Part shown: positions 1 through 64,000 of the stretch, piece after piece
Layout of the letters: each line of letters opens with the position of its first letter
Position numbering within the stretch: the first letter of the stretch is position 1
NCBI RefSeq assembly: GCF_031759225.1
Contig: NZ_CP134494.1
Location: forward strand, 3,780,501 to 3,844,500
DNA: 64,000 nucleotides
Reading direction: 5' to 3'
DNA from: Mesobacillus jeotgali
Lineage (GTDB): Bacteria; Bacillota; Bacilli; Bacillales; Cytobacillaceae
Translations under genes and position numbers: made by a program
Notes under the pieces: generated by a model
Told to the model about the DNA's origin: nothing
Databases searched by the model: none
Seen by the model: the letters and a program-made list of their open reading frames with translations, nothing else

Positions 1-106
1 AGCTGTATGCATTGAAAAAACCTGCTCCGAAATCGATGGAGGCGACGATGACATATCCGAAGAGAAAGATCCAAAGAACCGATATCCCGATTATTTCAAG
101 TGTCAT
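1..106 (-). CDS. cydB: Cytochrome bd quinol oxidase subunit II, N-terminal fragment
   Basis: The first 35 codons of a minus-strand gene that continues beyond the left edge. The translation begins MTLEIIGISVLWIFLFGYVI and continues into VASIDFGAGFF, the hallmark first membrane helix of CydB. Its ATG (104-106) overlaps the stop codon of cydA as ATGA, indicating translational coupling in a cydAB operon. CydB pairs with CydA in the membrane to form the high-affinity terminal oxidase that oxidises quinol and reduces oxygen to water. Partial only because of the window boundary. Confidence 0.93.
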   Translation of the reverse strand, partial: MTLEIIGISVLWIFLFGYVIVASIDFGAGFFNAYS

Positions 107-1449
107 CGAAACTCACCCTCCTTCTCCAGTTCCCTGTCTGCCAGTTCCTGTTCAACTGTATTTTTTCTGAACATCCTTGTTAATACAACGGTGCTGCCAA
201 TGGCAAGTATCAAATATAAACCTGCAAACAGGAGAAGCATCAAATCGACCTGTCCGCTGGTCGTTGCCGCATCCTCTACCTTCATGATTCCCCGCAGTAT
301 CCATGGCTGCCTTCCGACTTCAGCAAACCACCAGCCCAGTTCGATCGCCACCATGGATAACGGACCGCCGAAAACGATCAGCCAGCGATACCATCTGGTC
401 CGGATAAAACTCCATTTCATCCACACACCTACAACATAGGCAAGCGACAGGGCCATCATCCACATCCCGATCGTCACCATTCCATCAAATAAATAATGGA
501 TATACAATGGCGGGATTTCATCTTCAGGGAATTCATTAAGGCCAATGACCTCAGCATTCGGATTGCTGTGTGCCAAAATACTAAGTGCATAAGGAATCTC
601 AAGCGCATATTTTACTTCGCCGTCATCAAGAACACCATACAACATCAACGGCGCCCCCTCATGTGTCTCGAAGTGCCATTCCGCTGCCGCCAGCTTTTCC
701 GGCTGATATTCTGCAAGATATTTACCTGAGAAATCTCCAATGACCGCAGCTGCAATCGAAAAGATCAGGCCGATTTTCATCGTTAAAAATAACGCTTTTT
801 TATGGTAGATATGATTGGATCCTTTTAAAAGCCTGAATGCGCCAATCGAAGCGAGTACAAAAGCCGAAGTCATATAAGCTGTCGCCAGCACATGGGCAAC
901 CTTTGTCGGCATCGCCGGATTGAACATCGCCAGAATCGGATTGATATTGACCAGCTGTCCATCCACAAGGTCAAATCCTTGCGGCGCATTCATGAATGCA
1001 TTGACAATCGTGATGAACACAGCTGAAAATGATGCCCCAATCGCAACCGGGATCAATAGCAGCAAATGTTTCTTCTGATTTTCAAACCGGTCCCAAGTAT
1101 AGAGATAAATTCCCAGGAAAATCGCTTCAAAGAAAAACGCGAATGTTTCCATGAACAACGGAAGCGCGATAACATTGCCTGCCAATTCCATAAAATTAGG
1201 CCACAACAATGACAGCTGCAGGCCGATGGCCGTCCCGGTCACAACTCCTACGGCAACAGTGATGACAAAACCGCGCGTCCATCTCCTTGCCAGCAGGATA
1301 TAATGCTCATCCTGTTTCTTGATTCCGAGCCACTGAGCAATCATGATCATCAGCGGTATTCCCACTCCAATAGTGGCATAAATAATATGGAAGGATAATG
1401 TAAGCTCCGTCAAGACACGGCTGAAAAAAACTGATTCTTCATTCCCCAT
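103..1449 (-). CDS. cydA: Cytochrome bd quinol oxidase subunit I
   Basis: 448-residue CydA, the haem-bearing, quinol-oxidising subunit of the bd-type terminal oxidase. It is a multi-pass membrane protein. Visible family signatures are the N-terminal helix with ELTLSFHIIYATIGVG (His at about residue 21, a haem ligand position in the family), the RWTRGFVITVAVGVVTG segment, and a short Q-loop region, as in the Bacillus YthA-type enzymes rather than the longer E. coli form. The final codons overlap the cydB start. A small membrane ORF (1467-1562) lies 17 bp upstream and is probably co-transcribed. Role: aerobic respiration at low oxygen and resistance to respiratory inhibitors, from family knowledge. 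Confidence 0.95.
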   Translation of the reverse strand: MGNEESVFFSRVLTELTLSFHIIYATIGVGIPLMIMIAQWLGIKKQDEHYILLARRWTRGFVITVAVGVVTGTAIGLQLSLLWPNFMELAGNVIALPLFMETFAFFFEAIFLGIYLYTWDRFENQKKHLLLLIPVAIGASFSAVFITIVNAFMNAPQGFDLVDGQLVNINPILAMFNPAMPTKVAHVLATAYMTSAFVLASIGAFRLLKGSNHIYHKKALFLTMKIGLIFSIAAAVIGDFSGKYLAEYQPEKLAAAEWHFETHEGAPLMLYGVLDDGEVKYALEIPYALSILAHSNPNAEVIGLNEFPEDEIPPLYIHYLFDGMVTIGMWMMALSLAYVVGVWMKWSFIRTRWYRWLIVFGGPLSMVAIELGWWFAEVGRQPWILRGIMKVEDAATTSGQVDLMLLLFAGLYLILAIGSTVVLTRMFRKNTVEQELADRELEKEGEFR

Positions 1450-1466
1450 TTTTCAATACCCCTTTT

Positions 1467-1562
1467 CTATCCCGCAAAAATTCTTCCGATAAAAGACAGA
1501 CCCATTATGGCAGCCACTATAAATGCAAGCCACATAAGCATTTTTTCTTGTTTTTTATACAT
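1467..1562 (-). CDS. 31-residue single-pass membrane protein upstream of cydA
   Basis: Short ORF starting MYKKQEKMLMWL and ending IGRIFAG, with a good Shine-Dalgarno (GAGGTGA) before its ATG. A lysine-rich N-terminus precedes one hydrophobic helix of roughly 20 residues (about 9-28). It sits immediately before cydA in the same direction, so it is probably the first gene of the operon. Bacterial bd oxidases commonly contain a small single-helix subunit (CydX, CydS), which is encoded next to cydAB. I infer a similar accessory role from size, topology and position, but I do not recognise clear sequence similarity to a named family. It is too short for most ORF callers. Confidence 0.6.
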   Translation of the reverse strand: MYKKQEKMLMWLAFIVAAIMGLSFIGRIFAG

Positions 1563-1727
1563 AAAGTCACCTCGAGAGTTTGTTCACTAAATCACATTTT
1601 TCCATAAGCCTCTGACTAAATCTTTTATACAGTATAAATGTGAGAGAAATATGTTATGTATTCCATTTCGGTGTCTTTGATTTCATTCCCTTTATCGGGC
1701 CTGTTAAAACGGTAAAACAGTATATTA

Positions 1728-2375
1728 TCAGTGTCCCCTTTTCGGTATATCCAGCCTTTCTTTATATCTTTGGAAAAACCAGATCACTGCTGCGACCCAC
1801 AGACCGCTGGCTAGAAATCCGCCGATGATATCACTCGGGTAATGTACACCTAAATAAACCCTGCTTATTCCAATCGCAAAAATCATCAAACCGCTGAACA
1901 TGATGACGATGATTCTCCCCGTGCGGGTTGCGACATGGCGCCAGAGCAGGAAAGCAAGGATACTGTAAAAAGAAAAAGCATTCATCGCATGGCCGCTCGG
2001 AAAGCTGTATCCTCCTATTTCAATCAGCCGGTGAAAATCTGGCCGGGCGCGATGAAAATACAATTTCAGCAACCTGTTCAGAATCGGCGTCATATAAACT
2101 ACAGACAGGAAAACAAGGATTTCCAGCCTGTGTCTTAGCAAATAAAAAAGGAATAGGAAAATGGGAATGGTCAGGATGACGATGAACTTTAAGGAGCCAA
2201 TATAGGTAAAGAATTTCATCGCCGCAGTCAGCCCCTCTGCTTCCAGTCCCTGTACCAGATCAATGACAAACCGGTCGAACACAACAAGATGTTCAGCCTG
2301 TACCAGATAAGACAAAACGATAAAACCAAATAACGAACCAAAAAAGGCGATGAAAAGCTGCAGATTGAACTTCAT
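1728..2375 (-). CDS. PAP2-family membrane phosphatase
   Basis: 215-residue integral membrane protein with all three motifs of the type 2 phosphatidic acid phosphatase family: KLYFHRARP (about residue 105), PSGHAM (about 127-132) and SRVYLGVHYPSDIIGG (about 171-186), containing the catalytic histidines. Six hydrophobic helices are predicted. Members of this family hydrolyse lipid phosphates such as undecaprenyl pyrophosphate, phosphatidylglycerol phosphate or phosphatidic acid at the outer face of the membrane. The exact substrate cannot be read from sequence. The ATG is preceded by GGGAGGG. It stands alone between cydA and the UDP-glucose dehydrogenase gene. Confidence 0.88.
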   Translation of the reverse strand: MKFNLQLFIAFFGSLFGFIVLSYLVQAEHLVVFDRFVIDLVQGLEAEGLTAAMKFFTYIGSLKFIVILTIPIFLFLFYLLRHRLEILVFLSVVYMTPILNRLLKLYFHRARPDFHRLIEIGGYSFPSGHAMNAFSFYSILAFLLWRHVATRTGRIIVIMFSGLMIFAIGISRVYLGVHYPSDIIGGFLASGLWVAAVIWFFQRYKERLDIPKRGH

Positions 2376-2507
2376 GAATCAGGTTCCCTCCCGTGCGTTC
2401 TAAATCACCCTTACTATTCCCAGATCCGCTATTTTAAAAAGAGTTTTCATGATTACATCATTAGCAAGTTAGTAATATACACAAACCAAACTAAAAAAGG
2501 AATGAAC

Positions 2508-3830
2508 TTAATCATTCCCTTTTAAAATAACCGCCGGCCTTCCGACTGGATAATATTCAATTGTCTTGCATGCCTTGAGGGCAGCTTCATCTAAACAGTT
2601 CCTGCCGTCAAAGATGATTGGCTGCTTCATGACATCCAATAGGGCTGCAACATCATGCTGTTTGAACTCTTCCCATTCTGTGACGACAAACAATGCATCA
2701 GCATCTTTCGCAGCTTCAACTGCCGAGTCCACGTAAGTGATGATGTCACCGATGACCTTCCTTGCATTGCTGGCTGCAACTGGGTCAAAGGCTGCAACTT
2801 CAGCCCCTGAGGCAGTCAAAGAGCGTGCAATTTTGATCGACGGCGCTTCCCTCATATCATCCGTATTCGGTTTGAAGGAAAGGCCGAGCATGGCGATTTT
2901 CTTTCCATTTAATGTACCGAATCGTTTTAAAGCCTTATCAACAAGCAACTCTTGCTGATGTTCGTTGATGGAGATCGTCTCTTCTAATAATGAAAAAGGA
3001 ACCCCAAGCTCCCTGGATGTGTGCAGCAGTGCTTTCACATCCTTCGGGAAACAGGATCCGCCATATCCTATTCCGGCATTCAAAAAGGCCGATCCAACCC
3101 GCTTATCAAAGCCCATTCCCTTCGCTACATCCTCGACGTCAGCTCCGGCAGCTTCGCATAGATTGGCAATTGCATTGATAAAACTGATTTTCGTCGCCAA
3201 AAATGCATTGGAGGCGTATTTGATTATTTCCGCGCTTCTCACATCGGTCAGCAAAAACGGAACGTTCAGCGGTCGATACATCTCCTGAATTTTTTCAGAG
3301 GCACTCACATCGTCAGAGCCAATGATAATCCTGTCAGCTTTCAATGTATCTTCGATGGCTGATCCCTGGCGCAGGAACTCCGGATTGGAGACCATCTTGA
3401 TCTCAACATTACTTTTCAGCTGCCCTAACAACAGTTGTTTCACATATTCATTCGTGCCAACTGGCACAGTGCTTTTAACCACGACCACACAATCCCGGAC
3501 GATATGTTCAGCAAGATCCTTTGCAGCTTGCTCAAGATAGCTCAAATCCGCCCGCCCATCATCACTCTGGGGTGTCCCGACAGCAATGATGATGATGTCC
3601 GCTTCCCTTAATCCTTGCTGATGAAAAGTAGTGAAGGCCAGTCTTCCTTCGGTGGAGTTTTTAATAAGGAGTTCTTCAAGCCGTGGTTCATAAATCGGGG
3701 ACTTCCCTTCTTTCAGGAGGTCTATTTTCCTTTCATCAACGTCAATGCAAACGACTTCGTGGCCGATTTCAGCGAGGCACACTCCGGTGGATAATCCTAC
3801 ATAACCAGTTCCAAGTACAGCGACCTTCAT
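2508..3830 (-). CDS. UDP-glucose 6-dehydrogenase
   Basis: 440-residue NAD-dependent UDP-glucose 6-dehydrogenase, producing UDP-glucuronate in two oxidation steps. The N-terminal Rossmann domain opens with VAVLGTGYVGLSTG. The central part carries the catalytic cysteine motif GYGGSCFPKD (about residue 260), and the C-terminal UDP-binding domain includes LGLSFKPNTDDMREAPS. The start is 2 bp after the galU stop, so UDP-glucose synthesis and oxidation are coupled in one operon. In Bacillus such enzymes (TuaD, YtcA, Ugd) feed teichuronic acid or spore-coat polymers. Paralogues are common, so I give no gene symbol. Confidence 0.93.
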   Translation of the reverse strand: MKVAVLGTGYVGLSTGVCLAEIGHEVVCIDVDERKIDLLKEGKSPIYEPRLEELLIKNSTEGRLAFTTFHQQGLREADIIIIAVGTPQSDDGRADLSYLEQAAKDLAEHIVRDCVVVVKSTVPVGTNEYVKQLLLGQLKSNVEIKMVSNPEFLRQGSAIEDTLKADRIIIGSDDVSASEKIQEMYRPLNVPFLLTDVRSAEIIKYASNAFLATKISFINAIANLCEAAGADVEDVAKGMGFDKRVGSAFLNAGIGYGGSCFPKDVKALLHTSRELGVPFSLLEETISINEHQQELLVDKALKRFGTLNGKKIAMLGLSFKPNTDDMREAPSIKIARSLTASGAEVAAFDPVAASNARKVIGDIITYVDSAVEAAKDADALFVVTEWEEFKQHDVAALLDVMKQPIIFDGRNCLDEAALKACKTIEYYPVGRPAVILKGND

Positions 3831-3832
3831 TG

Positions 3833-4729
3833 TCAGTCACACTCTCTCTTCAGGTCCGTCATCCCCAGGACATCTCTCAAATACTCGATGACATCTTCCC
3901 GGGTATCCTCCCTTTGCAGTGCGAAATCCACCGTTGCCTTGATGAAACCGATTTTATCCCCGATATCATATCGCTTTCCCTCGAAGTTGTATGCCAATAC
4001 GGCCTGCCGTCTGTTAAGCTCATTAATCGCATCGGTCAGCTGTATTTCCCCACCATGTCCCGAGGGAAGCTGTGCCAAGACATCAAAAATTTCCGGCCTC
4101 AATACATAGCGTCCCATAATCGCATAATTGGAAGGTGCTTCATTTTTTTTCGGCTTTTCCACCAATGAATCGATATAGAAAAGGTTCGGCTCCAGGTTCG
4201 CTCCCTTTGGCTTTACGACTCCATACTTGCTGACATCGGTATCAGGTACGCTTTGAACAGCTATGACAGAGCTATTGCAGTATTCAAACTCGTTGATGAT
4301 TTGCTTTAAGCATGGAATTTCTGACTTTACAATGTCATCCCCGAGCAAAACAGCGAATGGTTCATTGCCGATGAAGCTTCTGGCGCAAAGGATGGCGTGC
4401 CCAAGTCCGAGCGCCTCCTTTTGCCGGACATAATAAATCTTTGCCAGGCTGGATATCTTTTGGACCTCTTCTAAAATAGCAAGCTTATTCTTTCTTAGCA
4501 GCGCATCTTCCAGCTCATATGATTTATCGAAATGATCTTCTATCGATCTCTTTCCCCTGCCGATGATGATAATGATTTCCTCTATCCCCGAGGCGACTGC
4601 TTCCTCTACGATATATTGGATTGTCGGCTTATCAACGATTGGGAGCATTTCCTTTGGCTGCGCTTTAGTTGCCGGTAAAAATCGTGTCCCAAGCCCGGCT
4701 GCCGGGATAATAGCTTTTCGGATTTTCAT
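3833..4729 (-). CDS. galU: UTP-glucose-1-phosphate uridylyltransferase
   Basis: 298-residue nucleotidyltransferase that makes UDP-glucose from UTP and glucose-1-phosphate. It begins [20 protein letters not shown], the nucleotide-binding loop of the family, followed by the conserved [19 protein letters not shown] segment and [12 protein letters not shown]. An in-frame extension of 20 codons upstream exists, but the ATG at 4729 has the ribosome site AAGGGAGGC at ideal spacing and matches the family N-terminus, so I use it. It is directly followed by the UDP-glucose dehydrogenase gene. UDP-glucose also serves glucolipid and wall teichoic acid glucosylation. Confidence 0.93.
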
Positions 4730-4762
4730 ATGCTGCCTCCCTTTCGAATTCCATAGTCTTGT

Positions 4763-4800
4763 ATATTCAAAAGGCCGTGCTCCTGGCACGTTAAAGGCCT
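4763..4800 (-). terminator. Possible terminator after the kinase/glycosyltransferase run
   Basis: On the minus strand CGTGC-cagga-GCACG is followed by GCCTTTT, with outer AGGCC/GGCCT pairing interrupted by a bulge. It lies between the HipA-like gene and galU and may separate the two transcription units. Weak, because the U-tract is short. Confidence 0.35.
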
Positions 4801-4839
4801 ACCAATTCAAAAATAGACTATAATTAGCTAGATTCCTGT

Positions 4840-5607
4840 CTATTCGTGAAGAGGCCGGTAAACTTTTTTTATATATCGGGGCAGCAGCTTCGGAAGGACC
4901 TTCTTGCGCCGCCTCAACAATTCGGTCACTATCGCCTTTTTTTCTTCCTTCGTAACCATCCAATCGTCAGGGATCGTTGAAACAATTTCCTCTATTAAAA
5001 AAATCGGGATCGTCTGGATGAGCTCGAGCTGTTCATTGAATGCTTCTTCTTTTTCAACAAAGGCTGCCATTAATCGTTGAGCTGAGCTTTTCCTCAATCC
5101 TGTCGGCAAATTTCCAATGCTTTCAATCTCCCAATTATATGACCCAAAAATTTCGGCATGGTCGATGATCCATAAATGATAGATATCCATGGATGCTTCC
5201 TGTAAAAGAATATTTTTACGAGTGCGGTCCCTGTTGCCCAGCCAATAATCAAGGAGGATGATTCCTGCCAGCGTCTCTGCATTCACAATACCGGAAACAT
5301 CTGTCACCTGGTGGCCGTCAAGGCAGTTCGGCACATACAGAGAGGCAAATTGAAATTGTGTAGCAGTGAATTGATCGCAATCAGGAATCATTGCGGCAAA
5401 ATCCTCTGGGATTTCAACCAGCCTGGAAAATGGAACTGGCAGTCCAAGGTACCTAGCGAGGCAATAGGCCACCCATTCATTCGGCAAAGTTTTTTCAAAA
5501 CCAGCCTGGAAAAATTTCACGACATATTCTCTGCCATCATCGAATGCGATGAGATGGGCATTCGATTTCCCTTCTAGTTTCCTCCGGTACGCAACAGGTT
5601 TAATCAT
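4840..5607 (-). CDS. HipA-like kinase domain protein
   Basis: 255-residue protein read from the ATG at 5607 (MIKPVAYRRKLEGKSN), which has the Shine-Dalgarno GAGAGGAGGGG. An upstream in-frame extension is possible but less likely. The fold features match HipA-like kinase domains: a lysine-bearing strand (YVVKFF, about residue 28), a catalytic-loop-like segment LDYWLGNRDRTRKNIL (about 120-135) and a metal-binding-like IIDHAEIFG (about 147-155). No HipB-like partner is adjacent, so a toxin-antitoxin role is not supported. It overlaps the glycosyltransferase stop by 8 bp, and I infer it works with the glycosyltransferase and the kinase-like protein, possibly in spore or envelope polysaccharide assembly. 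Substrate unknown. Confidence 0.7.
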   Translation of the reverse strand: MIKPVAYRRKLEGKSNAHLIAFDDGREYVVKFFQAGFEKTLPNEWVAYCLARYLGLPVPFSRLVEIPEDFAAMIPDCDQFTATQFQFASLYVPNCLDGHQVTDVSGIVNAETLAGIILLDYWLGNRDRTRKNILLQEASMDIYHLWIIDHAEIFGSYNWEIESIGNLPTGLRKSSAQRLMAAFVEKEEAFNEQLELIQTIPIFLIEEIVSTIPDDWMVTKEEKKAIVTELLRRRKKVLPKLLPRYIKKVYRPLHE

Positions 5608-6709
5608 GGCTGATCCCCTCCTCTCTGCTGCCATAAATGATTTCGTACAATAAATCGATATACTGGTCTGCTACGACTTCGATGGCAAAATGCTGCTGGG
5701 CATGCTGGATCGCTGTCTTGGACATCTGCTGCTGCCTATCAGGGGAGTCTATGATGGAGTACAGCTTATTGACGGCATCCTCGACATTTTGTCCATAGTA
5801 GAGCATGCCAGTCTTCTCCTGGAGGACCAATTCAGTGACCGGCTTCATGTTCGATGCCACAACAGGGACACCGCATGCCATCGATTCAATAAAGGTATTC
5901 CCGAAGGATTCAGACTTGGTCGTTGCCAGGGTGCAGCCTCCGGACTTGCGGATTTTCGCATAGACATGCGGCATTTGCTGATAAGGAATGACGGGATGCC
6001 ATTTTACGATATCTGTCAGGTCTTCCTCCTGCCATTTCGCTGCGAACTGTTCCCGCTGGACACTTTGCGCACCGCCAATCAACCATATTTCGATATCATT
6101 GCGTTCAGTTTTGATTCTTTTGGCAATTTCCAGGAGCATCGGCCAGTTTTTCCGTTTATCCACTCGGCCGATCCAACCGATGATTTTCTTGTCTTCCGGC
6201 AGCACCGGGGCTTGATGATGATCAATTTCCCTTTCCCTCAAAGGGCGGAAGAAAGATGTATCCACGCCGTTATAAATGACCTGGACTGGTTCAATTTCAG
6301 TTAATATGGAAACGACTCGCTTTTGATAATCGGAAGGGACAATGATGGTTTCAGGTTCAATTCCCCTGAAGTTTTTTAAGTGAGGCTGAAGCTTGATAAT
6401 TTCCGGGGTACGGGCCTCTATGATCACAGGGCCGGTATAATTCGCTTTTCGGATCCATTTATAGGCATCCTTTGTATCGACAACGATAATCGCATCATAA
6501 TTATTCGCTTGGATAATCCCTACTATTTTGTTTTCGTCCTTCGTCAGGTAGACTGGAGCAATATCCTCCATGATATGAAGGCCGCCATGGTCAGTCGTAT
6601 ACAAAAATTCAGTATCGATTCCATGCTTTTTAAAATAGATGGAACGATTCCTCCACCCAGCGTTCACTCCGCCAACAGTCAGCAGACGCCAGATTACTAG
6701 TACTTTCAT
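5600..6709 (-). CDS. Family 4 glycosyltransferase
   Basis: 369-residue GT-B glycosyltransferase. The N-terminal acceptor domain starts MKVLVIWRLLTVGGVNAGWR. The C-terminal donor domain contains IGWIGRVDKRKNWPMLLEI, and then the GT4 signature ESFGNTFIESMACGVPVVAS (about residues 275-294), with the E-x7-E pair that holds the nucleotide sugar. No signal peptide or membrane helix, so it is cytosolic. It sits between a kinase-like gene and a HipA-like gene in the same direction, an arrangement reminiscent of the CotSA/CotS spore-coat neighbourhood of Bacillus. That link is inference; the sugar and acceptor are unknown. Confidence 0.85.
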   Translation of the reverse strand: MKVLVIWRLLTVGGVNAGWRNRSIYFKKHGIDTEFLYTTDHGGLHIMEDIAPVYLTKDENKIVGIIQANNYDAIIVVDTKDAYKWIRKANYTGPVIIEARTPEIIKLQPHLKNFRGIEPETIIVPSDYQKRVVSILTEIEPVQVIYNGVDTSFFRPLREREIDHHQAPVLPEDKKIIGWIGRVDKRKNWPMLLEIAKRIKTERNDIEIWLIGGAQSVQREQFAAKWQEEDLTDIVKWHPVIPYQQMPHVYAKIRKSGGCTLATTKSESFGNTFIESMACGVPVVASNMKPVTELVLQEKTGMLYYGQNVEDAVNKLYSIIDSPDRQQQMSKTAIQHAQQHFAIEVVADQYIDLLYEIIYGSREEGISHD

Positions 6710-6753
6710 TTTGGAATCTCCTCTCTATAGATTGGGCATCCTCCTCGACTTAC

Positions 6754-7764
6754 TTACTTTTTCCGTTTCTTTTTCTTCTTATCAAGGCTCTTCAAGATTT
6801 TATCCCACGATGAGTCTGCAGCAAGACTGTTCGTTTTTTCAGCATTTTTATTAAAAAATGATGATAAATCGATTTGTCCCTGCTTCTTGTTCTTGCCTTT
6901 AAGCTTTCTGGCCTTTGTAGGTTCCAATCCCATTTCTTTTCCCTCCCAGTATTCATCGATTTTATCCATGACCGCTTCAGGGTCTTCTCCACGTGCAAGC
7001 ATTGTTTTCACCCATTCCTCCTTGAAAACCTTGTGCATCATGTTTTCAAGCTGACGAAAATGGACCTTTTTATCAGAAGTCGTTAACAGACGGTCACTTA
7101 ATTCGCGTAACTTTTCCTTATCCGGTTCCTCATCAAGCAAGAGGTGATAGATTTCGCGGGAGATGTCCTCCATCTCGATATAATACTTCCATTCCTCGTA
7201 AAGCTCAGGTTTCAGGGATTGAACATGCTCTAAAAAGATTTTCTTGTTCTTTTTACCGAGCGAAGTCATCAGCTTCCTTGGATAAGGATATACCCTATCA
7301 CGCCAAACAGCCCTGGCAACGTCAATCACCTTCAGACTGCCATCAGGCTGAAGATATATCTGCCTTTTATGATGATCAATCCGATCATAGCCAATCTCCT
7401 TGAAGGTGATCAGCATATGGATCAATTTCAGAGACAGTTCCTCACTCAATGGCTGGGACTGCAAATACTCCCTCACATCAACCCCTTTGATGATCTCCAT
7501 CGCGATGTACAAATCTCCCTTCGCATACAAGCGCGGAAAAAAATCCGATTGCTGGCCGAGAGAAAGAGCATAATATTCCCGCTCACAGTCCTCTTCATTG
7601 CCAAACACCTTCACACAAATATCATCCGTCAATTTAAAAACCGCCCCCTGCCGGCCCTTTCCAATCATCTCCAGCGGGGAACCATTCACGACCTCAACAT
7701 CCTCATTCTCCAGATTCGTCACCTTGATTTGCTTCATGCATTTCTTCAAAAACTTCGTATCCAC
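6754..7764 (-). CDS. Protein-kinase-like protein with Lys-rich tail
   Basis: 336-residue protein beginning at a GTG with AGGAGG upstream. Residues about 30-160 resemble a reduced eukaryotic-type kinase: a glycine loop IGKGRQGAVFKL, an invariant-lysine strand VKVF, a catalytic-loop-like DHHKRQIYL, and KVIDVAR in place of DFG. The rest is helical and charged and ends in a long lysine/arginine tail, suggesting nucleic acid, polyphosphate or membrane contact. Known relatives are bacterial YrzF/YbdM-type and CotS-type kinases acting on proteins or small molecules. Activity is plausible because the key Lys and Asp are retained, but no substrate can be named. Confidence 0.7.
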   Translation of the reverse strand: MDTKFLKKCMKQIKVTNLENEDVEVVNGSPLEMIGKGRQGAVFKLTDDICVKVFGNEEDCEREYYALSLGQQSDFFPRLYAKGDLYIAMEIIKGVDVREYLQSQPLSEELSLKLIHMLITFKEIGYDRIDHHKRQIYLQPDGSLKVIDVARAVWRDRVYPYPRKLMTSLGKKNKKIFLEHVQSLKPELYEEWKYYIEMEDISREIYHLLLDEEPDKEKLRELSDRLLTTSDKKVHFRQLENMMHKVFKEEWVKTMLARGEDPEAVMDKIDEYWEGKEMGLEPTKARKLKGKNKKQGQIDLSSFFNKNAEKTNSLAADSSWDKILKSLDKKKKKRKK

Positions 7765-8082
7765 ACTACTCCTCCTTGCTCTCCACTAGTTCCACTTCTT
7801 AATTAATAAATTCAAGGTTGGCCAAAAACGTACGGGCATGAATCTAGTAAAAGCAAAATGTGTGTGCAAGTAGAGATGAATGCGGAGGTCGGCGAGGGTA
7901 ATTGTTCTTCCTTTAATGGATGATGGACAGGAATTGCTGAGTTTCCTTCTTTTCTGTCCGTCATAGCCAGAATGACGGATATATCCGGGGCGGCTCTGCT
8001 TCAATGTCTTCCGTTCACAAATGGCTGGCGCTTTTTTTCTTTGGTCTGTAAAGGTAAAATAGACTTGAAAGGAAGTGGTCAG
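7765..8082. other. Divergent intergenic region with a small inverted repeat
   Basis: 318 bp between the minus-strand kinase-like gene and the plus-strand gene at 8083. It contains a perfect 8-bp inverted repeat TCCGTCAT (7957-7964) / ATGACGGA (7972-7979) with a 7-bp spacer, a possible operator. No coding potential with a credible ribosome site was found. Confidence 0.4.
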
Positions 8083-8865
8083 ATGGCAAACTCGGCTGCA
8101 GACTCTAGACAGTCACATTTAACTCAATATATCCCGCCTAAGGGGATGTACGAAGAATTCGAGGATGATGCTCATTATCTCGCGAAGGTGAAAGGATGGG
8201 GTTTGAGCACGAAGAAAGAGTTTTGGTATAAAGACAGATACCAGCATTGCCTGGTTACGATAAAAGGATATGAAATCTTCGGTGAAACAGCTGAATTCAA
8301 TACTCTTGTGATTGAATTTCCGGATGGCAATCTAACTTGTATCCACCCGGCGTACCTGAAGGAAATGCAATCTTCCGGCTTCGGGAAGGAAATTATTGCT
8401 CAAGCTTCCGGTGATGAAAGTGCAGCTGTGGAGGTAAAGAAAGAGAAGAAACCTGAACCAGCAGCTCCTGCGGCAATGGAAGCTAAAGCTAAAACTCCTG
8501 CAAAAAAGGAAAAAGTAAAAAAAGCTCCTAAATTAGTACTGCCAGAGGAAAAGGTCCATTTTACAGCGACTGTGAAGCAGTTTGCGCTAAGCTGGAACCA
8601 TTTCAATGAGGATAATGACGAAGTAGTCGTGTTCGAGAATGTCAGGATCGAGCAAGAAGAACCAATCGAGGTTGGCCTTGCTTGGGGCTCACACAGCAAA
8701 ACACTGAAAAAGCATGAACTCGAGCCTGGACAGCAGCTTGAATTCGACGGCAAAATCGTCAAGAAAAGCCTGCCAAAAGGCAAGGACGTTGAAGATGAGG
8801 CTCTGCTCCTCGATGTTTCAGTTGCTTATAAAATCAATAACCCGTCAAAAATCACTAAAAAATAA
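8083..8865 (+). CDS. Uncharacterised cytosolic two-domain protein
   Basis: 260-residue protein that I do not recognise. I use the ATG at 8083 (MANSAADSRQSHL), preceded by GAAAGGAAGTGG, not the longer upstream reading. An N-terminal domain (about 1-110) contains a conserved-looking YEEFEDDAHYLAKVKGWG and FPDGNLTCIHPAYLKEMQ. A low-complexity linker rich in Ala, Lys and Pro (about 118-165) follows. A C-terminal domain (about 170-255) alternates strands and charged turns (VHFTATVKQFALSWNHFNED). No signal peptide or membrane helix. A strong terminator follows directly, so it is probably monocistronic. Confidence 0.7.
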   Translation: MANSAADSRQSHLTQYIPPKGMYEEFEDDAHYLAKVKGWGLSTKKEFWYKDRYQHCLVTIKGYEIFGETAEFNTLVIEFPDGNLTCIHPAYLKEMQSSGFGKEIIAQASGDESAAVEVKKEKKPEPAAPAAMEAKAKTPAKKEKVKKAPKLVLPEEKVHFTATVKQFALSWNHFNEDNDEVVVFENVRIEQEEPIEVGLAWGSHSKTLKKHELEPGQQLEFDGKIVKKSLPKGKDVEDEALLLDVSVAYKINNPSKITKK

Positions 8866-8869
8866 AGAT

Positions 8870-8902
8870 GGACTGGCCGCATTTAAGCCAGTCCGTTTTT
8901 TT
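8870..8902 (+). terminator. Rho-independent terminator
   Basis: GGACTGGC...GCCAGTCC hairpin followed by GTTTTTTT, just after the stop at 8865. Confidence 0.9.
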
Positions 8903-9094
8903 AGGGCAAAACCCTATTGCTTCTTCAACATATTTCAGCAAAAAAACGAGGAATGAACTCAAATGGGGCGTTGCCATAAACGTGCGTTTTTTACGGGAAT
9001 GCCTGGAAATTCATAATAAGTTTGCATTTCTTTAAAAAAACCGTCATGCTAAAGAATGAAGAACAACAATGTAATAGAGCGAGCAGGTGAAAAA

Positions 9095-9478
9095 ATGATT
9101 CAAGTTAAAACTTCTGAAATTAGCGATGGAGAATTCAATAGAGGGGTATTCGCTACTCGTGATATTGCAAAAGGCGAATTGATCCATGAGGCTCCCGTGC
9201 TATCCTATCCGAACGATCAGCATGTTCATATCGAGAAAACGGCGCTAGCGGATTATGCCTTCGAATATGGCATTAATCACTCTGCTATCCTCCTGGGATA
9301 CGGAATGTTATTCAACCACTCATACGAGCCTAACGCAACGTATGAAATCAATTTCGACAATCACACATTTGATTTCTATGCCTATCGTGATATCAGTGCT
9401 GGGGAAGAAATCTTCATTAATTATAATGGGGAAGAAGATAATAACGATCCATTATGGTTCAACAAAGAAGAGGAATAA
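9095..9478 (+). CDS. SET-domain protein
   Basis: 127-residue protein from the ATG at 9095 (site GCAGGTGA). A 13-codon upstream extension is also open but has no ribosome site. It is almost entirely a SET domain: RGVFATRDIAKGELI near the N-terminus, the cofactor-binding NHSYEPNA (about residue 81), and YRDISAGEEIFINYNGEE near the end, including the conserved tyrosine of the family. SET proteins transfer methyl groups from S-adenosylmethionine to lysines. Bacterial targets are mostly unknown, and this short form lacks pre-SET and post-SET cysteines. Single gene. Confidence 0.85.
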   Translation: MIQVKTSEISDGEFNRGVFATRDIAKGELIHEAPVLSYPNDQHVHIEKTALADYAFEYGINHSAILLGYGMLFNHSYEPNATYEINFDNHTFDFYAYRDISAGEEIFINYNGEEDNNDPLWFNKEEE

Positions 9479-9486
9479 GAACAAAA

Positions 9487-9600
9487 AGCGCAAGCGCCTC
9501 GTTCAGCCCCGACATGCGCTGGAGGGCCTGACAGTGAAGTCGTCCTTTGACTTCATTGGCAGGACCGAAGCGTCTCGAGGGGCTAGGCGCTGGAGCTGGA
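9487..9600. repeat. Palindromic intergenic repeat element
   Basis: About 114 bp of G/C-rich sequence with nested inverted repeats: AGCGCC (9493-9498) with GGCGCT (9586-9591), AGCCCC with GGGGCT inside, and a central TGAAGTC/GACTTCA hairpin. Base composition differs from its surroundings. It resembles dispersed structured repeats seen in Bacillus genomes; only one copy lies in this window, so dispersal is inferred. Confidence 0.55.
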
Positions 9601-9661
9601 TTAAGATACCCATATAGAGTTATCCACACAAAAATACTTTTATAATTTCCTATACAACTAG

Positions 9662-9694
9662 AAAGCGGCTTCCATTTCAGGAAGCCGCTTTTTC
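9662..9694. terminator. Bidirectional terminator between SET and histidine kinase genes
   Basis: AAGCGGCTTCC / GGAAGCCGCTT stem with T-runs on both sides, lying just beyond the minus-strand kinase stop and downstream of the plus-strand SET gene. Confidence 0.85.
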
Positions 9695-9700
9695 ATTTGC

Positions 9701-11164
9701 CTATGTCTCCAGGCAATCCAGTTCCACGACGACTGTCGTCCCTTGCCCCTCTTCACTAATGATCCTCATCGTACCGTTATGCTCCTGGATGATTTTATTG
9801 CTGACAGTCAATCCAAGTCCGATTCCTTTATCTTTTGTTGTATAAAAAGGCGTTCCGAGATATCTTAGGCGGTCTGATTCGATGCCTGTTCCCTCATCCG
9901 AAATGCTCACAAGCACCTTCCCCTGTCCATTCAGCTGAAGGTCAATAATGATTTTTCCACCTTCTGGCATGGATTCAATCGCATTTTTCAGGAAGTTTAA
10001 AAATACTTGTTTCAGCTGATGCCCATTGCACGACAGCGTAACAAGCTGTTCCGGATAATTTATGATGATCTGGACATTATGCAGCAAGGCCTGCGGATGG
10101 ATGATACTTATCGTGCTGTCCAGGATTGACTTCAGGTCTTCTTTTACAAACTTAACCGCCTGAGGCTTCGCCAGTGACATGAACTCATTGACAATCGTAT
10201 CGATCCTGTCGAGTTCATTCATGATGATGGCCAGGTAATCTGCTTGCTTCTCTTTATCAAGACATGACTGCAATAGTTTCGAAAAGCCCTTCAATGAAGT
10301 CAACGGGTTGCGAATTTCATGTGCCACTCCTGCTGCGAGCTGACCGGTGACCGAAAGCCTGTCCAGATTCCGGATGGTGGCGTCCTGTTTGACCCTGTCC
10401 GTAATGTTCCGGCCGACACTGACAAAGGACTCTATCTCTTTTTTCTCATTGTAGATCGGTGAAAAATTATACTCTGTGTACACCGTATTCTGGTCACAAG
10501 TCGTGAATTTCTTCCGTAAAATCTGCGGCTCCCCTGTTTCGAGGATTTCCTTCAATTTTTTATCCAGAATAGACTCTTCCTCAGGTGACAAAAATTCACT
10601 CAGGTTTTTACCGACGATTTGCTCGGGCTTCAGATTGATTACTTTTTCATGTGAAGGCGATGCATACACGATCACTTTATTCTTATCAATCACCTTGATC
10701 AGGTCCGTCGTATTCTCGGTGATCAGTTCATACAATTCCCTTGTTCTATTTAATTCGCGCTCCATGCTCACTATTTTAGTGATGTCACGATAAATGGCAA
10801 TGATGGCGATGATTTTCCCGCTCTTATTCCTGAAAGGAGAGTAAGAGACCGCTATATCGAGCATTGACCCGTCTTTGTGGTAACGTTGCGTTATCATATT
10901 GGTAAAAGCTTTACCATTCTTGACTTCTGCGATGATTCCCGGTACAAAGTCAGGATTTGAAAACTCATAGAAAGTTCTCCCAATCAAGTCTTCTTCTGTA
11001 TAGCCAAAAATTTCAGTGTACTTATGGTTGATCCTTAAAAATCGATTCTCCATATCGACAATAGCAAATCCATCAGCTGTGCAATCCAAAAATAAACTCA
11101 GCAGTTCATTAGGATCATAGATTGTTCCATCATCTGTACCGATTATCGGGAAACTATTACGCAT
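9701..11164 (-). CDS. Soluble PAS-domain sensor histidine kinase (sporulation-kinase type)
   Basis: 487-residue histidine kinase with no membrane helix. Two PAS domains (about 22-135 and 145-265) are followed by a dimerisation/phosphoacceptor helix with the H-box VAHEIRNPLTSLKGF (His about 286). The HATPase domain carries the N-box NFLKNAIESMPEGG, the G1 box DEGTGIE and the G2 box GIGLGLTVS. No response regulator is adjacent. An orphan, cytosolic, multi-PAS kinase of this layout is typical of Bacillus KinA/KinE-type kinases feeding the Spo0F phosphorelay; that partner is inferred. The ATG has GGAGAGA upstream. Confidence 0.88.
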   Translation of the reverse strand: MRNSFPIIGTDDGTIYDPNELLSLFLDCTADGFAIVDMENRFLRINHKYTEIFGYTEEDLIGRTFYEFSNPDFVPGIIAEVKNGKAFTNMITQRYHKDGSMLDIAVSYSPFRNKSGKIIAIIAIYRDITKIVSMERELNRTRELYELITENTTDLIKVIDKNKVIVYASPSHEKVINLKPEQIVGKNLSEFLSPEEESILDKKLKEILETGEPQILRKKFTTCDQNTVYTEYNFSPIYNEKKEIESFVSVGRNITDRVKQDATIRNLDRLSVTGQLAAGVAHEIRNPLTSLKGFSKLLQSCLDKEKQADYLAIIMNELDRIDTIVNEFMSLAKPQAVKFVKEDLKSILDSTISIIHPQALLHNVQIIINYPEQLVTLSCNGHQLKQVFLNFLKNAIESMPEGGKIIIDLQLNGQGKVLVSISDEGTGIESDRLRYLGTPFYTTKDKGIGLGLTVSNKIIQEHNGTMRIISEEGQGTTVVVELDCLET

Positions 11165-11257
11165 AGAGATCTCTCCAAACTTTTTTATCCTTATATCCCT
11201 ATTTTACAGAAGGTTTAGACTTTTCTAAAGAAATATTTAGCTATCTTTCTATTAAAA

Positions 11258-11292
11258 GTAAAAAACCGCCATCTTTTAATAGATAGCGGCCG
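11258..11292 (-). terminator. Terminator of cgoX
   Basis: CCGCTATCT-attaaa-AGATGGCGG followed by T6 on the minus strand, just past the cgoX stop. Confidence 0.88.
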
Positions 11293-11297
11293 AAATT

Positions 11298-12704
11298 TTA
11301 TGAAAGATGGCTGATGACTTTTTCCACTGCAGCCTCTGCCTGGTCGATACAGCCAGGGATACCGACTCCTTCAAAAGAACCGCCGGCAAGGTAGACTCCC
11401 GGGAGCTCATGACCCAGCTGTTTTTTCACCCGGGCAATCCTTTCAAGATGCCCGACCGTGTATTGTGGCATTGCTTTTCTCCATCTGGTGATTACATGGA
11501 AAATCGGTTTTGCCGTGATGTTCATCGTCTTATTTAAATCTCTTAGAACGATTTCGACGATTTCCTCATCCGACAAATCCACCGCTTCCTGATCATCCGG
11601 CTTTCCGACATAGCAACGGAGCAGCGCCATATCTTCCGGTGATGTACCCGGCCACTTCTTGTGCGTCCAAGTACATGCTGTGATCCTGAAATCGCTGTTC
11701 CTTGAAACGAGGAAGCCTGTTCCGTCGATATCCTTCTCAATCGCCGATTTCGGGAATGCCAACGCAACATTTGCCACAGAATTGGACGGCATCTTTTTGA
11801 AGTCTTCCATAAATGCGTATTGTGAAAGCATCTGCTGTGCATGGAAATGATCAGTCGTGATGACAACACTGTCCGCAGCTTCAACATCTCCAGTTTCAAG
11901 CTGTACTTGGTAGGTATTGCCCGTTTTCAATACCCTTTTTACAGCAGTCTCCTTCATGACCGTTCCCTCTTCCAGGCGGGCCTCAAGCCGGTGAATCAAC
12001 TCCTCAAGGCCTGTTGACAATGAGATGAACATACCTTTTTTGGATCCCGGTTTTTTTGCTGTTTTCGGCGGCTTTGGCATTGATTTATTCAGTCCTATTA
12101 CGAGGCTGCGATGCTTCTGTTCGATATCGTAGAAGTTCGGGAACAAGGCCATCAGGCTCAGTTCATCAATGTCGCCCGCATATATTCCTGACAATAACGG
12201 ATCAATCAGATTGTCGACCACCTCATCACCCAGTCGATGACGGAAAAAGGCCCCAAGTGACTGGTCTGCTTTCGGAGTTCCTTTTGGTAAAATAAAGTCC
12301 CCCGCTGCCCGCAATTTTCCCAGCGGTGAAAATAATCCTGATAATGCAAATGGGGTTACCTTCGTGGGAATGCCCATGAAAGATCCTTCAGGCATTGTAT
12401 GAAGCTTGCCTCTAGCGTAAATATAGGATTTGCCGGCTGTGTTGGAAATGATTTTATCCTTAAGGCCCACTTCTTCTATCAATCTAGTAGCACTTTTCTT
12501 TCTCGCTATGATCGAGTCCGGCCCTCTCTCAATAACGAATCCGTCACGCTTCTCAGTACTGATGACACCTCCGAGACGGTCACTTGCCTCAATCAATTTC
12601 ACTTTAATCGGCAATTGCTTATCCCTGGCTTCCTTTTGCAGGTAAAATGCTGTCGCCAGGCCCGTGATTCCGCCGCCAACAACAATAACCTTCTTTTCTT
12701 CCAT
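11298..12704 (-). CDS. cgoX: Coproporphyrinogen III oxidase (HemY-type)
   Basis: 468-residue FAD enzyme read from the ATG at 12704; a GTG 9 bp upstream is in frame, but it overlaps the ribosome site AGGTGAG. The N-terminal dinucleotide fold is VIVVGGGITGLATAFYL, followed by RLGGVISTEKRDGFVIERGPDS. The C-terminus has the FAD-closing GVYLAGGSFEGVGIPGCI. In Firmicutes this enzyme oxidises coproporphyrinogen III to coproporphyrin III in the coproporphyrin-dependent haem pathway, although it was long named protoporphyrinogen oxidase. Here it is a single gene away from the hemEH genes it accompanies in B. subtilis. A terminator follows. Confidence 0.93.
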   Translation of the reverse strand: MEEKKVIVVGGGITGLATAFYLQKEARDKQLPIKVKLIEASDRLGGVISTEKRDGFVIERGPDSIIARKKSATRLIEEVGLKDKIISNTAGKSYIYARGKLHTMPEGSFMGIPTKVTPFALSGLFSPLGKLRAAGDFILPKGTPKADQSLGAFFRHRLGDEVVDNLIDPLLSGIYAGDIDELSLMALFPNFYDIEQKHRSLVIGLNKSMPKPPKTAKKPGSKKGMFISLSTGLEELIHRLEARLEEGTVMKETAVKRVLKTGNTYQVQLETGDVEAADSVVITTDHFHAQQMLSQYAFMEDFKKMPSNSVANVALAFPKSAIEKDIDGTGFLVSRNSDFRITACTWTHKKWPGTSPEDMALLRCYVGKPDDQEAVDLSDEEIVEIVLRDLNKTMNITAKPIFHVITRWRKAMPQYTVGHLERIARVKKQLGHELPGVYLAGGSFEGVGIPGCIDQAEAAVEKVISHLS

Positions 12705-12910
12705 TCCGCTCACCTATTCTTGTAGTAATGTAATGTATTTTGATTATCCTATTTTTGAATTAAGTAGGTATGTGAAGTTTTTAACATATTTTAAGTATAA
12801 CACCCAAAATGTATAGGAAACTGGCTGTTTTTTTACTAAAATGTGAACGAAGAAGTTAGAGAAAGTATCGGATGATTTACAGTTGGCAAAAGGAGGTGCG
12901 ATTTCAGGTC

Positions 12911-13150
12911 AATTAAGGATAGTTCCTTTGCTGGAATACACGAAATGTACCTTTATCGCAGACGTTTCCCCCGCATAAGGGTATGTTTTGCTCTTAAATG
13001 TACCCTTATAGCTAACGGAACCCTCGCATAAGGGTATGTTTAACTCCTAAATGTGCCCTTATAGCAGACGATCACCTCGCAAAAGGGTACGTTTCGCTCT
13101 TAAATGTACCCTTATCGAAGCAAGATGCCTCACATAAGGGTACATTTAAC
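12911..13150. repeat. 53-bp-period hairpin array, copy A
   Basis: Tandem units with exact 53-bp spacing. The CCCTTAT-type arm starts at 12950 (as CCTTTAT), 13003, 13056 and 13109; the ATAAGGG-type arm starts at 12975, 13028, 13081 (as AAAAGGG) and 13134. Each ATAAGGG arm pairs with the next CCCTTAT arm to give a 13-14 bp stem with a short loop, separated by about 18 bp of less conserved sequence. The array ends with the half-unit ATAAGGGTACATTTAACC, 8 bp before the permease stop. It fills most of the gap before cgoX; 12705-12910 shows nothing notable. Confidence 0.88.
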
Positions 13151-13157
13151 CCTAGAA

Positions 13158-13955
13158 TCACAAATTCATATCTCTTTTACGATAAAAGACATAGGTCACG
13201 ATTGTGAGCCCGGCCAGCAGTAAGAATGACAACACAAGATACAGTGGATCGAATCCGCCTTCTTCTAAAATCAGCTTCGCATCATAATACTTGAATGGAG
13301 TCAGAAACTTCAACCCTTCCAGCTTATCATTCAGATCGACTGCGACTGATAGGATGAAAAGGAGGAGCAGGATGCCTGTGGCCAGGGATGTCGCTTTTTT
13401 GGCGTTCGTCAAAACAGCGGCGATCGCTGTTCCGATGACGAGGAAAATCAACTGAATGATGAACATCCCGACCATCAGCAGCATGATGTCCCCCATGACG
13501 TCCTCACCTTCTGCATATTTCTGGACCATGCCGACGGAGGAAGCGAAGGTGACGAGATTAAAAATCAGGATATTCACCAGGGCGGCCATTAATTTAGATG
13601 TAATCATCTTTGTTCTTGAAAGCGGTTTGACTAGCAGGAACTCTACCGTTTTGTCTCTCTCTTCCTTGGCGAGGATGTTCGAACCTAGCATCGCCGCATG
13701 AATGGCTGCCATGACTGCCAGGTACAAAAACAGGACTCCGAAATAACCGATTGGTGTCGACAAATCGAGCGAACCGGTGCCCATGATGGCCTGAAGTGAT
13801 TTCGGCATATCGGCCATCAGCGCATTCATCGATTGACCGGTTCCCTCGAGGCTTGAGAACTTTGCCATCCCCGAAGCGACCATGAAGACCACCCCAATGC
13901 ACCAGATGATCAGCGATTTTCTGTTTGCTTTGATTTCTCTTTTAAAAAGGTTCAC
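13158..13955 (-). CDS. ABC-2 type transporter permease (second copy)
   Basis: 265-residue membrane protein with six hydrophobic segments, starting at a GTG with GGAGGAGGG upstream. It is paralogous along its whole length to the adjacent 265-residue permease: both have a short cytosolic N-terminus (FKREIKANRKS / LHELKAYRKS), the ILAKEERDKTVEFLLVKPLSRT segment (matching ILSKETREKTADFLLTKPVT), and SKLMAAL. That conserved cytosolic stretch probably contacts the ATPase. The two permeases would form a heterodimer. Drug or peptide export is typical for such TetR-linked systems, but the substrate is not readable. Confidence 0.88.
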   Translation of the reverse strand: MNLFKREIKANRKSLIIWCIGVVFMVASGMAKFSSLEGTGQSMNALMADMPKSLQAIMGTGSLDLSTPIGYFGVLFLYLAVMAAIHAAMLGSNILAKEERDKTVEFLLVKPLSRTKMITSKLMAALVNILIFNLVTFASSVGMVQKYAEGEDVMGDIMLLMVGMFIIQLIFLVIGTAIAAVLTNAKKATSLATGILLLLFILSVAVDLNDKLEGLKFLTPFKYYDAKLILEEGGFDPLYLVLSFLLLAGLTIVTYVFYRKRDMNL

Positions 13956-13970
13956 GATTTTCCCTCCTCC

Positions 13971-14768
13971 CTAAACAGAATGGACATCCTTTTTTGCGTA
14001 CAAATAGTAACTGGCAACCACCGCTGCCATGATAACCAGTGCCCCAGTCACAAGGAAAGAAGCTTCGTAGCTTGCATGCTCCGTGATGTATGACGAGTCA
14101 AAGTAATTGAATGGCGTCAAATAACGCAATGCTTGATCTTCCGTTGACGAACTGATCATGCCGAGCATGAAAAATCCGAACACAGTACCGAGTGATACCG
14201 ATATCACCGATTTAATCCTAGGAAAAATCACGGAGGTCACGATTCCAAGCGCCATGAATATAAGCTGAAGGAAGAACAGGGAAGCTCCAATCAGGAATAA
14301 GGCTTCTTTGTTAAAATCGTCCTCAGCCACGATGGAGGCCATCATAAATGTCGCTGTGATAAAAACGATATTGGTGATCACCAGGGAAACCAGCGCAGCC
14401 ATCAGCTTCGAAGTAACAACTTGCGCTCTCGTCACCGGCTTAGTCAGCAGGAAGTCGGCGGTCTTCTCTCGTGTTTCTTTGGATAAAATCGAGGTGCCAA
14501 GGTTCATCGCCTGGATTGCGCCCGCAAGCTTCAGGTACAGGAATGCATAAGAGAAGAACCCAATCAATGTCGCTATACTGTCCACCGAAAGCCCAATCGC
14601 CTTACGCAACTCTACCGGGAAGCCTTCAAGCAGTTTTTTGAACTCTTCGGCATCCTTTGAAAAGGAAGGAAACATCGATAAAAACAACACTACCAGCGCC
14701 ACCAATGACAAGGTCCATATCATCGTCGATTTCCGGTACGCCTTCAGTTCATGAAGGAACATATTCAT
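13971..14768 (-). CDS. ABC-2 type transporter permease (first copy)
   Basis: 265-residue six-helix permease, the proximal of two tandem paralogues. It begins MNMFLHELKAYRKSTMIW after GGAGGAATAG and lies 3 bp from the ATPase stop, so the genes are translationally close. Conserved segment ILSKETREKTADFLLTKPVTRAQVVTSKLMAAL sits between helices two and three. Equal length and collinearity with the downstream copy point to a gene duplication within the operon. It is expected in the cytoplasmic membrane as half of the translocation pore. Confidence 0.88.
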   Translation of the reverse strand: MNMFLHELKAYRKSTMIWTLSLVALVVLFLSMFPSFSKDAEEFKKLLEGFPVELRKAIGLSVDSIATLIGFFSYAFLYLKLAGAIQAMNLGTSILSKETREKTADFLLTKPVTRAQVVTSKLMAALVSLVITNIVFITATFMMASIVAEDDFNKEALFLIGASLFFLQLIFMALGIVTSVIFPRIKSVISVSLGTVFGFFMLGMISSSTEDQALRYLTPFNYFDSSYITEHASYEASFLVTGALVIMAAVVASYYLYAKKDVHSV

Positions 14769-14771
14769 GAT

Positions 14772-15656
14772 CTATTCCTCCTTTTCATAATAATGCATGA
14801 AGATCTCTTCAAGGTCAGGCTCCTCCACCCAGAGGTTCGAAACGTCAATTCCCGCGATTTTTTTCATGATCAAGTTGAGATTCCCTCTGAATAAAAAGCT
14901 GATTGTGTTGCCATCCTGCTCTATTTGGTTGACGCCTTCGATATTAAAAAGGCTCTTATCGATTTTTGAATTGGATTCGATCTTGAATTTCTTGTACGTA
15001 TTCTCTTTCAGCGTGCTGATTTTCTCGACGGTGACAATCCGGCCGTCCTTGATGATCGCCACCCTGTCACACAGCCTTTGCACCTCGCTGAGAATATGGG
15101 AAGAAAACAGGATTGTCGCGCCTTTCTTGTTTTCTTTTTCCAGAAGATCGAAAAACTTCTGCTGCATAAGCGGATCCAGACCGCTTGTCGGTTCATCGAG
15201 GATGATCAGTTTCGGTTCATGCAGAAGTCCCTGGACAATGCCAACTTTCTTTTTGTTTCCAAGCGAAAGGTCATCGATTTTCTTCGTCAGGTCCAGCTCC
15301 ATGATGTCTGCAAGCTCTTTGATCCGCTTTGTGCAGTCCTTTTTGTAAAAGCTTGCCGAATACTTGAGCAGATCCATGACATTCATGTTGTCATAGTAAA
15401 ACACTTCCGAAGGCAGATAGCCGATATCCTTTTTGATTTCAGGCGCGGCGGTGATGATGTCTTTGCCGAAAATCGTCGCACTGCCGCTCGTCGGATAAAT
15501 CAGCGACAGCAGCGTCCTGATTGTCGTCGATTTCCCCGCCCCATTCGGCCCTATGAAGCCGAAAATCTCTCCTCCTTCTACATTGAAGCTGACATTCTCA
15601 ATTCCCCTGGCCTTGCCGTACATTTTCGTCAGATTTTTAATCTCAATCACGTTCAT
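14772..15656 (-). CDS. ABC transporter ATP-binding protein
   Basis: 294-residue ATPase with Walker A GFIGPNGAGKSTTIRTLLSL (about residue 35), the Q-loop region, signature LSLGNKKKVGIVQGLL (degenerate LSGGQ with LSLGN), Walker B LIILDEPTSGLDPL, and the H-loop FSSHILSEVQRL. A C-terminal extension of about 80 residues (after residue 215) is typical of multidrug or bacteriocin-type exporters (NatA/BcrA class). It is the first transporter gene after the TetR gene and drives the two permeases downstream. The LSLGN variant is common in this subfamily, so activity is expected. Confidence 0.92.
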   Translation of the reverse strand: MNVIEIKNLTKMYGKARGIENVSFNVEGGEIFGFIGPNGAGKSTTIRTLLSLIYPTSGSATIFGKDIITAAPEIKKDIGYLPSEVFYYDNMNVMDLLKYSASFYKKDCTKRIKELADIMELDLTKKIDDLSLGNKKKVGIVQGLLHEPKLIILDEPTSGLDPLMQQKFFDLLEKENKKGATILFSSHILSEVQRLCDRVAIIKDGRIVTVEKISTLKENTYKKFKIESNSKIDKSLFNIEGVNQIEQDGNTISFLFRGNLNLIMKKIAGIDVSNLWVEEPDLEEIFMHYYEKEE

Positions 15657-15696
15657 GCCAGACCCTCCCAGATACTTTTCTTTTAACTCTTCTCTT

Positions 15697-16326
15697 TTAT
15701 AAACTCTTGTAAAAAGCCTTCTTCATCATATCGATATACACTTCCGCTTCCTTGAATGCTTCATCGAAATCGTGATGCCCTGTGTTCAGTTTTTTGGCCT
15801 TTTCCAGCTCCTGGTTGCTGAAGCCCTGGAGCGTCCACATGATGATGTTGATTGTTCTTTGGATGTCGATTCCGTCCCTGAACATGGTCATATCAATATT
15901 TTCGAATAATCGGCTGTAGCTTGCCTGAATCAGTTCCGTATTTGTGTTATTCAATATTCCCTTTACTTCTTCCGCAGTTTCCATTGAGGCCGCCACCATG
16001 AAATCAAATACCTCCGGATGCTTCGCCATCAGCTTGTTTTTCAGGATCATCAGCGTTTTCATCCGTTCGAAAATGTCGCGTTCGCTCAAGTCCAATTCAT
16101 TGAAGAACTCTTTTACCATGACATCCGCAAAGTGGTTATAAAGGAATAGATAGAGTTCTTTCTTGTTTTTAAAATAATGAAAAAGCAGTCCTTTTGAAAT
16201 TCCTGCTGATTTAACGATTTCATTCGTAGAGGCATTTTCATAGCCTTTTAGGGCAAACTCCTTGAGAGCAGCATTCAGGATTCTTTCCTGCTTTTCAGGA
16301 TTGATACTTGAAAATTTTGAAGTCAT
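15697..16326 (-). CDS. TetR-family repressor
   Basis: 209-residue regulator. The N-terminal helix-turn-helix reads AALKEFALKGYENASTNEIVKSAGISKGLLFHYFKNKKELYLFLY (about 18-62, strongly canonical). The C-terminal ligand domain is all-helical. The gene leads the ABC exporter genes on the same strand with a 40-bp gap. Two perfect palindromes lie 20 and 54 bp upstream of its start, so autoregulation of the whole operon is very likely. The inducer is probably the exported compound, as in most such pairs (inference). Confidence 0.93.
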   Translation of the reverse strand: MTSKFSSINPEKQERILNAALKEFALKGYENASTNEIVKSAGISKGLLFHYFKNKKELYLFLYNHFADVMVKEFFNELDLSERDIFERMKTLMILKNKLMAKHPEVFDFMVAASMETAEEVKGILNNTNTELIQASYSRLFENIDMTMFRDGIDIQRTINIIMWTLQGFSNQELEKAKKLNTGHHDFDEAFKEAEVYIDMMKKAFYKSL

Positions 16327-16346
16327 CGTGCCCTCCTTAAAGTTTA

Positions 16347-16397
16347 TTGACCAACCTGGTCAATATCATTATATTCCTCATTGACCAACCTGGTCAA
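16347..16397. promoter_or_regulatory. Two identical TetR-type operators
   Basis: TTGACCAACCTGGTCAA occurs at 16347-16363 and again at 16381-16397, each an inverted repeat TTGACC-N5-GGTCAA. Start-to-start spacing is 34 bp. They lie just upstream of the TetR start (16326) and are the obvious repressor sites, presumably covering the operon promoter. Confidence 0.9.
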
Positions 16398-16427
16398 CAA
16401 CAATCATGGAAAAATTTTCGACAAAAC

Positions 16428-16454
16428 AAAGAGGCTGCCAAACGGAAGCCTCTT
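16428..16454 (-). terminator. Terminator of the kyn operon
   Basis: GAGGCTTCCG...GCAGCCTC hairpin with a following T-rich tract on the minus strand, 10 bp past the kynB stop. Confidence 0.8.
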
Positions 16455-16464
16455 TCGTGTTATA

Positions 16465-17091
16465 TTATTTGATTTTCCGGATCACGGCTCTGACAGGACT
16501 TCCGTCAGCCTGTTCCAGCGGCAGCGGCAGGGCAGCAAGCTCGTATTCTCCCGGTTCGATTTTATGAAGTACCAGTCCTTCAAGAATATGAATGCCCTGG
16601 TTGTTCAATTCATGATGCGCTGGCAGTTCCTTGCTGTCAAGAGGATCGACCGATGGCAAATCCAGTCCGAGCAATTGAACTCCCTGTTCGGCAAGATAAG
16701 CAGCAAATTCCGGTTCGATGTGCGGAATGTTTTCCGGAAAGACGGTTTTATCCGTCCATGAGTCAGTACGGATCAGCAGCCGCTTAACTCCCTGCAATTC
16801 AATCCCTTCCAGATCCCTAACTCCAATACTCGCTGGCTTTGGGACATGAATGACCAGTGCAGGCCCTATGTAAAGATTGAAGTCGAGGTCAATGACCTTT
16901 TTGCCATCGTTTTCGAAATGAAAAGGCGCATCAATATGTGTGCCAGTATGGGTGCTCATCGTCACCTGCCCGACATTCACCGAACCGCTTTCTTCCATGC
17001 CCCAGCTCACTTTATATTCAAACGGCGTGTCGCCAGGCCATACAGGAATTTTATCATTCAAAACCTGTGAAATATCCATCCAGTTTCCCAT
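16465..17091 (-). CDS. kynB: Kynurenine formamidase
   Basis: 208-residue metal-dependent hydrolase of the cyclase family that converts N-formylkynurenine to kynurenine and formate. It shows the metal-binding signature STHTGTHIDAPFHF (about residues 46-59), preceded by the family opening MDISQVLNDKIPVWPGDTPF, and a conserved LLGLDLPSVDPLDSKELPAHH segment. It is the last gene of the kynU-kynA-kynB operon and is followed by a terminator. Length fits the family closely. Its context next to tryptophan dioxygenase makes the substrate assignment firm. Confidence 0.95.
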   Translation of the reverse strand: MGNWMDISQVLNDKIPVWPGDTPFEYKVSWGMEESGSVNVGQVTMSTHTGTHIDAPFHFENDGKKVIDLDFNLYIGPALVIHVPKPASIGVRDLEGIELQGVKRLLIRTDSWTDKTVFPENIPHIEPEFAAYLAEQGVQLLGLDLPSVDPLDSKELPAHHELNNQGIHILEGLVLHKIEPGEYELAALPLPLEQADGSPVRAVIRKIK

Positions 17092-17110
17092 ATAATTTCC
17101 TTCTTTCTTG

Positions 17111-17944
17111 TTATAGCTTCGTCCTCAAGCTCCAAAGCTCAGGGAAGAATCGGTGGTCGACGACCTTTTTCAAATAGGATACTCCCGCAGAACCGCCTGT
17201 TCCCATTTTATGCCCAATGATCCGTTCAACGGTGCTCATATGGTTGAAGCGCCAGAGCTGCTGCTTGCTGCCGATATCGACCAGCTTCTCTGCAAGCTCA
17301 TAAAGGTCCCAGTACTGGTCGACATTGCGGTACACAGTCAGCCACGCTTCCTCGACGCTGGTATTTGGTTCGTACGGCTCCGCCCAGTCACGGTTTAGTG
17401 CGGCATCATCGATTGGAAGCCCGCGCATGGACAGTGCCTGAATGGCAGCATCATAAATCGAGCGCTCGCGCAGGGCGTCTTCCATCGTTTTAAAGAGATC
17501 GGCATCGTGTTTATATACGGATAGCACATGTCCCTGCTTTTGGCCTAAAGCGAATTCAATCAGTCGATTCTGATACGATTGGAATCCTGATGAATGGCCA
17601 AGCTTGTTACGGAACTCCATATATTCCGCCGGCGTCAGCGTCGACAGCACGCTCCATGACTGGATCAGCTGCTCCTGGATTCTTGACACCCTCGACAGCA
17701 TCTTAAAAGACGGCTCGAGGTCATTTTTACGGATGCAGTCAATCGCCGCATTCACTTCATGTAAAATCAGTTTCATCCACAGCTCGCTGGCCTGGTGGAT
17801 GATGATGAACAGCATTTCATCATGGTGATCAGACAAGCGGTGCTGGCTGGACAGGATTTTATCCAATTGCAGGTAGCTGCCATAGGACAATTCTTTTGAA
17901 AAATCGGTATGGATCTCGTGTGCCGCTTTCTGTTCTTCTCTCAT
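17111..17944 (-). CDS. kynA: Tryptophan 2,3-dioxygenase
   Basis: 277-residue haem dioxygenase, first step of the kynurenine pathway (L-tryptophan plus oxygen to N-formylkynurenine). Recognisable segments are [39 protein letters not shown] (distal pocket), [19 protein letters not shown], and the haem-ligand region [21 protein letters not shown] near the C-terminus. Two ATGs are possible; the one at 17944 has the better spacing to GGGGGAG, and the one at 17950 adds two residues. It lies 14 bp after kynU and before kynB, consistent with one transcript. Confidence 0.96.
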
Positions 17945-17958
17945 TGCCATGCTCCCCC

Positions 17959-19245
17959 TTATGCTACAACTCCGCGTTCATTGCTGAACTTCTCGTATGA
18001 TTTGTTGGCCATGATTTCTTTTAATACCTGGACCGCCTCCCACACATCTGTGTATGAAGTGTAAAGCGCCACAGGTGCAAGGCGGACAATGTTCGGAGCC
18101 CGGAAATCCGGAATGATCCCTTTTTCCTTCAAGGCCTTGCAGATCCTCGCTGCTTCTTTATGTTCCAGGCTCACATGGCCGCCGCGTTTGAAATCCTCTG
18201 TTGGACTTCCCAGTATAAAGCCGGCATCGCCAAGCTCATGCTGAACCAGGTCCATTAGATATTGATTGATCCTCAATGATTTTTCTCGGATATTTTGAAT
18301 TCCCGCCTCGGCGAACATTTCCAGTGAACCGAGTAAAGGTGCAAGGCTCAGTACGTGCGGCGTCCCAATCTGGTAGGCGCCCGCATTTTCAGCAGGTGTC
18401 AGGATATGCTCCATGTCAAACTGTTTGTCTTTTCTGGAACCGAACCAGCCGGCAAGTCCAGGCTTCGCACCGAAATGCTTCGAATTGACGTAAAGTCCTG
18501 CGACTGCTCCTGGCCCGCCGTTCAAATGCTTATAATTGCACCAGTAAGCAAAGTCCACTCCCCAATCTGAAAAAGAATGCGGAATGGCGCCAATCGAATG
18601 GCAGCCATCGAACCCGATCAGGATCCCACGTTCGTGAGCAGCTCTTGTCAACCGCTCCATATCAAGGATCTGGCCGCTGCGGTATAAAACGGTCGGCAGT
18701 ACGACGAGCGCAACTTCATCTGTCATTGCCTCGATGATATCATCCTCATCCAGGAATCTGCCATCCCTGCTTTTCACCCTGATCAGATGTGTGTCAGGGT
18801 CATAGCCGTGGATCTGCAGCTGGCTTTGCAGTGCGTAGATGTCAGAAGGAAAATTCAACTCATCTGCGAGGATTTTTGTCCTATTCCCCTCCGGCTTGTA
18901 AAAAGTAGCCACAAGCTGATGCAAATTGACCGTTGTGGATCCGCTTACAATTACTTCTTCAGGTGAAGCACCAACGAGTGGGGCCGTCAATTCTCCCAGT
19001 TTTTCAGATAAATAGAACCACGGATGATTGCCATCCATCCAGCCATCGATGCCCAGCTCACGCCAGTCAGCCAATGATTCTAGCAAAGTTTGCTCAGCCC
19101 GTTTCGACAGAAGACCAAGCGAATTCCCATCAAGATAGATCGAATCCGGCTTCAGGTAAAACTCATCCCGAAACCGCGCGAGAATATCACCACTGTCAAG
19201 CTGTGCAGCAAAAGCCGCACCAGGTTCAAAAGAATAAGACTTCAT
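17959..19245 (-). CDS. kynU: Kynureninase
   Basis: 428-residue pyridoxal-phosphate enzyme that cleaves kynurenine to anthranilate and alanine. The start used is the third ATG of an ATGATGATG run, 7 nt from GGGAGA; a longer reading would place coding sequence over the apparent promoter. Conserved features are [46 protein letters not shown] and the PLP-lysine motif [18 protein letters not shown] (about residues 225-242). First gene of the operon. No kynurenine 3-monooxygenase is nearby, so the pathway ends at anthranilate. Confidence 0.95.
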
Positions 19246-19279
19246 CATCATCTCTCCCATCCCATTTGCAACTAGAGAA

Positions 19280-19309
19280 ATCGTAACAAAGAACAGAAGC
19301 AAGCGTCAA
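19280..19309 (-). promoter_or_regulatory. Probable kynU promoter
   Basis: On the minus strand TTGACG (19309-19304) and TACGAT (19285-19280) are separated by 18 bp and sit about 35 bp upstream of the chosen kynU start. This is a sigma-A-type match; no attenuator was seen in the short leader. Confidence 0.55.
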
Positions 19310-19337
19310 CAAATGGTCTGATAATTCTAAGAAAAGA

Positions 19338-19368
19338 AAAACAGCCTCCAATCAGAAGACTGTTTCTT
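19338..19368 (-). terminator. Terminator of the DoxX-like gene
   Basis: Imperfect hairpin ACAGTCTTC...GGAGGCTGT followed by TTTTTCTTTTC on the minus strand, just past the stop at 19373. Confidence 0.65.
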
Positions 19369-19372
19369 GGGC

Positions 19373-20368
19373 TTATGCAAATCGATAATAAATCAGCACG
19401 AAGGTCGATAGGACAAAAATGAAGTTCAAGAAAATGAAGACAAATTGATCCACTTTTGTTTTGTGCAGCTTGATTGGCGGATTATAGAAGGATACGCCTT
19501 CGATGATGAAGATGATCAGGACAATATGGATCATGAAATGGCCGATGATTTCTTTGTATCCGAATAACATGGTCGTCAAGATAAAGATGACCGTGACAAC
19601 TGCCCCTAATACACGATTCAAAATTCCGACTACCAGCAAGTAGCCGACAACGAATTCAACAAAAGCGGCCATTACGATGAAGGCACCTGGTTCAAACCCA
19701 AAAGTAGGTACCTGATGGTTAGCGACGATATCAAGCGACATCGTTGGGTAGACCCATTTTTCCACGGCGACCCAGCATAGTGATAGTCCGGTGCCTAGAT
19801 ACAAAAACGGGAAGCCGACATTTTCAAGCTTGGTGGCACCAACCAGGAGAACACCTATAATGGCCACATAGAACCCGTAATCAAGCATGTAAAATACACC
19901 GTGTTTAACAGTGACCATGAAGAATAGAATAAGTAAAAGCGATGCCCCTAACTTTGTTGCGATATGATGTGGCACGAGGAGCAAACCAATTGTCACCCAC
20001 GCTAAAACCATCATCAAAGTACTGTCCACCTGAAATTCCGGTGCAAATAAGGTTCCATTTGTGACCTGGATGATCAATGCTGCAGCGGTTCCGTATTTCA
20101 ATAGATACCTTGAATATCTCCTGAAACCAGAAAGGAAATCGTCCCATTTTTTGATCAGCGGCCAATGGGCCATCCTTGGTATGAACAAAGTCAATGAAGC
20201 GAGCACAATGGCCGCCAGCAAGGCCAGTCCCATGAAAAGTGGCGACAAGATATTTTCAATACTCTCCTTCTTGGGTGCCACTTCGGTAAACCATTTTACA
20301 TGAGCATATGTATAAAAAGGTGTCAGAATGATCCCTAACATTATGATGCTTCGCCACAGTTTTTTCAC
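19373..20368 (-). CDS. Multi-pass membrane protein of DoxX-like type
   Basis: 331-residue protein with about eight to nine hydrophobic helices, read from a GTG at 20368 with CGGAGG spaced correctly. A longer frame starting at TTG would overlap the ribosome site. The first helix is followed by an extracytoplasmic segment containing HVKWFTEVAPKKES. The C-terminal half has DoxX/SURF4-like features (FPFLYLGTGLSLCWVAVEKWVYP and FVEFVVGYLLVVGILNRVLGA). Function unknown. It is divergent from the CAP-domain gene, with a 135-bp gap that presumably holds both promoters. Confidence 0.72.
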   Translation of the reverse strand: MKKLWRSIIMLGIILTPFYTYAHVKWFTEVAPKKESIENILSPLFMGLALLAAIVLASLTLFIPRMAHWPLIKKWDDFLSGFRRYSRYLLKYGTAAALIIQVTNGTLFAPEFQVDSTLMMVLAWVTIGLLLVPHHIATKLGASLLLILFFMVTVKHGVFYMLDYGFYVAIIGVLLVGATKLENVGFPFLYLGTGLSLCWVAVEKWVYPTMSLDIVANHQVPTFGFEPGAFIVMAAFVEFVVGYLLVVGILNRVLGAVVTVIFILTTMLFGYKEIIGHFMIHIVLIIFIIEGVSFYNPPIKLHKTKVDQFVFIFLNFIFVLSTFVLIYYRFA

Positions 20369-20503
20369 AGAATAACCTCCGAACAATATTAGATAAATAT
20401 AAATGATACAAAAATGCGCTTACAAGACCCAAGCTTGGATAGTTTGCCCTGTCACCAGGCTGATATGCTTTTTTAATGCTGAATTAATGGGTATATTGGT
20501 GAT

Positions 20504-21646
20504 ATGGAAGGAAGGATGGTGAAATCCTTGGGACGTTTATTTTCGCTCTTGATTTTAGGAGCTATGCTTTATTTTGCCTGGCCATTTTTTACGAGTGAGA
20601 AAGATATAAATACTGAAATTAATAAGTTAAGGGAGAATCCCGAGCTTAGCAAAGCGCTGGAAGACGTAAACAGCGGGATTAACCAACTGATTTGGCAGCT
20701 TAATGAGAAGAAGGAAGAATTGACGAATGATGAACAGAACCTGCTGCCAGAAGTCGATAAACCTGAGCTCGAAACACCTGCTGAAAAAACATTCACACTC
20801 CACAATATTGCCATTGGCGATCAGAAGGGTGAAGTGGAAAAACAGCTTGGGGCCGCGAAACGTGTGTCCGTGAATGAATACGGAACAGAGTGGCATGCCT
20901 ATCATGAGAATTTCCAGAACTTTATCATGATTTCATATGGTAATGATGGTGCAGTGAATGCGATGTATTCAAACCAGGATTTGATTGCCGCCAAAAACGG
21001 CATTAAATATGGGGTGCCAAAAGAGACTGTCCGCCAGAACCTTGGGGAACCACTTGGCGAGATCAGGAAAGGGCTTGTCTATTACCAGTTCCAAAAGGAC
21101 CAGGACTATGACGTCTACAATTTAGACGAGAGTTATGTGACGGTTTTTTACGATAAACACAGAAATAATATTGTCACCGCAATCCAGATAGTCAGCGAAA
21201 AGTTGGAACAGAGCAAAGCAGGTTTCTATACCGAAGCGAGTGAGGCTTTAAAGGAAGGCTTTGAATATCAGCTGTTCGATTTGACTAACGCTTCGAGGGT
21301 AGTTCACGGGTTGGGCATCCTCACCTGGGATGATCAAGTGAGGGGAACTGCCCGAAAACATAGTGCCGATATGGCCGAAAACTCGTATTTCAGCCACACC
21401 AATCCAGAAGGGCAGTCGCCTTTTGACAGGATGGCTGAAGACGATATTGCGTTTTCCGTTGCCGGGGAGAATCTCGCTTACGGACAATTCAGCAGTATCT
21501 TTGCCCACGAAGGCTTGATGAACTCACTCGGCCATCGCGAAAATATCCTGAAGGCAGACTTCAAACTGCTAGGCGTAGGTGTTGCATTCGGGCCAAAGCA
21601 TGAGCCATATTTCACGGAGAATTTTTATTCAAAAAGGAAGTTTTAA
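20504..21646 (+). CDS. Membrane-anchored CAP-domain protein (YlbC-like)
   Basis: 380-residue protein with an N-terminal membrane anchor (about residues 8-29), a charged stalk, an N-terminal CAP-associated domain (about 95-235, beginning FTLHNIAIGDQKGEVEKQLG) and a C-terminal CAP/SCP domain (about 255-375). The CAP domain shows LTNASRVVHGLGILTWDDQV, NSYFSHTNPEGQSPFDRM, AGENLAYG and SLGHRENIL. This two-domain layout is that of Bacillus YlbC-type proteins, whose role is unclear, possibly in envelope or spore processes. Start choice between 20504 and the ATG at 20516 is uncertain. It ends before the 21.7-kb repeat arrays. Confidence 0.85.
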   Translation: MEGRMVKSLGRLFSLLILGAMLYFAWPFFTSEKDINTEINKLRENPELSKALEDVNSGINQLIWQLNEKKEELTNDEQNLLPEVDKPELETPAEKTFTLHNIAIGDQKGEVEKQLGAAKRVSVNEYGTEWHAYHENFQNFIMISYGNDGAVNAMYSNQDLIAAKNGIKYGVPKETVRQNLGEPLGEIRKGLVYYQFQKDQDYDVYNLDESYVTVFYDKHRNNIVTAIQIVSEKLEQSKAGFYTEASEALKEGFEYQLFDLTNASRVVHGLGILTWDDQVRGTARKHSADMAENSYFSHTNPEGQSPFDRMAEDDIAFSVAGENLAYGQFSSIFAHEGLMNSLGHRENILKADFKLLGVGVAFGPKHEPYFTENFYSKRKF

Positions 21647-21705
21647 ACCGAGTCCATTGGCTCGGTTACTTTTTTAGTGCTGGAAAAAATCGTTGATAAT
21701 TTCCA

Positions 21706-21805
21706 ATTCGCTATATAAAGGGGGGGAACTCGCTATATAAAAAGAAAAATCGCTATATAAAAATAAAAAAATCGCTATATAAAAAGAAAACTCGCTATAT
21801 AAATG
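21706..21805. repeat. 20-22 bp tandem array, forward half
   Basis: The word TCGCTATATAA begins at 21708, 21730, 21750, 21772 and 21792, giving spacings of 22, 20, 22 and 20 bp. Linkers are A-rich. It lies downstream of the CAP-domain gene, in a gap between convergent genes. Confidence 0.9.
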
Positions 21806-21944
21806 GAAAGTGGATATAAAAAAGGAGATTTTTCGTTTTAAAATCTGGATTTTCGCCACAATATCGTGACGATACTTTAAATCAGGCATGATGTAGACCT
21901 TTTTTCATAGCAAATTCCCACGCTTTTTTAACCTCGAATAATTT

Positions 21945-22056
21945 TTTTGGCGATGTTCACAATTTTATTGGCGATTTTCAATTTTTATTGGCGAAAAAAT
22001 AAATTTATTGGCGATTTCCACTTACTTATTGGCGAAAATCAAATTTTATTGGCGAA
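21945..22056. repeat. 20-21 bp tandem array, inverted half
   Basis: TTGGCGA, usually as TTATTGGCGA, begins at 21947, 21968, 21988, 22008, 22029 and 22049, with spacings 21, 20, 20, 21 and 20 bp. Its reverse complement (TCGCCAATAA) resembles the TCGCTATATAA word of the array at 21706-21805, so the two arrays point towards each other. Confidence 0.9.
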
Positions 22057-22105
22057 CTGGAAATTCCGAGCGTTTTTTTCCAGTTGAAGCAACCCAGAAT
22101 ACAGT

Positions 22106-22142
22106 AAAAACCGCTCAATCTCAACGATCAAGCGGTTTTTCT
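22106..22142 (-). terminator. Terminator of the subtilase gene
   Basis: AAACCGCT...AGCGGTTT hairpin, flanked by runs of A and T on both sides, so it may work in both directions. 8 bp past the protease stop. Confidence 0.8.
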
Positions 22143-22150
22143 CACTATAT

Positions 22151-23392
22151 TTACTTTACGCGCGGGAATCCGAAGCCTGATGCATAGTCATCGCCTGATG
22201 CTGCACCTGATCCGCCAAGGATATCGTTCGCTTTCGCGCGGTTCTGAAGCTCTGCACGAAGTTGTGTATGGCTCATGTTTGGATTTTCAGCCCAAATCTT
22301 CGCTGCCAATCCTGATACGTGCGGAGTCGCCATTGATGTTCCGCTGATTGTATTGTAAGAACCGTCAAACCATGTGGATTCAATCGCTCTTCCTGGCGCG
22401 GATACTTCCACATCGAGCTCACCGATCACATAGTCACCGTCAGTCAGCGGGTTACCGCGGGATGAGAAGTCAGCGACACGGTATGTACCGTTCTGCTGGA
22501 CATCTTCCAGAGCCGCAACAGCTACTGCATTCGGAAGGGCTCCCGGATAACCAATTGTATTGGCATTCGGTCCGCTGTTTCCTGCAGCGGCTACAACAAG
22601 GACGCCTTTGCCGTATGCATAATCAACCGCATCAGCAATCATTGCGCTCTTGCTGCTCGATCCTAGCGACATTGAAATGACCACCTTCGAGCCTGTACGT
22701 GACGCTTCGTCTGCTGCATGCCTGATTGCTCCGGCAATATCATCCGAATAGCCTGATCCCTGGTCATTCAAAACCTTATACGCCCAAAGTTCCGCTTCAG
22801 GTGCCACTCCATAAATCCCATTTCCAGCCCCTCCGTGTGCCAATACAGTACCGGCAACGTGAGTTCCATGGCCATTTTTATCTGAACATGAACCGTCAAC
22901 TAGTGGCGATCTTCTGTTTGTAAAGTCCTTACATTGTTCTGCGCTGCCTGCTAAATCGGTATGGTTGATGTTAACCCCTGTGTCCAGAACCGCTACCTTA
23001 ACACCATTACCGCCGGATGTTGCCTGCAGATTGCTATCATTATAAATTGCTTCCATTCCCCATGGCGTTTGATCTGTTGGCGATGCCTGGGCACCTGAAC
23101 CCGGCTTCGCATTCAATTGTACCTGGGATACTGTTTCCACTTGTAGATTCTTATTTTTCAATAGTGCCTGGTATTGCTTCGCATTGACTTCTGTTGTAAA
23201 ACCTTTTGCTCCGAAATCCCATCTTTTGCCGAACTGATCTTTTGCCTTAGCCTTTTCAGCTGCAGGACCCTGAACCAAAACCCTGTATGTATCCTGTGCC
23301 TCTGGTGCCTGGCCAAATGCCCCAGCCGTAAACATCGATAAGCCCATTGTCATGCTTAGTAGTGCTGCTCCTAGCGCTTTCCTTTTTTTCAT
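22151..23392 (-). CDS. Secreted subtilisin-family serine protease
   Basis: 413-residue S8 protease precursor from the ATG at 23392 (site GAGGAGTGG). It has a signal peptide MKKRKALGAALLSMTMGLSM, an I9-type propeptide (about 33-105) and a catalytic domain. The triad is visible in VKVAVLDTGVNINHTDL (Asp), NGHGTHVAGTVL (His) and ISGTSMATPHVSG (Ser); the oxyanion-hole Asn is in AAAGNSGPNA. Between Asp and His there is a loop with two cysteines (EQCKDFTN, DGSCSDKNG), which probably form a disulfide as in thermostable subtilases. No sortase or S-layer anchor, so it is expected to be extracellular. Monocistronic with its own terminator. Confidence 0.95.
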   Translation of the reverse strand: MKKRKALGAALLSMTMGLSMFTAGAFGQAPEAQDTYRVLVQGPAAEKAKAKDQFGKRWDFGAKGFTTEVNAKQYQALLKNKNLQVETVSQVQLNAKPGSGAQASPTDQTPWGMEAIYNDSNLQATSGGNGVKVAVLDTGVNINHTDLAGSAEQCKDFTNRRSPLVDGSCSDKNGHGTHVAGTVLAHGGAGNGIYGVAPEAELWAYKVLNDQGSGYSDDIAGAIRHAADEASRTGSKVVISMSLGSSSKSAMIADAVDYAYGKGVLVVAAAGNSGPNANTIGYPGALPNAVAVAALEDVQQNGTYRVADFSSRGNPLTDGDYVIGELDVEVSAPGRAIESTWFDGSYNTISGTSMATPHVSGLAAKIWAENPNMSHTQLRAELQNRAKANDILGGSGAASGDDYASGFGFPRVK

Positions 23393-23581
23393 CCAACCAC
23401 TCCTCTGCATTTTTATGGTGTTGCCGGTTTTACAGTTTCTATTATATTTAAAATTTTCTGATAACGACAATAAGCTAATCTGTTCATTTTTAAGTCTTTC
23501 GAATCAGGTAAAATTGCACGTTTACATAAAAGTCACATGTGTTTCTGACTATTTTTGAATTTTCCCAATATCGAAAGCACT

Positions 23582-23616
23582 AAAAAGAGTGACCATTTTT
23601 TTACAGGTCACTCTTC
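23582..23616 (-). terminator. Terminator of the ZIP transporter gene
   Basis: AAGAGTGACC...GGTCACTCTT with a T-run on the minus strand, downstream of the stop at 23652. Confidence 0.85.
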
Positions 23617-23651
23617 CGCGTTGGAAAATAATAGTATTTTTAGCACTTGTT

Positions 23652-24461
23652 TTAAATAAATAAAAGCAAACTGATAGCCATGACTGCCATACCGGCAACC
23701 AATCCGTATATAGCTAGATGCGATTCGTCATATTTTTTTGCGGCCGGCAATAATTCATCCAGTGAGATGAATACCATGATGCCCGCGACGGCTGCGAAAA
23801 TGACGCCAAACATGATGTCGTTCAGGAATGGCATTAAGAATAGGTAAGCTGCAAGTGCGCCAATTGGTTCAGAAAGGCCCGACAGAAATGATAGTTTAAA
23901 AGCTTTCTTTCGATCGCCAGTTGCAAAGTAAACAGGTACGGAAACAGCGATTCCCTCAGGAATATTGTGAATGGCGATCGCGATGGCAATGGCCACACCC
24001 AATGCTGGATCCTGGATAGCAGAGGTGAAAGTGGCGATTCCTTCAGGGAAATTGTGAATCCCGATTGCCAGCGCAGTAAATGTGCCCATTTTCAACAGGG
24101 TCGCATCGTTGGCAGCATTCGCGGGTGCATTCATATCCTCGACCTTTTTCAGTTCATGCGGGTTTCCCTGTTTAGGAATGAATTTATCGATCAGCGCAAT
24201 CAACACGATTCCGGCGAAGAATCCACCAACAGTTGCCCAGTTTCCTAACTGCACGCCCATCGCAGAAACGAGGGAGTCCTTTGCTTTGACAAAGATTTCA
24301 ATCATCGAAACATAAATCATGACTCCGGCTGAAAATCCAAGCGCAATCGAAAGGAATTTTGTATTGGTCCTGGATGTGAAGAAGGCAAGAATACTTCCGA
24401 TTCCGGTGGCAAGACCTGCGAATAAAGTCAAACCGAAAGCAAATAAAATCTCCTCTGTCAT
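23652..24461 (-). CDS. ZIP-family metal transporter (ZupT-like)
   Basis: 269-residue membrane protein of eight helices that imports divalent metals, usually zinc and sometimes iron or manganese. The two metal-binding helices carry GIHNFPEGIATF and AIHNIPEGIAVS (about residues 138-175), the paired HN-PEG motifs of ZupT. A cytosolic loop (about 97-118) is rich in charged residues but lacks the long His-rich stretch of some ZIPs. No recognisable Zur box was found upstream; the leader instead has a strong hairpin and GTTTCC-type direct repeats. Confidence 0.9.
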   Translation of the reverse strand: MTEEILFAFGLTLFAGLATGIGSILAFFTSRTNTKFLSIALGFSAGVMIYVSMIEIFVKAKDSLVSAMGVQLGNWATVGGFFAGIVLIALIDKFIPKQGNPHELKKVEDMNAPANAANDATLLKMGTFTALAIGIHNFPEGIATFTSAIQDPALGVAIAIAIAIHNIPEGIAVSVPVYFATGDRKKAFKLSFLSGLSEPIGALAAYLFLMPFLNDIMFGVIFAAVAGIMVFISLDELLPAAKKYDESHLAIYGLVAGMAVMAISLLLFI

Positions 24462-24600
24462 TTTTATTCTCCTTTGAATATGAATATTTGACCTGACCCG
24501 TAGAAGTTTTAAGAAGGAAAAGAATAATTCTTAGTTTATGCAAGAGCTCGAAAAAGTTTCACTGTCAGGTATAAGCCTTAATTAATGGACTCATTCTAAA

Positions 24601-24714
24601 ATGTTTCCTTAGGTCAACTTTTGGGGTGCAAGACTCCCTTTGTAAAAATAATATATGCGTGTGCATTAAAAAGTTTCCTTTGGTCAACATTTTATCGCAA
24701 AGGAAACTTGACCT
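24601..24714. repeat. GTTTCCTT repeats and 12-bp hairpin upstream of the ZIP gene
   Basis: A direct repeat GTTTCCTTWGGTCAAC occurs at 24603-24618 and 24673-24688. The second copy also forms a perfect inverted repeat AAGTTTCCTTTG (24671-24682) / CAAAGGAAACTT (24698-24709) with a 15-nt loop. Lies in the 359-bp gap between the prsA-like stop and the ZIP gene start. No function assigned. Confidence 0.6.
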
Positions 24715-24783
24715 GCAACTAAATAATTTAAGAATTTTAATAATTAATCTATTTTATCCAACAATCGCAGTGACACTTTGCGC

Positions 24784-24811
24784 AAAAAACCCCTGCAAAC
24801 ATTGCAGGGGC
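24784..24811 (-). terminator. Terminator of the htrA-prsA transcript
   Basis: CCCCTGCAA / TTTGCAGGGG followed by TTTTTTG on the minus strand. Confidence 0.9.
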
Positions 24812-24820
24812 GGGAGCTAA

Positions 24821-25699
24821 CTATAGATAACTTTTTATTTCATATTCTGCTTTTTTCTCCTCCAGCCAGTTTGTATACTCTGCCTGAACTTCCTGGTCAA
24901 ATAGCAACTCTTTGATTTCTTCCTTATGCTCATCAAATTCTGCAGCCTTCGCGGCTTTTTTATCCACGAGCTTGATGATATGGTAGCCAAATTCTGTTTT
25001 AACCGGCTCACTAATCGCTCCGGCTTCCAATGCGAATGCCGTCTTTTCAAACTCCTCAGCCATTTCTCCCTTGCTAAAGTAACCGAGGTCCCCGCCGTTT
25101 TCCGCATTACTTGAATCCGTCGAAAATTCTTTTGCCAATTCAGCAAAGTCCTTTCCTTGATCGAGCTCTTCCTTGACCTTCATGGCGGTTGCCTCATCTT
25201 CCACCAGAATATGGCTAGCCTTCACCTGTTCTTTTTGGTCAAAAGACTCTTTATTTTCCTCAAAATAATTCTTCATTTCTTCTTCGCTCACGTCTATTGA
25301 AGCACCGATCATTTTTTCAGCAAGCAGATAGACTTCGATGTCCTCCCTGATTCTGTCCATTGACACCTGGTTTTGCTCAAGAGCAGCGGCAAAGGCTTCT
25401 TCACCGCCATATGATTCCTGGAGCTTTGTCAGCTCATCATCTATCTCATTGCCGGTTACCTTCACTTTTTCCTTCGACGCTTCCATTTCAATCACTTTGT
25501 TCGTGATCAGTGAATCCAAAATATCAGCGCCATACATCTCAGTTAATTTTGTGTTTAATTCATCCTTAGTGATTTTTTCGCCATTGATGCTTGCTGCCGT
25601 TTCTGTTTTTGTAAAAGCTGTCGCAAAGATCAAGAGAAGGCCTAAAACGATCACTCCAAAAACAATCGGCAGTTTATTATTTTTCATAAAAGCACTCAT
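24821..25699 (-). CDS. Membrane-anchored parvulin-type foldase (PrsA-like)
   Basis: 292-residue peptidyl-prolyl isomerase. An N-terminal membrane helix (about 8-29) is followed by a SurA-like chaperone region and a rotamase domain (about 155-250) with VKASHILVEDEATA, ENGGDLGYFSKGEMAEEFE and TEFGYHIIKLVDK. Unlike PrsA proper there is no lipobox cysteine after the hydrophobic stretch (LLLIFATAFTKTE), so it is probably held by the uncleaved helix. It helps folding of exported proteins outside the membrane. It starts 12 bp after the htrA stop, so protease and foldase form one quality-control operon. Confidence 0.9.
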   Translation of the reverse strand: MSAFMKNNKLPIVFGVIVLGLLLIFATAFTKTETAASINGEKITKDELNTKLTEMYGADILDSLITNKVIEMEASKEKVKVTGNEIDDELTKLQESYGGEEAFAAALEQNQVSMDRIREDIEVYLLAEKMIGASIDVSEEEMKNYFEENKESFDQKEQVKASHILVEDEATAMKVKEELDQGKDFAELAKEFSTDSSNAENGGDLGYFSKGEMAEEFEKTAFALEAGAISEPVKTEFGYHIIKLVDKKAAKAAEFDEHKEEIKELLFDQEVQAEYTNWLEEKKAEYEIKSYL

Positions 25700-25711
25700 C
25701 ATTTCCCTCCA

Positions 25712-26914
25712 TTATTCAGCGCTCGAAGCAGACAAATCAACCTTTATGGTTTGCTGCTTGCCGTCACGGTATATTTTCAGCTGTGCACTGTCTCCAGCTT
25801 GAAGCTCCGTATACAAATATCTTCTCAGGTCACTTGCCTGTTCCACTTTTTCATCATTGATGCTAACGATGATATCCTGTTCCTGGAGGCCCGCTTTGGC
25901 TGCTGCAGAATTCGGGTCTACATAAGTGACCATCGTACCTGAATCCACACTGTCAGGAAGGTTCTCTAGATACATATCAGGAATTTGTGCCAGATCCGCA
26001 AGGCTTACACCTAGGTATGGACGCTCCACTTTTCCTTTTTCAATCAGCTGTTCGACGATTGGCAAAGCCTCGTTGCTTGGAATTGCAAACCCAAGGCCTT
26101 CGACGCCATTTTGCGAGATTTTGAGGCTATTGATGCCAATCACTTTTCCATCCGTATTGATCAACGCCCCGCCACTATTCCCAGGGTTGATTGCCGCATC
26201 CGTCTGGATGACGTTCATTTCCCATTCTCCGGCAGAAGTCGGTACTGAGATCGAGCGGTCTACCGCACTGACAATTCCTTGCGTTACCGTCCTCGATAAA
26301 TCAAGGCCAAGCGGGTTTCCAATCGCCATCACCTGGTCGCCAGCCCTTAGGACAGATGAATCGCCAAACTCGATGACATCAACAGCTTTGTCTGCATCGA
26401 TTTTAACAACCGCTAAATCAGTCAATGCGTCGGCTCCGACAACTTCTGCTGCAACCTTTTCTCCATTGTATAAGCTGACTTCAACCTTTGATGCCCCTTC
26501 AATGACATGGTTGTTGGTCACAATGAATGCGCTATTTCCTTCCTTTTTAAAAATTACCCCTGAACCAGATCCGCTTTCTACATTACCCTGACTTTTGGAA
26601 AAAGGATTGTTCTGTGATTGGATATTGGTGATGCCAACAATCGATTTTGAAGACGATTCAATAATGTCAGCAATCGATCCAGAACCTTTTGTTGAAGTTG
26701 GAGTCGTTACAATATTTGAGTTATTTTCCACGGCTGATTCCGTTTTAGGCTGAAGCTGATTTCCTGCGTCCGCTTCTGTAAAATTCACCGCTGCCAATGT
26801 AATCGCCGAACCAACCACCCCAGCCATGACCGTAGATAGGATGCTTTTGAATCTATATGATTTTTTGACATGCTCCTGCTGCTGATAGCGGGAACTCTGC
26901 TCAAATTCGTTCAT
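25712..26914 (-). CDS. HtrA-family trypsin-like serine protease with PDZ domain
   Basis: 400-residue membrane protease/chaperone. The cytosolic N-terminus (about 1-22) and one membrane helix (about 23-44) precede a trypsin-like domain with the triad in VTNNHVIEGA (His), LTDLAVVKI (Asp) and NPGNSGGALIN (Ser). A single PDZ domain follows (about 295-390, beginning PYLGVSLADLAQIPD). It degrades or refolds damaged proteins at the outer face of the membrane. Bacillus has several paralogues (HtrA, HtrB, YyxA), and I cannot say which this is. The upstream region has an 11-bp tandem repeat resembling a WalR site. Confidence 0.93.
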   Translation of the reverse strand: MNEFEQSSRYQQQEHVKKSYRFKSILSTVMAGVVGSAITLAAVNFTEADAGNQLQPKTESAVENNSNIVTTPTSTKGSGSIADIIESSSKSIVGITNIQSQNNPFSKSQGNVESGSGSGVIFKKEGNSAFIVTNNHVIEGASKVEVSLYNGEKVAAEVVGADALTDLAVVKIDADKAVDVIEFGDSSVLRAGDQVMAIGNPLGLDLSRTVTQGIVSAVDRSISVPTSAGEWEMNVIQTDAAINPGNSGGALINTDGKVIGINSLKISQNGVEGLGFAIPSNEALPIVEQLIEKGKVERPYLGVSLADLAQIPDMYLENLPDSVDSGTMVTYVDPNSAAAKAGLQEQDIIVSINDEKVEQASDLRRYLYTELQAGDSAQLKIYRDGKQQTIKVDLSASSAE

Positions 26915-26960
26915 CGTTATTTCCTCCTCGTTTCTAACTTGTCTTCATCATAACCAGAAA

Positions 26961-26982
26961 TTATGAACAAATTATTAACAAA
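26961..26982 (-). promoter_or_regulatory. Tandem 11-bp repeat upstream of htrA, WalR-box-like
   Basis: On the minus strand TTTGTTAATAA is followed directly by TTTGTTCATAA. This contains TGTTAA-N5-TGTTCA, 11 of 12 positions of the published WalR/YycF consensus TGTWAH-N5-TGTWAH. It lies about 50 bp upstream of the htrA start. The regulator assignment is inference. Confidence 0.45.
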
Positions 26983-27078
26983 CTGAGGCAAGGGTTTTAA
27001 AAGATTGGGAAGATTTTGCGGAAAGAGCGGAACGTGAATGAGGCAGCCCTCAAGGATCGAGGGGATAAACCAGACATT

Positions 27079-27117
27079 AAAAAAGCTGCAGGCGAATTTG
27101 CCTGCAGCTTCAAAAAA
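27079..27117 (-). terminator. Terminator of the riboflavin operon
   Basis: AAGCTGCAGGC / GCCTGCAGCTT with TTTTTT after it on the minus strand, just past the ribH stop. Confidence 0.92.
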
Positions 27118-27120
27118 TCA

Positions 27121-27591
27121 TTACATTTCAATACTCTTCATTAAATTCGCCATTTCAATCGCGGACACTGCCGCGTCCCAGCCTTTGTTGCCAGCTTTTG
27201 TGCCGGCGCGTTCGATTGCCTGTTCAATGGTATCTGTTGTTAGAACTCCGAAGATAACAGGAACTCCTGAATTCATTGCTGCAGCCGATACTCCTTTTGC
27301 TGTCTCGTTTGAGACATAATCAAAGTGCGGTGTGGATCCGCGGATGACTGTACCCAATGTGATGACTGCGTCGTACTTATTGCTTTTCGCCATTTTTTGT
27401 GCGACCAATGCGATTTCGAATGCCCCCGGTACCCAGGCAACATCGACATTGCCTTCCTCGACACCGTGCCTTTTCAATGCATCCTGTGCGCCGCCCAAAA
27501 GCTTGCTTGTGATGAATTCATTGAAACGCCCGACGACGATGCCGACTTTAAGACCCGTTCCTACTAAATTACCTTCAAAAGTTCTGTTCAT
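27121..27591 (-). CDS. ribH: 6,7-dimethyl-8-ribityllumazine synthase
   Basis: 156-residue lumazine synthase that condenses the RibA/RibD-derived pyrimidine with 3,4-dihydroxy-2-butanone 4-phosphate. Family motifs are [33 protein letters not shown] (substrate-binding PGA-E-P region), [15 protein letters not shown] with the catalytic His, and [16 protein letters not shown]. It forms 60-subunit capsids in Bacillus that enclose riboflavin synthase (family knowledge). Last gene of the ribD-ribE-ribBA-ribH operon under the FMN riboswitch. Confidence 0.97.
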
Positions 27592-27612
27592 GTCCTATTC
27601 CTCCAATTAGAA

Positions 27613-28806
27613 TTAAAATTTAAGTAAATGTCCTAATTTACTATGCTTTGTTTTTAAATAATTCTCGTTTTCTGCCCTTGTTGGCATCTGAATTGGCACC
27701 CGGTCGACAACTTCCAGGTCATAACCCTTAAGGCCTTTGATTTTCCTTGGATTGTTGGTCAGCAACTTTAATTGCTTGATGCCAAGGTCTTTTAAAATTT
27801 GGGCGCCAATTCCGTATTCACGCAAGTCGGCTCCGAAGCCGAGCTTTTCATTGGCTTCTACGGTGTCATAACCCTCTTCCTGAAGCTTATACGCACGAAG
27901 CTTGTTCATCAGGCCGATGCCTCTGCCCTCCTGGCGCATATACAGAAGGACACCGCGACCTTCCTTATTGATCTGGCTCAATGCTGCATGAAGCTGCGGT
28001 CCGCAATCACAGCGGAAGGAACCAAACACATCTCCTGTCAGGCATTCAGAGTGTACCCTGACAAGAACTGGCTCTTCGGGGTCGATTTCTCCTTTTACAA
28101 GAGCGATATGTTCTTTATCATCTACAAGATTTGAATAGCCTACTGCTTTAAAAATACCGAATTCAGTAGGGAGATCGATCTCAACTTCTCTCTTAATCAA
28201 TCGGTCTTTTCGATTGCGATATTGAATGAGGTCTTTTATCGTGATCATTTTCAAATCGAACTGGTCAGCAATCTTGCGGAGCTCCGGAACTCGAGCCATT
28301 GTGCCATCTTCATTCATGATTTCACATATGACCCCGGCAGGCTTGGCACCGCTCATTTTAGCCAGATCGACTGCCGCCTCTGTATGGCCGGCTCTCCTTA
28401 ATACTCCGCCCTTCTTGGCAACAAGGGGAAAGATGTGGCCAGGCCTTTTAAAATCAGCTGCCTTTGACTCTGGATCCAGCATGCTCAATACAGTTGCTGA
28501 GCGCTCAAAAGTGGAAATCCCGGTTGTTGAATACTTATGGTCAATGCTCACGGTAAAAGCTGTGCCATGAGGGTCAGTATTCCGTGAAACCATTGGCATT
28601 AAGTCCAGCTTCTGGGCTAATTCCTGTTCAATCGGTACGCAAATCAATCCCCGGCCATGTGTTGCCATAAAATTGATGACATCCGGTGTCGCCTTTTCTG
28701 CCAAAGCGATGAAATCTCCTTCATTCTCACGGTCTTCATCGTCACAAACAATGACTACATTGCCCTGCATGAGTTCATATATAGCCTCTTCAATTGGATC
28801 AAACAT
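27613..28806 (-). CDS. ribBA: Bifunctional DHBP synthase / GTP cyclohydrolase II
   Basis: 397-residue fusion. The N-terminal RibB domain (about 1-200) makes 3,4-dihydroxy-2-butanone 4-phosphate and has [14 protein letters not shown] and [12 protein letters not shown]. The C-terminal RibA domain (about 205-397) opens GTP and carries the zinc-binding [17 protein letters not shown] cysteines, [10 protein letters not shown] and TNNPRKI. I use the ATG at 28806 ([14 protein letters not shown]), 6 nt from GAGGGTG; in-frame starts up to 15 bp further upstream overlap that site. Third gene of the riboflavin operon. Confidence 0.97.
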
Positions 28807-28817
28807 CTTCATCACCC

Positions 28818-29474
28818 TCACATAAACCCGTTATCCTCTAAGAACTGGGCTGTAATATTGTTGCCTCGTTTCGGAGCGGATCGAAACTGGTTGCTTAAAA
28901 AGTGCCCCACATATTTGCCGATCATGTCACATTCGATGTTGACGATATCTCCTGTATCCTTGAATCCTAAGACAGTATCTTTTAAAGTGAGCGGAATAAG
29001 CGATAGAGTCAAGCTGTCTTCGGATATTCCGAAAACAGTCAGACTCGTCCCGTCAACAGCGACAGAGCCTTTCATGATGACATATTTCAGCAACTCAGGG
29101 TCGACTTGAATTTCATAGTAAACTGCGTTCTCAATTTGCTTTTTCCCTTTGATGGTGCCGACTCCATCCACATGTCCGGCGACAAAGTGCCCCCCGAACC
29201 GGCCGCCAGCTGCCATCGCTCTTTCCAGGTTCACCTTTGAACCTCTTTTAACACTTTTTAAACTGGAAGCTTTGACCGTTTCCGGCATGACATCGACGGT
29301 AAACCTGTTTTCAGTAAAAGAGGTGACGGTCAAACATACCCCATTTACAGCAATACTGTCTCCGAGATGGACATCTGTCAGCACTTTTTTCGCGTCAACG
29401 GTGAGGACAAATGATTCGCCTCTATGCTGAATACTGGCGACTGTCCCGATTTCTTCAATAATCCCCGTAAACAT
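28818..29474 (-). CDS. ribE: Riboflavin synthase alpha chain
   Basis: 218-residue riboflavin synthase that dismutates two lumazine molecules to riboflavin and the pyrimidine precursor. It has two tandem beta-barrel repeats: the first begins [16 protein letters not shown] with the conserved [13 protein letters not shown], and the second has [13 protein letters not shown] and [14 protein letters not shown]-terminal helix permits trimer formation. The length matches the family. It is in operon order between ribD and ribBA, with short gaps on both sides (11-12 bp). Confidence 0.97.
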
Positions 29475-29486
29475 ACAAACCTCCTT

Positions 29487-30569
29487 TTAAACCGGCTCGG
29501 CAATGATTCGGATATCCTGGCCAATTTGTTTTACATCTATGATTTTTAAAGAAACTGTTTCCTCAAGCCGGGCAATGCCTTCGCCTCCGTAGGAAGTCGG
29601 AGCATCTTTTCCGCCGAGCAGCTTTGGAGCGATATAGGCGACTACTTGCTGAAAGGCCTTCTCTTTTAAGAAACTGCCATGTATCTCGGCCCCGCCTTCT
29701 ACGTAGACAGAAGTGATGCCCCTGTCTCCCAGTTGATTCAGCATATCCACAATTCCTATTTTCGCAGTTTCCAGCTTGATGATTTCAATGCCACGTTCTG
29801 AAAATTGCCTTTCCCTTTCAGGCTCGACGTCTGCCCCAGTCACTATGATGGTGTCAGCAGCCTGGTCAGTGACAATTCTCGATTCCAGAGGTGTTCTGAG
29901 GGTGGTATCCAAAATCACGCGGATGGGGTTTATCCCTCCAGCTTCAAGCCTTGTCGTCAGGCTGGGATTATCTTTAATGACGGTGTTGACACCCACAAGA
30001 ATGGCATCATGTGAATGGCGGAAATGATGGACATCCTTTCTTGCTTCTTCCCCGGTGATCCATTTACTCTCCCCGGTCACCGTTGCAATTTTTCCGTCCA
30101 GGCTGGTGGCAGATTTCAACGTAACATAGGGTAAGCCAGTGCTTATGTAATGGAAAAACACTTTATTCAGCGCTTTTGCTTCTTCCTCCATTAGGCCAAC
30201 TTCAACCTCAATGCCAGCGTCCCGCATCTTCTTGATCCCTGTTCCGCCAACAAGAGGATTCGGATCAAATGATGCGACAAACACTTTCTTGATGCCTGAC
30301 TCAATGACCAGATTCGCGCACGGCGGCGTCTTGCCGAAGTGGCTGCATGGCTCAAGAGTAACGTATAAGGTGGCATCACTCGCCTTATCTCCCGCCATTG
30401 ATATCGCATGCACCTCAGCATGGTGCTCTCCCGCCTTCAAATGGGCACCCATCCCAATGATCTGTCCGTCTTTTACAAGAACAGCGCCAACTCGGGGGTT
30501 GGGGGATGTTTGGCCCTCCGTCGCCCTGGCGAGATTGATGGCTAAGGACATATAATCCTGATCGTTCAC
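29487..30569 (-). CDS. ribD: Bifunctional pyrimidine deaminase/reductase
   Basis: 360-residue riboflavin-pathway enzyme starting at a GTG with the site GGAGGAG. The N-terminal deaminase (about 1-145) carries the zinc site HAEVHAI and the paired cysteines in TLEPCSHFGKTPPCANLVI. The C-terminal NADPH-dependent reductase (about 146-360) shows LKSATSLDGKIAT, GVNTVIKDNPSLTTR and YVEGGAEIHGSFL. It carries out the second and third steps after GTP opening. First gene of the operon, right after the FMN riboswitch and its terminator. Confidence 0.97.
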   Translation of the reverse strand: MNDQDYMSLAINLARATEGQTSPNPRVGAVLVKDGQIIGMGAHLKAGEHHAEVHAISMAGDKASDATLYVTLEPCSHFGKTPPCANLVIESGIKKVFVASFDPNPLVGGTGIKKMRDAGIEVEVGLMEEEAKALNKVFFHYISTGLPYVTLKSATSLDGKIATVTGESKWITGEEARKDVHHFRHSHDAILVGVNTVIKDNPSLTTRLEAGGINPIRVILDTTLRTPLESRIVTDQAADTIIVTGADVEPERERQFSERGIEIIKLETAKIGIVDMLNQLGDRGITSVYVEGGAEIHGSFLKEKAFQQVVAYIAPKLLGGKDAPTSYGGEGIARLEETVSLKIIDVKQIGQDIRIIAEPV

Positions 30570-30605
30570 CTGTATCTCCTCCTCCCTTTTTACAATAATT
30601 CACAA

Positions 30606-30645
30606 AAATAAAAGGACCCCGAAACAAAATTGCTTCGGGGTCCTA
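30606..30645 (-). terminator. Riboswitch-controlled terminator of the rib operon
   Basis: AGGACCCCGAA...TTCGGGGTCCT followed by TTTTATTTTT on the minus strand, between the FMN aptamer and ribD. This is the expression platform that stops transcription when FMN is bound. Confidence 0.93.
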
Positions 30646-30717
30646 AAAAAGGGCAATACCAAACTAGAGGGTTAAAAAAGGGCATACTGGTCCCATTTTC
30701 TTAATCCTCGTTTTTTT

Positions 30718-30853
30718 CCTTCTCCCATCCAGACTTTAACTGTCGGCCCTGGAGTTTCACCAGATCCACCGTTTAACAAATGTTAACCGGGTCACGGACT
30801 AAGAAGCATCGCTTCATCACCGCCGGTTGGGAATTTCACCCGACCCCGAAGGA
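30718..30853 (-). ncRNA. FMN riboswitch (RFN element)
   Basis: Minus-strand leader with the conserved RFN blocks: CCTTCGGGGTCGGGTGAAAT at the 5' end, CCCAACCGGCGGTGAT, then AGTCCGTGACCC, GGTGGATCTGGTGAAACTCC and GGGCCGACAGTTAAAGTCTG. The 5' and 3' ends pair through CCTTC/GAAGG-type ends. FMN binding terminates transcription of ribD-ribE-ribBA-ribH. Spacing, order and the following terminator are fully typical. Confidence 0.97.
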
Positions 30854-30871
30854 ATATATTAAGTTAGTGTC

Positions 30872-30877
30872 ATTATA
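30872..30877 (-). promoter_or_regulatory. -10 box of the riboflavin operon
   Basis: TATAAT on the minus strand about 20 bp upstream of the aptamer. The -35 region is weak (TTTCTA at 17-bp spacing). Confidence 0.55.
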
Positions 30878-30913
30878 CGCAACATGTCTTTAAATAGAAA
30901 ACAAAACGGCCTG

Positions 30914-31255
30914 TTATTTTTTCATCAACTTCTCAATCGTAGTCAATAGTTCATCAACTACTTCATTGTCGCCTTCCTGAATTCTTTCCACAATGCAGGA
31001 TTTCATATGGCCTTCGAGGAGAAGTTTCGCCACGCTGTTCAAGGCTGCCTGCGTCGCGGAAATTTGCGTGATCACATCATCGCAGTACGTGTCTCTCTCA
31101 ATCAGGCCTTTAATGCCCCGAATCTGTCCTTCTATCCGATTCAATCTTGTCACGAGATTCTTTTTCGTTTTTTCAGAGTGATGGCTCTTTCTTTCTGATG
31201 AGCAACAGCTGTCGCCACATTCAGACAGGTTCACTTCGGGCTCTAATACGTCCAT
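30914..31255 (-). CDS. csoR: CsoR-family metal-sensing repressor
   Basis: 113-residue all-helical repressor. The DUF156 core is LVTRLNRIEGQIRGIKGLIERDTYCDD...EGHMKSCIVERI. The ligand set Cys58, His83 and Cys87 matches copper(I)-sensing CsoR rather than the persulfide sensor CstR, which lacks the histidine. An unusual N-terminal extension of about 30 residues has three more cysteines (SECGDSCCSSE) and several histidines. No copA or copZ gene is adjacent, so the targets are elsewhere or only itself. A CsoR-type operator lies upstream. Confidence 0.85.
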   Translation of the reverse strand: MDVLEPEVNLSECGDSCCSSERKSHHSEKTKKNLVTRLNRIEGQIRGIKGLIERDTYCDDVITQISATQAALNSVAKLLLEGHMKSCIVERIQEGDNEVVDELLTTIEKLMKK

Positions 31256-31293
31256 CTAAAAACCCCCTTTTATCTTATAAACTTATTTTATCA

Positions 31294-31308
31294 TACCCCC
31301 TAATAGTA
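31294..31308 (-). promoter_or_regulatory. Putative CsoR operator
   Basis: TACTATTAGGGGGTA, a TAC-N9-GTA pseudo-palindrome with a G-tract as in known CsoR sites, about 40 bp upstream of the csoR start. Suggests autoregulation. Confidence 0.5.
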
Positions 31309-31329
31309 CCTTACATAATATTCTTGGAA

Positions 31330-31360
31330 AAACAAAATACACCCCGCGGGTCAGGGTGTA
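31330..31360 (-). terminator. Terminator of the 64-residue membrane protein gene
   Basis: TACACCC...CGGGGTGTA followed by TTTTGTTTTT on the minus strand, 13 bp past the stop. Confidence 0.75.
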
Positions 31361-31372
31361 GGAAATGACATT

Positions 31373-31567
31373 TTAAATATTTTCACTCCTTGATTGTGAA
31401 ATCAATAGGAGCTCTCTCGAAATCCCTGCCGCAAACAGGCTGCCTGCGAGAAGCGCCAGTGTTCCGTACAAAGGGTCAGTCACCTTTGAAAAAATCAGTT
31501 GGGCATAGAAGTAAAATCCTGCTCCGATGGCTAGAATGAGTAAGGTATTCAAAAAGTATCGGTACAT
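31373..31567 (-). CDS. Small two-helix membrane protein
   Basis: 64-residue protein with two hydrophobic helices (about 5-27 and 34-54) joined by the short loop SKVTDPLYG, and a polar C-terminal tail. A clean ribosome site (GGAGGG) and a terminator on its far side support it as a real gene. I do not recognise the family. It is divergent from the carboxypeptidase gene and may share its promoter region, but nothing ties them functionally. Confidence 0.65.
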   Translation of the reverse strand: MYRYFLNTLLILAIGAGFYFYAQLIFSKVTDPLYGTLALLAGSLFAAGISRELLLISQSRSENI

Positions 31568-31660
31568 TTTTTTCCCTCCTGAACCTTATATTAATTAAAA
31601 CATTATCATAGACTCTATTAATTGGTAATTGGGAAATTTCCTGTCGAATACAGTTGAGAA

Positions 31661-33160
31661 ATGAAAGGAATGAACAAAAAATTGAAACAAAAAACTACAA
31701 TAATTACACTTTTACCGCTTGTTATCATCTTAGCCATCATTCCATTTTTCCATACAGAGGAACCGCCAGCCAGAGCTATCGAGCCTGCTGGGGAGCTATC
31801 AGCAGAAATAAGGAAACTGTTAGATAATGAGCCAGTACTTGATGGAGCTTTGGCGGGGATCAGCATCAGGTCTGCAGATGGCGGAAAGCTGCTGTATGAG
31901 CAGAATGCTGACACCCGAATGCAGCCAGCCTCTGTGCTGAAATTGTTCACGGCCGCAGCAGCTCTTTCAGTTTTAGGAGAAGAATACCGGTTTACGACGG
32001 AAGTTTTGGCAGATGGAAAAGTTAACGGCGGAACGCTTGAAGGAGACCTGTTTTTAAAAGGGATGGGTGATCCGACCTTGTTGAAGGAAGATTTTGAAGA
32101 GATGGCAAAGAGACTAAAGAGTAAAGGAATCCATAAGGTTACCGGCGATATCGTGACTGATGATAGCTGGTATGATGAAGTCCGTCATTCAGAGGATCTA
32201 ACCTGGAATGACGAGCATCAATATTATGGCGCCCAGGTTTCCGCGCTAACCTCTTCGCCAAATCGCGATTTTGATGCAGGCACTGTCATTGTCAATATTT
32301 TACCAGGCAAAAAAGGAACAGGAGCGGTGATTTCACTTGAGCCTGATACTGATTATGTCACAATCATCAATGAATCGGTAACTGTGGATTCCCAAGGGAA
32401 ACAGGATATTCAAATCGAACGTGAACACGGGACGAACACCATCGGGATAACAGGGTCCATTCCTGCTGATTCAAACAAATTGAGGGAATGGGTCGCCGTC
32501 TGGGAGCCCTCCTTGTATGCAGGAAGTATTTTTAAAAAATCACTAGAAGAACAAGGGATAATAGCAGTTGGGAAAATTAGAACAGGGGCTGCAACCGACA
32601 CCATGGCCAGTTTAATTTCTCATAAATCGATGCCACTTGCGGAACTGATGATCCCCTTCATGAAATTAAGCAATAACGGCCATGCCGAAGTGCTTGTGAA
32701 GGAAATGGGAAAGGTCGTTCATGGTGAAGGCAGCTGGGAAAAAGGGCTTGAGGTGATGGACGTTGCCCTTGGGGAAATGGGCATTGACACGAGCGGACTT
32801 GTATTGCGGGACGGTTCCGGAATCTCTCACGCAAACCTCATACCAGCGAACGAAGTTAGTAAACTGCTATATCAGGCCCAAAAAGAGGAATGGTTCCCTG
32901 CATTCGAGCACTCACTTCCGGTTGCCGGGGAAGAGGACAGGATGGTGGGCGGAACAATGCGCAACAGGCTGAGAGATGAGCAACTGAAGGATCGTGTGGC
33001 CGCCAAAACAGGCACACTAACAGGCGTAAGCACCCTGGCCGGCTACGTCAAAACAAGCCGCGGCGAAACGCTTATTTTTACCATTATGCTGAATAACCTG
33101 CTGGACGATCGAGAAGGCAGGAAAGTGGAAGATGACATTGTTAGGTTACTTGCAAGGTAA
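31661..33160 (+). CDS. D-alanyl-D-alanine carboxypeptidase/endopeptidase (PBP4 type, S13)
   Basis: 499-residue exported penicillin-binding protein. An N-terminal membrane helix or signal (about 12-30) is followed by the active-site motif PASVLKLFTAAAAL (S-x-x-K, about residue 90), a long inserted domain (about 120-310), then SNNGHAEVLVKEM (S-x-N) and AAKTGTLTGVSTLAGY (K-T-G). This is the S13 class of Bacillus DacC and E. coli DacB, which trims or cleaves peptidoglycan peptides outside the membrane. A cysteine is absent from the lipobox region. The 53-bp array starts just after its stop. Confidence 0.93.
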   Translation: MKGMNKKLKQKTTIITLLPLVIILAIIPFFHTEEPPARAIEPAGELSAEIRKLLDNEPVLDGALAGISIRSADGGKLLYEQNADTRMQPASVLKLFTAAAALSVLGEEYRFTTEVLADGKVNGGTLEGDLFLKGMGDPTLLKEDFEEMAKRLKSKGIHKVTGDIVTDDSWYDEVRHSEDLTWNDEHQYYGAQVSALTSSPNRDFDAGTVIVNILPGKKGTGAVISLEPDTDYVTIINESVTVDSQGKQDIQIEREHGTNTIGITGSIPADSNKLREWVAVWEPSLYAGSIFKKSLEEQGIIAVGKIRTGAATDTMASLISHKSMPLAELMIPFMKLSNNGHAEVLVKEMGKVVHGEGSWEKGLEVMDVALGEMGIDTSGLVLRDGSGISHANLIPANEVSKLLYQAQKEEWFPAFEHSLPVAGEEDRMVGGTMRNRLRDEQLKDRVAAKTGTLTGVSTLAGYVKTSRGETLIFTIMLNNLLDDREGRKVEDDIVRLLAR

Positions 33161-33175
33161 CCCTTGTAAAAATTA

Positions 33176-33648
33176 CGGGGCCCTTATGTAGGTGTATTGA
33201 GATGCGTAAGGGTACACTTAGCTCTGAAATGTGCCCTTATGTTGGTGTAATAGGAAGCATAAAGGTACATTTTGCTTTGGAATGTAACCTTATGTAGGTG
33301 TAATAGGAAGCATAAAGGTACATTTTGCTTTGGAATGTAACCTTATATAGGTGTATCGCGATGCATAAGGCTACATTTTGCTTTGGAATGTGCCCTTATG
33401 TAGGTGTATCGTGATGCATTAGGGTACATTTTGCTTTGGAATGTGCCCTTATGTAGGTGTATCGTGATGCATAAGGGTACATTTTGCTTTGGAATGTACC
33501 CTTATGTAGGTGTATCGCGATGCATAAGGGTACATTTTGCTTTGGAATGTGCCCTTATGTAGGTGTATCGTGATGCATTAGGGTACATTTTGCTTTGGAA
33601 TGTGCCCTTATGTAGGTGTATCGCGATGCATAAGGGTACATTTAACCT
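33176..33648. repeat. 53-bp-period hairpin array, copy B (nine units)
   Basis: The CCTTAT arm starts at 33182, 33235, 33288, 33341, 33394, 33447, 33500, 33553 and 33606, exactly 53 bp apart each time. Each unit has arms ATAAGGGTACATT and AATGTRCCCTTAT around a 9-nt loop TTGCTTTGG, joined to the next by an 18-bp spacer like GTAGGTGTATCGTGATGC. Units two and three are near-identical to each other and differ from the rest, suggesting recent local duplication. The array ends with the half-unit ATAAGGGTACATTTAACC, the same end as the array at 12911-13150. It fills the gap between the convergent carboxypeptidase and NERD genes. Confidence 0.96.
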
Positions 33649-33696
33649 TGAAATGGCTTTTTGATTCGAATCCCTAAGGACACTTTTTTACGTGCT

Positions 33697-34635
33697 TTAC
33701 TCTATTATCAGGTAACCCTCTTTATTTTCTTTTATTGTATAGTGAGCACCACGACCACAGCCGCTCAATGTAAAGTCATCTAAGAGAATGTTCCTGATGG
33801 CTTTTTTCGTTTTAATCGATTTGCTCCATTCATGAATCTTACTGAGTGTTAACACTTCTCCCGGAAAAAGTAATTGGAGCTCTCTGACACTTCTCAATAC
33901 TGCCTCATGGATGTTTTCCCGTTTCCCGCAACTAATGCATATTAATGTTTTTCTGGTAACTATAGTATTCACAGTATGACAATGGGAACAGGCCATTCCC
34001 TTCTTCAAACTCTCGAAACTATATTCTGGGAGCCTTTTATACGGTGAATCTTGGGAATGCAGGGTAAGCAGCCGTTCTGCTAGATTATTGTGGGTATTTT
34101 TTATTGGGGCAGTTTGTTTTTGCAGGTTTTTAAGAAGTCTTGGAATCTGGTTAGGAAAAACAATTGGTAGATTACGTGGAGCTTGATAGAGGTAAAAGTT
34201 TGGGTTCACGAAGACTAGAGTTGATTCGATATTAATGTTGAATCCAAGGTCTCGTACCATCCTTCGCAGGAGAGACTCTGCTCTTTCCATTTGTTGCAGA
34301 GGATTCTTGATTTCTACTCCATTGTTGGTATACCACCGATCACCTTCAATAAAGTAATCGCCTTCGAAGTACTTCACTTCGAACAAATGGATGATCTTGG
34401 AGATGAAGAGGGAATCGATTTGAAATTTTGTATTTCCATATTCAAGGAGCAGATCATTCACAACCAGGTAGCCTTTTTCTACCTCCTCCATCCAGCGATC
34501 AAAAATCACTTCTCCTTCATAGCCTTTTTCCAGGTATTGATAGTTACTGTATTCTTTCGAAGACAGGGTCATTCGAGCATTCAGCATTCTCAAGATCTGC
34601 AGCTCCAAGGATTCAACACGCGATTTTACTATCAA
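33697..34635 (-). CDS. NERD-domain nuclease-related protein with zinc ribbon
   Basis: 312-residue protein. I read the start as TTG at 34635 (MIVKSRVESLELQ), 8 nt from GGAGG; an ATG 15 bp upstream overlaps that site. The NERD domain (about 35-150) shows EKGYEGEVIFDRW, then FQIDSLFIS and IHLFEVKYFEGDYF, i.e. the E...D...E-x-K pattern of restriction-like nucleases. A C-terminal zinc ribbon follows (CSHCHTVN...LICISCGKR) and then a helical region. Proteins of this kind are widespread in Bacillus, with unproven DNA-processing roles. No partner genes nearby. Confidence 0.85.
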   Translation of the reverse strand: MIVKSRVESLELQILRMLNARMTLSSKEYSNYQYLEKGYEGEVIFDRWMEEVEKGYLVVNDLLLEYGNTKFQIDSLFISKIIHLFEVKYFEGDYFIEGDRWYTNNGVEIKNPLQQMERAESLLRRMVRDLGFNINIESTLVFVNPNFYLYQAPRNLPIVFPNQIPRLLKNLQKQTAPIKNTHNNLAERLLTLHSQDSPYKRLPEYSFESLKKGMACSHCHTVNTIVTRKTLICISCGKRENIHEAVLRSVRELQLLFPGEVLTLSKIHEWSKSIKTKKAIRNILLDDFTLSGCGRGAHYTIKENKEGYLIIE

Positions 34636-34745
34636 AAAGCATTCCTCCATTCGTTATGTATTGCAATTAAATAGTATGGGTTTTTCGAATACTTAACAAG
34701 CTTTTTATTTACCCCTATGCGTATAAGAAAAAATATACAATTGAG

Positions 34746-34784
34746 AAAAAGCCGTGCAGAATGAGAATCTGCACGGCTTTTTTC
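34746..34784. terminator. Terminator of the LysM/hydrolase gene
   Basis: AAAGCCGTGCAGA / TCTGCACGGCTTT, flanked by A- and T-runs, so potentially active in both directions. Confidence 0.9.
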
Positions 34785-34798
34785 GGTAGTTACCTATG

Positions 34799-34867
34799 GT
34801 TACTTAGCAAATCTATGATTTCAATTGTCCCAGTTACTTCGCGAATCTATGATTTCCAATTGTCACA
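34799..34867. repeat. 35-bp tandem duplication at the 3' end of the hydrolase gene
   Basis: Two adjacent copies of GTTACTTNGCRAATCTATGA plus 15 further bp (34799-34832, 34 bp after a 1-bp loss, and 34833-34867). The upstream-strand copy encodes the protein's last dozen residues and stop; the other lies beyond the stop and has three substitutions. Confidence 0.85.
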
Positions 34868-35430
34868 GTTACTTCTCTTGAGAATACCCACTTGCTCACT
34901 GCAGTCTTCGGGTTAAAGAAGAATAATGAGCCTTTGCCCTGTCCTCTGAAAGCTAGTGCTTCTTTTACGGCTTTCTTTGCTTCTGCGTCAGCTGGCTTGT
35001 TGATTGCGCCATTTTTTACAGGAGTGAAGGCGTAGTAGCCGTTTGACTTTTCATAGACAACTCCCTTTACTGTGTTAGGGAAGTCCGGGCTCGCTACTCT
35101 ATTCAAGACAACAGTTGCTACTGCTACTTTCCCTGCATATGGCTCGCCTTTTGCCTCAGCGTGGACCAGTCTTGCAAGCAAGTCCTGATCTGCAGCTGAA
35201 ACAGTTGCAGCCGGGATGGTCAACTTTTGTCCTGGATATAGTAGATTGCTAGTTCGATTGTTCGTTTTTTTCAATTCTGTCACAGGCACACCATATTTGC
35301 TAGCGATTCCCCACATTGTGTCTCCTGTTTTTACCTGGTAAGTTGCCGCTTCAGCAGCTGCTCCCATTGAAAATAGTGACAAGGATACCGCAGCTGTTAG
35401 CGCTGCCAATGTTTTTTTCATCTTTCTCAT
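34834..35430 (-). CDS. LysM-containing cell wall hydrolase (SleB/CwlJ type)
   Basis: 198-residue secreted protein. It has a signal peptide MKKTLAALTAAVSLSLF ending near AAAEAA, one LysM domain (about 30-73, YQVKTGDTMWGIASKYGVPV) for peptidoglycan or chitin-like binding, and a Hydrolase_2 domain (about 80-198) with LLARLVHAEAKGEPYAGKVA, the catalytic Glu region of SleB-like lytic enzymes, and SLFFFNPKTA. The family includes germination-specific enzymes and the vegetative YkvT. The start used has GGGAGG at 8 nt. Confidence 0.92.
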   Translation of the reverse strand: MRKMKKTLAALTAAVSLSLFSMGAAAEAATYQVKTGDTMWGIASKYGVPVTELKKTNNRTSNLLYPGQKLTIPAATVSAADQDLLARLVHAEAKGEPYAGKVAVATVVLNRVASPDFPNTVKGVVYEKSNGYYAFTPVKNGAINKPADAEAKKAVKEALAFRGQGKGSLFFFNPKTAVSKWVFSREVTVTIGNHRFAK

Positions 35431-35841
35431 TTTCCATACCTCCCAGTAGTGCTGTCTCTTTTTCTACTAATAAGGCTAGCATTTGTAACATAGTTATTCA
35501 TGGTCCAATAAGTACCAGTTAAGAAAGAGGTCATCAATCCACTGTAAACGCTTGATCTTTTTTAAACCTAGAAATTAATCCCATCCATGCAGACTTTCCT
35601 TCAATAACCAGCACTGTAATTAAACGGCTCTAATTTTACATCGTGTTACAAGTTTGTAACTTGGCGATTTGCTTATTTTGCAAAAATCAAACTCCGAAAC
35701 TCACAAGCATTTAATAGAGATTTACGAGAGAAATTTATTTATATCGATTCCTTATTTAAAATAATTATAATTAAGTATTGATTTTTAATTGAAAAGTGTT
35801 ATCATTTAGCTATAAACAAAATTTAAAACAAAGGCGGGATC
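35431..35841. other. Divergent intergenic region before the catalase gene
   Basis: 411 bp of A/T-rich DNA between the hydrolase start and the catalase start. Apart from the PerR-type box at 35756-35770 and weak A/T-rich promoter-like tracts, I see no gene or repeat. Confidence 0.6.
35756..35770 (+). promoter_or_regulatory. PerR box of the catalase gene
   Basis: TTAAAATAATTATAA matches the Bacillus PerR consensus TTATAATNATTATAA at 14 of 15 positions. It lies 72 bp upstream of the catalase start, in promoter range. PerR loses DNA binding when oxidised by peroxide, which would induce the catalase. Confidence 0.8.
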
Positions 35842-37305
35842 ATGATGAGCAATAATCAAAATAAGCAACTTACCACAAGCTGGGGAGCGCCGGTTGGGGA
35901 CAACCAGAACTCCATGACTGCAGGACATAGAGGTCCTACTTTACTGCAGGATGTACACTTGTTGGAAAAATTGGCGCACTTTAACCGTGAGCGTGTGCCG
36001 GAGCGTGTTGTGCATGCAAAAGGTGCCGGAGCACACGGCTATTTTGAAGTGACAAATGATCTGACACAATATACAAAGGCTGCTTTTTTATCAGAGGTTG
36101 GCAAGAAGACACCGATGTTCATCCGCTTCTCAACCGTTGCCGGAGAACTTGGATCAGCGGATACTGTCCGTGACCCACGCGGCTTCGCAGTGAAGTTTTA
36201 TACAGAGGAAGGAAACTATGATATCGTCGGGAACAATACTCCTGTATTCTTCATCAGCGACGCGATCAAGTTCCCTGACTTCATCCATACACAAAAAAGG
36301 AACCCACAGACTCACCTGAAGGATCCAAATGCTGTTTGGGATTTCTGGTCCCTTTCACCAGAATCACTGCACCAGGTAACGATTCTGATGTCTGACCGAG
36401 GTATCCCTGCCACACTCCGACATATGCACGGTTTTGGCAGCCATACATTCAAATGGACAAATGCTGAAGGAGATGGAGTCTGGATTAAGTACCATTTCAA
36501 GACAGAGCAAGGCGTGAAAAACCTGACAGCTGATGTGGCTGCAAAAATTGCCGGCGAAAATCCTGATTATCATACAGAAGATCTCTTCAACGCAATTGAA
36601 GCGGGAGACTTCCCTGCATGGAAGCTTTATGTCCAGATCATGCCGTTAGAGGATGCGAACACGTACCGATTCGATCCATTCGATGTCACGAAGGTTTGGT
36701 CACAGAAAGACTATCCATTGATTGAAGTTGGCCGCATGGTATTGAACCGCAACCCTGAAAATTATTTTGCAGAAGTTGAACAGGCAACCTTCTCTCCTGG
36801 AACGCTCGTACCTGGTATTGATGTATCACCAGACAAAATGCTTCAAGGCCGACTGTTTGCGTATGCTGATGCCCACCGTTACCGTGTGGGCGCAAATCAT
36901 CAGCACCTTCCAATCAACAGGCCAAAATCGGAAGTGAACTCCTATCAGCGTGACGGCCAGATGCGCTTTGACGGCAATGGCGGCAAATCAGTAAACTACG
37001 AGCCTAATAGTTTCGGAGGACCTACTGAAGTGAAAGAGCACAAGCAGGCATCCTTCCCTGTCAGCGGCATTGCCGAAAATGTTGGGTATGACCATAACGA
37101 CCATTACACTCAAGCAGGTGACCTGTACCGCTTGATGAGCGAGGAAGAACGTGAGCGCCTTGTCGCTAACATTGTCGCTGCCATGAAGCCAGTTCAGCGC
37201 GACGATATCAAGCTTCGCCAGATCGGCCACTTCTACAAAGCAGATCCTGAATACGGCACACGCATTGCTCAAGGATTGGGCCTTCAGGTTCCGCAGGAAG
37301 TTTAA
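35842..37305 (+). CDS. katA: Vegetative haem catalase
   Basis: 487-residue monofunctional catalase converting hydrogen peroxide to water and oxygen. Typical segments are [41 protein letters not shown] with the distal His, [40 protein letters not shown] with the conserved Asn, and the proximal tyrosine motif [17 protein letters not shown]. Clade and length fit Bacillus KatA. It is monocistronic, with its own terminator and a PerR box, so peroxide induction is expected. Confidence 0.97.
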
Positions 37306-37317
37306 TAGAACATGCAA

Positions 37318-37348
37318 ACGGATGCCACTAAGGGCATCCGTTATTTTA
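37318..37348 (+). terminator. Terminator of katA
   Basis: ACGGATGCC-actaag-GGCATCCGT followed by TATTTT, 12 bp past the stop. Confidence 0.9.
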
Positions 37349-37373
37349 CATATAAGCTGATTGGATTGATTTT

Positions 37374-37700
37374 ATCGGACAAACCCAGGACGATTTCCCA
37401 TGAAAGTGTCCGTTAGAAGGGCTCTATCGGACAAACTCGGGATGATTTCCCCTGAAAGTGTCCATTAGAAGGGATCTATCGGTCAAACTCAGGACGATTT
37501 CCCGTGAAAGTGTCCGTTAGAAGGGCTCTATCGGACAAACTCGGGATGATTTCCTGTGAAAGTGTCCGTTAGAAGGGCTCTATCGGACAAACTCAGGACG
37601 ATTTCCTGTGAAAGTGTCGGTTAGAAGGGCTCTATTGGTCATTTTCACGATGATTTTTCCGAAAAGTGTCCATTAGGCTGGCTCTATAGATTTAACCCAG
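37374..37700. repeat. 52-bp-period hairpin array (TCGGACA family)
   Basis: TCGGACA-type arms start at 37375, 37427, 37479, 37531, 37583, 37635 and, degenerate, 37687: exactly 52 bp apart. Within each unit TCGGACA pairs with TGTCCG about 25 bp downstream, and an inner CAGGA/TCCTG or CGGGA/TCCC pairing is present in several units. A 14-bp spacer TTAGAAGGGCTCTA links units. In the unit at 37635 the outer arm changes to TTGG...CCA, keeping a pair. Bracketed by plus-strand terminators on both sides. No coding potential. Confidence 0.95.
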
Positions 37701-37703
37701 GAA

Positions 37704-37736
37704 AAGAATGCCTTTTAAGCGGGCATTCTTTTTTTA
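37704..37736 (+). terminator. Terminator downstream of the 52-bp array
   Basis: AAGAATGCC-ttttaagc-GGGCATTCTT followed by TTTTT. It lies between the array and the sigma factor gene and would isolate the latter from read-through. Confidence 0.85.
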
Positions 37737-37805
37737 CTGGAAAAATTTAATTTTCACCAATAAATGATACTGGCGAATCGTTTACTATATAGAAGGAGGT
37801 GCAAG

Positions 37806-38315
37806 ATGAACCAAACAAATTTGCATCAGCATAACGAACCAGTGGATAGTAATCTGGCATTCAAGCAGTTATACGATTTACATAAAAAAAATGTCTTTGC
37901 CATGGCGTTATCTATCTTAAGAGATTCGTCCCTTGCAGAAGATGTATTACAAGAAACTTTCATTAAACTTTATCAACACCAGAAACTTCAGGATATTCCC
38001 AATGTGAAGGCATGGCTGCTTAGTGTTTCGAGGAATGCGTCTCTGGATCTCTATCGCAGGAAGAAGCGTGAGATCACTGGGTTTGATGAACAATACTTCG
38101 ACCAGGAGTACTGTAAGAGCACAGATCCTCTCGACAGAATGATTTTGATGAAATACCTTGAATTGCTGGACAGCGAAGAAAGACAAATTGTTGTCTTAAA
38201 GGACATATCAGGTCTGAAGCACAGGGAGATTGCCAAAATCATTGAAATGCCATTGGGAACAGTCCTGTGGAAGTATCAAAAGGCTTTAAACAAGCTGAGA
38301 AAAAGTATCGACTAA
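37806..38315 (+). CDS. ECF-type RNA polymerase sigma factor
   Basis: 169-residue sigma-70 family protein of the ECF group, from the ATG at 37806 with GAAGGAGGTG. Region 2 (about 20-95) includes LFDLHKKNVFAMALSIL-like text as LYDLHKKNVFAMALSIL, AEDVLQETFIKLYQH and VKAWLLSVSRNASLDLYRRKK. Region 4 (about 108-165) includes LLDSEERQIVVLKDISGLKHREIAKIIEMPLGTV. It is followed at 12 bp by its probable anti-sigma gene. Target promoters are unknown, and I see no clear ECF autoregulatory promoter. Confidence 0.92.
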   Translation: MNQTNLHQHNEPVDSNLAFKQLYDLHKKNVFAMALSILRDSSLAEDVLQETFIKLYQHQKLQDIPNVKAWLLSVSRNASLDLYRRKKREITGFDEQYFDQEYCKSTDPLDRMILMKYLELLDSEERQIVVLKDISGLKHREIAKIIEMPLGTVLWKYQKALNKLRKSID

Positions 38316-38327
38316 GGAGGCATTGGG

Positions 38328-39443
38328 ATGGATAAAAAGGAAATGCTAAATCATTTGGATCAAGCCATTGAAAAGCAAGTGCAGGATGTTTGGGATGAAC
38401 TAAACAGCAAACTGCATAATATAGAAGCACAAAAGGTTGTCATCATGCCTGTCAGCAAGACTCCTCCTAAAAAAGGAATTGCATATAAAAGGTTAGCCAT
38501 TGTTGCTGCTGTCTGCATAATGGCTGTCTCTGCACTGACTTTTACTCCTGCACTTGCGGCAATCCAAGAGATATATGATAAATTATTTTCGAGTGAACAC
38601 ATAGATGATAAAGGTGTCCGGATGGCCGTCCATGCTGGACAGGGGCAGGTATTGGACCAGAGTTTTCATGACGAAGAAAATGGTATCACTGTCCACTTCC
38701 AAAGCGTGATGACGGATGACAAGGAGACCAAGCTCCTATTCACTTATCAAAGTGAGAAAACAGATTTGGAGAATTATTATGTTGATATCTTTGAGGGAAA
38801 AAGCTCGATTTACCTGATAACAAATGACCAAAAGGTGAAATTGGATAATGTCGGCTGGGGCAGCAGGTATTATGACCAAAAAGAAAATAAAGTTGCCGAA
38901 GCTTTGTCCTTTGAGTCTGTTAAGAACTTTGAGGGCCAGGATATTCGCTTGGAAATTGAAAATTTAACCATCTATACGGAAACAAAAACAGATAGTATCG
39001 AAACAATATGGCCGCTTGAATTCAAGCTGGACGAATCTGCTGTTTCTAATCGTGAAATTGTCATCCTAAATAAAGAGTTCACTTTTAACAATGAAGCCTA
39101 TGTCATTAAACAAGTAGAATTTTCCGAAATGGAAACGCGAGTTGTCGTCACAGGTTCAGACACGAAATTGATTACCGAGAATGGGATGACGTATCGAGTG
39201 ATGAGCAAATTGGAACATCAGTACCTTAATGCCAGGAAGGTAGATAAGGAGCGCGGCTACTATGTGGATTACTCAAAGCCTGGTGTTTTCCTCTCCTCGG
39301 CTGGCGAAAAAGCTGACCCAATCTTCAGCAAAGGCGAAGTCGAAGGCGGCAAAGACGAATATATCATGACCTTCGCGCCGGTCAAGGAACGTGACAATTG
39401 TGTCCTTGAAGTTGGCGAAGACCTCTCCATTACATTGAAATAA
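38328..39443 (+). CDS. Membrane anti-sigma factor-like protein (DUF4179)
   Basis: 371-residue protein with a cytosolic N-terminal part (about 1-50, likely sigma-binding), one membrane helix (about 56-79, LAIVAAVCIMAVSALTF), and a large extracytoplasmic DUF4179 domain (about 80-371) rich in beta structure, e.g. FHDEENGITVHFQSVMTDDKETKLLFTY. No zinc-binding H-x3-C-x2-C motif is evident in the N-terminus. Genes of this type follow ECF sigma genes in many Bacillaceae and are taken to hold the sigma factor until an envelope signal arrives. The signal is unknown. Confidence 0.8.
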   Translation: MDKKEMLNHLDQAIEKQVQDVWDELNSKLHNIEAQKVVIMPVSKTPPKKGIAYKRLAIVAAVCIMAVSALTFTPALAAIQEIYDKLFSSEHIDDKGVRMAVHAGQGQVLDQSFHDEENGITVHFQSVMTDDKETKLLFTYQSEKTDLENYYVDIFEGKSSIYLITNDQKVKLDNVGWGSRYYDQKENKVAEALSFESVKNFEGQDIRLEIENLTIYTETKTDSIETIWPLEFKLDESAVSNREIVILNKEFTFNNEAYVIKQVEFSEMETRVVVTGSDTKLITENGMTYRVMSKLEHQYLNARKVDKERGYYVDYSKPGVFLSSAGEKADPIFSKGEVEGGKDEYIMTFAPVKERDNCVLEVGEDLSITLK

Positions 39444-39447
39444 CATA

Positions 39448-39482
39448 AAAGCAGGCCGGTGTGAAAACCCGGCCTGCCTTCG
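39448..39482. terminator. Terminator between the anti-sigma and azoreductase genes
   Basis: GCAGGCCGG...CCGGCCTGC hairpin between convergent genes. T-rich on the plus side, A-rich on the other, so probably bidirectional. Confidence 0.85.
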
Positions 39483-39494
39483 TTTGTGCTTTTA

Positions 39495-40130
39495 TTAGAA
39501 TGTATGTGCCAAATCCTTAGCACGCGCGATTCCGTTTTCTTTGATTTCCTGTGCTTTTTCCGGGTTCGCATTGTGGCCTTCGAGGTAAAGGCATTCCATC
39601 GAAGGTACACCGAAGAAGTTCATCATTGTTTCGATGTAGCGATTTCCCATTTCCATGTTCGCTGCTGGTCCTTCTGAGTAGTAACCGCCTCGAGCCTGGA
39701 TATGAAGGGCTTTTTTGTCTGTCATCAAGCCGACAGGTCCTTCTTGTGTATATCTGAATGTTTTGCCTGCTACAGCAACTGCGTCCAGATATGCCTTCAT
39801 GACTGGAGGGAATGAGAAATTCCACAGTGGTGTCACGAAAACAAATTTGTCTGCTGCTGTGAACTGTTCAACCAGTTCAGCAAGACGTCCTACTTTTGAC
39901 TGTTCGTCTGCTGTCAGCTCAGTGAACTCTGTACCTTTTTGCAGTTTGCCCCAACCGCCTAATACGTCGGCATCAATGTAAGGAATGTTTTCCTTAAATA
40001 GATCAAGATGAATGATTTCGTCATTCTGGTTCTGCTCTTTGTACGTATCTATGAATGCTTTTCCTGCTGCAAGACTGAAAGATTGTTCTTCAGTCAGCGG
40101 GTGTGCTGTGATGTATAAAACTTTAGCCAT
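39495..40130 (-). CDS. azoR: FMN-dependent NADH:quinone/azo oxidoreductase
   Basis: 211-residue flavodoxin-fold enzyme. Signatures are [20 protein letters not shown] (FMN phosphate loop), [23 protein letters not shown], and [17 protein letters not shown] (GGYY-type loop). It reduces quinones and azo compounds by two electrons, removing electrophiles. B. subtilis has AzoR1 and AzoR2, which are induced by quinone stress. Here an MhqR-like inverted repeat lies 50-80 bp upstream and an electrophile-linked VOC protein follows in the same direction. Confidence 0.92.
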
Positions 40131-40181
40131 GTTGTATTCCCACCTATTCTAAAAATTTTAACGCTATTTCGTAAAATATAA

Positions 40182-40212
40182 ATCTCGAATTTAAAATAGC
40201 TTACTTCGAGAT
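40182..40212 (-). promoter_or_regulatory. MhqR-like inverted repeat upstream of azoR
   Basis: ATCTCGAA (40182-40189) and TTCGAGAT (40205-40212) form a perfect 8-bp inverted repeat with a 15-bp spacer. The half-sites equal those of the reported MhqR operator ATCTCGAATTCGAGAT, but are spread apart. No mhqR gene is in the window. Confidence 0.55.
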
Positions 40213-40292
40213 ATTAAGCCGTTTTTCTTCAAAGGTCAAAAGAAATGCTCGTCTTTATCTTTGCTAAGTCTTCATTAAAAAGCACCCTGACC

Positions 40293-40330
40293 CAGCCTTG
40301 CACTGACATTCTCGAGGTGCAAGGCTTAGT
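40293..40330. repeat. Hairpin between azoR and the VOC gene
   Basis: AGCCTTGCAC / GTGCAAGGCT stem with a 12-nt loop, downstream of the VOC gene stop on its strand. It lacks a direct T-run, so termination is only possible. Confidence 0.5.
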
Positions 40331-40366
40331 CTTGGAAAAAGCCAAGTAATGGCGTTAACACTGTCA

Positions 40367-41227
40367 TCAGGACTTAGCTGTCACCAGCATGATACGGTTT
40401 CCAGAAGGATCTTCAGTAATGAATGTTCCTTTTTCTTTTGCCATATGCGCGCCGAGATCGTTAAGGCGGGCTACTGTTTCTTTCAATTTAACTTCATCCG
40501 CCAAAACCAGAGTATAAGATTGAAGACCAACACTATTGGCAGGCGGATTAGGAGCACCTACTCCATTCCAGGTGTTCAGCCCAATATGATGATGGTACTT
40601 TCCTGAAGAAATAAAGAGAGCCTGTGGTCCGTAACGGCTTACCACTTCAAAACCAAGTCCCTTTGTGTAAAATTCTTCTGTTTTTGTCAGTTCCGCAACG
40701 TGCAAATGGATATGTCCCATTACTGTTCCTGCAGGGAGACCATTCCATGTACCGCCAGTGTCCTCTGCAAGAAGGCTTTCTGCATCCAAAGCCTCAGTGA
40801 CCATCACCACCTGCTGCTGATTCCATTCCCATTTTGATGCTGGTCTGTCTGTATAAATTTCAATTCCATTCCCATCTGGATCTGCTAAATACAAAGCTTC
40901 ACTTACAAGATGGTCAGATGCCCCCTGCAATGGATAACGGATTTGCAGTAAATGCTTCAGGATCTTTGCCAGGTCAGCCCTGTCAGGCAGCAAAAGCGCG
41001 AAATGATACAGTCCAGTCGTCCTTCCCTTCTTCGGGATCATATCAGATGGCTGCTCGATGCTTAATAGCACCGTTTTTCCATCAGCAGTTAACTGAGCGG
41101 ATGTAGCCGTTTTTTCATATACCTTAAAACCAATCACTTCCTGATAAAAGGCAAGGGAGCGTTCCAGATTTTCTACTTTTAAATTTACTTGCCCCACAAA
41201 AGTGACGGGCGGTTGATGAAAGTTCAT
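40367..41227 (-). CDS. VOC-family ring-cleavage dioxygenase (CatE/MhqE type)
   Basis: 286-residue protein with two glyoxalase/dioxygenase modules: residues about 8-125 (FVGQVNLKVENLERSLAFYQEVIGF) and about 160-280 (GTVMGHIHLHVAELTKTEEFYTKGLGF). Metal ligands are expected at the His in MGHIHLHV, in KYHHHIGLNTW and at the C-terminal Glu. Such enzymes open catechols or hydroquinones in quinone detoxification (B. subtilis CatE, MhqE). I use the ATG at 41227, 8 nt from AGGAGG; the one at 41233 is too close. Divergent from the HxlR gene. Confidence 0.85.
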   Translation of the reverse strand: MNFHQPPVTFVGQVNLKVENLERSLAFYQEVIGFKVYEKTATSAQLTADGKTVLLSIEQPSDMIPKKGRTTGLYHFALLLPDRADLAKILKHLLQIRYPLQGASDHLVSEALYLADPDGNGIEIYTDRPASKWEWNQQQVVMVTEALDAESLLAEDTGGTWNGLPAGTVMGHIHLHVAELTKTEEFYTKGLGFEVVSRYGPQALFISSGKYHHHIGLNTWNGVGAPNPPANSVGLQSYTLVLADEVKLKETVARLNDLGAHMAKEKGTFITEDPSGNRIMLVTAKS

Positions 41228-41320
41228 ATTCATTTCCTCCTTTTTTGTAAAAGATCATATTATAAGCCATGATGGCCAAATTATGCTGTGTATATATACT
41301 GCCATTTTTCTTATTCATAT

Positions 41321-41343
41321 TAGTTACTTTATGTAAGTAACTA
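41321..41343. promoter_or_regulatory. Palindromic operator 1 between the VOC and HxlR genes
   Basis: TAGTTACTT (41321-41329) and AAGTAACTA (41335-41343), a perfect 9-bp inverted repeat with a 5-bp centre. Dyads of TACT/AGTA type are known targets of YodB/CatR-class HxlR regulators. Confidence 0.7.
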
Positions 41344-41371
41344 TATAACTGTAATTAAATTACGTCAAGTA

Positions 41372-41389
41372 TACTTTTTATAAAAAGTA
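41372..41389. promoter_or_regulatory. Palindromic operator 2 between the VOC and HxlR genes
   Basis: TACTTTTTATAAAAAGTA, a perfect 18-bp palindrome, 50 bp upstream of the HxlR start. Together with the palindrome at 41321-41343 it shares TACTT/AAGTA arms, so both may bind the same regulator. Confidence 0.7.
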
Positions 41390-41438
41390 ATTTATTTTTC
41401 AGATGATATGTTTATAATATTAGTAAGGAGTGATTGAT

Positions 41439-41747
41439 ATGGATAAGTCGATTTGTCCCAGATTTGAAAAAGCCATGACAATCCTAAGCCAGCGTTGGAC
41501 TGGAATGATCATATACCAGCTGCTGTCCGGACCGCAGCGTTTTTGTACGATTGAATCCTCTGTAGGAGTAAGCGGAAGAGTGCTTTCAGAGCGATTGAAA
41601 GATTTAGAAAGCGAAGGAATTGTAAGACGTGAAGTTCATCCTGAAACTCCAGTCCGAATTGAGTATTCATTGACCGAAAAAGGCAAGGCACTGGAACCTC
41701 TTATGAAGGAAATTGAAAAATGGTCACAGAACTGGCTGGAGGCATAA
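41439..41747 (+). CDS. HxlR-family redox-sensing transcriptional regulator (YodB/CatR type)
   Basis: 102-residue winged-helix repressor from the ATG at 41439 (AAGGAG at 8 nt). Core: KAMTILSQRWTGMIIYQLLSGPQRF, VSGRVLSERLKDLESEGIVRR and PVRIEYSLTEKGKAL. Cys6, in KSICPRFE, is at the position of the conserved redox-active cysteine of YodB and CatR, which form intersubunit disulfides or are alkylated by quinones. The adjacent divergent ring-cleavage enzyme and nearby azoreductase fit a quinone-stress regulon. A second cysteine for disulfide formation within the C-terminus is absent. Confidence 0.9.
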   Translation: MDKSICPRFEKAMTILSQRWTGMIIYQLLSGPQRFCTIESSVGVSGRVLSERLKDLESEGIVRREVHPETPVRIEYSLTEKGKALEPLMKEIEKWSQNWLEA

Positions 41748-41876
41748 ATAATAGATTCATTTAAAGCACCCGTTGATGGGTGCTTTTTACATTTTTTCAA
41801 GTTCATTTCAGTAGATTCTGTAAAAAAGAAAAAAGACGTATGGTATTAACACATACGTCTTACTTTCTTCAGCTTG

Positions 41877-42320
41877 TTATCTTCCCAGGAAAGCATTCAG
41901 CATCCATACATGCTTTTCCAGGCCAGAGTGAATGGACAGCAACAGGTCGCTTGTTGTTTCATCATTGACTTCCTCCGCCAGCTCCATTCCCTTCTTCAGT
42001 TCTTGGATCAGTGTTGAATAGTCAGCAACTACGCTTGCGACCATGTCAGTTGCAGTTTCATTTCCCGTTGCTTCTTTTACCGAGGCTAATTCCAGTGCCC
42101 CTGACATGGTTGCGACTGGTTTGTCACCCATTGCCAGCAATCTTTCTGCTAGCTCATCGATATGTAAGGCAGCTTCGTTGTACAGCTCTTCGAATTTAGC
42201 GTGCAGGGTGAAAAATTCCGGCCCTGTCACATACCAGTGGTAGTTATGGAGCTTGATGTAAAGTACAGTCCAGTTTGCGATTTGCTTGTTGACTGCCTGT
42301 GTCAATTCGTTTTTCATCAT
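41877..42320 (-). CDS. dps: Dps-family ferritin-like protein
   Basis: 147-residue four-helix-bundle protein that oxidises and stores iron as a 12-subunit shell and protects DNA from Fenton chemistry. Ferroxidase ligands are visible in [27 protein letters not shown] and [14 protein letters not shown] Lys-containing N-terminal tail is short, so DNA binding is unsure. The ATG is preceded by GGAGGG. A TATAAT sits at 42355-42350 on the minus strand; no good PerR box is visible, unlike at katA. Confidence 0.93.
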
Positions 42321-42525
42321 GAATCCCTCCTATTCGTCAATACGGATTCATTATAGTCCAAGATTATCCAGCAGTGGGTTCATTAGCAGGATTGTTCACA
42401 GGAATGTCAACTTTTCAGACAAGTTATGTGCATTTTGCCGGGTCAAAAACCAAATTTCTCCATAAACTATACATAATAAAGTCATTATTTCTCCAAACTA
42501 TGCATAGAACTGGAGGTGTTGAAGA

Positions 42526-42738
42526 ATGGGTTTATTTAATGCGCTCAACCAATGGAGAAATTCAAGATACGAAAATCACCTTTCGAATATGAAGGACCAG
42601 AATAAATGCCCCGACTGCCATGGAAGAGGATATTACGCTTTTTCCGCTAATGAATTTGTTTACTATGCGGCACCATACGAATGTCCTGGCTGCAGCGGCA
42701 GTGGATTATATACAGATTGGAGCAATAGTACGACATAA
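42526..42738 (+). CDS. Small DnaJ-type zinc-finger protein
   Basis: 70-residue protein with two C-x-x-C-x-G-x-G knuckles, CPDCHGRGYY (about 28-37) and CPGCSGSGLY (about 53-62), the pattern of the DnaJ cysteine-rich region, which would bind one zinc. An amphipathic N-terminus (MGLFNALNQWRNSRYENHL) precedes. The site GGAGG and a terminator just after the stop support it. Similar stand-alone zinc-knuckle proteins occur in Bacillus; function unknown. Confidence 0.75.
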   Translation: MGLFNALNQWRNSRYENHLSNMKDQNKCPDCHGRGYYAFSANEFVYYAAPYECPGCSGSGLYTDWSNSTT

Positions 42739-42772
42739 AAATGGCCACTGCTTGTGCAGAGGCCATTTTTTT
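42737..42772. terminator. Terminator between the zinc-finger and namZ genes
   Basis: AAAATGGCC...GGCCATTTTTTT hairpin between convergent genes. Confidence 0.88.
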
Positions 42773-42776
42773 CCAC

Positions 42777-44039
42777 TTAATAGAGAAGGTACTTTTCCCT
42801 CACCTGTTTGAACTCTTTCAAATCATCTTCCCACATGGACTGGATTTCTTCGACGGATGTCCCCGCTTCGATTTCCTCCCTTATCCACCCGTTTCCTGTC
42901 AGAAGGTCGAAGAAGGAAATCCCTTTGCTGTCTTCTGCGCGGAATTCGAAGTCTTCAGGATACATATCATGAATCGTTTTTACAATATGAAGCCCTGTTA
43001 CAATCGGCTCAAACGATTCATAGTCGGTAATATGAATCTGGATTCCATGTGATAGTTTGCCTGAATGCTTTGAGAATGTCGGGGTGAATGAAGCTGCCCG
43101 GAATTTCACTCCCGGAAGATCCAAGGAATTCAATTCAGCAGCCAGTTCATCCGAATTGATGAACGGAGCACCGATCAGCTCAAACGGTTTTGTTGTTCCT
43201 CTTCCTTCAGATACATTGGTTCCTTCAATCAGTGCGGCTCCAGGATAGACAAAGGCCGTGTCGAGTGTAGGCATGTTTGGTGATGGCATGACAAACTCAA
43301 GAGGTGTTTCATCATAATTCATCGTGCGCTTCCATCGGTCCATCTCTACGACTGTCAAGTCTGCGCCAATATTGAATTCTTCATTGAAGAGCATAGCCAG
43401 CTCTCCAACTGTCATGCCGTGGCGAAGCGGGATTTCATAGTTTCCTACAAAGGATTTATATTCCGTTTCAAGGACAGGTCCTTCAACCTTAACACCGCCA
43501 AGCGGGTTCGGTCGGTCAAGCACGATGAATGGGATATCGTTTTCCTTTGCCGCTTCCATTGCATAAGCCATCGTGTAAATATACGTATAGAATCTTGTAC
43601 CTACATCCTGGATATCAAACAGCAGGACGTCCACATTTTCGAGCATATCTGGTGTGGGTTTTTTCGTTTTCCCGTAAAGGCTGTATACAGGAAGCTGTGT
43701 TTTTTCATCGATATAGTACTCGACATATGCCCCAGCCTGAGCGCTTCCGCGAACTCCATGCTCTGGTCCATAAAGTGCTGTCAACTCGACATCAGGGTCG
43801 TTGAAAAGCAGATCGACGACACTCGTCAGGTTTTGGTCTACTCCAGTAGGATTCGTGATCAGTCCGACACGCTTTCCTTTGATCAAGTCTTTGTGGTCTT
43901 CAAGCAATGCCTCTGCACCAACCTTGAATTTCTTCAGATCCTGGCTCTTGCCCTGCCCGCTATCATGATTTGCCAATGCAATGGTCAATGAAGAGAGAAT
44001 GAGGACGGTCGTCAATAATGCTGCCAGCCATTTTTTCAA
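42777..44039 (-). CDS. namZ: Exo-beta-N-acetylmuramidase (DUF1343)
   Basis: 420-residue secreted enzyme of the YbbC/NamZ family that removes terminal MurNAc from peptidoglycan fragments. Start uncertain: TTG at 44039 has AGGAG at 8 nt and gives a clean signal peptide (MKKWLAALLTTVLILSS); the ATG at 44045 is only 2 nt away from that site. Recognisable: GKRVGLITNPTGVDQ, ALYGPEHGVRG, VLLFDIQDVGTRFYTYIYTM, FIVLDRPNPLGG and the C-terminal NARF/EIH-like FRAASFTPTFSKH. Third gene of amiE-nagZ-namZ, as in B. subtilis ybbEDC. Confidence 0.9.
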   Translation of the reverse strand: MKKWLAALLTTVLILSSLTIALANHDSGQGKSQDLKKFKVGAEALLEDHKDLIKGKRVGLITNPTGVDQNLTSVVDLLFNDPDVELTALYGPEHGVRGSAQAGAYVEYYIDEKTQLPVYSLYGKTKKPTPDMLENVDVLLFDIQDVGTRFYTYIYTMAYAMEAAKENDIPFIVLDRPNPLGGVKVEGPVLETEYKSFVGNYEIPLRHGMTVGELAMLFNEEFNIGADLTVVEMDRWKRTMNYDETPLEFVMPSPNMPTLDTAFVYPGAALIEGTNVSEGRGTTKPFELIGAPFINSDELAAELNSLDLPGVKFRAASFTPTFSKHSGKLSHGIQIHITDYESFEPIVTGLHIVKTIHDMYPEDFEFRAEDSKGISFFDLLTGNGWIREEIEAGTSVEEIQSMWEDDLKEFKQVREKYLLY

Positions 44040-44147
44040 GATCATCACTCCTGTTTTACTAGATTTTAAGACTATTAATTATCAGTTCGAACATATACTT
44101 TTCTAAATCTATGGCGGGCGTCCTTCACGAAGCCCACCATATAATTT

Positions 44148-46271
44148 CTAGTAGGTTAATCCGTGACCGAATTCGTAAAGAACTCCGCCACTGTAATCGG
44201 GAATTGTGATTGGCAGCTTTCCTGTTGGCGCGAATTCACCAAAAAGTGCTCCGGCCGCTGCTTCGAAGCTTGCTGGACGGAAACCGTATTGGGTTAGGTA
44301 CGCGTCGATTTCCGGGAAAGCCATAATGTCATATGGATTCCGGATGCCAACACCGACAACAGGTGCATCGGCCAGCTCAATGATCTGGTTGACCATTGCC
44401 ATTTGTGCACTGGATGGCGTCCGGCCTGAAACATTGTAAGTATAGGTGCCGACTACCACCGTGCTTGCACCTTTAATTTGAGCCAATTGATCCTCTGTCA
44501 GTTTGTAAGTTGAAGAGGAAATGACATTTGTATTTTCATGGCGCTTTTTAATTGCATCACCCAGGCTGCTGATATAAGTATTGCCGACAACGACGATTTT
44601 CTCACTTGGATCCAGGTTCAATGGCAAGTCTGCGTTATTTTTAACCAAAGTAATTGATTTCTCTGCCGCTTCTTTCTCAATTTGTTTATGTTCAGCAGAA
44701 CCGACCACTTTCAATGCATTCGCAATCTTGTCTTGAACGGAAACAGGATTTTCTTCCTTGATCACGCCTCTTTTAACCTTCAATGTTAAAATGCGCCTTA
44801 CGGATTCCTCTACGCGCTCTTCGGAAATCTCGCCAGCTTTTACAGCTTCACGCAAGCCCGCTGCAACTTCTTCAAGACCAACCGGCATCAATACGATATC
44901 CGTGCCTGCTTTTACAGCGCGGATCGCCGCATCTACCGGACCGAAATGATCAGCTATGGCCTTCATGTTCATCGCATCTGTTGTGATGACACCTTCATAG
45001 CCCATTTCTTCTCGCATCAGCTCTGTCAGGACCTTGTACGAAAGTGTTGCCGGAATCGCGATTTCTTCCCCCGTTTTCTGGGAAATTGCTTTTGTTCCGT
45101 CGATTTTAGGGAAAGTGACATGTGCTGTCATAATCGCATCCACGCCTGCTTCCATTCCTTTTTGGAACGGATACAATTCGACTTCCTTCAAGCGTTCTTT
45201 ATCATGTGGAACTTCAGGAAGTCCAAGGTGGGAATCTACTGCCGTGTCCCCATGTCCCGGGAAGTGTTTGGCAGTTGCGGCCACACCTGCTGCCTGGAGC
45301 CGTTTGGTATAAGCAACACCCATGTCAGCAACAAGCTGTGGGTCTTCGCCAAATGAACGGACACCAATTACCGGGTTATCTGGATTGTTGTTGACATCCA
45401 TAACCGGCGCAAAGTTCATATTGATTCCTAAAGACGCCAATTCCTCGCCGATTGCATTCCCCACGTTGTAGGCGATTTCCGGTGAACGTGTTGCGCCTAA
45501 TGCCATATTACCTGGCATATCCGTCCCAGATTGGAGCCTTGTAACGATTCCGCCTTCCTGGTCAATCGTCAGCAGCAGGCCGAATTTCTCAGCCGCAGCT
45601 TGATAATCGGATACCAAGCTTGCTGTCTGTTCTGTGGTCACCACATTTTCGCGGAAAAGGATGACTCCGCCCAAATGGTATTTTTTCACGAGCTGCTCAA
45701 TTTCCGGCAGCATTTCGGTTACATTTTCACCCTTCCAGGTCCTGAAATCCGGCATCAGCATTTGCCCTGTTTTTTCCTCGAGGCTCATTTTGCTGATTGC
45801 ATTGCCAATCAAGTCATATCGCTCGCCTTCCTGCTTGAGGACAGCGGCTTCGGATGCAGGCTTGCCTTTTTCCCCTTCTTCTTTAGAGGATGGTTTCACT
45901 TTATAATCAAGCGCGATCCGGTCTTCAAAAGTACCGTCCGTCACTGTAATGAACGTCCGTCCATTCTTTCCTGTGAACTCCACATTTCCATCCTGGTCCA
46001 CTGTTGCGACATTTTTATTCGCCGACTCCCATTTAAGGTTTTCAGATGCCAGCATGAAATGTCCTTCTGAATACACATGAAGTGCTCTTAATTGAATGCT
46101 TCCATCACTGACAGCTGCATCCGCTTCAGGGATGTTTTCATAAATCACCAGATCTTCCACTGTGTTCTTTTCCTCGGCATTCGCCTTTTTCAAAGAAAGA
46201 CCTGGCAGCATCTGTGAAAAAGCCAGCACAAACACTAGTGAATAGAGCATAAGCTTGCTGAGTTTCCTCAT
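44148..46271 (-). CDS. nagZ: Exported beta-N-acetylglucosaminidase (GH3)
   Basis: 707-residue glycosidase that frees GlcNAc from muropeptides. Signal peptide MRKLSKLMLYSLVFVLAF; the ATG at 46271 has GGAGGAG at 7 nt. An N-terminal domain (about 40-130) resembling a Big/invasin-type strand module (VATVDQDGNVEFTGKNGRTFITVTDG) precedes the GH3 TIM barrel (about 150-500) with the substrate signature AATAKHFPGHGDTAVDSHLGLP (catalytic Asp-His dyad) and GVITTDAMNMKAI (nucleophile Asp). A C-terminal GH3_C domain (about 520-705) follows, as in B. subtilis YbbD. Confidence 0.93.
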   Translation of the reverse strand: MRKLSKLMLYSLVFVLAFSQMLPGLSLKKANAEEKNTVEDLVIYENIPEADAAVSDGSIQLRALHVYSEGHFMLASENLKWESANKNVATVDQDGNVEFTGKNGRTFITVTDGTFEDRIALDYKVKPSSKEEGEKGKPASEAAVLKQEGERYDLIGNAISKMSLEEKTGQMLMPDFRTWKGENVTEMLPEIEQLVKKYHLGGVILFRENVVTTEQTASLVSDYQAAAEKFGLLLTIDQEGGIVTRLQSGTDMPGNMALGATRSPEIAYNVGNAIGEELASLGINMNFAPVMDVNNNPDNPVIGVRSFGEDPQLVADMGVAYTKRLQAAGVAATAKHFPGHGDTAVDSHLGLPEVPHDKERLKEVELYPFQKGMEAGVDAIMTAHVTFPKIDGTKAISQKTGEEIAIPATLSYKVLTELMREEMGYEGVITTDAMNMKAIADHFGPVDAAIRAVKAGTDIVLMPVGLEEVAAGLREAVKAGEISEERVEESVRRILTLKVKRGVIKEENPVSVQDKIANALKVVGSAEHKQIEKEAAEKSITLVKNNADLPLNLDPSEKIVVVGNTYISSLGDAIKKRHENTNVISSSTYKLTEDQLAQIKGASTVVVGTYTYNVSGRTPSSAQMAMVNQIIELADAPVVGVGIRNPYDIMAFPEIDAYLTQYGFRPASFEAAAGALFGEFAPTGKLPITIPDYSGGVLYEFGHGLTY

Positions 46272-46323
46272 CGTATCTCCTCCATTTTGCATATTTTATC
46301 CAATTCATTAAAATTTACTAAAA

Positions 46324-48018
46324 TCAGTACTTCCTTTGCTGCCAGCCCTCTCCAGAAAAATCAGGCTCCACTTTCTCTCCATCGGAGGTTACTAGACTAA
46401 TATTATCGATATACCAGCCGCGGCCATTCGTATAGCTGTCCGTTTGGTAGCGGAAACGGATATGCTTAGTTCCTGCTGGTATTTCAACCTGCCCGGAATC
46501 CCAATCTACACTGCTTCCTGTAAAAATAGCTGCTTGCTCCCAGCTTTCACCATCTTCGGAAACCTCCAGATACCCATAATCAGCATCCGCTTCAATCCGA
46601 TACCAGGTGTCGAATGAAAGTTTCGCAGGCTTATCCATTTTCACTTCTGCTGTCATTGTCCGTTGCAGTTGATCTCCATAACCTGAAAACCACGCAGATC
46701 CATCCGGAATGTTTACCGGGATTGAATCGGCAACCTGCCTTGCCAGCTGTCTACGTGCAACATTCGTGGAAACCGTGCTGCGGCTTGGATGGACTCTGTT
46801 GGTGAGCAGGATTGCAATTGTGCCATTATTCCTGTTCACGACAATGGAAGTCCCGGTGTAACCCGTGTGTCCAAGTGAAGTGCCCTCGGATAACGCATCC
46901 ATGAACCAACCCTGGGCAAGCTCCCACCCTAAACCATGGTCGTCACCCGGGAATTGCGGGATTTGGTTTTCAACGATCAGTTTGACAGTTTCCGGCTTTA
47001 AAATAACTTCGCTGCCATATCGGCCATCATTCAAATACATATGGGCAAGCTTTGCCAGGTCCTCAGCAGTCGAGAACACACCAGCATGGCCGGCCACACC
47101 ATCCAGTGACCAGGCGTTTTCATCATGAACTTCTCCCCAAACCAATCCGCGATTAATAGCTGGCTGGTATTCCGTAGCGGCGATCCGCTTTTTCAGTGAA
47201 GCCGGCGGATTGTACATCGTATCCGCCATTCCGAGCGGTTCCGTAATATATTCTTTAACAAACTCATCCTGCCTCTGTCCTGAGAGCCTTTCGACCAGCA
47301 AACCAAGAGTGATCATGTTGAGGTCGCTGTATGTATAAGTACTTCCCGGCTCATTTTTCAGTGGATGCTCTAAAACGATATTCATCCTGTCTTCACGGCT
47401 GCTCCCTTTTGTATATAAAGGCACCCATGCAGTGAAACCAGATGTGTGGGTTAGGAGCTGCCTGATTGTGACATCTTCCTTCCCATTCACCGCGAATTCA
47501 GGAATATGCTTAGAAACTTTGTCATCGAGTTCAAATCTGCCTTGGTCGAACAGAATCATCGCTGCAGTTGTCGTGAAAATTTTACTGATTGAGGCAAGGT
47601 CAAAGATTGTATCTTCCTCCATCATGATTGGTTCACTAGATTCAGTAAATTGGTCATCCTCATATCTGTAGGCATGTCCGTAGGCTTCCTGCTTCACGAT
47701 ATGTCCGCGGCGGGCGACGAGTGCCACTGCTCCCGGCATCACGCCATCTGCAATCATTCTTTCCATATGCCCGTCAATCTCGTCCAGCGGCTGTTGTACC
47801 ATGCCCGCTCCCCGAACCGATCCGTTATGGAGCTCAGGTGATAATGGACCTGGCCTGTCCCATGAAAAAACCGGATGCACCTTATCGAATCCTGCTTTGC
47901 CCTCCCTTTGTTCGATCGATGCCCCTGGCACCTGATTGCCTTCCGCAAATGTCACCGGAATCAACACTCCTGTACCAAGAACTGCCGCCAATGCAATAGA
48001 TAGTGATTTGTTTTTCAT
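46324..48018 (-). CDS. amiE: N-acetylmuramyl-L-alanine amidase of beta-lactamase fold, with extra C-terminal domain
   Basis: 564-residue exported protein. Signal peptide MKNKSLSIALAAVLGTGVLI. The serine-hydrolase domain (about 75-430) has FDLASISKIFTTTAAMI (S-x-x-K), TYTYSDLNMITLG (Y-S-N-like) and LGHTGYTGTSIV (H-T-G). In Bacillus AmiE cleaves L-Ala from MurNAc before NagZ and NamZ act. A further domain of about 130 residues (about 435-564; YLEVSEDGESWEQAAIFTG, IRFRYQTDSYTNGRGWYIDNI) resembles the beta-sandwich found in M6 immune-inhibitor-type proteases. That domain is not part of the usual AmiE. First gene of the operon. Confidence 0.87.
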   Translation of the reverse strand: MKNKSLSIALAAVLGTGVLIPVTFAEGNQVPGASIEQREGKAGFDKVHPVFSWDRPGPLSPELHNGSVRGAGMVQQPLDEIDGHMERMIADGVMPGAVALVARRGHIVKQEAYGHAYRYEDDQFTESSEPIMMEEDTIFDLASISKIFTTTAAMILFDQGRFELDDKVSKHIPEFAVNGKEDVTIRQLLTHTSGFTAWVPLYTKGSSREDRMNIVLEHPLKNEPGSTYTYSDLNMITLGLLVERLSGQRQDEFVKEYITEPLGMADTMYNPPASLKKRIAATEYQPAINRGLVWGEVHDENAWSLDGVAGHAGVFSTAEDLAKLAHMYLNDGRYGSEVILKPETVKLIVENQIPQFPGDDHGLGWELAQGWFMDALSEGTSLGHTGYTGTSIVVNRNNGTIAILLTNRVHPSRSTVSTNVARRQLARQVADSIPVNIPDGSAWFSGYGDQLQRTMTAEVKMDKPAKLSFDTWYRIEADADYGYLEVSEDGESWEQAAIFTGSSVDWDSGQVEIPAGTKHIRFRYQTDSYTNGRGWYIDNISLVTSDGEKVEPDFSGEGWQQRKY

Positions 48019-48152
48019 GTTTCCTCCTTTTCCGAGCCTTTGCTCCCTTTAATCTATTAAACTTTGAAAAGGCTTTCATGATGTAACCTTAGACTATCTA
48101 AACAACAGTATAGATGTCTATACCACTATAGACCCAACACCTCGGTATAACA

Positions 48153-48186
48153 GAAAAATCCCGGGACTGCTATCCCGGGATTTTAG
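48153..48186 (-). terminator. Terminator of the HIT protein gene
   Basis: TCCCGGGA palindromic stem (ATCCCGGGA-tagcag-TCCCGGGAT) followed by TTTTTC on the minus strand. Confidence 0.9.
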
Positions 48187-48250
48187 AATCATTTTTGTAA
48201 AAATATTCAAATAATTTAACAGAAATTTTCCCAACGTGAATTTTCGTGGA

Positions 48251-48646
48251 TTATTTCCTCAAATTCTCTTTTTGCTTAATCCAATACCTGATTCCCTTGC
48301 CTGCAAGCGGTTCATCCTTGAATCGCGGAATCACATGCAAATGGGCATGGAAAATCGATTGTCCGCCAGCTTTTCCCGTATTCCATCCAACACTGTATCC
48401 ATCTGGTGCATACTTATCGTCAAGAATCCTTTTCGCACCCAGCAGTAACTCTCGCGAATCATTCCACTCCTGCTCAGATAACTCAAAGACATTCTGCTTG
48501 TGCTGCTTCGGGATGATCAGCCCGCTCCCCTGCAGGACCTGCTGTTCCGACTCCTTCTGGATAAAATAACATGTTTCATTCTCAAGTGTGATTTGCTGCT
48601 CTTCGTCTGCATTCACATTGCAATATGGACAATTCTCCTGGTACAT
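48251..48646 (-). CDS. HIT-family nucleotide hydrolase
   Basis: 131-residue histidine-triad protein. The active site FHAHLHVIPRF (about 98-108) has the H-x-H-x-H pattern, and the N-terminus has NCPYCNVN with a zinc-like cysteine pair. The family hydrolyses or transfers from adenosine phosphoramidates, dinucleoside polyphosphates and similar compounds. Substrate is not deducible. Single gene with GGAGG at its ATG and a perfect terminator. Confidence 0.9.
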   Translation of the reverse strand: MYQENCPYCNVNADEEQQITLENETCYFIQKESEQQVLQGSGLIIPKQHKQNVFELSEQEWNDSRELLLGAKRILDDKYAPDGYSVGWNTGKAGGQSIFHAHLHVIPRFKDEPLAGKGIRYWIKQKENLRK

Positions 48647-48675
48647 ATTTTAGTGCCTCCATTTATTAATTCAAA

Positions 48676-48859
48676 GGCTCTGTTAAACTAGGCTGTTGAT
48701 TTTCGTTCCAGGCGCTTCGCTTTCCGCGGGGCTGGCGATGAGCCTCCTCGTAGCTTCGCTCCTGCGGGGTCTCATCTGACCAGCTAAGCCCGCAGGAGTC
48801 TACGCGCCTTCCACTACAATCAACAGGACTATAAAACATCAATGGGATCTAACAGAGCC
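48676..48859. mobile_element. MITE-like element with terminal inverted repeats
   Basis: 184 bp bounded by GGCTCTGTTA (48676-48685) and its exact complement TAACAGAGCC (48850-48859). Subterminal GCTGTTGATT and AATCAACAG also pair. The centre is G/C-rich with nested palindromes around CCGCGGGGCT and CCTGCGGGG. It encodes nothing. Size, ends and composition fit a non-autonomous miniature transposable element; similar sequences occur in other Bacillus genomes (from memory). No target duplication was verified. Confidence 0.75.
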
Positions 48860-48920
48860 AATTTAAAAATACAGATATCTTCTAGTTCGTGAAATACAGT
48901 GTTAAATCTGCGGAAATTAA

Positions 48921-49140
48921 TCCTGTCATAATAATCGCATTTTCTTGACAGCTTTACGCCCTACAGCCTGAAACCTGTCATAATAAACACTCTTTCTTGA
49001 CAGCCTTACGCCCTATAAGCTAAAACCTGTCATAATAACCGCTCTTTCTTGACAGCCTTACGCCCTATAAGCTAAAACCTGTCACAATAAACTCGTTTTC
49101 TTGACAACTTTGCGCTCTACAGCCCGAAACCTGACAGTCA
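48921..49140. repeat. 52-bp-period hairpin array (CCTGTCATAATAA family)
   Basis: CCTGTCA-type arms begin at 48922, 48974, 49026, 49078 and, partial, 49130 (CCTGACA): exactly 52 bp apart. In each unit CTGTCA pairs with TGACAG across about 17 nt (TGACAA in the fourth). Spacers contain a repeated TTACGCCCTA. The sequence is unrelated to the other 52-bp array. It lies between the MITE and the small membrane protein gene; 49141-49260 shows nothing clear. Confidence 0.93.
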
Positions 49141-49260
49141 TTCACGGAATTTCCAAGTTAGAGTGAAAAGATTGTTGATTGGCTGAATCTTTCCCAACCC
49201 ATCTATAACAGCAACTTTTTTCCTATATCATTTAATGATTCAACTTTACGAAGTGAGTCT

Positions 49261-49479
49261 TTATTTCCCATCACTTTTTTTACCTAATTTATCAAGCCAG
49301 GTTTCATAAAACTGATATACAAACCCAGCGGCGACAAAACCGATCAACAGCATGATGACTGAAAGTGTCTTTCTGACCCACGTGATATCTATGAAAAAGA
49401 ACAGTGCTACAGCTACTGCAAAGGAAATGAATATGATGAGCCATCTTCTGAGAATCATTGAATCCTTATCCTTGCTCAT
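49261..49479 (-). CDS. Small two-helix membrane protein
   Basis: 72-residue protein starting MSKDKDSMILRRWLI from the ATG at 49479 (site AGGTG); a GTG 9 bp upstream is also in frame. Two hydrophobic helices (about 11-30 and 36-55) with a short polar turn DITWVRK and a basic C-terminus ending LGKKSDGK. No family recognised. Located between the 52-bp array and the DinB-like gene. Confidence 0.6.
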   Translation of the reverse strand: MSKDKDSMILRRWLIIFISFAVAVALFFFIDITWVRKTLSVIMLLIGFVAAGFVYQFYETWLDKLGKKSDGK

Positions 49480-49532
49480 ATCCCACACCTGCCTTCCTTA
49501 TTTACTAATACGTAAAAGGTGATGACAGGTTT

Positions 49533-49562
49533 CAAAAAACAGGGCCCAAAATAGGACCCTGC
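49533..49562 (-). terminator. Terminator of the DinB-like gene
   Basis: CAGGG...CCCTG hairpin followed by TTTTTTG on the minus strand. Confidence 0.8.
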
Positions 49563-49572
49563 CATTCTATTA

Positions 49573-50022
49573 CTAAACTAATTTTCTCATCGCGTGGATT
49601 TGCCCAAGATGATAGGCCTCATGAAATAGGGCCATATTCGCAAGCTCTCCGAAAGTCTCCAGCCCAAGGAACGGCTTCTTTAGCTTCTCATTCAGCGTGG
49701 ATGCCGGTACTTCCTTGATCCTTCCCAGCTGCGCTTTCAATTGGTCACGCAAAACATCAACAGAGGGAACATCCCCGGTCCACTCGGATGGCCGGGTACC
49801 ATTTCCGAATAACTCTATGTAGTTGGCAGGGAGATGATTAGATTTTTTCGGGAATCCCATCATGAACTGTTCTGTAACTGTCAGCACATGTCCGATGTTC
49901 CAGTGAATGTTATTATTGAATCCTTCTGGCTGAACACTTGCCTGTTCCGCAGTGATGCCCTCAATGTTTTTCAAAAAAGAACCTCTAGTTAATTCAAATT
50001 GCTTAAACAAAAGCTCGCTCAA
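49573..50022 (-). CDS. DinB/YfiT-type putative metal-dependent hydrolase
   Basis: 149-residue four-helix-bundle protein starting at a TTG 5 nt from GGAAGG. The three metal-ligand histidines of the DinB_2 family are visible in NIHWNIGHVLTVTEQF (His about 40 or 44) and FHEAYHLGQIHAM near the C-terminus. Members act as thiol-dependent transferases or hydrolases, or are DNA-damage induced with unknown activity. No LexA box was noticed. Monocistronic. Confidence 0.85.
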   Translation of the reverse strand: MSELLFKQFELTRGSFLKNIEGITAEQASVQPEGFNNNIHWNIGHVLTVTEQFMMGFPKKSNHLPANYIELFGNGTRPSEWTGDVPSVDVLRDQLKAQLGRIKEVPASTLNEKLKKPFLGLETFGELANMALFHEAYHLGQIHAMRKLV

Positions 50023-50276
50023 TATTACCTTCCCCTTTCCAGCTTGTACTTCAACATATATTTATTCTATATATTTCCAACATATGCGGCAAGGGAAAAG
50101 GGAATCCTCAAAATACCCATATAGGTATTGAATCCCATTAAAGGAAATCCTTTGACAAAATTTGTTCAAAACATTATGGCTGATATGTGTCTTCACACTT
50201 TTTTCACAGATTTCCATAAATTGCTTTGATATCTTAAGAGTGTAATCATTATATATTTTGAAGGGAAGCGATTTAG

Positions 50277-50792
50277 ATGTTCGCTAAATGGTTAAGAGAA
50301 AACAATATTGCTGCAGGCCTGTTGACTGTGATTAGGGTTTGGCTTGGTTACAACTGGATGACTGCTGGATGGGGCAAGTTGACTGGTGAGGGATTTGATG
50401 CAAGTGGATATTTGAAAAACGCAGTTGCGAACCCGGTGAAGGGTCCAGACGGACACGCGGTTTATGGATGGTATGTTAACTTCTTAGAAAGCTTTGCGAT
50501 CCCGAATGTCGATCTTTTCAACTTCATCGTTCCACTGGGAGAATTCCTTGTAGGTCTTGGTTTGATTCTAGGAACACTGACAACCGCTGCCATGTTCTTC
50601 GGTCTCGTGATGAACTTCAGCTTCTTCCTTGCCGGAACAGTATCTCACAATCCAACCGACATTTTCTTCGGCTTCATCCTATTGTTTGCTGGATATAATG
50701 CTGGTAAATACGGCTTAGACCGCTGGGTAGTCCCATTCATCCGCAAAACTGTTTTCAAACAAACACCAGAAGCTGCACATAAATCTGCTTAA
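50277..50792 (+). CDS. DoxX-family membrane protein, paralogue 1
   Basis: 171-residue four-helix membrane protein starting MFAKWLRENNIAAGLLTVIR. Conserved DoxX features: LGYNWMTAGWGKLTGEGFDA, FIVPLGEFLVGLGL and MNFSFFLAGTVSHNPTDIFF. About 93 percent identical to the protein at 61301 and clearly related to that at 62029 (my alignment by eye). The leader shares GTGTAATCA and GAAGGGAAGCGATT with both. DoxX proteins are linked to redox or thiosulfate metabolism in a few organisms; the role here is unknown. Confidence 0.88.
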   Translation: MFAKWLRENNIAAGLLTVIRVWLGYNWMTAGWGKLTGEGFDASGYLKNAVANPVKGPDGHAVYGWYVNFLESFAIPNVDLFNFIVPLGEFLVGLGLILGTLTTAAMFFGLVMNFSFFLAGTVSHNPTDIFFGFILLFAGYNAGKYGLDRWVVPFIRKTVFKQTPEAAHKSA

Positions 50793-50802
50793 CATACAAG
50801 GA

Positions 50803-50839
50803 ATGCCCTCCGCCAATAGGCCGAGGGCATTTTTTTACT
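50803..50839 (+). terminator. Terminator of DoxX paralogue 1
   Basis: AATGCCCTC...GAGGGCATT followed by TTTTTT; it may also serve the convergent MazG-like gene. Confidence 0.9.
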
Positions 50840-51170
50840 GGGAACTTTCCTCAATTGTTTTAAGCAGGATTTTTTTCCTGAAGCCGCCGCTGCGATTCTT
50901 CTTTAACTGGCGCATGAACTCCACTTCAGATTCCGTGATGCCTCTATGCTCAGCGATCGCATATACCACTTCAAGCAAATCGACAATTTCACTTAAAAGC
51001 CTGTCCGTTCCAGTATTTCGGAATTTCTCCACTTCCTCATTGAATTTCTCCATGAGTTTTTCACTATATTGACTTCCATCTAGAATTTCAAATTCAACCT
51101 TCTTTCCCTTCTCCTTCATCAAATCAGGAAAAAGGTCTCTGACAAGCTTGTTATATTCCTTTTTCTCCAT
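50835..51170 (-). CDS. MazG-like nucleotide pyrophosphohydrolase
   Basis: 111-residue all-helical protein starting MEKKEYNKLVRDLFPDLMKEKG, typical of phosphoribosyl-ATP pyrophosphatase-like/MazG-related proteins. EEVEKFRNTG and LSEIVDLLEVVYAIAEHRG (about 45-80) place acidic residues in the E-x-x-E / E-x-x-D pattern that binds magnesium in this fold. It lies convergent to DoxX paralogue 1. Substrate unknown; housecleaning of nucleotides is typical. Confidence 0.8.
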   Translation of the reverse strand: MEKKEYNKLVRDLFPDLMKEKGKKVEFEILDGSQYSEKLMEKFNEEVEKFRNTGTDRLLSEIVDLLEVVYAIAEHRGITESEVEFMRQLKKNRSGGFRKKILLKTIEESSQ

Positions 51171-51273
51171 GTCTACTCCCCTTTTGCTGTCCTATAGATA
51201 AACATATCCTTAAATCTGCGGGTTCAAACACCTATTTAAAATAAAGAAGTGGGACATCAGGGTTTCAATGGAA

Positions 51274-51308
51274 ATTGAAAAGCCTGTGGTCCGCACCACA
51301 GGCTTTCA
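51274..51308 (-). terminator. Terminator of the riboswitch-controlled small gene
   Basis: AAAGCCTGTGGT-gcgg-ACCACAGGCTTT, a perfect 12-bp stem, 15 bp past the stop. Makes the transcript monocistronic. Confidence 0.9.
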
Positions 51309-51322
51309 TATTTTACTAGTTT

Positions 51323-51547
51323 TCAAACTACATAATCTTCAGTTAATTTATTGCAAGCGTTTGATAGATTTTCCAAACATTCCATCCTTAGCTTCTCGTC
51401 ACAGATAAAATCGTTCCGGAGCTCTTCTTCCAGTTTCATTTGAATTTGCTGGATTTCTTCCCGTAATTTCTCGCGTTTCTCGATTTCTGTTAAGTGAAAC
51501 TCAATTTCCTGTTCAAAATACTCTACCGTCCCAAATAAAACAGTCAA
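51323..51547 (-). CDS. Small coiled-coil protein under c-di-GMP riboswitch control
   Basis: 74-residue protein if read from the TTG at 51547, which is 5 nt after GGTGGAGG; a GTG 12 bp upstream is in frame but overlaps that site. The sequence (TVLFGTVEYFEQEIEFHLTE, then charged heptads EKREKLREEIQQIQMKLEEE) predicts a helical coiled coil over about 10-45, followed by DFICDEKLRMECLENLSNAC with three cysteines. No signal or membrane helix. I recognise no family. It is the only gene between the c-di-GMP riboswitch and a strong terminator, so its level should follow the second messenger. Confidence 0.72.
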   Translation of the reverse strand: MTVLFGTVEYFEQEIEFHLTEIEKREKLREEIQQIQMKLEEELRNDFICDEKLRMECLENLSNACNKLTEDYVV

Positions 51548-51723
51548 TGATTCCTCCACCTTCCATTCTTTTTTGAAAAACCTTCACTAAAAAACAAACC
51601 TGCCAAAAGGATTATTTTCATTTGTCCTGTCAAGTATCTTAAGTATTATTTATCCTCTATCGCATGATGCAAACGTGAAATCGACACCTTTTTGCATTAT
51701 TATGCTGGTAGCAACAGTCAAAA

Positions 51724-51757
51724 TAAAAAATCCCCCAAAAGGACGGCGGATTTCATC
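51724..51757 (-). terminator. Expression-platform terminator of the c-di-GMP riboswitch
   Basis: AAATCCGCC...GGGGGATTT followed by TTTATTTTG on the minus strand, about 60 nt after the aptamer. Upstream, TGGCAA can pair with the aptamer's 3' TTGCCA, giving a possible switch. Confidence 0.75.
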
Positions 51758-51814
51758 GGCCAAATAGTCTTTCATTACCATTTGCCAGTAATTGGTTTTA
51801 TCATCCGTTCTTTT

Positions 51815-51890
51815 TTGGCAACCCGACGATCATAGCTGTATTGCCTTAGACTCGTGGCTTTGCGTCCTCATCTTTCGATAAGTTTGCCTT
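51815..51890 (-). ncRNA. Cyclic di-GMP-I riboswitch (GEMM-I)
   Basis: Minus-strand RNA with the GEMM-I core: closing stem GGCAA/TTGCC, then ACTTATCGAAAGATGAGG (GAAA tetraloop stem), GACGCAAAGCCAC, TCTAAGG (tetraloop-receptor side) and ATCGTCGGGTTGCC. These are the conserved ligand-pocket blocks of the class, all in order. A sigma-A promoter precedes and a terminator follows. Lies 190 nt before the next plus-strand gene and 270 nt before its own minus-strand target gene. Confidence 0.95.
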
Positions 51891-51906
51891 TTTCAGTTCT
51901 ATTTAA

Positions 51907-51958
51907 AATATAAAACTTTAGGACCATTAATTCAACAAGTTTCGCCATCATTCAACAA
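51907..51958 (-). promoter_or_regulatory. Promoter of the riboswitch transcript with direct repeat
   Basis: TTGAAT (51935-51930) and TATATT (51912-51907) are 17 bp apart on the minus strand, about 20 bp before the aptamer. A 9-bp direct repeat TTGTTGAAT lies at 51938-51930 (overlapping the -35) and 51958-51950, exactly 20 bp apart, a possible regulator site. Confidence 0.6.
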
Positions 51959-52109
51959 GGATGAGTCTTTTTACCTATAACGATATCTAATTTTGCTTGA
52001 GGAGCCCGATTGTTTTCACTCTGTAATATCCCAGCAATCTCTATGTAAAATTCTATTGCTAGAATAAAGGGAAGAAGCTTTATTACAGGCGAATGGCAGG
52101 AGGATCCTT

Positions 52110-52454
52110 ATGGAACAACATGTTAAGAAGTCGCTAGATGAATGGAAAGCCGAAATCGAAGAAATTCTTAAAGAAATTGATGCGGAGTATGAAGAAGTAA
52201 AGAATGAGCTAAAAGTGTATACATATAAATTCAACATCACCAAGCAAGTTGTCCAGTCAACAGTAAATCCCGACCTGAACAGAAAAATACGTGAATTGTA
52301 TCATCAGCCATTTGAAGAGAAATTTAATGATCTGAAAGAATATATCAAGGAACTGGAGGAGAAAAAGCGAGTCTTCCAAATGTTCACCGATAAAATTGAC
52401 AAAGTTACGGAAAAAGAAGAACCACCTCAATTCGCAGTGGCACAAACAGAATAA
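52110..52454 (+). CDS. Small helical coiled-coil protein
   Basis: 114-residue acidic protein beginning MEQHVKKSLDEWKAEIEEIL after AGGAGGATCC-type Shine-Dalgarno. Two long helices are predicted: about 5-40 (EILKEIDAEYEEVKNELKVY) and about 62-95 (FEEKFNDLKEYIKELEEKKRVFQMF). No signal, membrane helix or cysteine. I do not recognise it. It is divergent from the riboswitch unit and monocistronic with a terminator shared with nadE. Confidence 0.7.
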   Translation: MEQHVKKSLDEWKAEIEEILKEIDAEYEEVKNELKVYTYKFNITKQVVQSTVNPDLNRKIRELYHQPFEEKFNDLKEYIKELEEKKRVFQMFTDKIDKVTEKEEPPQFAVAQTE

Positions 52455-52459
52455 TGAGA

Positions 52460-52503
52460 GAAGCCTGGCTGGATTGGTCAAAATCTCAGCCAGGCTTTTT
52501 TTA
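52460..52503. terminator. Bidirectional terminator between the small helical gene and nadE
   Basis: AAGCCTGGCTG...CAGCCAGGCTT followed by TTTTTTA on the plus strand; lies between convergent genes. Confidence 0.9.
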
Positions 52504-52506
52504 TGC

Positions 52507-53328
52507 TTACTTCTTCCACCATGAATCAAACATGGATGCAGGTGTATGCCGTTTATGCTCTGAAGCCAGGTATCTGCCTTCAATTTTGGCAGCATCTGCT
52601 TCATCAATCTGCTTACCTTCAAGATAGTCATCGATTGCATCATAACTTACTCCCAGCTCGGTTTCATCAGATTGAAGCGGCTTATTGTCAAGAAGATCGG
52701 CAGTAGGTTCTTTCAGGTACAATCTCGGTTCTGCGTTCAATGCCTTCAGCAGCTCCCTGCCCTGGCGCTTGTTTAGACCCGTTAGCGGCAGCAAATCTGC
52801 ACCGCCATCTCCGTATTTTGTGAAGAATCCAGTCACAGCCTCGGCAGCATGGTCTGTCCCGATCACCAGCAAGCCATCTTGTCCTGCGATGGCATACTGT
52901 GTAATCATCCTCATCCTTGCCTTCGCGTTCCCTTTATTAAAGTCTGTCATATGATCGCCAATCGCTTCCTCGAACTGTGTATTGAACGTATCGACAGCAG
53001 GCTGGATATTGAAGGTGATGGTTTGGTCAGCCTTGATGAAGTCCAAAGCTTTCTGTGCATCTTCCTCGTCTTTTTGCACAGCATATGGAAGTCTGACAGC
53101 CACGAATTTGGCCTCCTTGCCTTCTGACCGCAATTCCTCCGCCGCCATCTGTGCGAGCCTTCCGGCGAGCGTAGAATCCTGTCCGCCACTGATTCCAAGG
53201 ACGTATCCTTTAGCCCTCGAGGCAAGCAAATATTCTTTTAAAAATTGTATTCTCTTCCTGATTTCCTGCTGGGCATCGATTTGCGGCTGCACATTCAATG
53301 CTTCTATAATCTGTTTTTGTAAGCTCAT
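52507..53328 (-). CDS. nadE: NH3-dependent NAD synthetase
   Basis: 273-residue enzyme that amidates nicotinate adenine dinucleotide to NAD using ammonia and ATP. The PP-loop [16 protein letters not shown] (about residue 46), then [39 protein letters not shown] and [17 protein letters not shown] with the C-terminal [14 protein letters not shown] are all characteristic. No glutaminase domain is fused, so it is the short ammonia-dependent form found in Bacillus. Confidence 0.97.
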
Positions 53329-53602
53329 AATAAACCTCCTAAACGCTTTGAAGTGACATCATGCTCTTTCACCATTTGGTTGAGAGACGTCTTTGCTAGA
53401 ATCTCATTATTAAAGAGCATATCCTCTAAAAAGTCTAAAGTCCAGATTTTGGTCAGGTTATCTTACATTCAATATTAAAAGCTGTTGTACTCATGAACTA
53501 TTTTACCCATTCACTCGCTGTTCGTAACATTTTGTTCGCCGGGATTTTTTTGCTAGACTATAACTTAGACTAAAAATGCTAATCAAATTGGAGGCATTCA
53601 TA

Positions 53603-54658
53603 ATGGCAACTCATGAAACATTCAAAGGTTATTTCGGTACATATACTAAAGGGGACAGCGAGGGCATCTACTCTTTTACCCTTGATGCAGTGAGTGGCAG
53701 GATTCTCGACGTGGAACCAGCAGCATCACTTGAAAACCCTACTTACCTGACAATCAGTGACGACAATCGCTTTCTTTATGCTGTCGCAAAGGAAGGGGGC
53801 ACTGGGGGTGTGGCAGGATTCGGTATCTTGGAATCCGGAAAGCTTTCTTACATCAATTCGCAGCTTGCCCCGGGAGCTTCACCCTGCCATGTGAGCGTGA
53901 ACAAGGAAAACAACCTGCTTTTATCCGCTAATTACCATAAAGGATCTGCTGATTCTTATCTGCTGAACTCAAAAACCGGCAGTATTGAAGAGACCTTATC
54001 CAGCGCGGTCCATGAAGGCTCAGGACCCGATGAGCGCCAGGAAAAAGCGCATACCCATTATGCCGGTTTCACTCCGGACGGAAACTACGCAACAGTGATC
54101 GACCTTGGCATCGACCAGTTGATTACTTATAGCCTGGACAATGGCCAGCTGATCGAGAAAAGTGTAATGCATATCGCACCAGGCAGCGGTCCAAGACATC
54201 TTGTTTTCCACCCTATCAATAATATCGCCTATTTGATGACAGAATTCAGCTCTGAGGTCCTCGTCTTAAAATACAATTCAGAGGACGGCAGCTTCGAACA
54301 GCTACAGGCAATCTCCACCCTGCCTGCAGATTTTAGCGAAAACAACCAGGGAAGCGCCATCCATATTTCCTCTGATGGGAAATACGTCTACGCAGCCAAT
54401 CGCGGCCATGACAGCATTGCAATTTTCAAGGTGGATCCAGAAAGCTTCAAGCTTGATTTTGTCGAGCATACCTCAACGGAAGGAAATTGGCCAAGGGATT
54501 TTGTCCTCGACCCGAGCGAGAAATTCCTGATCGCCACCAACCAAAATTCAAGCAATGTCGCACTTTATGCCCGTGACGGAGAAACAGGCAAATTGACTTT
54601 GCTGCAGTCTAATGTGAAGGTTCCAGATCCGGTCTGTGTGAAATTTTTGAATTACTAA
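53603..54658 (+). CDS. Seven-bladed lactonase (6-phosphogluconolactonase type)
   Basis: 351-residue cytosolic beta-propeller of the lactonase family, from the ATG at 53603 with GGAGG at 8 nt. Repeating blades appear as GYFGTYTKGDSEGIYSFTLD, PTYLTISDDNRFLYAVAKEGG, SPCHVSVNKENNLLLSANYH, GSGPRHLVFHPINNIAYLMT and NWPRDFVLDPSEKFLIATNQ. The last contains the PRdF segment of the active cleft. Relatives (B. subtilis YkgB, E. coli Pgl) hydrolyse 6-phosphogluconolactone in the pentose phosphate pathway. Other sugar lactones remain possible. Confidence 0.88.
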   Translation: MATHETFKGYFGTYTKGDSEGIYSFTLDAVSGRILDVEPAASLENPTYLTISDDNRFLYAVAKEGGTGGVAGFGILESGKLSYINSQLAPGASPCHVSVNKENNLLLSANYHKGSADSYLLNSKTGSIEETLSSAVHEGSGPDERQEKAHTHYAGFTPDGNYATVIDLGIDQLITYSLDNGQLIEKSVMHIAPGSGPRHLVFHPINNIAYLMTEFSSEVLVLKYNSEDGSFEQLQAISTLPADFSENNQGSAIHISSDGKYVYAANRGHDSIAIFKVDPESFKLDFVEHTSTEGNWPRDFVLDPSEKFLIATNQNSSNVALYARDGETGKLTLLQSNVKVPDPVCVKFLNY

Positions 54659-54683
54659 AGGTTCTATCCCACTGTAAAAACAA

Positions 54684-54719
54684 CAGGGCAGGTGCCGTTA
54701 AGCGCACCTGCCCTTTCTT
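54684..54719. terminator. Bidirectional terminator between the lactonase and Gfo/Idh genes
   Basis: AGGGCAGGTGC...GCACCTGCCCT with T-rich sequence on both outer sides. Confidence 0.9.
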
Positions 54720-55703
54720 TTATCTGTCGCTTGGGAATCTGACACCCATTTGTGACCTTGCCTCATCAAGAATCTTCATCGTGATCCTCGAGTTTTCAAG
54801 CGAGTTGTTCGTCGATTCCAATTTCCCTTGCTGAATCACTGAAATGAACTCCTCTGCTTCATAAAACATATTATCTTCCAGTTGCTCTCTCGAAATGTCT
54901 TCATTTTTCCCATCGCGATAGATGATTTCCACTTTTTCCGGCGTGCTGATTTTATCAATCCTGATATTCCCGTTCTCACCGTGTATTTCAGAGGGTAGAG
55001 ACGAATCAGTGATTTTCGAGAACATGATGACAGCATCCATTTCGTCATATTTCAAGATCAGGCTGCCTTCCCCATCCACTCCTGATTCGAGTAAGTAGCC
55101 GGTTGCCTGAATCGACTTTGGCTCTCCAAACAGGACGACGAGCGGATAGATGCAATAGATGCCGATATCCATCAGCGAACCTGCTGAAAACTCCGGGTTG
55201 AAGGCGTTCAGCACGGTACCTTCTTTATATTTGTCATAGCGGGACGAATACTGGCAATAGCTTGCAAAGTACCTTCTGATCGTCCCGATTTTACCCAGAT
55301 TCTCCTGGACAGCCTTGAAGTTTGGCATCAAGGTTGATTTTAGCGCCTCCATCAAAACAACCTCTTGATCCTTTGCCGTCCTGATCATCTCATCCAGTTC
55401 ACGGCTGTTAGAAGCAATCGCTTTTTCACAAAGTACATGCTTGCCATTTTCCATGAATGTAATCGCCTGGCTGGCATGCAGGGAATTGGGACTGGCGATA
55501 TAGACGGCATCAATGACATCACTTTTCGCCATCTCTTCCATGTCTGTAAAAATGGTATCCACTCCGAATTTGCCGGCAAATTCTGCAGCACGGTCTTCTG
55601 CACGTGAGTAAACAGCACCTAGCTGAAAATCCGGATGGTGGCTTGCGCCTTTAATAAATGATTCTGTAATCCAATTTGTACCTACTACTCCGAAACGCAC
55701 CAT
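54720..55703 (-). CDS. Gfo/Idh/MocA-family oxidoreductase
   Basis: 327-residue NAD(P)-dependent oxidoreductase. The Rossmann domain begins MVRFGVVGTNWITESFIKGA, in which the usual GxGxxG is varied to GVVGTNWI. Then VYIASPNSLHASQAI and the catalytic motif HVLCEKAIASN (EKP replaced by EKA, about residue 95) follow. The C-terminal domain has a NPEFSAGSLMDIGIYCIYPL segment with the D-x-G-x-Y-x-x-x-x pattern. Family members act on sugars, inositol or similar polyols, and the EKA variant makes the substrate class uncertain. Confidence 0.85.
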   Translation of the reverse strand: MVRFGVVGTNWITESFIKGASHHPDFQLGAVYSRAEDRAAEFAGKFGVDTIFTDMEEMAKSDVIDAVYIASPNSLHASQAITFMENGKHVLCEKAIASNSRELDEMIRTAKDQEVVLMEALKSTLMPNFKAVQENLGKIGTIRRYFASYCQYSSRYDKYKEGTVLNAFNPEFSAGSLMDIGIYCIYPLVVLFGEPKSIQATGYLLESGVDGEGSLILKYDEMDAVIMFSKITDSSLPSEIHGENGNIRIDKISTPEKVEIIYRDGKNEDISREQLEDNMFYEAEEFISVIQQGKLESTNNSLENSRITMKILDEARSQMGVRFPSDR

Positions 55704-55726
55704 GTTGTTTCACCCTTTCAAATAGC

Positions 55727-55762
55727 AAAAGCCGGGGGCTATGCCCGCAGCTTCTTTTTCCA
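55727..55762 (-). terminator. Possible terminator of the two-component operon
   Basis: Imperfect AGCTGCGGGC / GCCCCCGGCT hairpin followed by TTTTGC on the minus strand, about 45 bp past the kinase stop. Confidence 0.5.
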
Positions 55763-55808
55763 TCTTAACGAAAAGGGAGTTCAATCACAAATTTACGGCA
55801 ATTTAACA

Positions 55809-57221
55809 TTATCTAAAAGGGATTTCGATAATGAACTTAGTCCCTTTTCCGTGTTCGCTTTTCACGGAAATTTTTCCATCATGCATCTGTACGAGCTGTT
55901 TGACGATAGATAGACCGAGGCCGAACTCCCCAAACGGATTGCTCGTTCTCGAGATATCCGCCTTATAAAATCGATGCCAGATTTTTTCGATTTCAGCCGG
56001 TTCGATGCCAATGCCAGTATCCTCGATCTCAATCACCGTCTTTGGTCCAACCATCCTGCCCCGAAGCCAGATTGTCCCGTTTTCAGTGAACTGGATACTG
56101 TTTTTCGTAATATTGATCAAAATCTGGAGAAGACGGTCATAATCGGCGTGGACCATGGCCGTCTCATCAGCCTCAATCTCGATTCTGTTATTGCGTTCCT
56201 CTGCCTGAAACCCAAGCTGGTCCTGGATTATTTCGAATACCTCGATCAGTTCAATGTCTTCTTTTAAAAGCTGCACCTGATTTGAGCGGATTTTATCATA
56301 ATCAAGGTTCTCATTGACCAGTCGAATCAGCCGCTTCGTTTCCTGGCTGACCAGGTTGATGCCCCGCTCTTTCTCCGCCTCGGGAATCATATTATTCCTG
56401 AGGCCCTCGATGATCCCGCTGATGGTGGTAAGCGGCGTCCTCAATTCATGGGAAACATCTGACATGAACTGGCGGCGCCGGTTTTCCAGGCTTTCGATTT
56501 CGGATTTCGATTCATTCAGCCTGCTCACCATACTGTTGAAATCGTTCGCCAATTCTCCGATTTCATCAAAATCTGACTTGGGCACCTTAACCGTATAGTC
56601 CCCTGCCGATACGGCGGAGGTGGCCTCCTGAAGCTTTTTGATTCTGTTGACGTGGATTCGCGACAGTACCCAGCTTAGGAGGAATGAAACTCCCAGCGCT
56701 ATCAGCATCGTATAAAACAAATACTTATTGATTTCCGTAATCATTTCACGTGTCCCGCTGATTGGCGAGGTCAGGAGAATGCCGCCAATGAAATCCCCGC
56801 GATCGACATATGGCAAAACCACCAGGGTCACAGCACGGTCATACCGCTCGAGGTCATAATTTTTCACAATTGGCTTTCCGTTTGTAAGCTGGCTCCACTC
56901 TTTTTCCGATAACTCGATCGCCGGCCCTCTCCATCTAATTGGATTCAGGAGCTGGATATTCTCATCAAAGACACTGAATTGGATATCCCGTCCGAAAATT
57001 ACCCGGGCATATTGGTTGATTACCTGGTCAGGGCGTTCACTGCCCCGGTCAAGGTCGCGGAGGATATTTTCACCGTAGGAAATCAGCTCCTCCGTCTTAT
57101 TTTTATAAACGAGCGTTTCCACATACTGTGTGAATACCAGGCTCAGGATCAGAAAGGCGACGATGATGATGCTGATATGGCTGATGAATTGCTGGTAGAT
57201 ATACTTAACCTTCATGCCCAT
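55809..57221 (-). CDS. Membrane sensor histidine kinase
   Basis: 470-residue kinase read from ATG at 57221, overlapping the response-regulator stop by 17 bp; another ATG at 57215 is possible. Layout: first helix (about 12-34), extracytoplasmic sensor (about 35-165, includes IQFSVFDENIQLLNPIRWRG), second helix (about 170-192), HAMP (about 193-245), phosphoacceptor DVSHELRTPLTTISGII (about 258), and an ATPase domain with NITKNSIQF, EDTGIGIEPAEI and FGLGLSIVKQLV. Partner of the OmpR-type regulator. Stimulus unknown; no target operon is adjacent in an obvious way. Confidence 0.93.
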   Translation of the reverse strand: MGMKVKYIYQQFISHISIIIVAFLILSLVFTQYVETLVYKNKTEELISYGENILRDLDRGSERPDQVINQYARVIFGRDIQFSVFDENIQLLNPIRWRGPAIELSEKEWSQLTNGKPIVKNYDLERYDRAVTLVVLPYVDRGDFIGGILLTSPISGTREMITEINKYLFYTMLIALGVSFLLSWVLSRIHVNRIKKLQEATSAVSAGDYTVKVPKSDFDEIGELANDFNSMVSRLNESKSEIESLENRRRQFMSDVSHELRTPLTTISGIIEGLRNNMIPEAEKERGINLVSQETKRLIRLVNENLDYDKIRSNQVQLLKEDIELIEVFEIIQDQLGFQAEERNNRIEIEADETAMVHADYDRLLQILINITKNSIQFTENGTIWLRGRMVGPKTVIEIEDTGIGIEPAEIEKIWHRFYKADISRTSNPFGEFGLGLSIVKQLVQMHDGKISVKSEHGKGTKFIIEIPFR

Positions 57222-57903
57222 CAGCACTTTCATCGAATTTATAGCCGACTCCCCAAACCGTATGGAAGAACGGCTGTTCAGCAGTGCCAATTTTCTTCCT
57301 CAGGCGCTTGATATGGACATCAACCGTTCGTTCATCCCCGTAAAACTGGTATCCCCAGACACGCTCGAGCAGCTGCTCCCTCGTGAATACCTGGCGCGGA
57401 TGCTGGGCGAAAAATAGAAGCAAATCGAATTCCTTGGGTGTCAGGTTAATGACTGGTTTTCCATATAGGCTCACTTCACGTGTTTCTTTGTTGATTTTCA
57501 AGAAACTTGTCCCAACCTCGGTATTCTCTTCTGGCTTATGCTTCTGGTACCGCCGGGCCACAGCCTTGATCCTCGCCATCAAAGCAAGCGGGCTGAACGG
57601 CTTTGTCACATAATCATCCGCCCCCATTTCCAGCCCAAGAACCTGATCCGATTCACTATCCTTGGCCGTCAGCATGATGATCGGCACATCACTGCCCTCC
57701 TGCCTGATTTTCCTGCACAGCGTGACACCATCCATGCCAGGAAGCATCCAATCAACAATCAGCAAATCCCAATCCTCGCTTTTATAAGCCTCATAGCCCT
57801 TCAAGCCGTCATTCACAAACCTGCCTTCAATGCCCTCTTTTAAAAAGAACATCTCAATCATCTCACAGACACTTTCATTATCCTCAATCACTAGTATTTT
57901 CAC
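57205..57903 (-). CDS. OmpR-family response regulator
   Basis: 232-residue regulator starting at GTG with AGAGGGGA. The receiver domain (about 1-120) has the acidic pocket in VIEDNESVCEMIE, the phosphorylated Asp in DLLIVDWMLPGMDG (about 53), the conserved Thr in IIMLTAKDSE and Lys in DDYVTKPFSPLAL. The winged-helix effector (about 132-225) contains NLTPKEFDLLLFFAQHPRQVFTREQLLERVWGYQF and RTVDVHIKRLRKKI. First gene of the pair, translationally coupled to the kinase. Confidence 0.95.
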   Translation of the reverse strand: MKILVIEDNESVCEMIEMFFLKEGIEGRFVNDGLKGYEAYKSEDWDLLIVDWMLPGMDGVTLCRKIRQEGSDVPIIMLTAKDSESDQVLGLEMGADDYVTKPFSPLALMARIKAVARRYQKHKPEENTEVGTSFLKINKETREVSLYGKPVINLTPKEFDLLLFFAQHPRQVFTREQLLERVWGYQFYGDERTVDVHIKRLRKKIGTAEQPFFHTVWGVGYKFDESADGHEG

Positions 57904-58143
57904 GGCAATCCCCTCTATTCCGACTCTGTTATATATAAATTATAGCGCATCAGGAACAGAATCAACTGTTTCGCCTGGTGTTACAGATTATTTAACATGT
58001 TGGTCATAGTTTGTTCATGATTTGATAGGAGCTAGGTGTCAGCAGCCTAATGCATAGATTCCTGCCCAGCATACATATTTGCTCATTCTCTGTTTCTAAC
58101 AATTTAGGACACCAATATACTCTATTGTTTAGAACTGCTTGCA

Positions 58144-58236
58144 AAATCTATCTTTCGGCTTGAACGGTACCCTTATAGAGACGGAATGGCTTGCATAAGG
58201 GTATCTTTCCGCTTGAACGGTACCCTTATAGAGGTG
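58144..58236. repeat. 53-bp-period hairpin array, copy C (two units)
   Basis: CCCTTAT starts at 58170 and 58223 (53 bp apart). GCATAAGGGTA at 58194-58204 pairs with TACCCTTAT at 58221-58229. The flank TTTCSGCTTGAACGGTACCC is nearly the same in both units. Same family core as the arrays at 12911-13150 and 33176-33648, but with different loop and spacer sequence. The rest of the 428-bp gap (57904-58331) holds no gene that I can support. Confidence 0.85.
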
Positions 58237-58296
58237 GAAATAGTGATGCGTTATCCTAAATACAATTCAGGACCCATAACGGCCAATACTCAATAA

Positions 58297-58326
58297 ATAA
58301 AGCCAGCTCGTCAACTGAGCTGGCTC
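58297..58326 (-). terminator. Terminator of the MBL-rhodanese gene
   Basis: AGCCAGCTC-agttgac-GAGCTGGCT followed by TTATTTATTG on the minus strand. Confidence 0.88.
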
Positions 58327-58331
58327 TGGTT

Positions 58332-59717
58332 TTAATCCTTTTTAACAGGGAGTCCTTCTTTTTCCCATGCGGAGTATCCGCCCTCTAGGTTGAATACATT
58401 CTTGAAGCCATTTTTCAAAAGCAGGCTTGTGCCGATCGCGGAGCGTGCACCTGACTGGCAATGGGCGATGATTTTCTTGTCTTTTGGCACTTCGTCTAAC
58501 TTGTCGGTCAGGTTTCCGAGCATCATATGATGGGCACCGGGGATATGGCCGCTGTCCCATTCGCTTTGATTGCGGACGTCGATGACAAAATAGTTTTCAT
58601 CTTCCATCATTGCTTTTGCTTCACTTGCGGTGACATTCTTGTATTCTTCCAGACTGCCTCCGAGCTCTTTCGGATCGACATACCCTGTTACCTGGTCAAG
58701 TCCGATTGATTGCAGTGATTTTTTCACGTCTGGCAGTTTTTCCGGATCGGCGATCAACACGATGTCCTGGTCATAGCTTAACAACCAGCCTGCCCAGTTC
58801 GTGAAGGAGTTATTGTAAGGGATGTTGATGGTTCCTTCAGCATGTCCATTGGCGAACTCATTTGCCGGACGGGTATCGACTACTACCGCATCCCCTGCTT
58901 CAGACAATGACACTTTTGGAGTTTCTTCACGTCTGAGCAATTCAGGGCCTACTTTATTGAGCTTTTTCATCTGGGCGAAGTATTTCGGAGGCTCCGGCTG
59001 TCCGGCAAGCAGCTCCTCAACGAATTTGTCCTCTTCTTTGATCTGGAAGGCCCAGTTGAATTTTTTCTCATAGCCTAAAGTGGACATTGGCACAGCGCCA
59101 AGTGATTTCCCACATGCGCTTCCTGCTCCGTGTGCTGGCCATACTTGCAGGAAGTCAGACAGCTTTTCCACTTTCCGGAGCGATTCGAACATCTGGTGTG
59201 CTCCAGCTTCTGAAGTGTCCTTGATGCCTGCCGCCTTTTCCAGGAGATCAGGACGGCCGACATCGCCTACGAACAGGAAGTCCCCCGTGAAAATGCCCAT
59301 CGGTTCATTGGCGCCGCCGCCTTTATCCGTCAGCAGGAATGAGATGCTTTCCGGTGTATGCCCAGGGGTGTGGATCACTTCAAAATAGACATTCCCGATA
59401 TTGAACGTCGAGCCCTCTGTCACCAATTCATGCTCATACTGGTCGACATATTGATACTTCCAGTCCTTATCCCCTTCATCGGATACATACAGCTTGGCAC
59501 CATAGTGATGGGCAAGCTCCCTTGCTCCTGACAGATAATCTGCATGAATATGGGTTTCTGTTGCAGCTGAGATTTTGAGGCCTTCCTTTTTAGCGGTGTC
59601 CAGATAAGGCTGGATATTCCTTGCCGGGTCGATGACAATCGCTTCCCCAGTTCTCTGGCAGCCGATCAAGTAAGACATATGTGCAAGCTGGTCATCAAAA
59701 AATGACTTAAAATACAT
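58332..59717 (-). CDS. Persulfide dioxygenase-rhodanese fusion (CstB-like)
   Basis: 461-residue protein. The metallo-beta-lactamase domain (about 1-245) has the iron-site motif THIHADYLSGA, then HTPGHTPES and GDFLFVGDVGRPDL as in ETHE1-type persulfide dioxygenases. A first rhodanese-like domain (about 270-350) lacks the active cysteine (DIVLIADPEKLP). A second (about 365-458) has IIAHCQSGARSAIG with the catalytic cysteine. This order matches S. aureus CstB, which oxidises persulfides to sulfite/thiosulfate in sulfide detoxification. A TATACCCC stretch lies upstream, weakly like a CstR site; no cstR gene is adjacent. Confidence 0.9.
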   Translation of the reverse strand: MYFKSFFDDQLAHMSYLIGCQRTGEAIVIDPARNIQPYLDTAKKEGLKISAATETHIHADYLSGARELAHHYGAKLYVSDEGDKDWKYQYVDQYEHELVTEGSTFNIGNVYFEVIHTPGHTPESISFLLTDKGGGANEPMGIFTGDFLFVGDVGRPDLLEKAAGIKDTSEAGAHQMFESLRKVEKLSDFLQVWPAHGAGSACGKSLGAVPMSTLGYEKKFNWAFQIKEEDKFVEELLAGQPEPPKYFAQMKKLNKVGPELLRREETPKVSLSEAGDAVVVDTRPANEFANGHAEGTINIPYNNSFTNWAGWLLSYDQDIVLIADPEKLPDVKKSLQSIGLDQVTGYVDPKELGGSLEEYKNVTASEAKAMMEDENYFVIDVRNQSEWDSGHIPGAHHMMLGNLTDKLDEVPKDKKIIAHCQSGARSAIGTSLLLKNGFKNVFNLEGGYSAWEKEGLPVKKD

Positions 59718-59881
59718 ATGAACTCCTCCTCAATTTTTTAATAGGTTTATGAAGACTATACTCTCTTATACCCCGCACCATATACTTTAAAAGCAAAAAA
59801 ATATACCAGTGCCGGCCGCTGCCTTGATTCCAATATATACCTATATCTGTATTTTACTTTGTTAAAAATTCTTCTTCAAAT

Positions 59882-59912
59882 AAAAAGAACCTGCTCCAAA
59901 TTGGAACAGGTC
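59882..59912 (-). terminator. Terminator of the MFS gene
   Basis: ACCTGTTCCAA / TTTGGAGCAGGT followed by TCTTTTTATTT on the minus strand, overlapping the stop region. Confidence 0.85.
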
Positions 59913-61099
59913 TACGTTCTCGCCGGCCTTTTCATCATAAAAATATAGAGAATGATCGAAACAGAAACGGAAATGGCGGAAGCGATGTAGATGCTTCCGT
60001 AGCCGAGCCAGTGGCCGATCTGGCCAAAAGTCATCGCCCCGACACCAACGCCCAAATCGAAAAAAGAGAAGAACGTTGCATTCGCCATTCCTTTGCGGTT
60101 CATCGGAGCATCCTGGACGGCCCATGCCTGCAATGCCGGCTGTACCGAACCAAACCCGAAGCCGTACAGGCCGGCGGCAATGAACATCACGAGGCTGTTC
60201 GGCAGCCAGGCTAAAAGAATCATGGCAATCATGATCAAAACAGTCCCGGGCAGGAAGACGGCACCATGTCCTTTTTTATCATAGAGTTTACCTGCAAATG
60301 ACCGGGACAGCATCAGGGTCATCGCAAAAATAAAGAAATACCACTCTATCCCTTCAATTCCCTTCTGCGCAGAGTAAAGCGGCAGGAATGAGGCGATTCC
60401 TCCAAATGTGGTTGTAATGAACAACAATAGCAAGGACGGCTGCAGAGCTGATTTTTCATATACATCCCATCTTCGTTTCGCTGCAGTTTCTTCCATTTTC
60501 TCCGCCTTTTTATAGGTGATCCTTGACGCGAGCAGGAATGCGGCAAGACCCAGGAAGGCACTGATCATAAATAATTGCTTGAATGTGATTGCCGCAGCCA
60601 GCGCAAGGCCGAGAGTCGGTCCCATCGCAAGCGCTACATTCCCGGAAAGCCCGAAATATCCCATTCCTTCCCCTCTGCGCCGCGGCGGGATCAAATCGGT
60701 TGCAATCGTACCAGATGCTGTCGTGGAAAAACCCCAGCCGACCCCCTGGACAATCCTCATCAAAAATAAGAAGGCGATGCCTGTTGCAAATCCAAATGAA
60801 CCTACAGAAACCACGAAAATTGCCAGGCCTATCAGATAAATGAAGCCTCTTCCTTTCGTTTCCAGCATCCGGCCTGCAAAAGGGCGTACAAGCAATGCAG
60901 AAAACGTAAAAATCCCTACGACAAATCCGATCAACTGATCATTTCCGCCCAAGCGCTCGACAAATAGCGGAATGGTAGGCAAAGTCATTTGGAAACCCAG
61001 GAAGATGAAAAAATTCGCCAGGAATATAAACACAAAGTCCTTGCTCCAGATTTTTTCAGTGCCCTGTGGTTGTTGAGCTGTTCCTGTTGTTTGATCCAT
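59912..61099 (-). CDS. Major facilitator superfamily transporter
   Basis: 395-residue, twelve-helix transporter. Family motifs: the loop 2-3 sequence VRPFAGRMLETKGRG (varied G-x-x-x-D-R-x-G-R-R), and the motif-C-like stretch GPTLGLALAAAITF in helix five. A cytosolic central loop lies at about 195-215. N-terminus is polar and Gln/Thr-rich. Relatives are drug or small-molecule efflux pumps such as YfkF-type Bacillus proteins. The substrate cannot be told. Monocistronic between the MBL-rhodanese gene and DoxX paralogue 2. Confidence 0.87.
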   Translation of the reverse strand: MDQTTGTAQQPQGTEKIWSKDFVFIFLANFFIFLGFQMTLPTIPLFVERLGGNDQLIGFVVGIFTFSALLVRPFAGRMLETKGRGFIYLIGLAIFVVSVGSFGFATGIAFLFLMRIVQGVGWGFSTTASGTIATDLIPPRRRGEGMGYFGLSGNVALAMGPTLGLALAAAITFKQLFMISAFLGLAAFLLASRITYKKAEKMEETAAKRRWDVYEKSALQPSLLLLFITTTFGGIASFLPLYSAQKGIEGIEWYFFIFAMTLMLSRSFAGKLYDKKGHGAVFLPGTVLIMIAMILLAWLPNSLVMFIAAGLYGFGFGSVQPALQAWAVQDAPMNRKGMANATFFSFFDLGVGVGAMTFGQIGHWLGYGSIYIASAISVSVSIILYIFMMKRPART

Positions 61100-61203
61100 C
61101 GGCTTTCATCCTTTCTCATTCAATCCTTTTTTCAGGCACTGTCTCCAGATCATCCTTTTAAAAAGATCCGTGTTCAATTTTCCGTCAATTTGTTGTTGCG
61201 TTT

Positions 61204-61221
61204 TTGTGAACAACTTCACAA
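61204..61221 (+). promoter_or_regulatory. Rex/Fnr/ResD-type operator of DoxX paralogue 2
   Basis: TTGTGAACAACTTCACAA is a perfect palindrome TTGTGAA-N4-TTCACAA (Rex consensus), and also TGTGA-N6-TCACA (Fnr consensus). It starts 45 bp upstream of the -10 TATATT (61249-61254). The -35 region is poor (CTCATT), which suggests an activator. Which regulator binds is open. Confidence 0.75.
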
Positions 61222-61300
61222 TTAACTCATTTTTATTTCGAATTCTGATATATTGTAAGTGTAATCAATAATTACTTATTTTTGAAGGGAAGCGATTTAT

Positions 61301-61816
61301 ATGTTCGCTAAATGGTTAAGAGAAAACAATATTGCTGCTGGCCTGTTGACTGTAATTAGGGTATGGATCGGATATAACTGGATGACTGCAGGATGGGGAA
61401 AATTGACTGGTGAAGGGTTTGACGCTTCTGGATATCTGAAGAACGCGATCGCGAACCCGGTTAAAGGCCCAGACGGCCACGCAGTTTATGGCTGGTATGT
61501 GAACTTCCTTGAAAGCTTCGCGCTACCGAATGTCGATCTTTTCAACTTCATCGTTCCGCTTGGCGAATTCCTGGTCGGACTTGGCTTGCTCCTGGGAACT
61601 CTGACAACTGCAGCCATGTTCTTCGGTCTTGTGATGAACTTCAGTTTCTTCCTTGCCGGAACAGTATCTCACAACCCGACTGACATCTTCTTCGGCTTCA
61701 TCATCCTGTTCGCTGGCTATAACGCTGGCAAATACGGTTTAGACCGCTGGGTGGTTCCATTCATCCGCAAGTCTGTATTCAAAAGAGAAACTGAAACTGC
61801 CCATAAAGCCGTTTAA
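61301..61816 (+). CDS. DoxX-family membrane protein, paralogue 2
   Basis: 171-residue four-helix membrane protein nearly identical to paralogue 1 (50277-50792): differences are mostly Ile/Leu/Val swaps and the last ten residues. It has the same opening MFAKWLRENNIAAGLLTVIR and the same SHNPTDIFFGF motif. It carries the best-conserved TGTGA palindrome in its promoter. Followed by its own terminator and then by paralogue 3 in the same direction. Close similarity over 11 kb suggests recent duplication or gene conversion. Confidence 0.88.
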   Translation: MFAKWLRENNIAAGLLTVIRVWIGYNWMTAGWGKLTGEGFDASGYLKNAIANPVKGPDGHAVYGWYVNFLESFALPNVDLFNFIVPLGEFLVGLGLLLGTLTTAAMFFGLVMNFSFFLAGTVSHNPTDIFFGFIILFAGYNAGKYGLDRWVVPFIRKSVFKRETETAHKAV

Positions 61817-61831
61817 CTAAAAACATAACCC

Positions 61832-61860
61832 GAGAGCCAGGCAATTGCCTGGCTCTTTTA
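61832..61860 (+). terminator. Terminator of DoxX paralogue 2
   Basis: AGAGCCAGGC-aatt-GCCTGGCTCT followed by TTTA. Confidence 0.88.
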
Positions 61861-61930
61861 TTTCGACCTATCTTCCCCCAGGTTCCATCTCCGCCATGTG
61901 TTCAAAATCCTGACAATATGTTTTTGCCAA

Positions 61931-61982
61931 TTTGTGAACAAAGACTTCCAGCCTGCATTTAAAAATGGAAGATTAATATATT
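61931..61982 (+). promoter_or_regulatory. Promoter of DoxX paralogue 3 with TTTGTGAAC half-site
   Basis: TTTGTGAAC (61931-61939) and the -10 TATATT (61977-61982) have the same 45-bp spacing as at paralogue 2, but the right half of the palindrome is lost (GACTTCC). Suggests that the left half is what matters, or that regulation has decayed. Confidence 0.55.
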
Positions 61983-62028
61983 GTAGTGTAATCAAATAAT
62001 ACTTCATCCTCGAAGGGAAGCGATTGAT

Positions 62029-62532
62029 ATGTTTGCTGATTGGTTAAGGGGTAACAAGTTTGCTGCTGGCTTGCTGACTGTTTTAAGATTATGGCTCGGT
62101 TACAACTGGATGGTTGCTGGATGGCATAAAATGACCGGGGAAGGATTTGACGCAACTGGGTATCTGAAAAACGCAGTAGCGAATCCTGTTAAAGGTCCAG
62201 ATGGAAGTATGGTTTATGGCTGGTATGTCTCTTTCCTGGAAAACTTCGCGCTGCCGAACATTGAGCTTTTCAACTTTATCGTGCCGGTCGGTGAGTTCCT
62301 CGTCGGTCTCGGCCTGATCCTTGGATGCCTGACAACTGCTGCAATGTTCTTCGGCCTTGTAATGAACTTCAGCTTCTTCCTCGCCGGAACCGTATCACAT
62401 AATCCAACTGACATATTCTTCGGATTCATCATCCTCTTCGCTGGCTTTAACGCAGGAAAATATGGATTGGACTACTGGGTGATCCCATATATCCGAAAAA
62501 CCATTTTCAGACAGAAAGCTAGCATAAAATGA
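62029..62532 (+). CDS. DoxX-family membrane protein, paralogue 3
   Basis: 167-residue DoxX protein, more diverged than the other two (MFADWLRGNKFAAGLLTVLR; WHKMTGEGFDATGYL; DYWVIPYIRKTIFRQ) but with the same length class and motifs. Its leader keeps GAAGGGAAGCGATT and GTGTAATCAAATAA. Tandem to paralogue 2, with a 212-bp gap containing a terminator and its own promoter. Four membrane helices. Function unknown. Confidence 0.87.
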   Translation: MFADWLRGNKFAAGLLTVLRLWLGYNWMVAGWHKMTGEGFDATGYLKNAVANPVKGPDGSMVYGWYVSFLENFALPNIELFNFIVPVGEFLVGLGLILGCLTTAAMFFGLVMNFSFFLAGTVSHNPTDIFFGFIILFAGFNAGKYGLDYWVIPYIRKTIFRQKASIK

Positions 62533-62536
62533 ATTG

Positions 62537-62569
62537 AAGCCTCCTGAGCTTTTGCAGGAGGCTTTCAAC
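62537..62569 (+). terminator. Terminator of DoxX paralogue 3
   Basis: AAGCCTCCTG-agcttttg-CAGGAGGCTT followed by TCAAC; a short U-tract. Confidence 0.8.
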
Positions 62570-62633
62570 ATTTTTCAGGAAAACCACCCTGAGCGGAAAA
62601 TAACTGGGGCTTAACTGAAGAGTAACAATGAGT

Positions 62634-62663
62634 AAAAGGCCTGGTCACTGACCAAGCCTTTTC
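62634..62663 (-). terminator. Terminator of the DUF445 gene
   Basis: AAAAGGCTTGGTC-agt-GACCAGGCCTTTT on the minus strand, 20 bp past the stop. Confidence 0.88.
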
Positions 62664-62684
62664 CCTGTCCCTCATATTAGTGTT

Positions 62685-63944
62685 TTACATGACCAAAAGC
62701 TTAAAAATCGTTAAACCGATCCCAATCAGGAAGCCGCAGACAGCACCGTTTACCCTGATCCATTGCAGATCTTTTCCTACATTGTTTTCCATCATGTCAA
62801 TCAGTGTTTCGGTATCAAGCTTATCCAGATTTTCTCTGACCAGCTTTCCAATCTTGGAATGATTCCGTTCAATTAGACCGGCAATCTTTGCATGGATCCA
62901 GCTTTCGATTGCTGTTACCTTTTCATTGTCAGCTTTGATTTCTTCGATGAATTTTTTCACCACTGGAGTTACCGTGTCATCCACAAAGCTGTCTTTTTCG
63001 ATGAACGCAATACCACGATCCTTCGCCTTGGAAAGTACATCTTTTATTTGTCGAGTTAAATCCATCTCTTCGACCATCTTGTTTTTCCAGGTTTGGATTT
63101 CCGCCATCAGAGCTTCACGATCATTGAGATTCCCCAGTTCTTTGCGGATTTTATCAAGGATCATATGGCGGTAGCGATTATCATCCTGCTGCAGGTTTTT
63201 CATTCTTTTTAAAATGAATGATTGCAAAATATTGCCGACCTTTTCCTCAGTGATCATATTGCTGAACGATTGAATCGCGAATTTTAAAAGTCCGTCAGCT
63301 TCGGTCGTATCAATTGCCTGTTTTCCCAGCTTGCCAAGAACCATTTTCGCTTCAGGCTGCGACGCCCATTTTTCCGTCTCTTGCAGGACATAGTCAAATG
63401 CGGCCGAGTCATATTCTTTTGAAAGTATATGGCTGGATGCTTTTTGCAAAAACGCGGAAGCATCCGCTGATAGCAGGAACCCCTTAATTTCCTGTTCAAT
63501 TGTCGGCGCAAATCGTTCAACATCTATTTTCTTTACGACATCAAGACTGAAAGCCTGGATGCTGTTTTTCACAGATTCTGAATGAAGCTCTTTTTCGACC
63601 GTTTCAAAAATTTTATCCAGAATATGAATCTGCTTGAACTTTTCCATGATGCTTTCTTTCGTTAGCCAGTCATTTTCAAGCATATTGATTAATGCACGTG
63701 TTACTTTATCACGGTTTTTCGGCAAAAGCGCGGTGTGGGGAATCGGGATTCCCATCGGATGCCTGAAGAGCGCAGTTACGGCAAACCAGTCAGCAAGACC
63801 GCCGACAAGACCTGCTTCAAACCCGCCCATCAGCAATTTTCCGATCAATGAATCCTGGAACGGAATCATAGCGAGGAACCCCACACCCATAATCGCCAGT
63901 GAAATAGCTGCTAGATGTCTAGATCTCTTATCTCGTTTTTCCAT
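62685..63944 (-). CDS. DUF445-family membrane protein
   Basis: 419-residue protein with hydrophobic segments at both ends: about 12-30 and 35-60 (LIGKLLMGGFEAGLVGGLADWFAVTALFRHPMGIPIPHT, the family hallmark) and about 397-417 (VCGFLIGIGLTIFKLLVM). A long helical cytosolic or external middle region (about 75-385) carries TKESIMEKFKQIHI and many heptads. Bacillus YheB belongs to this family; it is a spore-associated membrane protein of unknown function (family knowledge, moderate certainty). Ribosome site GAGGGAG. Monocistronic. Confidence 0.85.
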   Translation of the reverse strand: MEKRDKRSRHLAAISLAIMGVGFLAMIPFQDSLIGKLLMGGFEAGLVGGLADWFAVTALFRHPMGIPIPHTALLPKNRDKVTRALINMLENDWLTKESIMEKFKQIHILDKIFETVEKELHSESVKNSIQAFSLDVVKKIDVERFAPTIEQEIKGFLLSADASAFLQKASSHILSKEYDSAAFDYVLQETEKWASQPEAKMVLGKLGKQAIDTTEADGLLKFAIQSFSNMITEEKVGNILQSFILKRMKNLQQDDNRYRHMILDKIRKELGNLNDREALMAEIQTWKNKMVEEMDLTRQIKDVLSKAKDRGIAFIEKDSFVDDTVTPVVKKFIEEIKADNEKVTAIESWIHAKIAGLIERNHSKIGKLVRENLDKLDTETLIDMMENNVGKDLQWIRVNGAVCGFLIGIGLTIFKLLVM

Positions 63945-64000
63945 ATATCTCCCTCTGTTACTTTTAGATTGATGTGAAAAAGGCTAATAGCATTTTGGAT

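Follow-up and report, generated by a model that had tools for sequence, protein, structure and literature searches.

A 53-bp tandem array beside a NERD-domain gene in Mesobacillus jeotgali is probably the home array of a two-part nuclease and repeat system

An array of 53-bp units at positions 33180-33643 of a 64,000-nucleotide stretch of Mesobacillus jeotgali DNA (hereafter the window; positions 3780501-3844500 of a single 4.63-Mb contig) appears to serve as home array to a two-part system that pairs a NERD-domain protein with a repeat family in a REP/RAYT-like manner, with an unrelated nuclease as the enzyme; we put the probability of this reading at roughly 0.7. By computation we found a pairing of NERD genes with such arrays, strict spacing of the units, a protein domain that covaries with the repeat motif, and near-absence of the family where its NERD gene is absent. 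A preliminary description of the array, made from the letters of the window, missed both the neighboring NERD gene and the genome-wide system. Its remark that the layout matches no described Bacillus repeat agrees with our literature search, which found no earlier description and no paper linking NERD proteins to repeats, within a coverage that leaves most subscription papers and bioRxiv preprints outside; in the literature searched, the pairing of a NERD-type gene with an evenly spaced repeat family has not been reported earlier.

The home array and its NERD-domain neighbor

The repeat family, here called F1, has at this site a home ("mother") array of alternating ACCCTTAT-like and ATAAGGGT-like arms, which lies 3' of the NERD gene and is defined by TRF, by the arm positions, and by same-site arrays in relatives. 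TRF gives a period of 53 with 8.8 copies, 91% matches, 0% indels and a score of 714. CCTTAT starts at 33182, 33235, 33288, 33341, 33394, 33447, 33500, 33553 and 33606, all eight steps being 53, exactly as the preliminary description had it. The 13-bp stem that it assigned to each unit is perfect in one of the eight complete hairpins, with one to three mismatches in the other seven and the right arm absent from the ninth unit, and its loop, TTGCTTTGG, is present in seven of nine units rather than in every one. The array takes 464 of 536 intergenic bases, and thus does not occupy the entire convergent gap that it had been said to fill. The convergent gene on the side opposite the NERD gene (31661-33160, plus strand, 499 aa), putatively PBP4/DacB-like, was used as a synteny anchor across genomes. 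A CRISPR array is ruled out, since spacers recur inside the F1 home array. Rfam at gathering score gave two matches in the whole window, neither at the home array; an FMN riboswitch (30713-30857, minus strand) and a c-di-GMP-I riboswitch (51814-51898, minus strand) lie in the window.

The NERD-domain protein (33697-34650, minus strand, 317 aa) is the predicted F1 partner, as judged from its ORF, its match to PF08378 (61.9 bits against a gathering cut-off of 22.1, E 9.9e-17) and co-occurrence with the family. Its architecture combines a PD-(D/E)xK nuclease-like domain, a C4 zinc ribbon and a C-terminal winged helix. Across 64 sequences E42, D74, K88 and cysteines 219, 233 and 236 are invariant, and E86 and C216 are conserved in at least 90%; we read E42, D74, E86 and K88 as a putatively intact catalytic PD-(D/E)xK set. 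In the structural model, residues 3-177 resemble PD-(D/E)xK nucleases and residues 228-309 winged helices, with nothing at E <= 0.001 when Foldseek was run against the PDB (best 1.6e-3, Card1 and an R2 retrotransposon chain) and no real relative in a sequence search of solved structures (best E 0.46). The nearest named NERD, a Mesobacillus subterraneus protein, is 93% identical. A separate 34-bp repeat (2.2 copies, 34799-34875) overlaps the 3' end of the gene at 34834-35430. According to the authors of a 2022 report, and to their knowledge, the importance of the NERD domain had previously been neither studied nor verified in any bacterial protein (PMC9040797).

Pairing of NERD genes with arrays, and motifs that follow the C-terminus

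The pairing of NERD genes with arrays is virtually certain. After F1 and two further loci from the sampled stretches (L050, L062), an array was predicted beside every close NERD paralog (E <= 1e-15 to the F1 NERD). In the M. jeotgali genome (G000) all seven close paralogs proved to have one, with a period of 51-53 bp, on the 3' side of the gene and with a motif that differs from paralog to paralog; for the six non-F1 paralogs it lies 12-73 bp from the end of the matched frame. Among the close NERD loci fetched overall, 15 of 17 have such an array, L324 and L329 being without one, and NERD arrays of G000, G018 and G007 have in common GGGCACCAAT paired with ATTGGTGACC or with a variant that differs at one base. 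At locus L333 (G010:3369800-3376800) the NERD matches two overlapping frames and looks broken, and the home array still has 14.1 copies.

Within the GTDB family, 105 of the 121 genomes, from 19 of 25 genera, have a NERD homolog at E <= 1e-15, and at E <= 1e-30 homologs were detected in 15 of 250 class-wide genomes, three of those 15 belonging to the same family. Outside the genus, 34 of 41 NERD loci have a best 3' period of 51-53 at a self-match of at least 65%, whereas among ordinary genes from the family's other genera the figure is 4 of 348 (Fisher 1.8e-37); the same property was found in 2 of 176 ordinary genes in the order's other families and 29 of 499 in the M. jeotgali genome, where in each null set windows with N were skipped and periods 51-53 alone were considered. 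TRF added arrays at L344 and L349, and the exceptions include an array on the 5' side (L347), a weak one (L425) and a locus with none at the 3' end (L426). More distant homologs have a different geometry: a second class of arrays, with a period of 20-21 (two helical turns), lies 5' of all three distant paralogs fetched (L321 and L322 in G000, L328 in G018), and two distant homologs (L417, L418) have 3' arrays with best periods of 61 and 41, about multiples of 20.5.

The strongest evidence that the C-terminal part reads the motif comes from one ortholog group of 16 NERD proteins (68-100% identity to the G018 copy), for which home-array motifs were read from TRF units and fall into class A (TATCGGACA, n=8), class B (TATGACGGACA, n=2) and class C (TTAGACATTTT, n=5), the G005 member having no TRF array at the point where its contig ends. 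Class A is fully separated from class C by 24 alignment columns, all of them at residues 231-304 and none in the first 230. On the tree of the N-terminal part the classes require six changes, no better than with shuffled labels (mean 6.1; 120 of 200 shuffles needed no more), whereas on the C-terminal tree they require two, the minimum possible, and none of 200 shuffles was as low. Two proteins (G017 and G019) are 96% identical in the N-terminal part, yet belong to different classes. The G005 C-terminus groups with class B, whose motif was also read in the stub of an array left where the G005 contig breaks off, which was examined afterwards. From this covariation, the C-terminal zinc-ribbon and winged-helix part very probably reads the motif, and it seems to be exchanged as a module.

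At the level of the family, F1 was traced with a three-arm pattern, ACCCTTAT-gap-ATAAGGGT-gap-ACCCTTAT, in which the gaps were free over 8-28 and 9-29. The M. jeotgali genome has 37 forward and 40 reverse matches and the reversed-pattern control has 0, so the pattern is beyond chance. It matched 15 of 151 genomes, all within the genus, and nearly all listed matches have the 53-bp layout. These 15, among 21 genus genomes, are the same 15 that have an F1 NERD ortholog at an identity of at least 79% (Fisher 1.8e-5, kinship ignored), the ortholog of G011 having been found in two pieces; in the remaining six genomes the best match is a paralog of no more than 47% identity, or there is none. F1 units, counted with one mismatch allowed, number 26-156 per genome in the 15 NERD-positive genomes (control 0), eight in the NERD-negative G018, and 0 each in G007, G002, G014, G008 and G009, the last of which is only 66% complete. 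The eight units of G018 are scattered save one small cluster and look like remnants.

The DacB-like gene is present in 19 of the 21 genomes, 14 of them F1-positive, and a period-53 array lies beside it in 13 of these 14 and in none of the five F1-negative ones; in the fourteenth, G005, a contig end cuts the site and a partial unit is visible. As the preliminary description had foreseen for a comparison between relatives, the 53-bp period is kept at the same site while copy number varies from 2.5 to 20.3, some of these counts being clipped by the 1.5-kb flank or by contig ends. In G016 (L267) the DacB-like gene has a short F1 array on its 3' side, and just beyond this array lies a transposase-like frame, putatively IS256-like. 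A tree of the DacB-like protein, a single gene, places G018 and G007 inside the F1-positive clade and needs three changes; one gain and two losses is one possible history that fits. Joint loss at the home site would be trivial, because the NERD gene and array are adjacent, but genome-wide absence of the family is not.

In a named genome collection, the arm pattern (80 of 104 matches listed) was found in Mesobacillus (three species) and Bacillus sp. ISL-37, -41, -45 and -55, the same 80 also including two differently named records and nine isolated matches elsewhere. The two records, JAGGQZ01 (Chryseobacterium sp. ISL-80) and NZ_VEEP01 (Cytobacillus oceanisediminis DE0166), have many F1 arrays and for that reason are possibly misnamed or mixed. 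The single matches (L143, L145, L149, L150, L160, L163, L184, L154 and L166) are probably unrelated; those in Prevotella, Bacteroides and Treponema records span 56 bases, while the Halomonas match spans 60 and the one from a Chloroflexi record 50.

Dispersed arrays and the spacing of their units

The F1 home array is one of many intergenic arrays of this kind in the genome. A sample of 864 kb, made up of the window and 40 stretches of 20 kb spaced evenly over the chromosome, has 66 tandem arrays with a period of at least 15. Of these, 36 have a period of 50-53 (27 of 52, six of 53, two of 51 and one of 50), cover 14,225 of 864,000 bases, and belong to families with unrelated motifs; scaled from this sample, the whole genome would hold ~190 of them. 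Compared with nine reference home arrays, two of which were taken from relatives, 28 of the 36 match one at 0.58 or more, the three home arrays among them included, and eight fall short; the maximum of 60 shuffles was 0.52.

Besides the F1 home array, TRF located in the window three further arrays, with periods of 52 or 53, and two ~20-bp repeat blocks. The array at 12943-13154 is a dispersed ("daughter") F1 array with a period of 53, the same arms and different spacers, and it matches the home array at 0.60 (shuffled maximum 0.52). The other two have motifs unrelated to the F1 arms ACCCTTAT/ATAAGGGT: a daughter array at 37373-37687 (period 52, motif TATCGGACA/TGTCCGTTA), matching the class A home array of G018 (L327) at 0.71, and one at 48922-49133 (period 52, motif CCTGTCA/TTGACAG), matching at 0.75 the L319 home array, which is found with its NERD gene beyond the window, near G000:2759695-2761127. 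The two ~20-bp blocks, TCGCTATATAAA and TTATTGGCGAA, belong to the second array class, of period 20-21, and occupy 21730-22056, and the second resembles by eye the array (L322) beside the distant NERD paralog at G000:835878.

Array populations of a class other than that of the resident enzyme persist, our own genome included. Its ortholog of the G018 class A NERD is class C, though arrays with class A or (by eye) class B motifs lie at G000 1163616, 1506817, 3685510, 3817873 (37373-37687 of the window) and 3911109. By forward count, class A units number 27-124 in the eight class A genomes against 13-45 in the five class C genomes (p 0.019), class C units number 13-68 against 30-73 (p 0.13), and the ratio of the two differs between these sets of genomes (p 0.011); control patterns gave 0 matches for class A, and for class C no more than 1, in three genomes. 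Among class B genomes, G015 has 24 class A and 22 class C units, G006 has 38 and 55, and G005 has 18 and 41. Four genomes with no group ortholog at 60% identity or more (G002, G008, G009 and G011) show 0-2 matches to class A and 0-6 to class C, and G004, which is 87% complete and in which no group ortholog was found, has 26 and 36 units, respectively.

A site 3' of a putative katA-like gene was compared over 17 loci (L360 and L366 not oriented; L369 and L370 omitted as partial). It holds from 0 to about 9 units in different species, the small numbers being counted by eye, and in G002 (L363) and G014 (L359) a different family, GGTCACCAAT, stands where other species have TATCGGACA units. At these two loci an apparent terminator stem is, by eye, made of a motif similar to GGTCACCAAT. 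No clean empty site was obtained here: G019 lacks an array, with flanks too diverged for an insertion to be read.

Spacing was measured on 112 F1 array instances from our own-genome samples, relatives and the named collection, reduced to 98 groups that share no 60-mer, with orthologs across species counted apart. The distance between the first and second arm (M to M') has a mode of 26 in 82 of 90 scored arrays, and that from M' to the next M a mode of 27, likewise in 82 of 90; off-mode distances are 6, 17, 18, 25, 26, 28 or 32. The spacer centers are 31-33% identical, near chance. Thus the F1 spacer is held in length and is nearly free in sequence, which supports the preliminary observation that the period is kept despite base changes. 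Five turns of B-DNA correspond to 52.5 bp, and the fixed length with nearly free sequence, together with this five-turn period, points to a function in double-stranded DNA. A constant half-spacing was considered for all families and rejected: F1 has 26/27, and other home arrays look unequal by eye, so our claim is limited to the full period.

A proposed system, its alternatives and known relatives

We infer that the NERD protein binds the array directly. Its winged helix and zinc ribbon would read the array motif (in F1, around ACCCTTAT) in alternating orientation along the DNA, and with a period of 52-53 bp, or five helical turns, each unit would therefore turn an identical face to the protein. 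Nicking or cutting at the array is probably the work of the N-terminal PD-(D/E)xK domain; recombination repair would then expand, homogenize and disperse arrays to other 3' intergenic sites, and in the absence of the partner protein arrays would be lost through deletion. For the step in which the nuclease drives array amplification, we regard the chances as evenly balanced. A broader claim, which in our estimate falls a little short of probable, is that NERD proteins of Bacilli are unreported, non-HUH, sequence-specific nucleases that spread their own phased recognition arrays by break-and-copy and swap the C-terminal winged-helix target module, a second subfamily doing likewise with a two-turn (20-21 bp) period.

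The alternative that survives best, though we consider it unlikely, is a host function, in which NERD is an architectural or regulatory coat on phased arrays at gene ends (a read-through block, supercoil sink or domain mark), the nuclease fold is rarely used, and the arrays are kept for the benefit of the host. The five-turn period suits protein coating, and the placement of the arrays is suggestive: they are intergenic, with 17 of the 36 in convergent gaps, 15 codirectional, one apparently divergent (adjoining a short ORF) and three at stretch edges. Relative to 593 background gaps from genes called by a simple ORF script (120 convergent, 366 codirectional, 107 divergent), convergent gaps are favored (17 of 33 placed arrays against 120 of 593, p 1.1e-4) and divergent gaps avoided (1 of 33 against 107 of 593, p 0.03). 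However, the same placement is expected if insertions elsewhere are purged. The katA-like 3' site, having one family in some species and another in two, also fits a host role, but the absence of F1 from G007, and nearly so from G018, and the conservation of the catalytic residues speak against it.

An anti-phage or anti-plasmid nuclease that is held or tuned by the arrays is very unlikely. The NERD domain occurs in some defense proteins, and our protein has a weak partial match to the MAD6 profile (E 3.9e-05, 22.4 bits against a cut-off of 460), but a PADLOC search with it returned only a chance-level match (E 0.067), and seven paralogs with separate array families would be unaccounted for.

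We give still less credence to transcribed hairpin arrays acting as terminators, mRNA stabilizers or protein sponges, and the emphasis of the preliminary description on hairpins finds no support. Inverted arms exist in F1 units, a stem is possible in each complete unit and perfect over 13 bp in one, and arrays are mostly 3' of genes. Nonetheless, the other seven of eight stems are mismatched, six of the eight hairpins with at least one mismatch that is not G-U, and the covariance check that had been suggested found no general covariation in spacer positions over 98 arrays, which together make RNA hairpins unlikely as the main role. In the 18 spacer pairs of the two possible hairpins, one had an excess of complementarity over shuffled pairs (z 3.3), and 17 had none, several lying below; these pair counts led us to reject the hairpin reading as the main explanation. 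Furthermore, unrelated sequences have the same period, and Rfam has no match at the F1 array. Least probable of all is a neutral satellite that inherited 52-53 bp from an ancestor, with NERD adjacent by chance or hitch-hiking, since, although tandem repeats are known to expand by slippage and copy number differs widely among related species, such inheritance is disfavored by a length that stays fixed while spacer centers are near random, by the NERD neighborhood (34 of 41 against 4 of 348), and by a motif that tracks the C-terminal domain.

Returning to the two-part NERD/repeat system, its nearest parallels are found among enzymes with separable target recognition and among dispersed repeats. 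FokI and similar restriction enzymes have separate DNA-reading and PD-(D/E)xK cutting parts, and the fold matches suggest that NERD likewise has a DNA-reading part apart from its nuclease-fold part; here, however, cutting is only predicted, and the partner sites are tandem arrays, not single sites. The RAYT enzyme is an IS200/IS605-like (Y1 HUH) transposase, whereas ours is a NERD protein that joins a PD-(D/E)xK domain to a zinc ribbon and a winged helix and in which a Pfam scan found no Y1 transposase family, and this places the NERD/array system outside the REP/RAYT family. It further differs from REP/RAYT in that the array lies on the 3' side as a rule, not on both sides, and in that the period is locked at 51-53 bp with spacers nearly free in sequence. 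The likenesses are nevertheless extensive. As PMC2817692 and PMC3116915 describe for REP/RAYT, a family of dispersed repeats is carried by the gene of an enzyme and evolves together with it, and the parallels with the REP/BIME-RAYT systems and REPINs of these accounts include dispersed extragenic repeats in alternating orientation and in many copies per genome, repeats of the cognate family next to the enzyme gene (here seven of seven close paralogs), co-evolution of enzyme and repeat, and a repeat abundance that follows the enzyme (26-156 F1 units with the NERD, 0-8 without). A partial homology to the NERD domain has been described for SmdA of Staphylococcus aureus, which differs in being a membrane protein needed for cell morphology and, in that description, in being without several conserved NERD residues (PMC9040797). 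If our reading is true, it would supply a function and a target for a widespread bacterial domain whose role is, on the account given in that report, largely unstudied (PMC9040797), would account for a large class of the tandem repeats that lie between genes in Bacilli, would provide a natural series of DNA-reading modules with matching motifs, and would represent a second independent invention of the enzyme-plus-dispersed-repeat lifestyle known from REP/RAYT.
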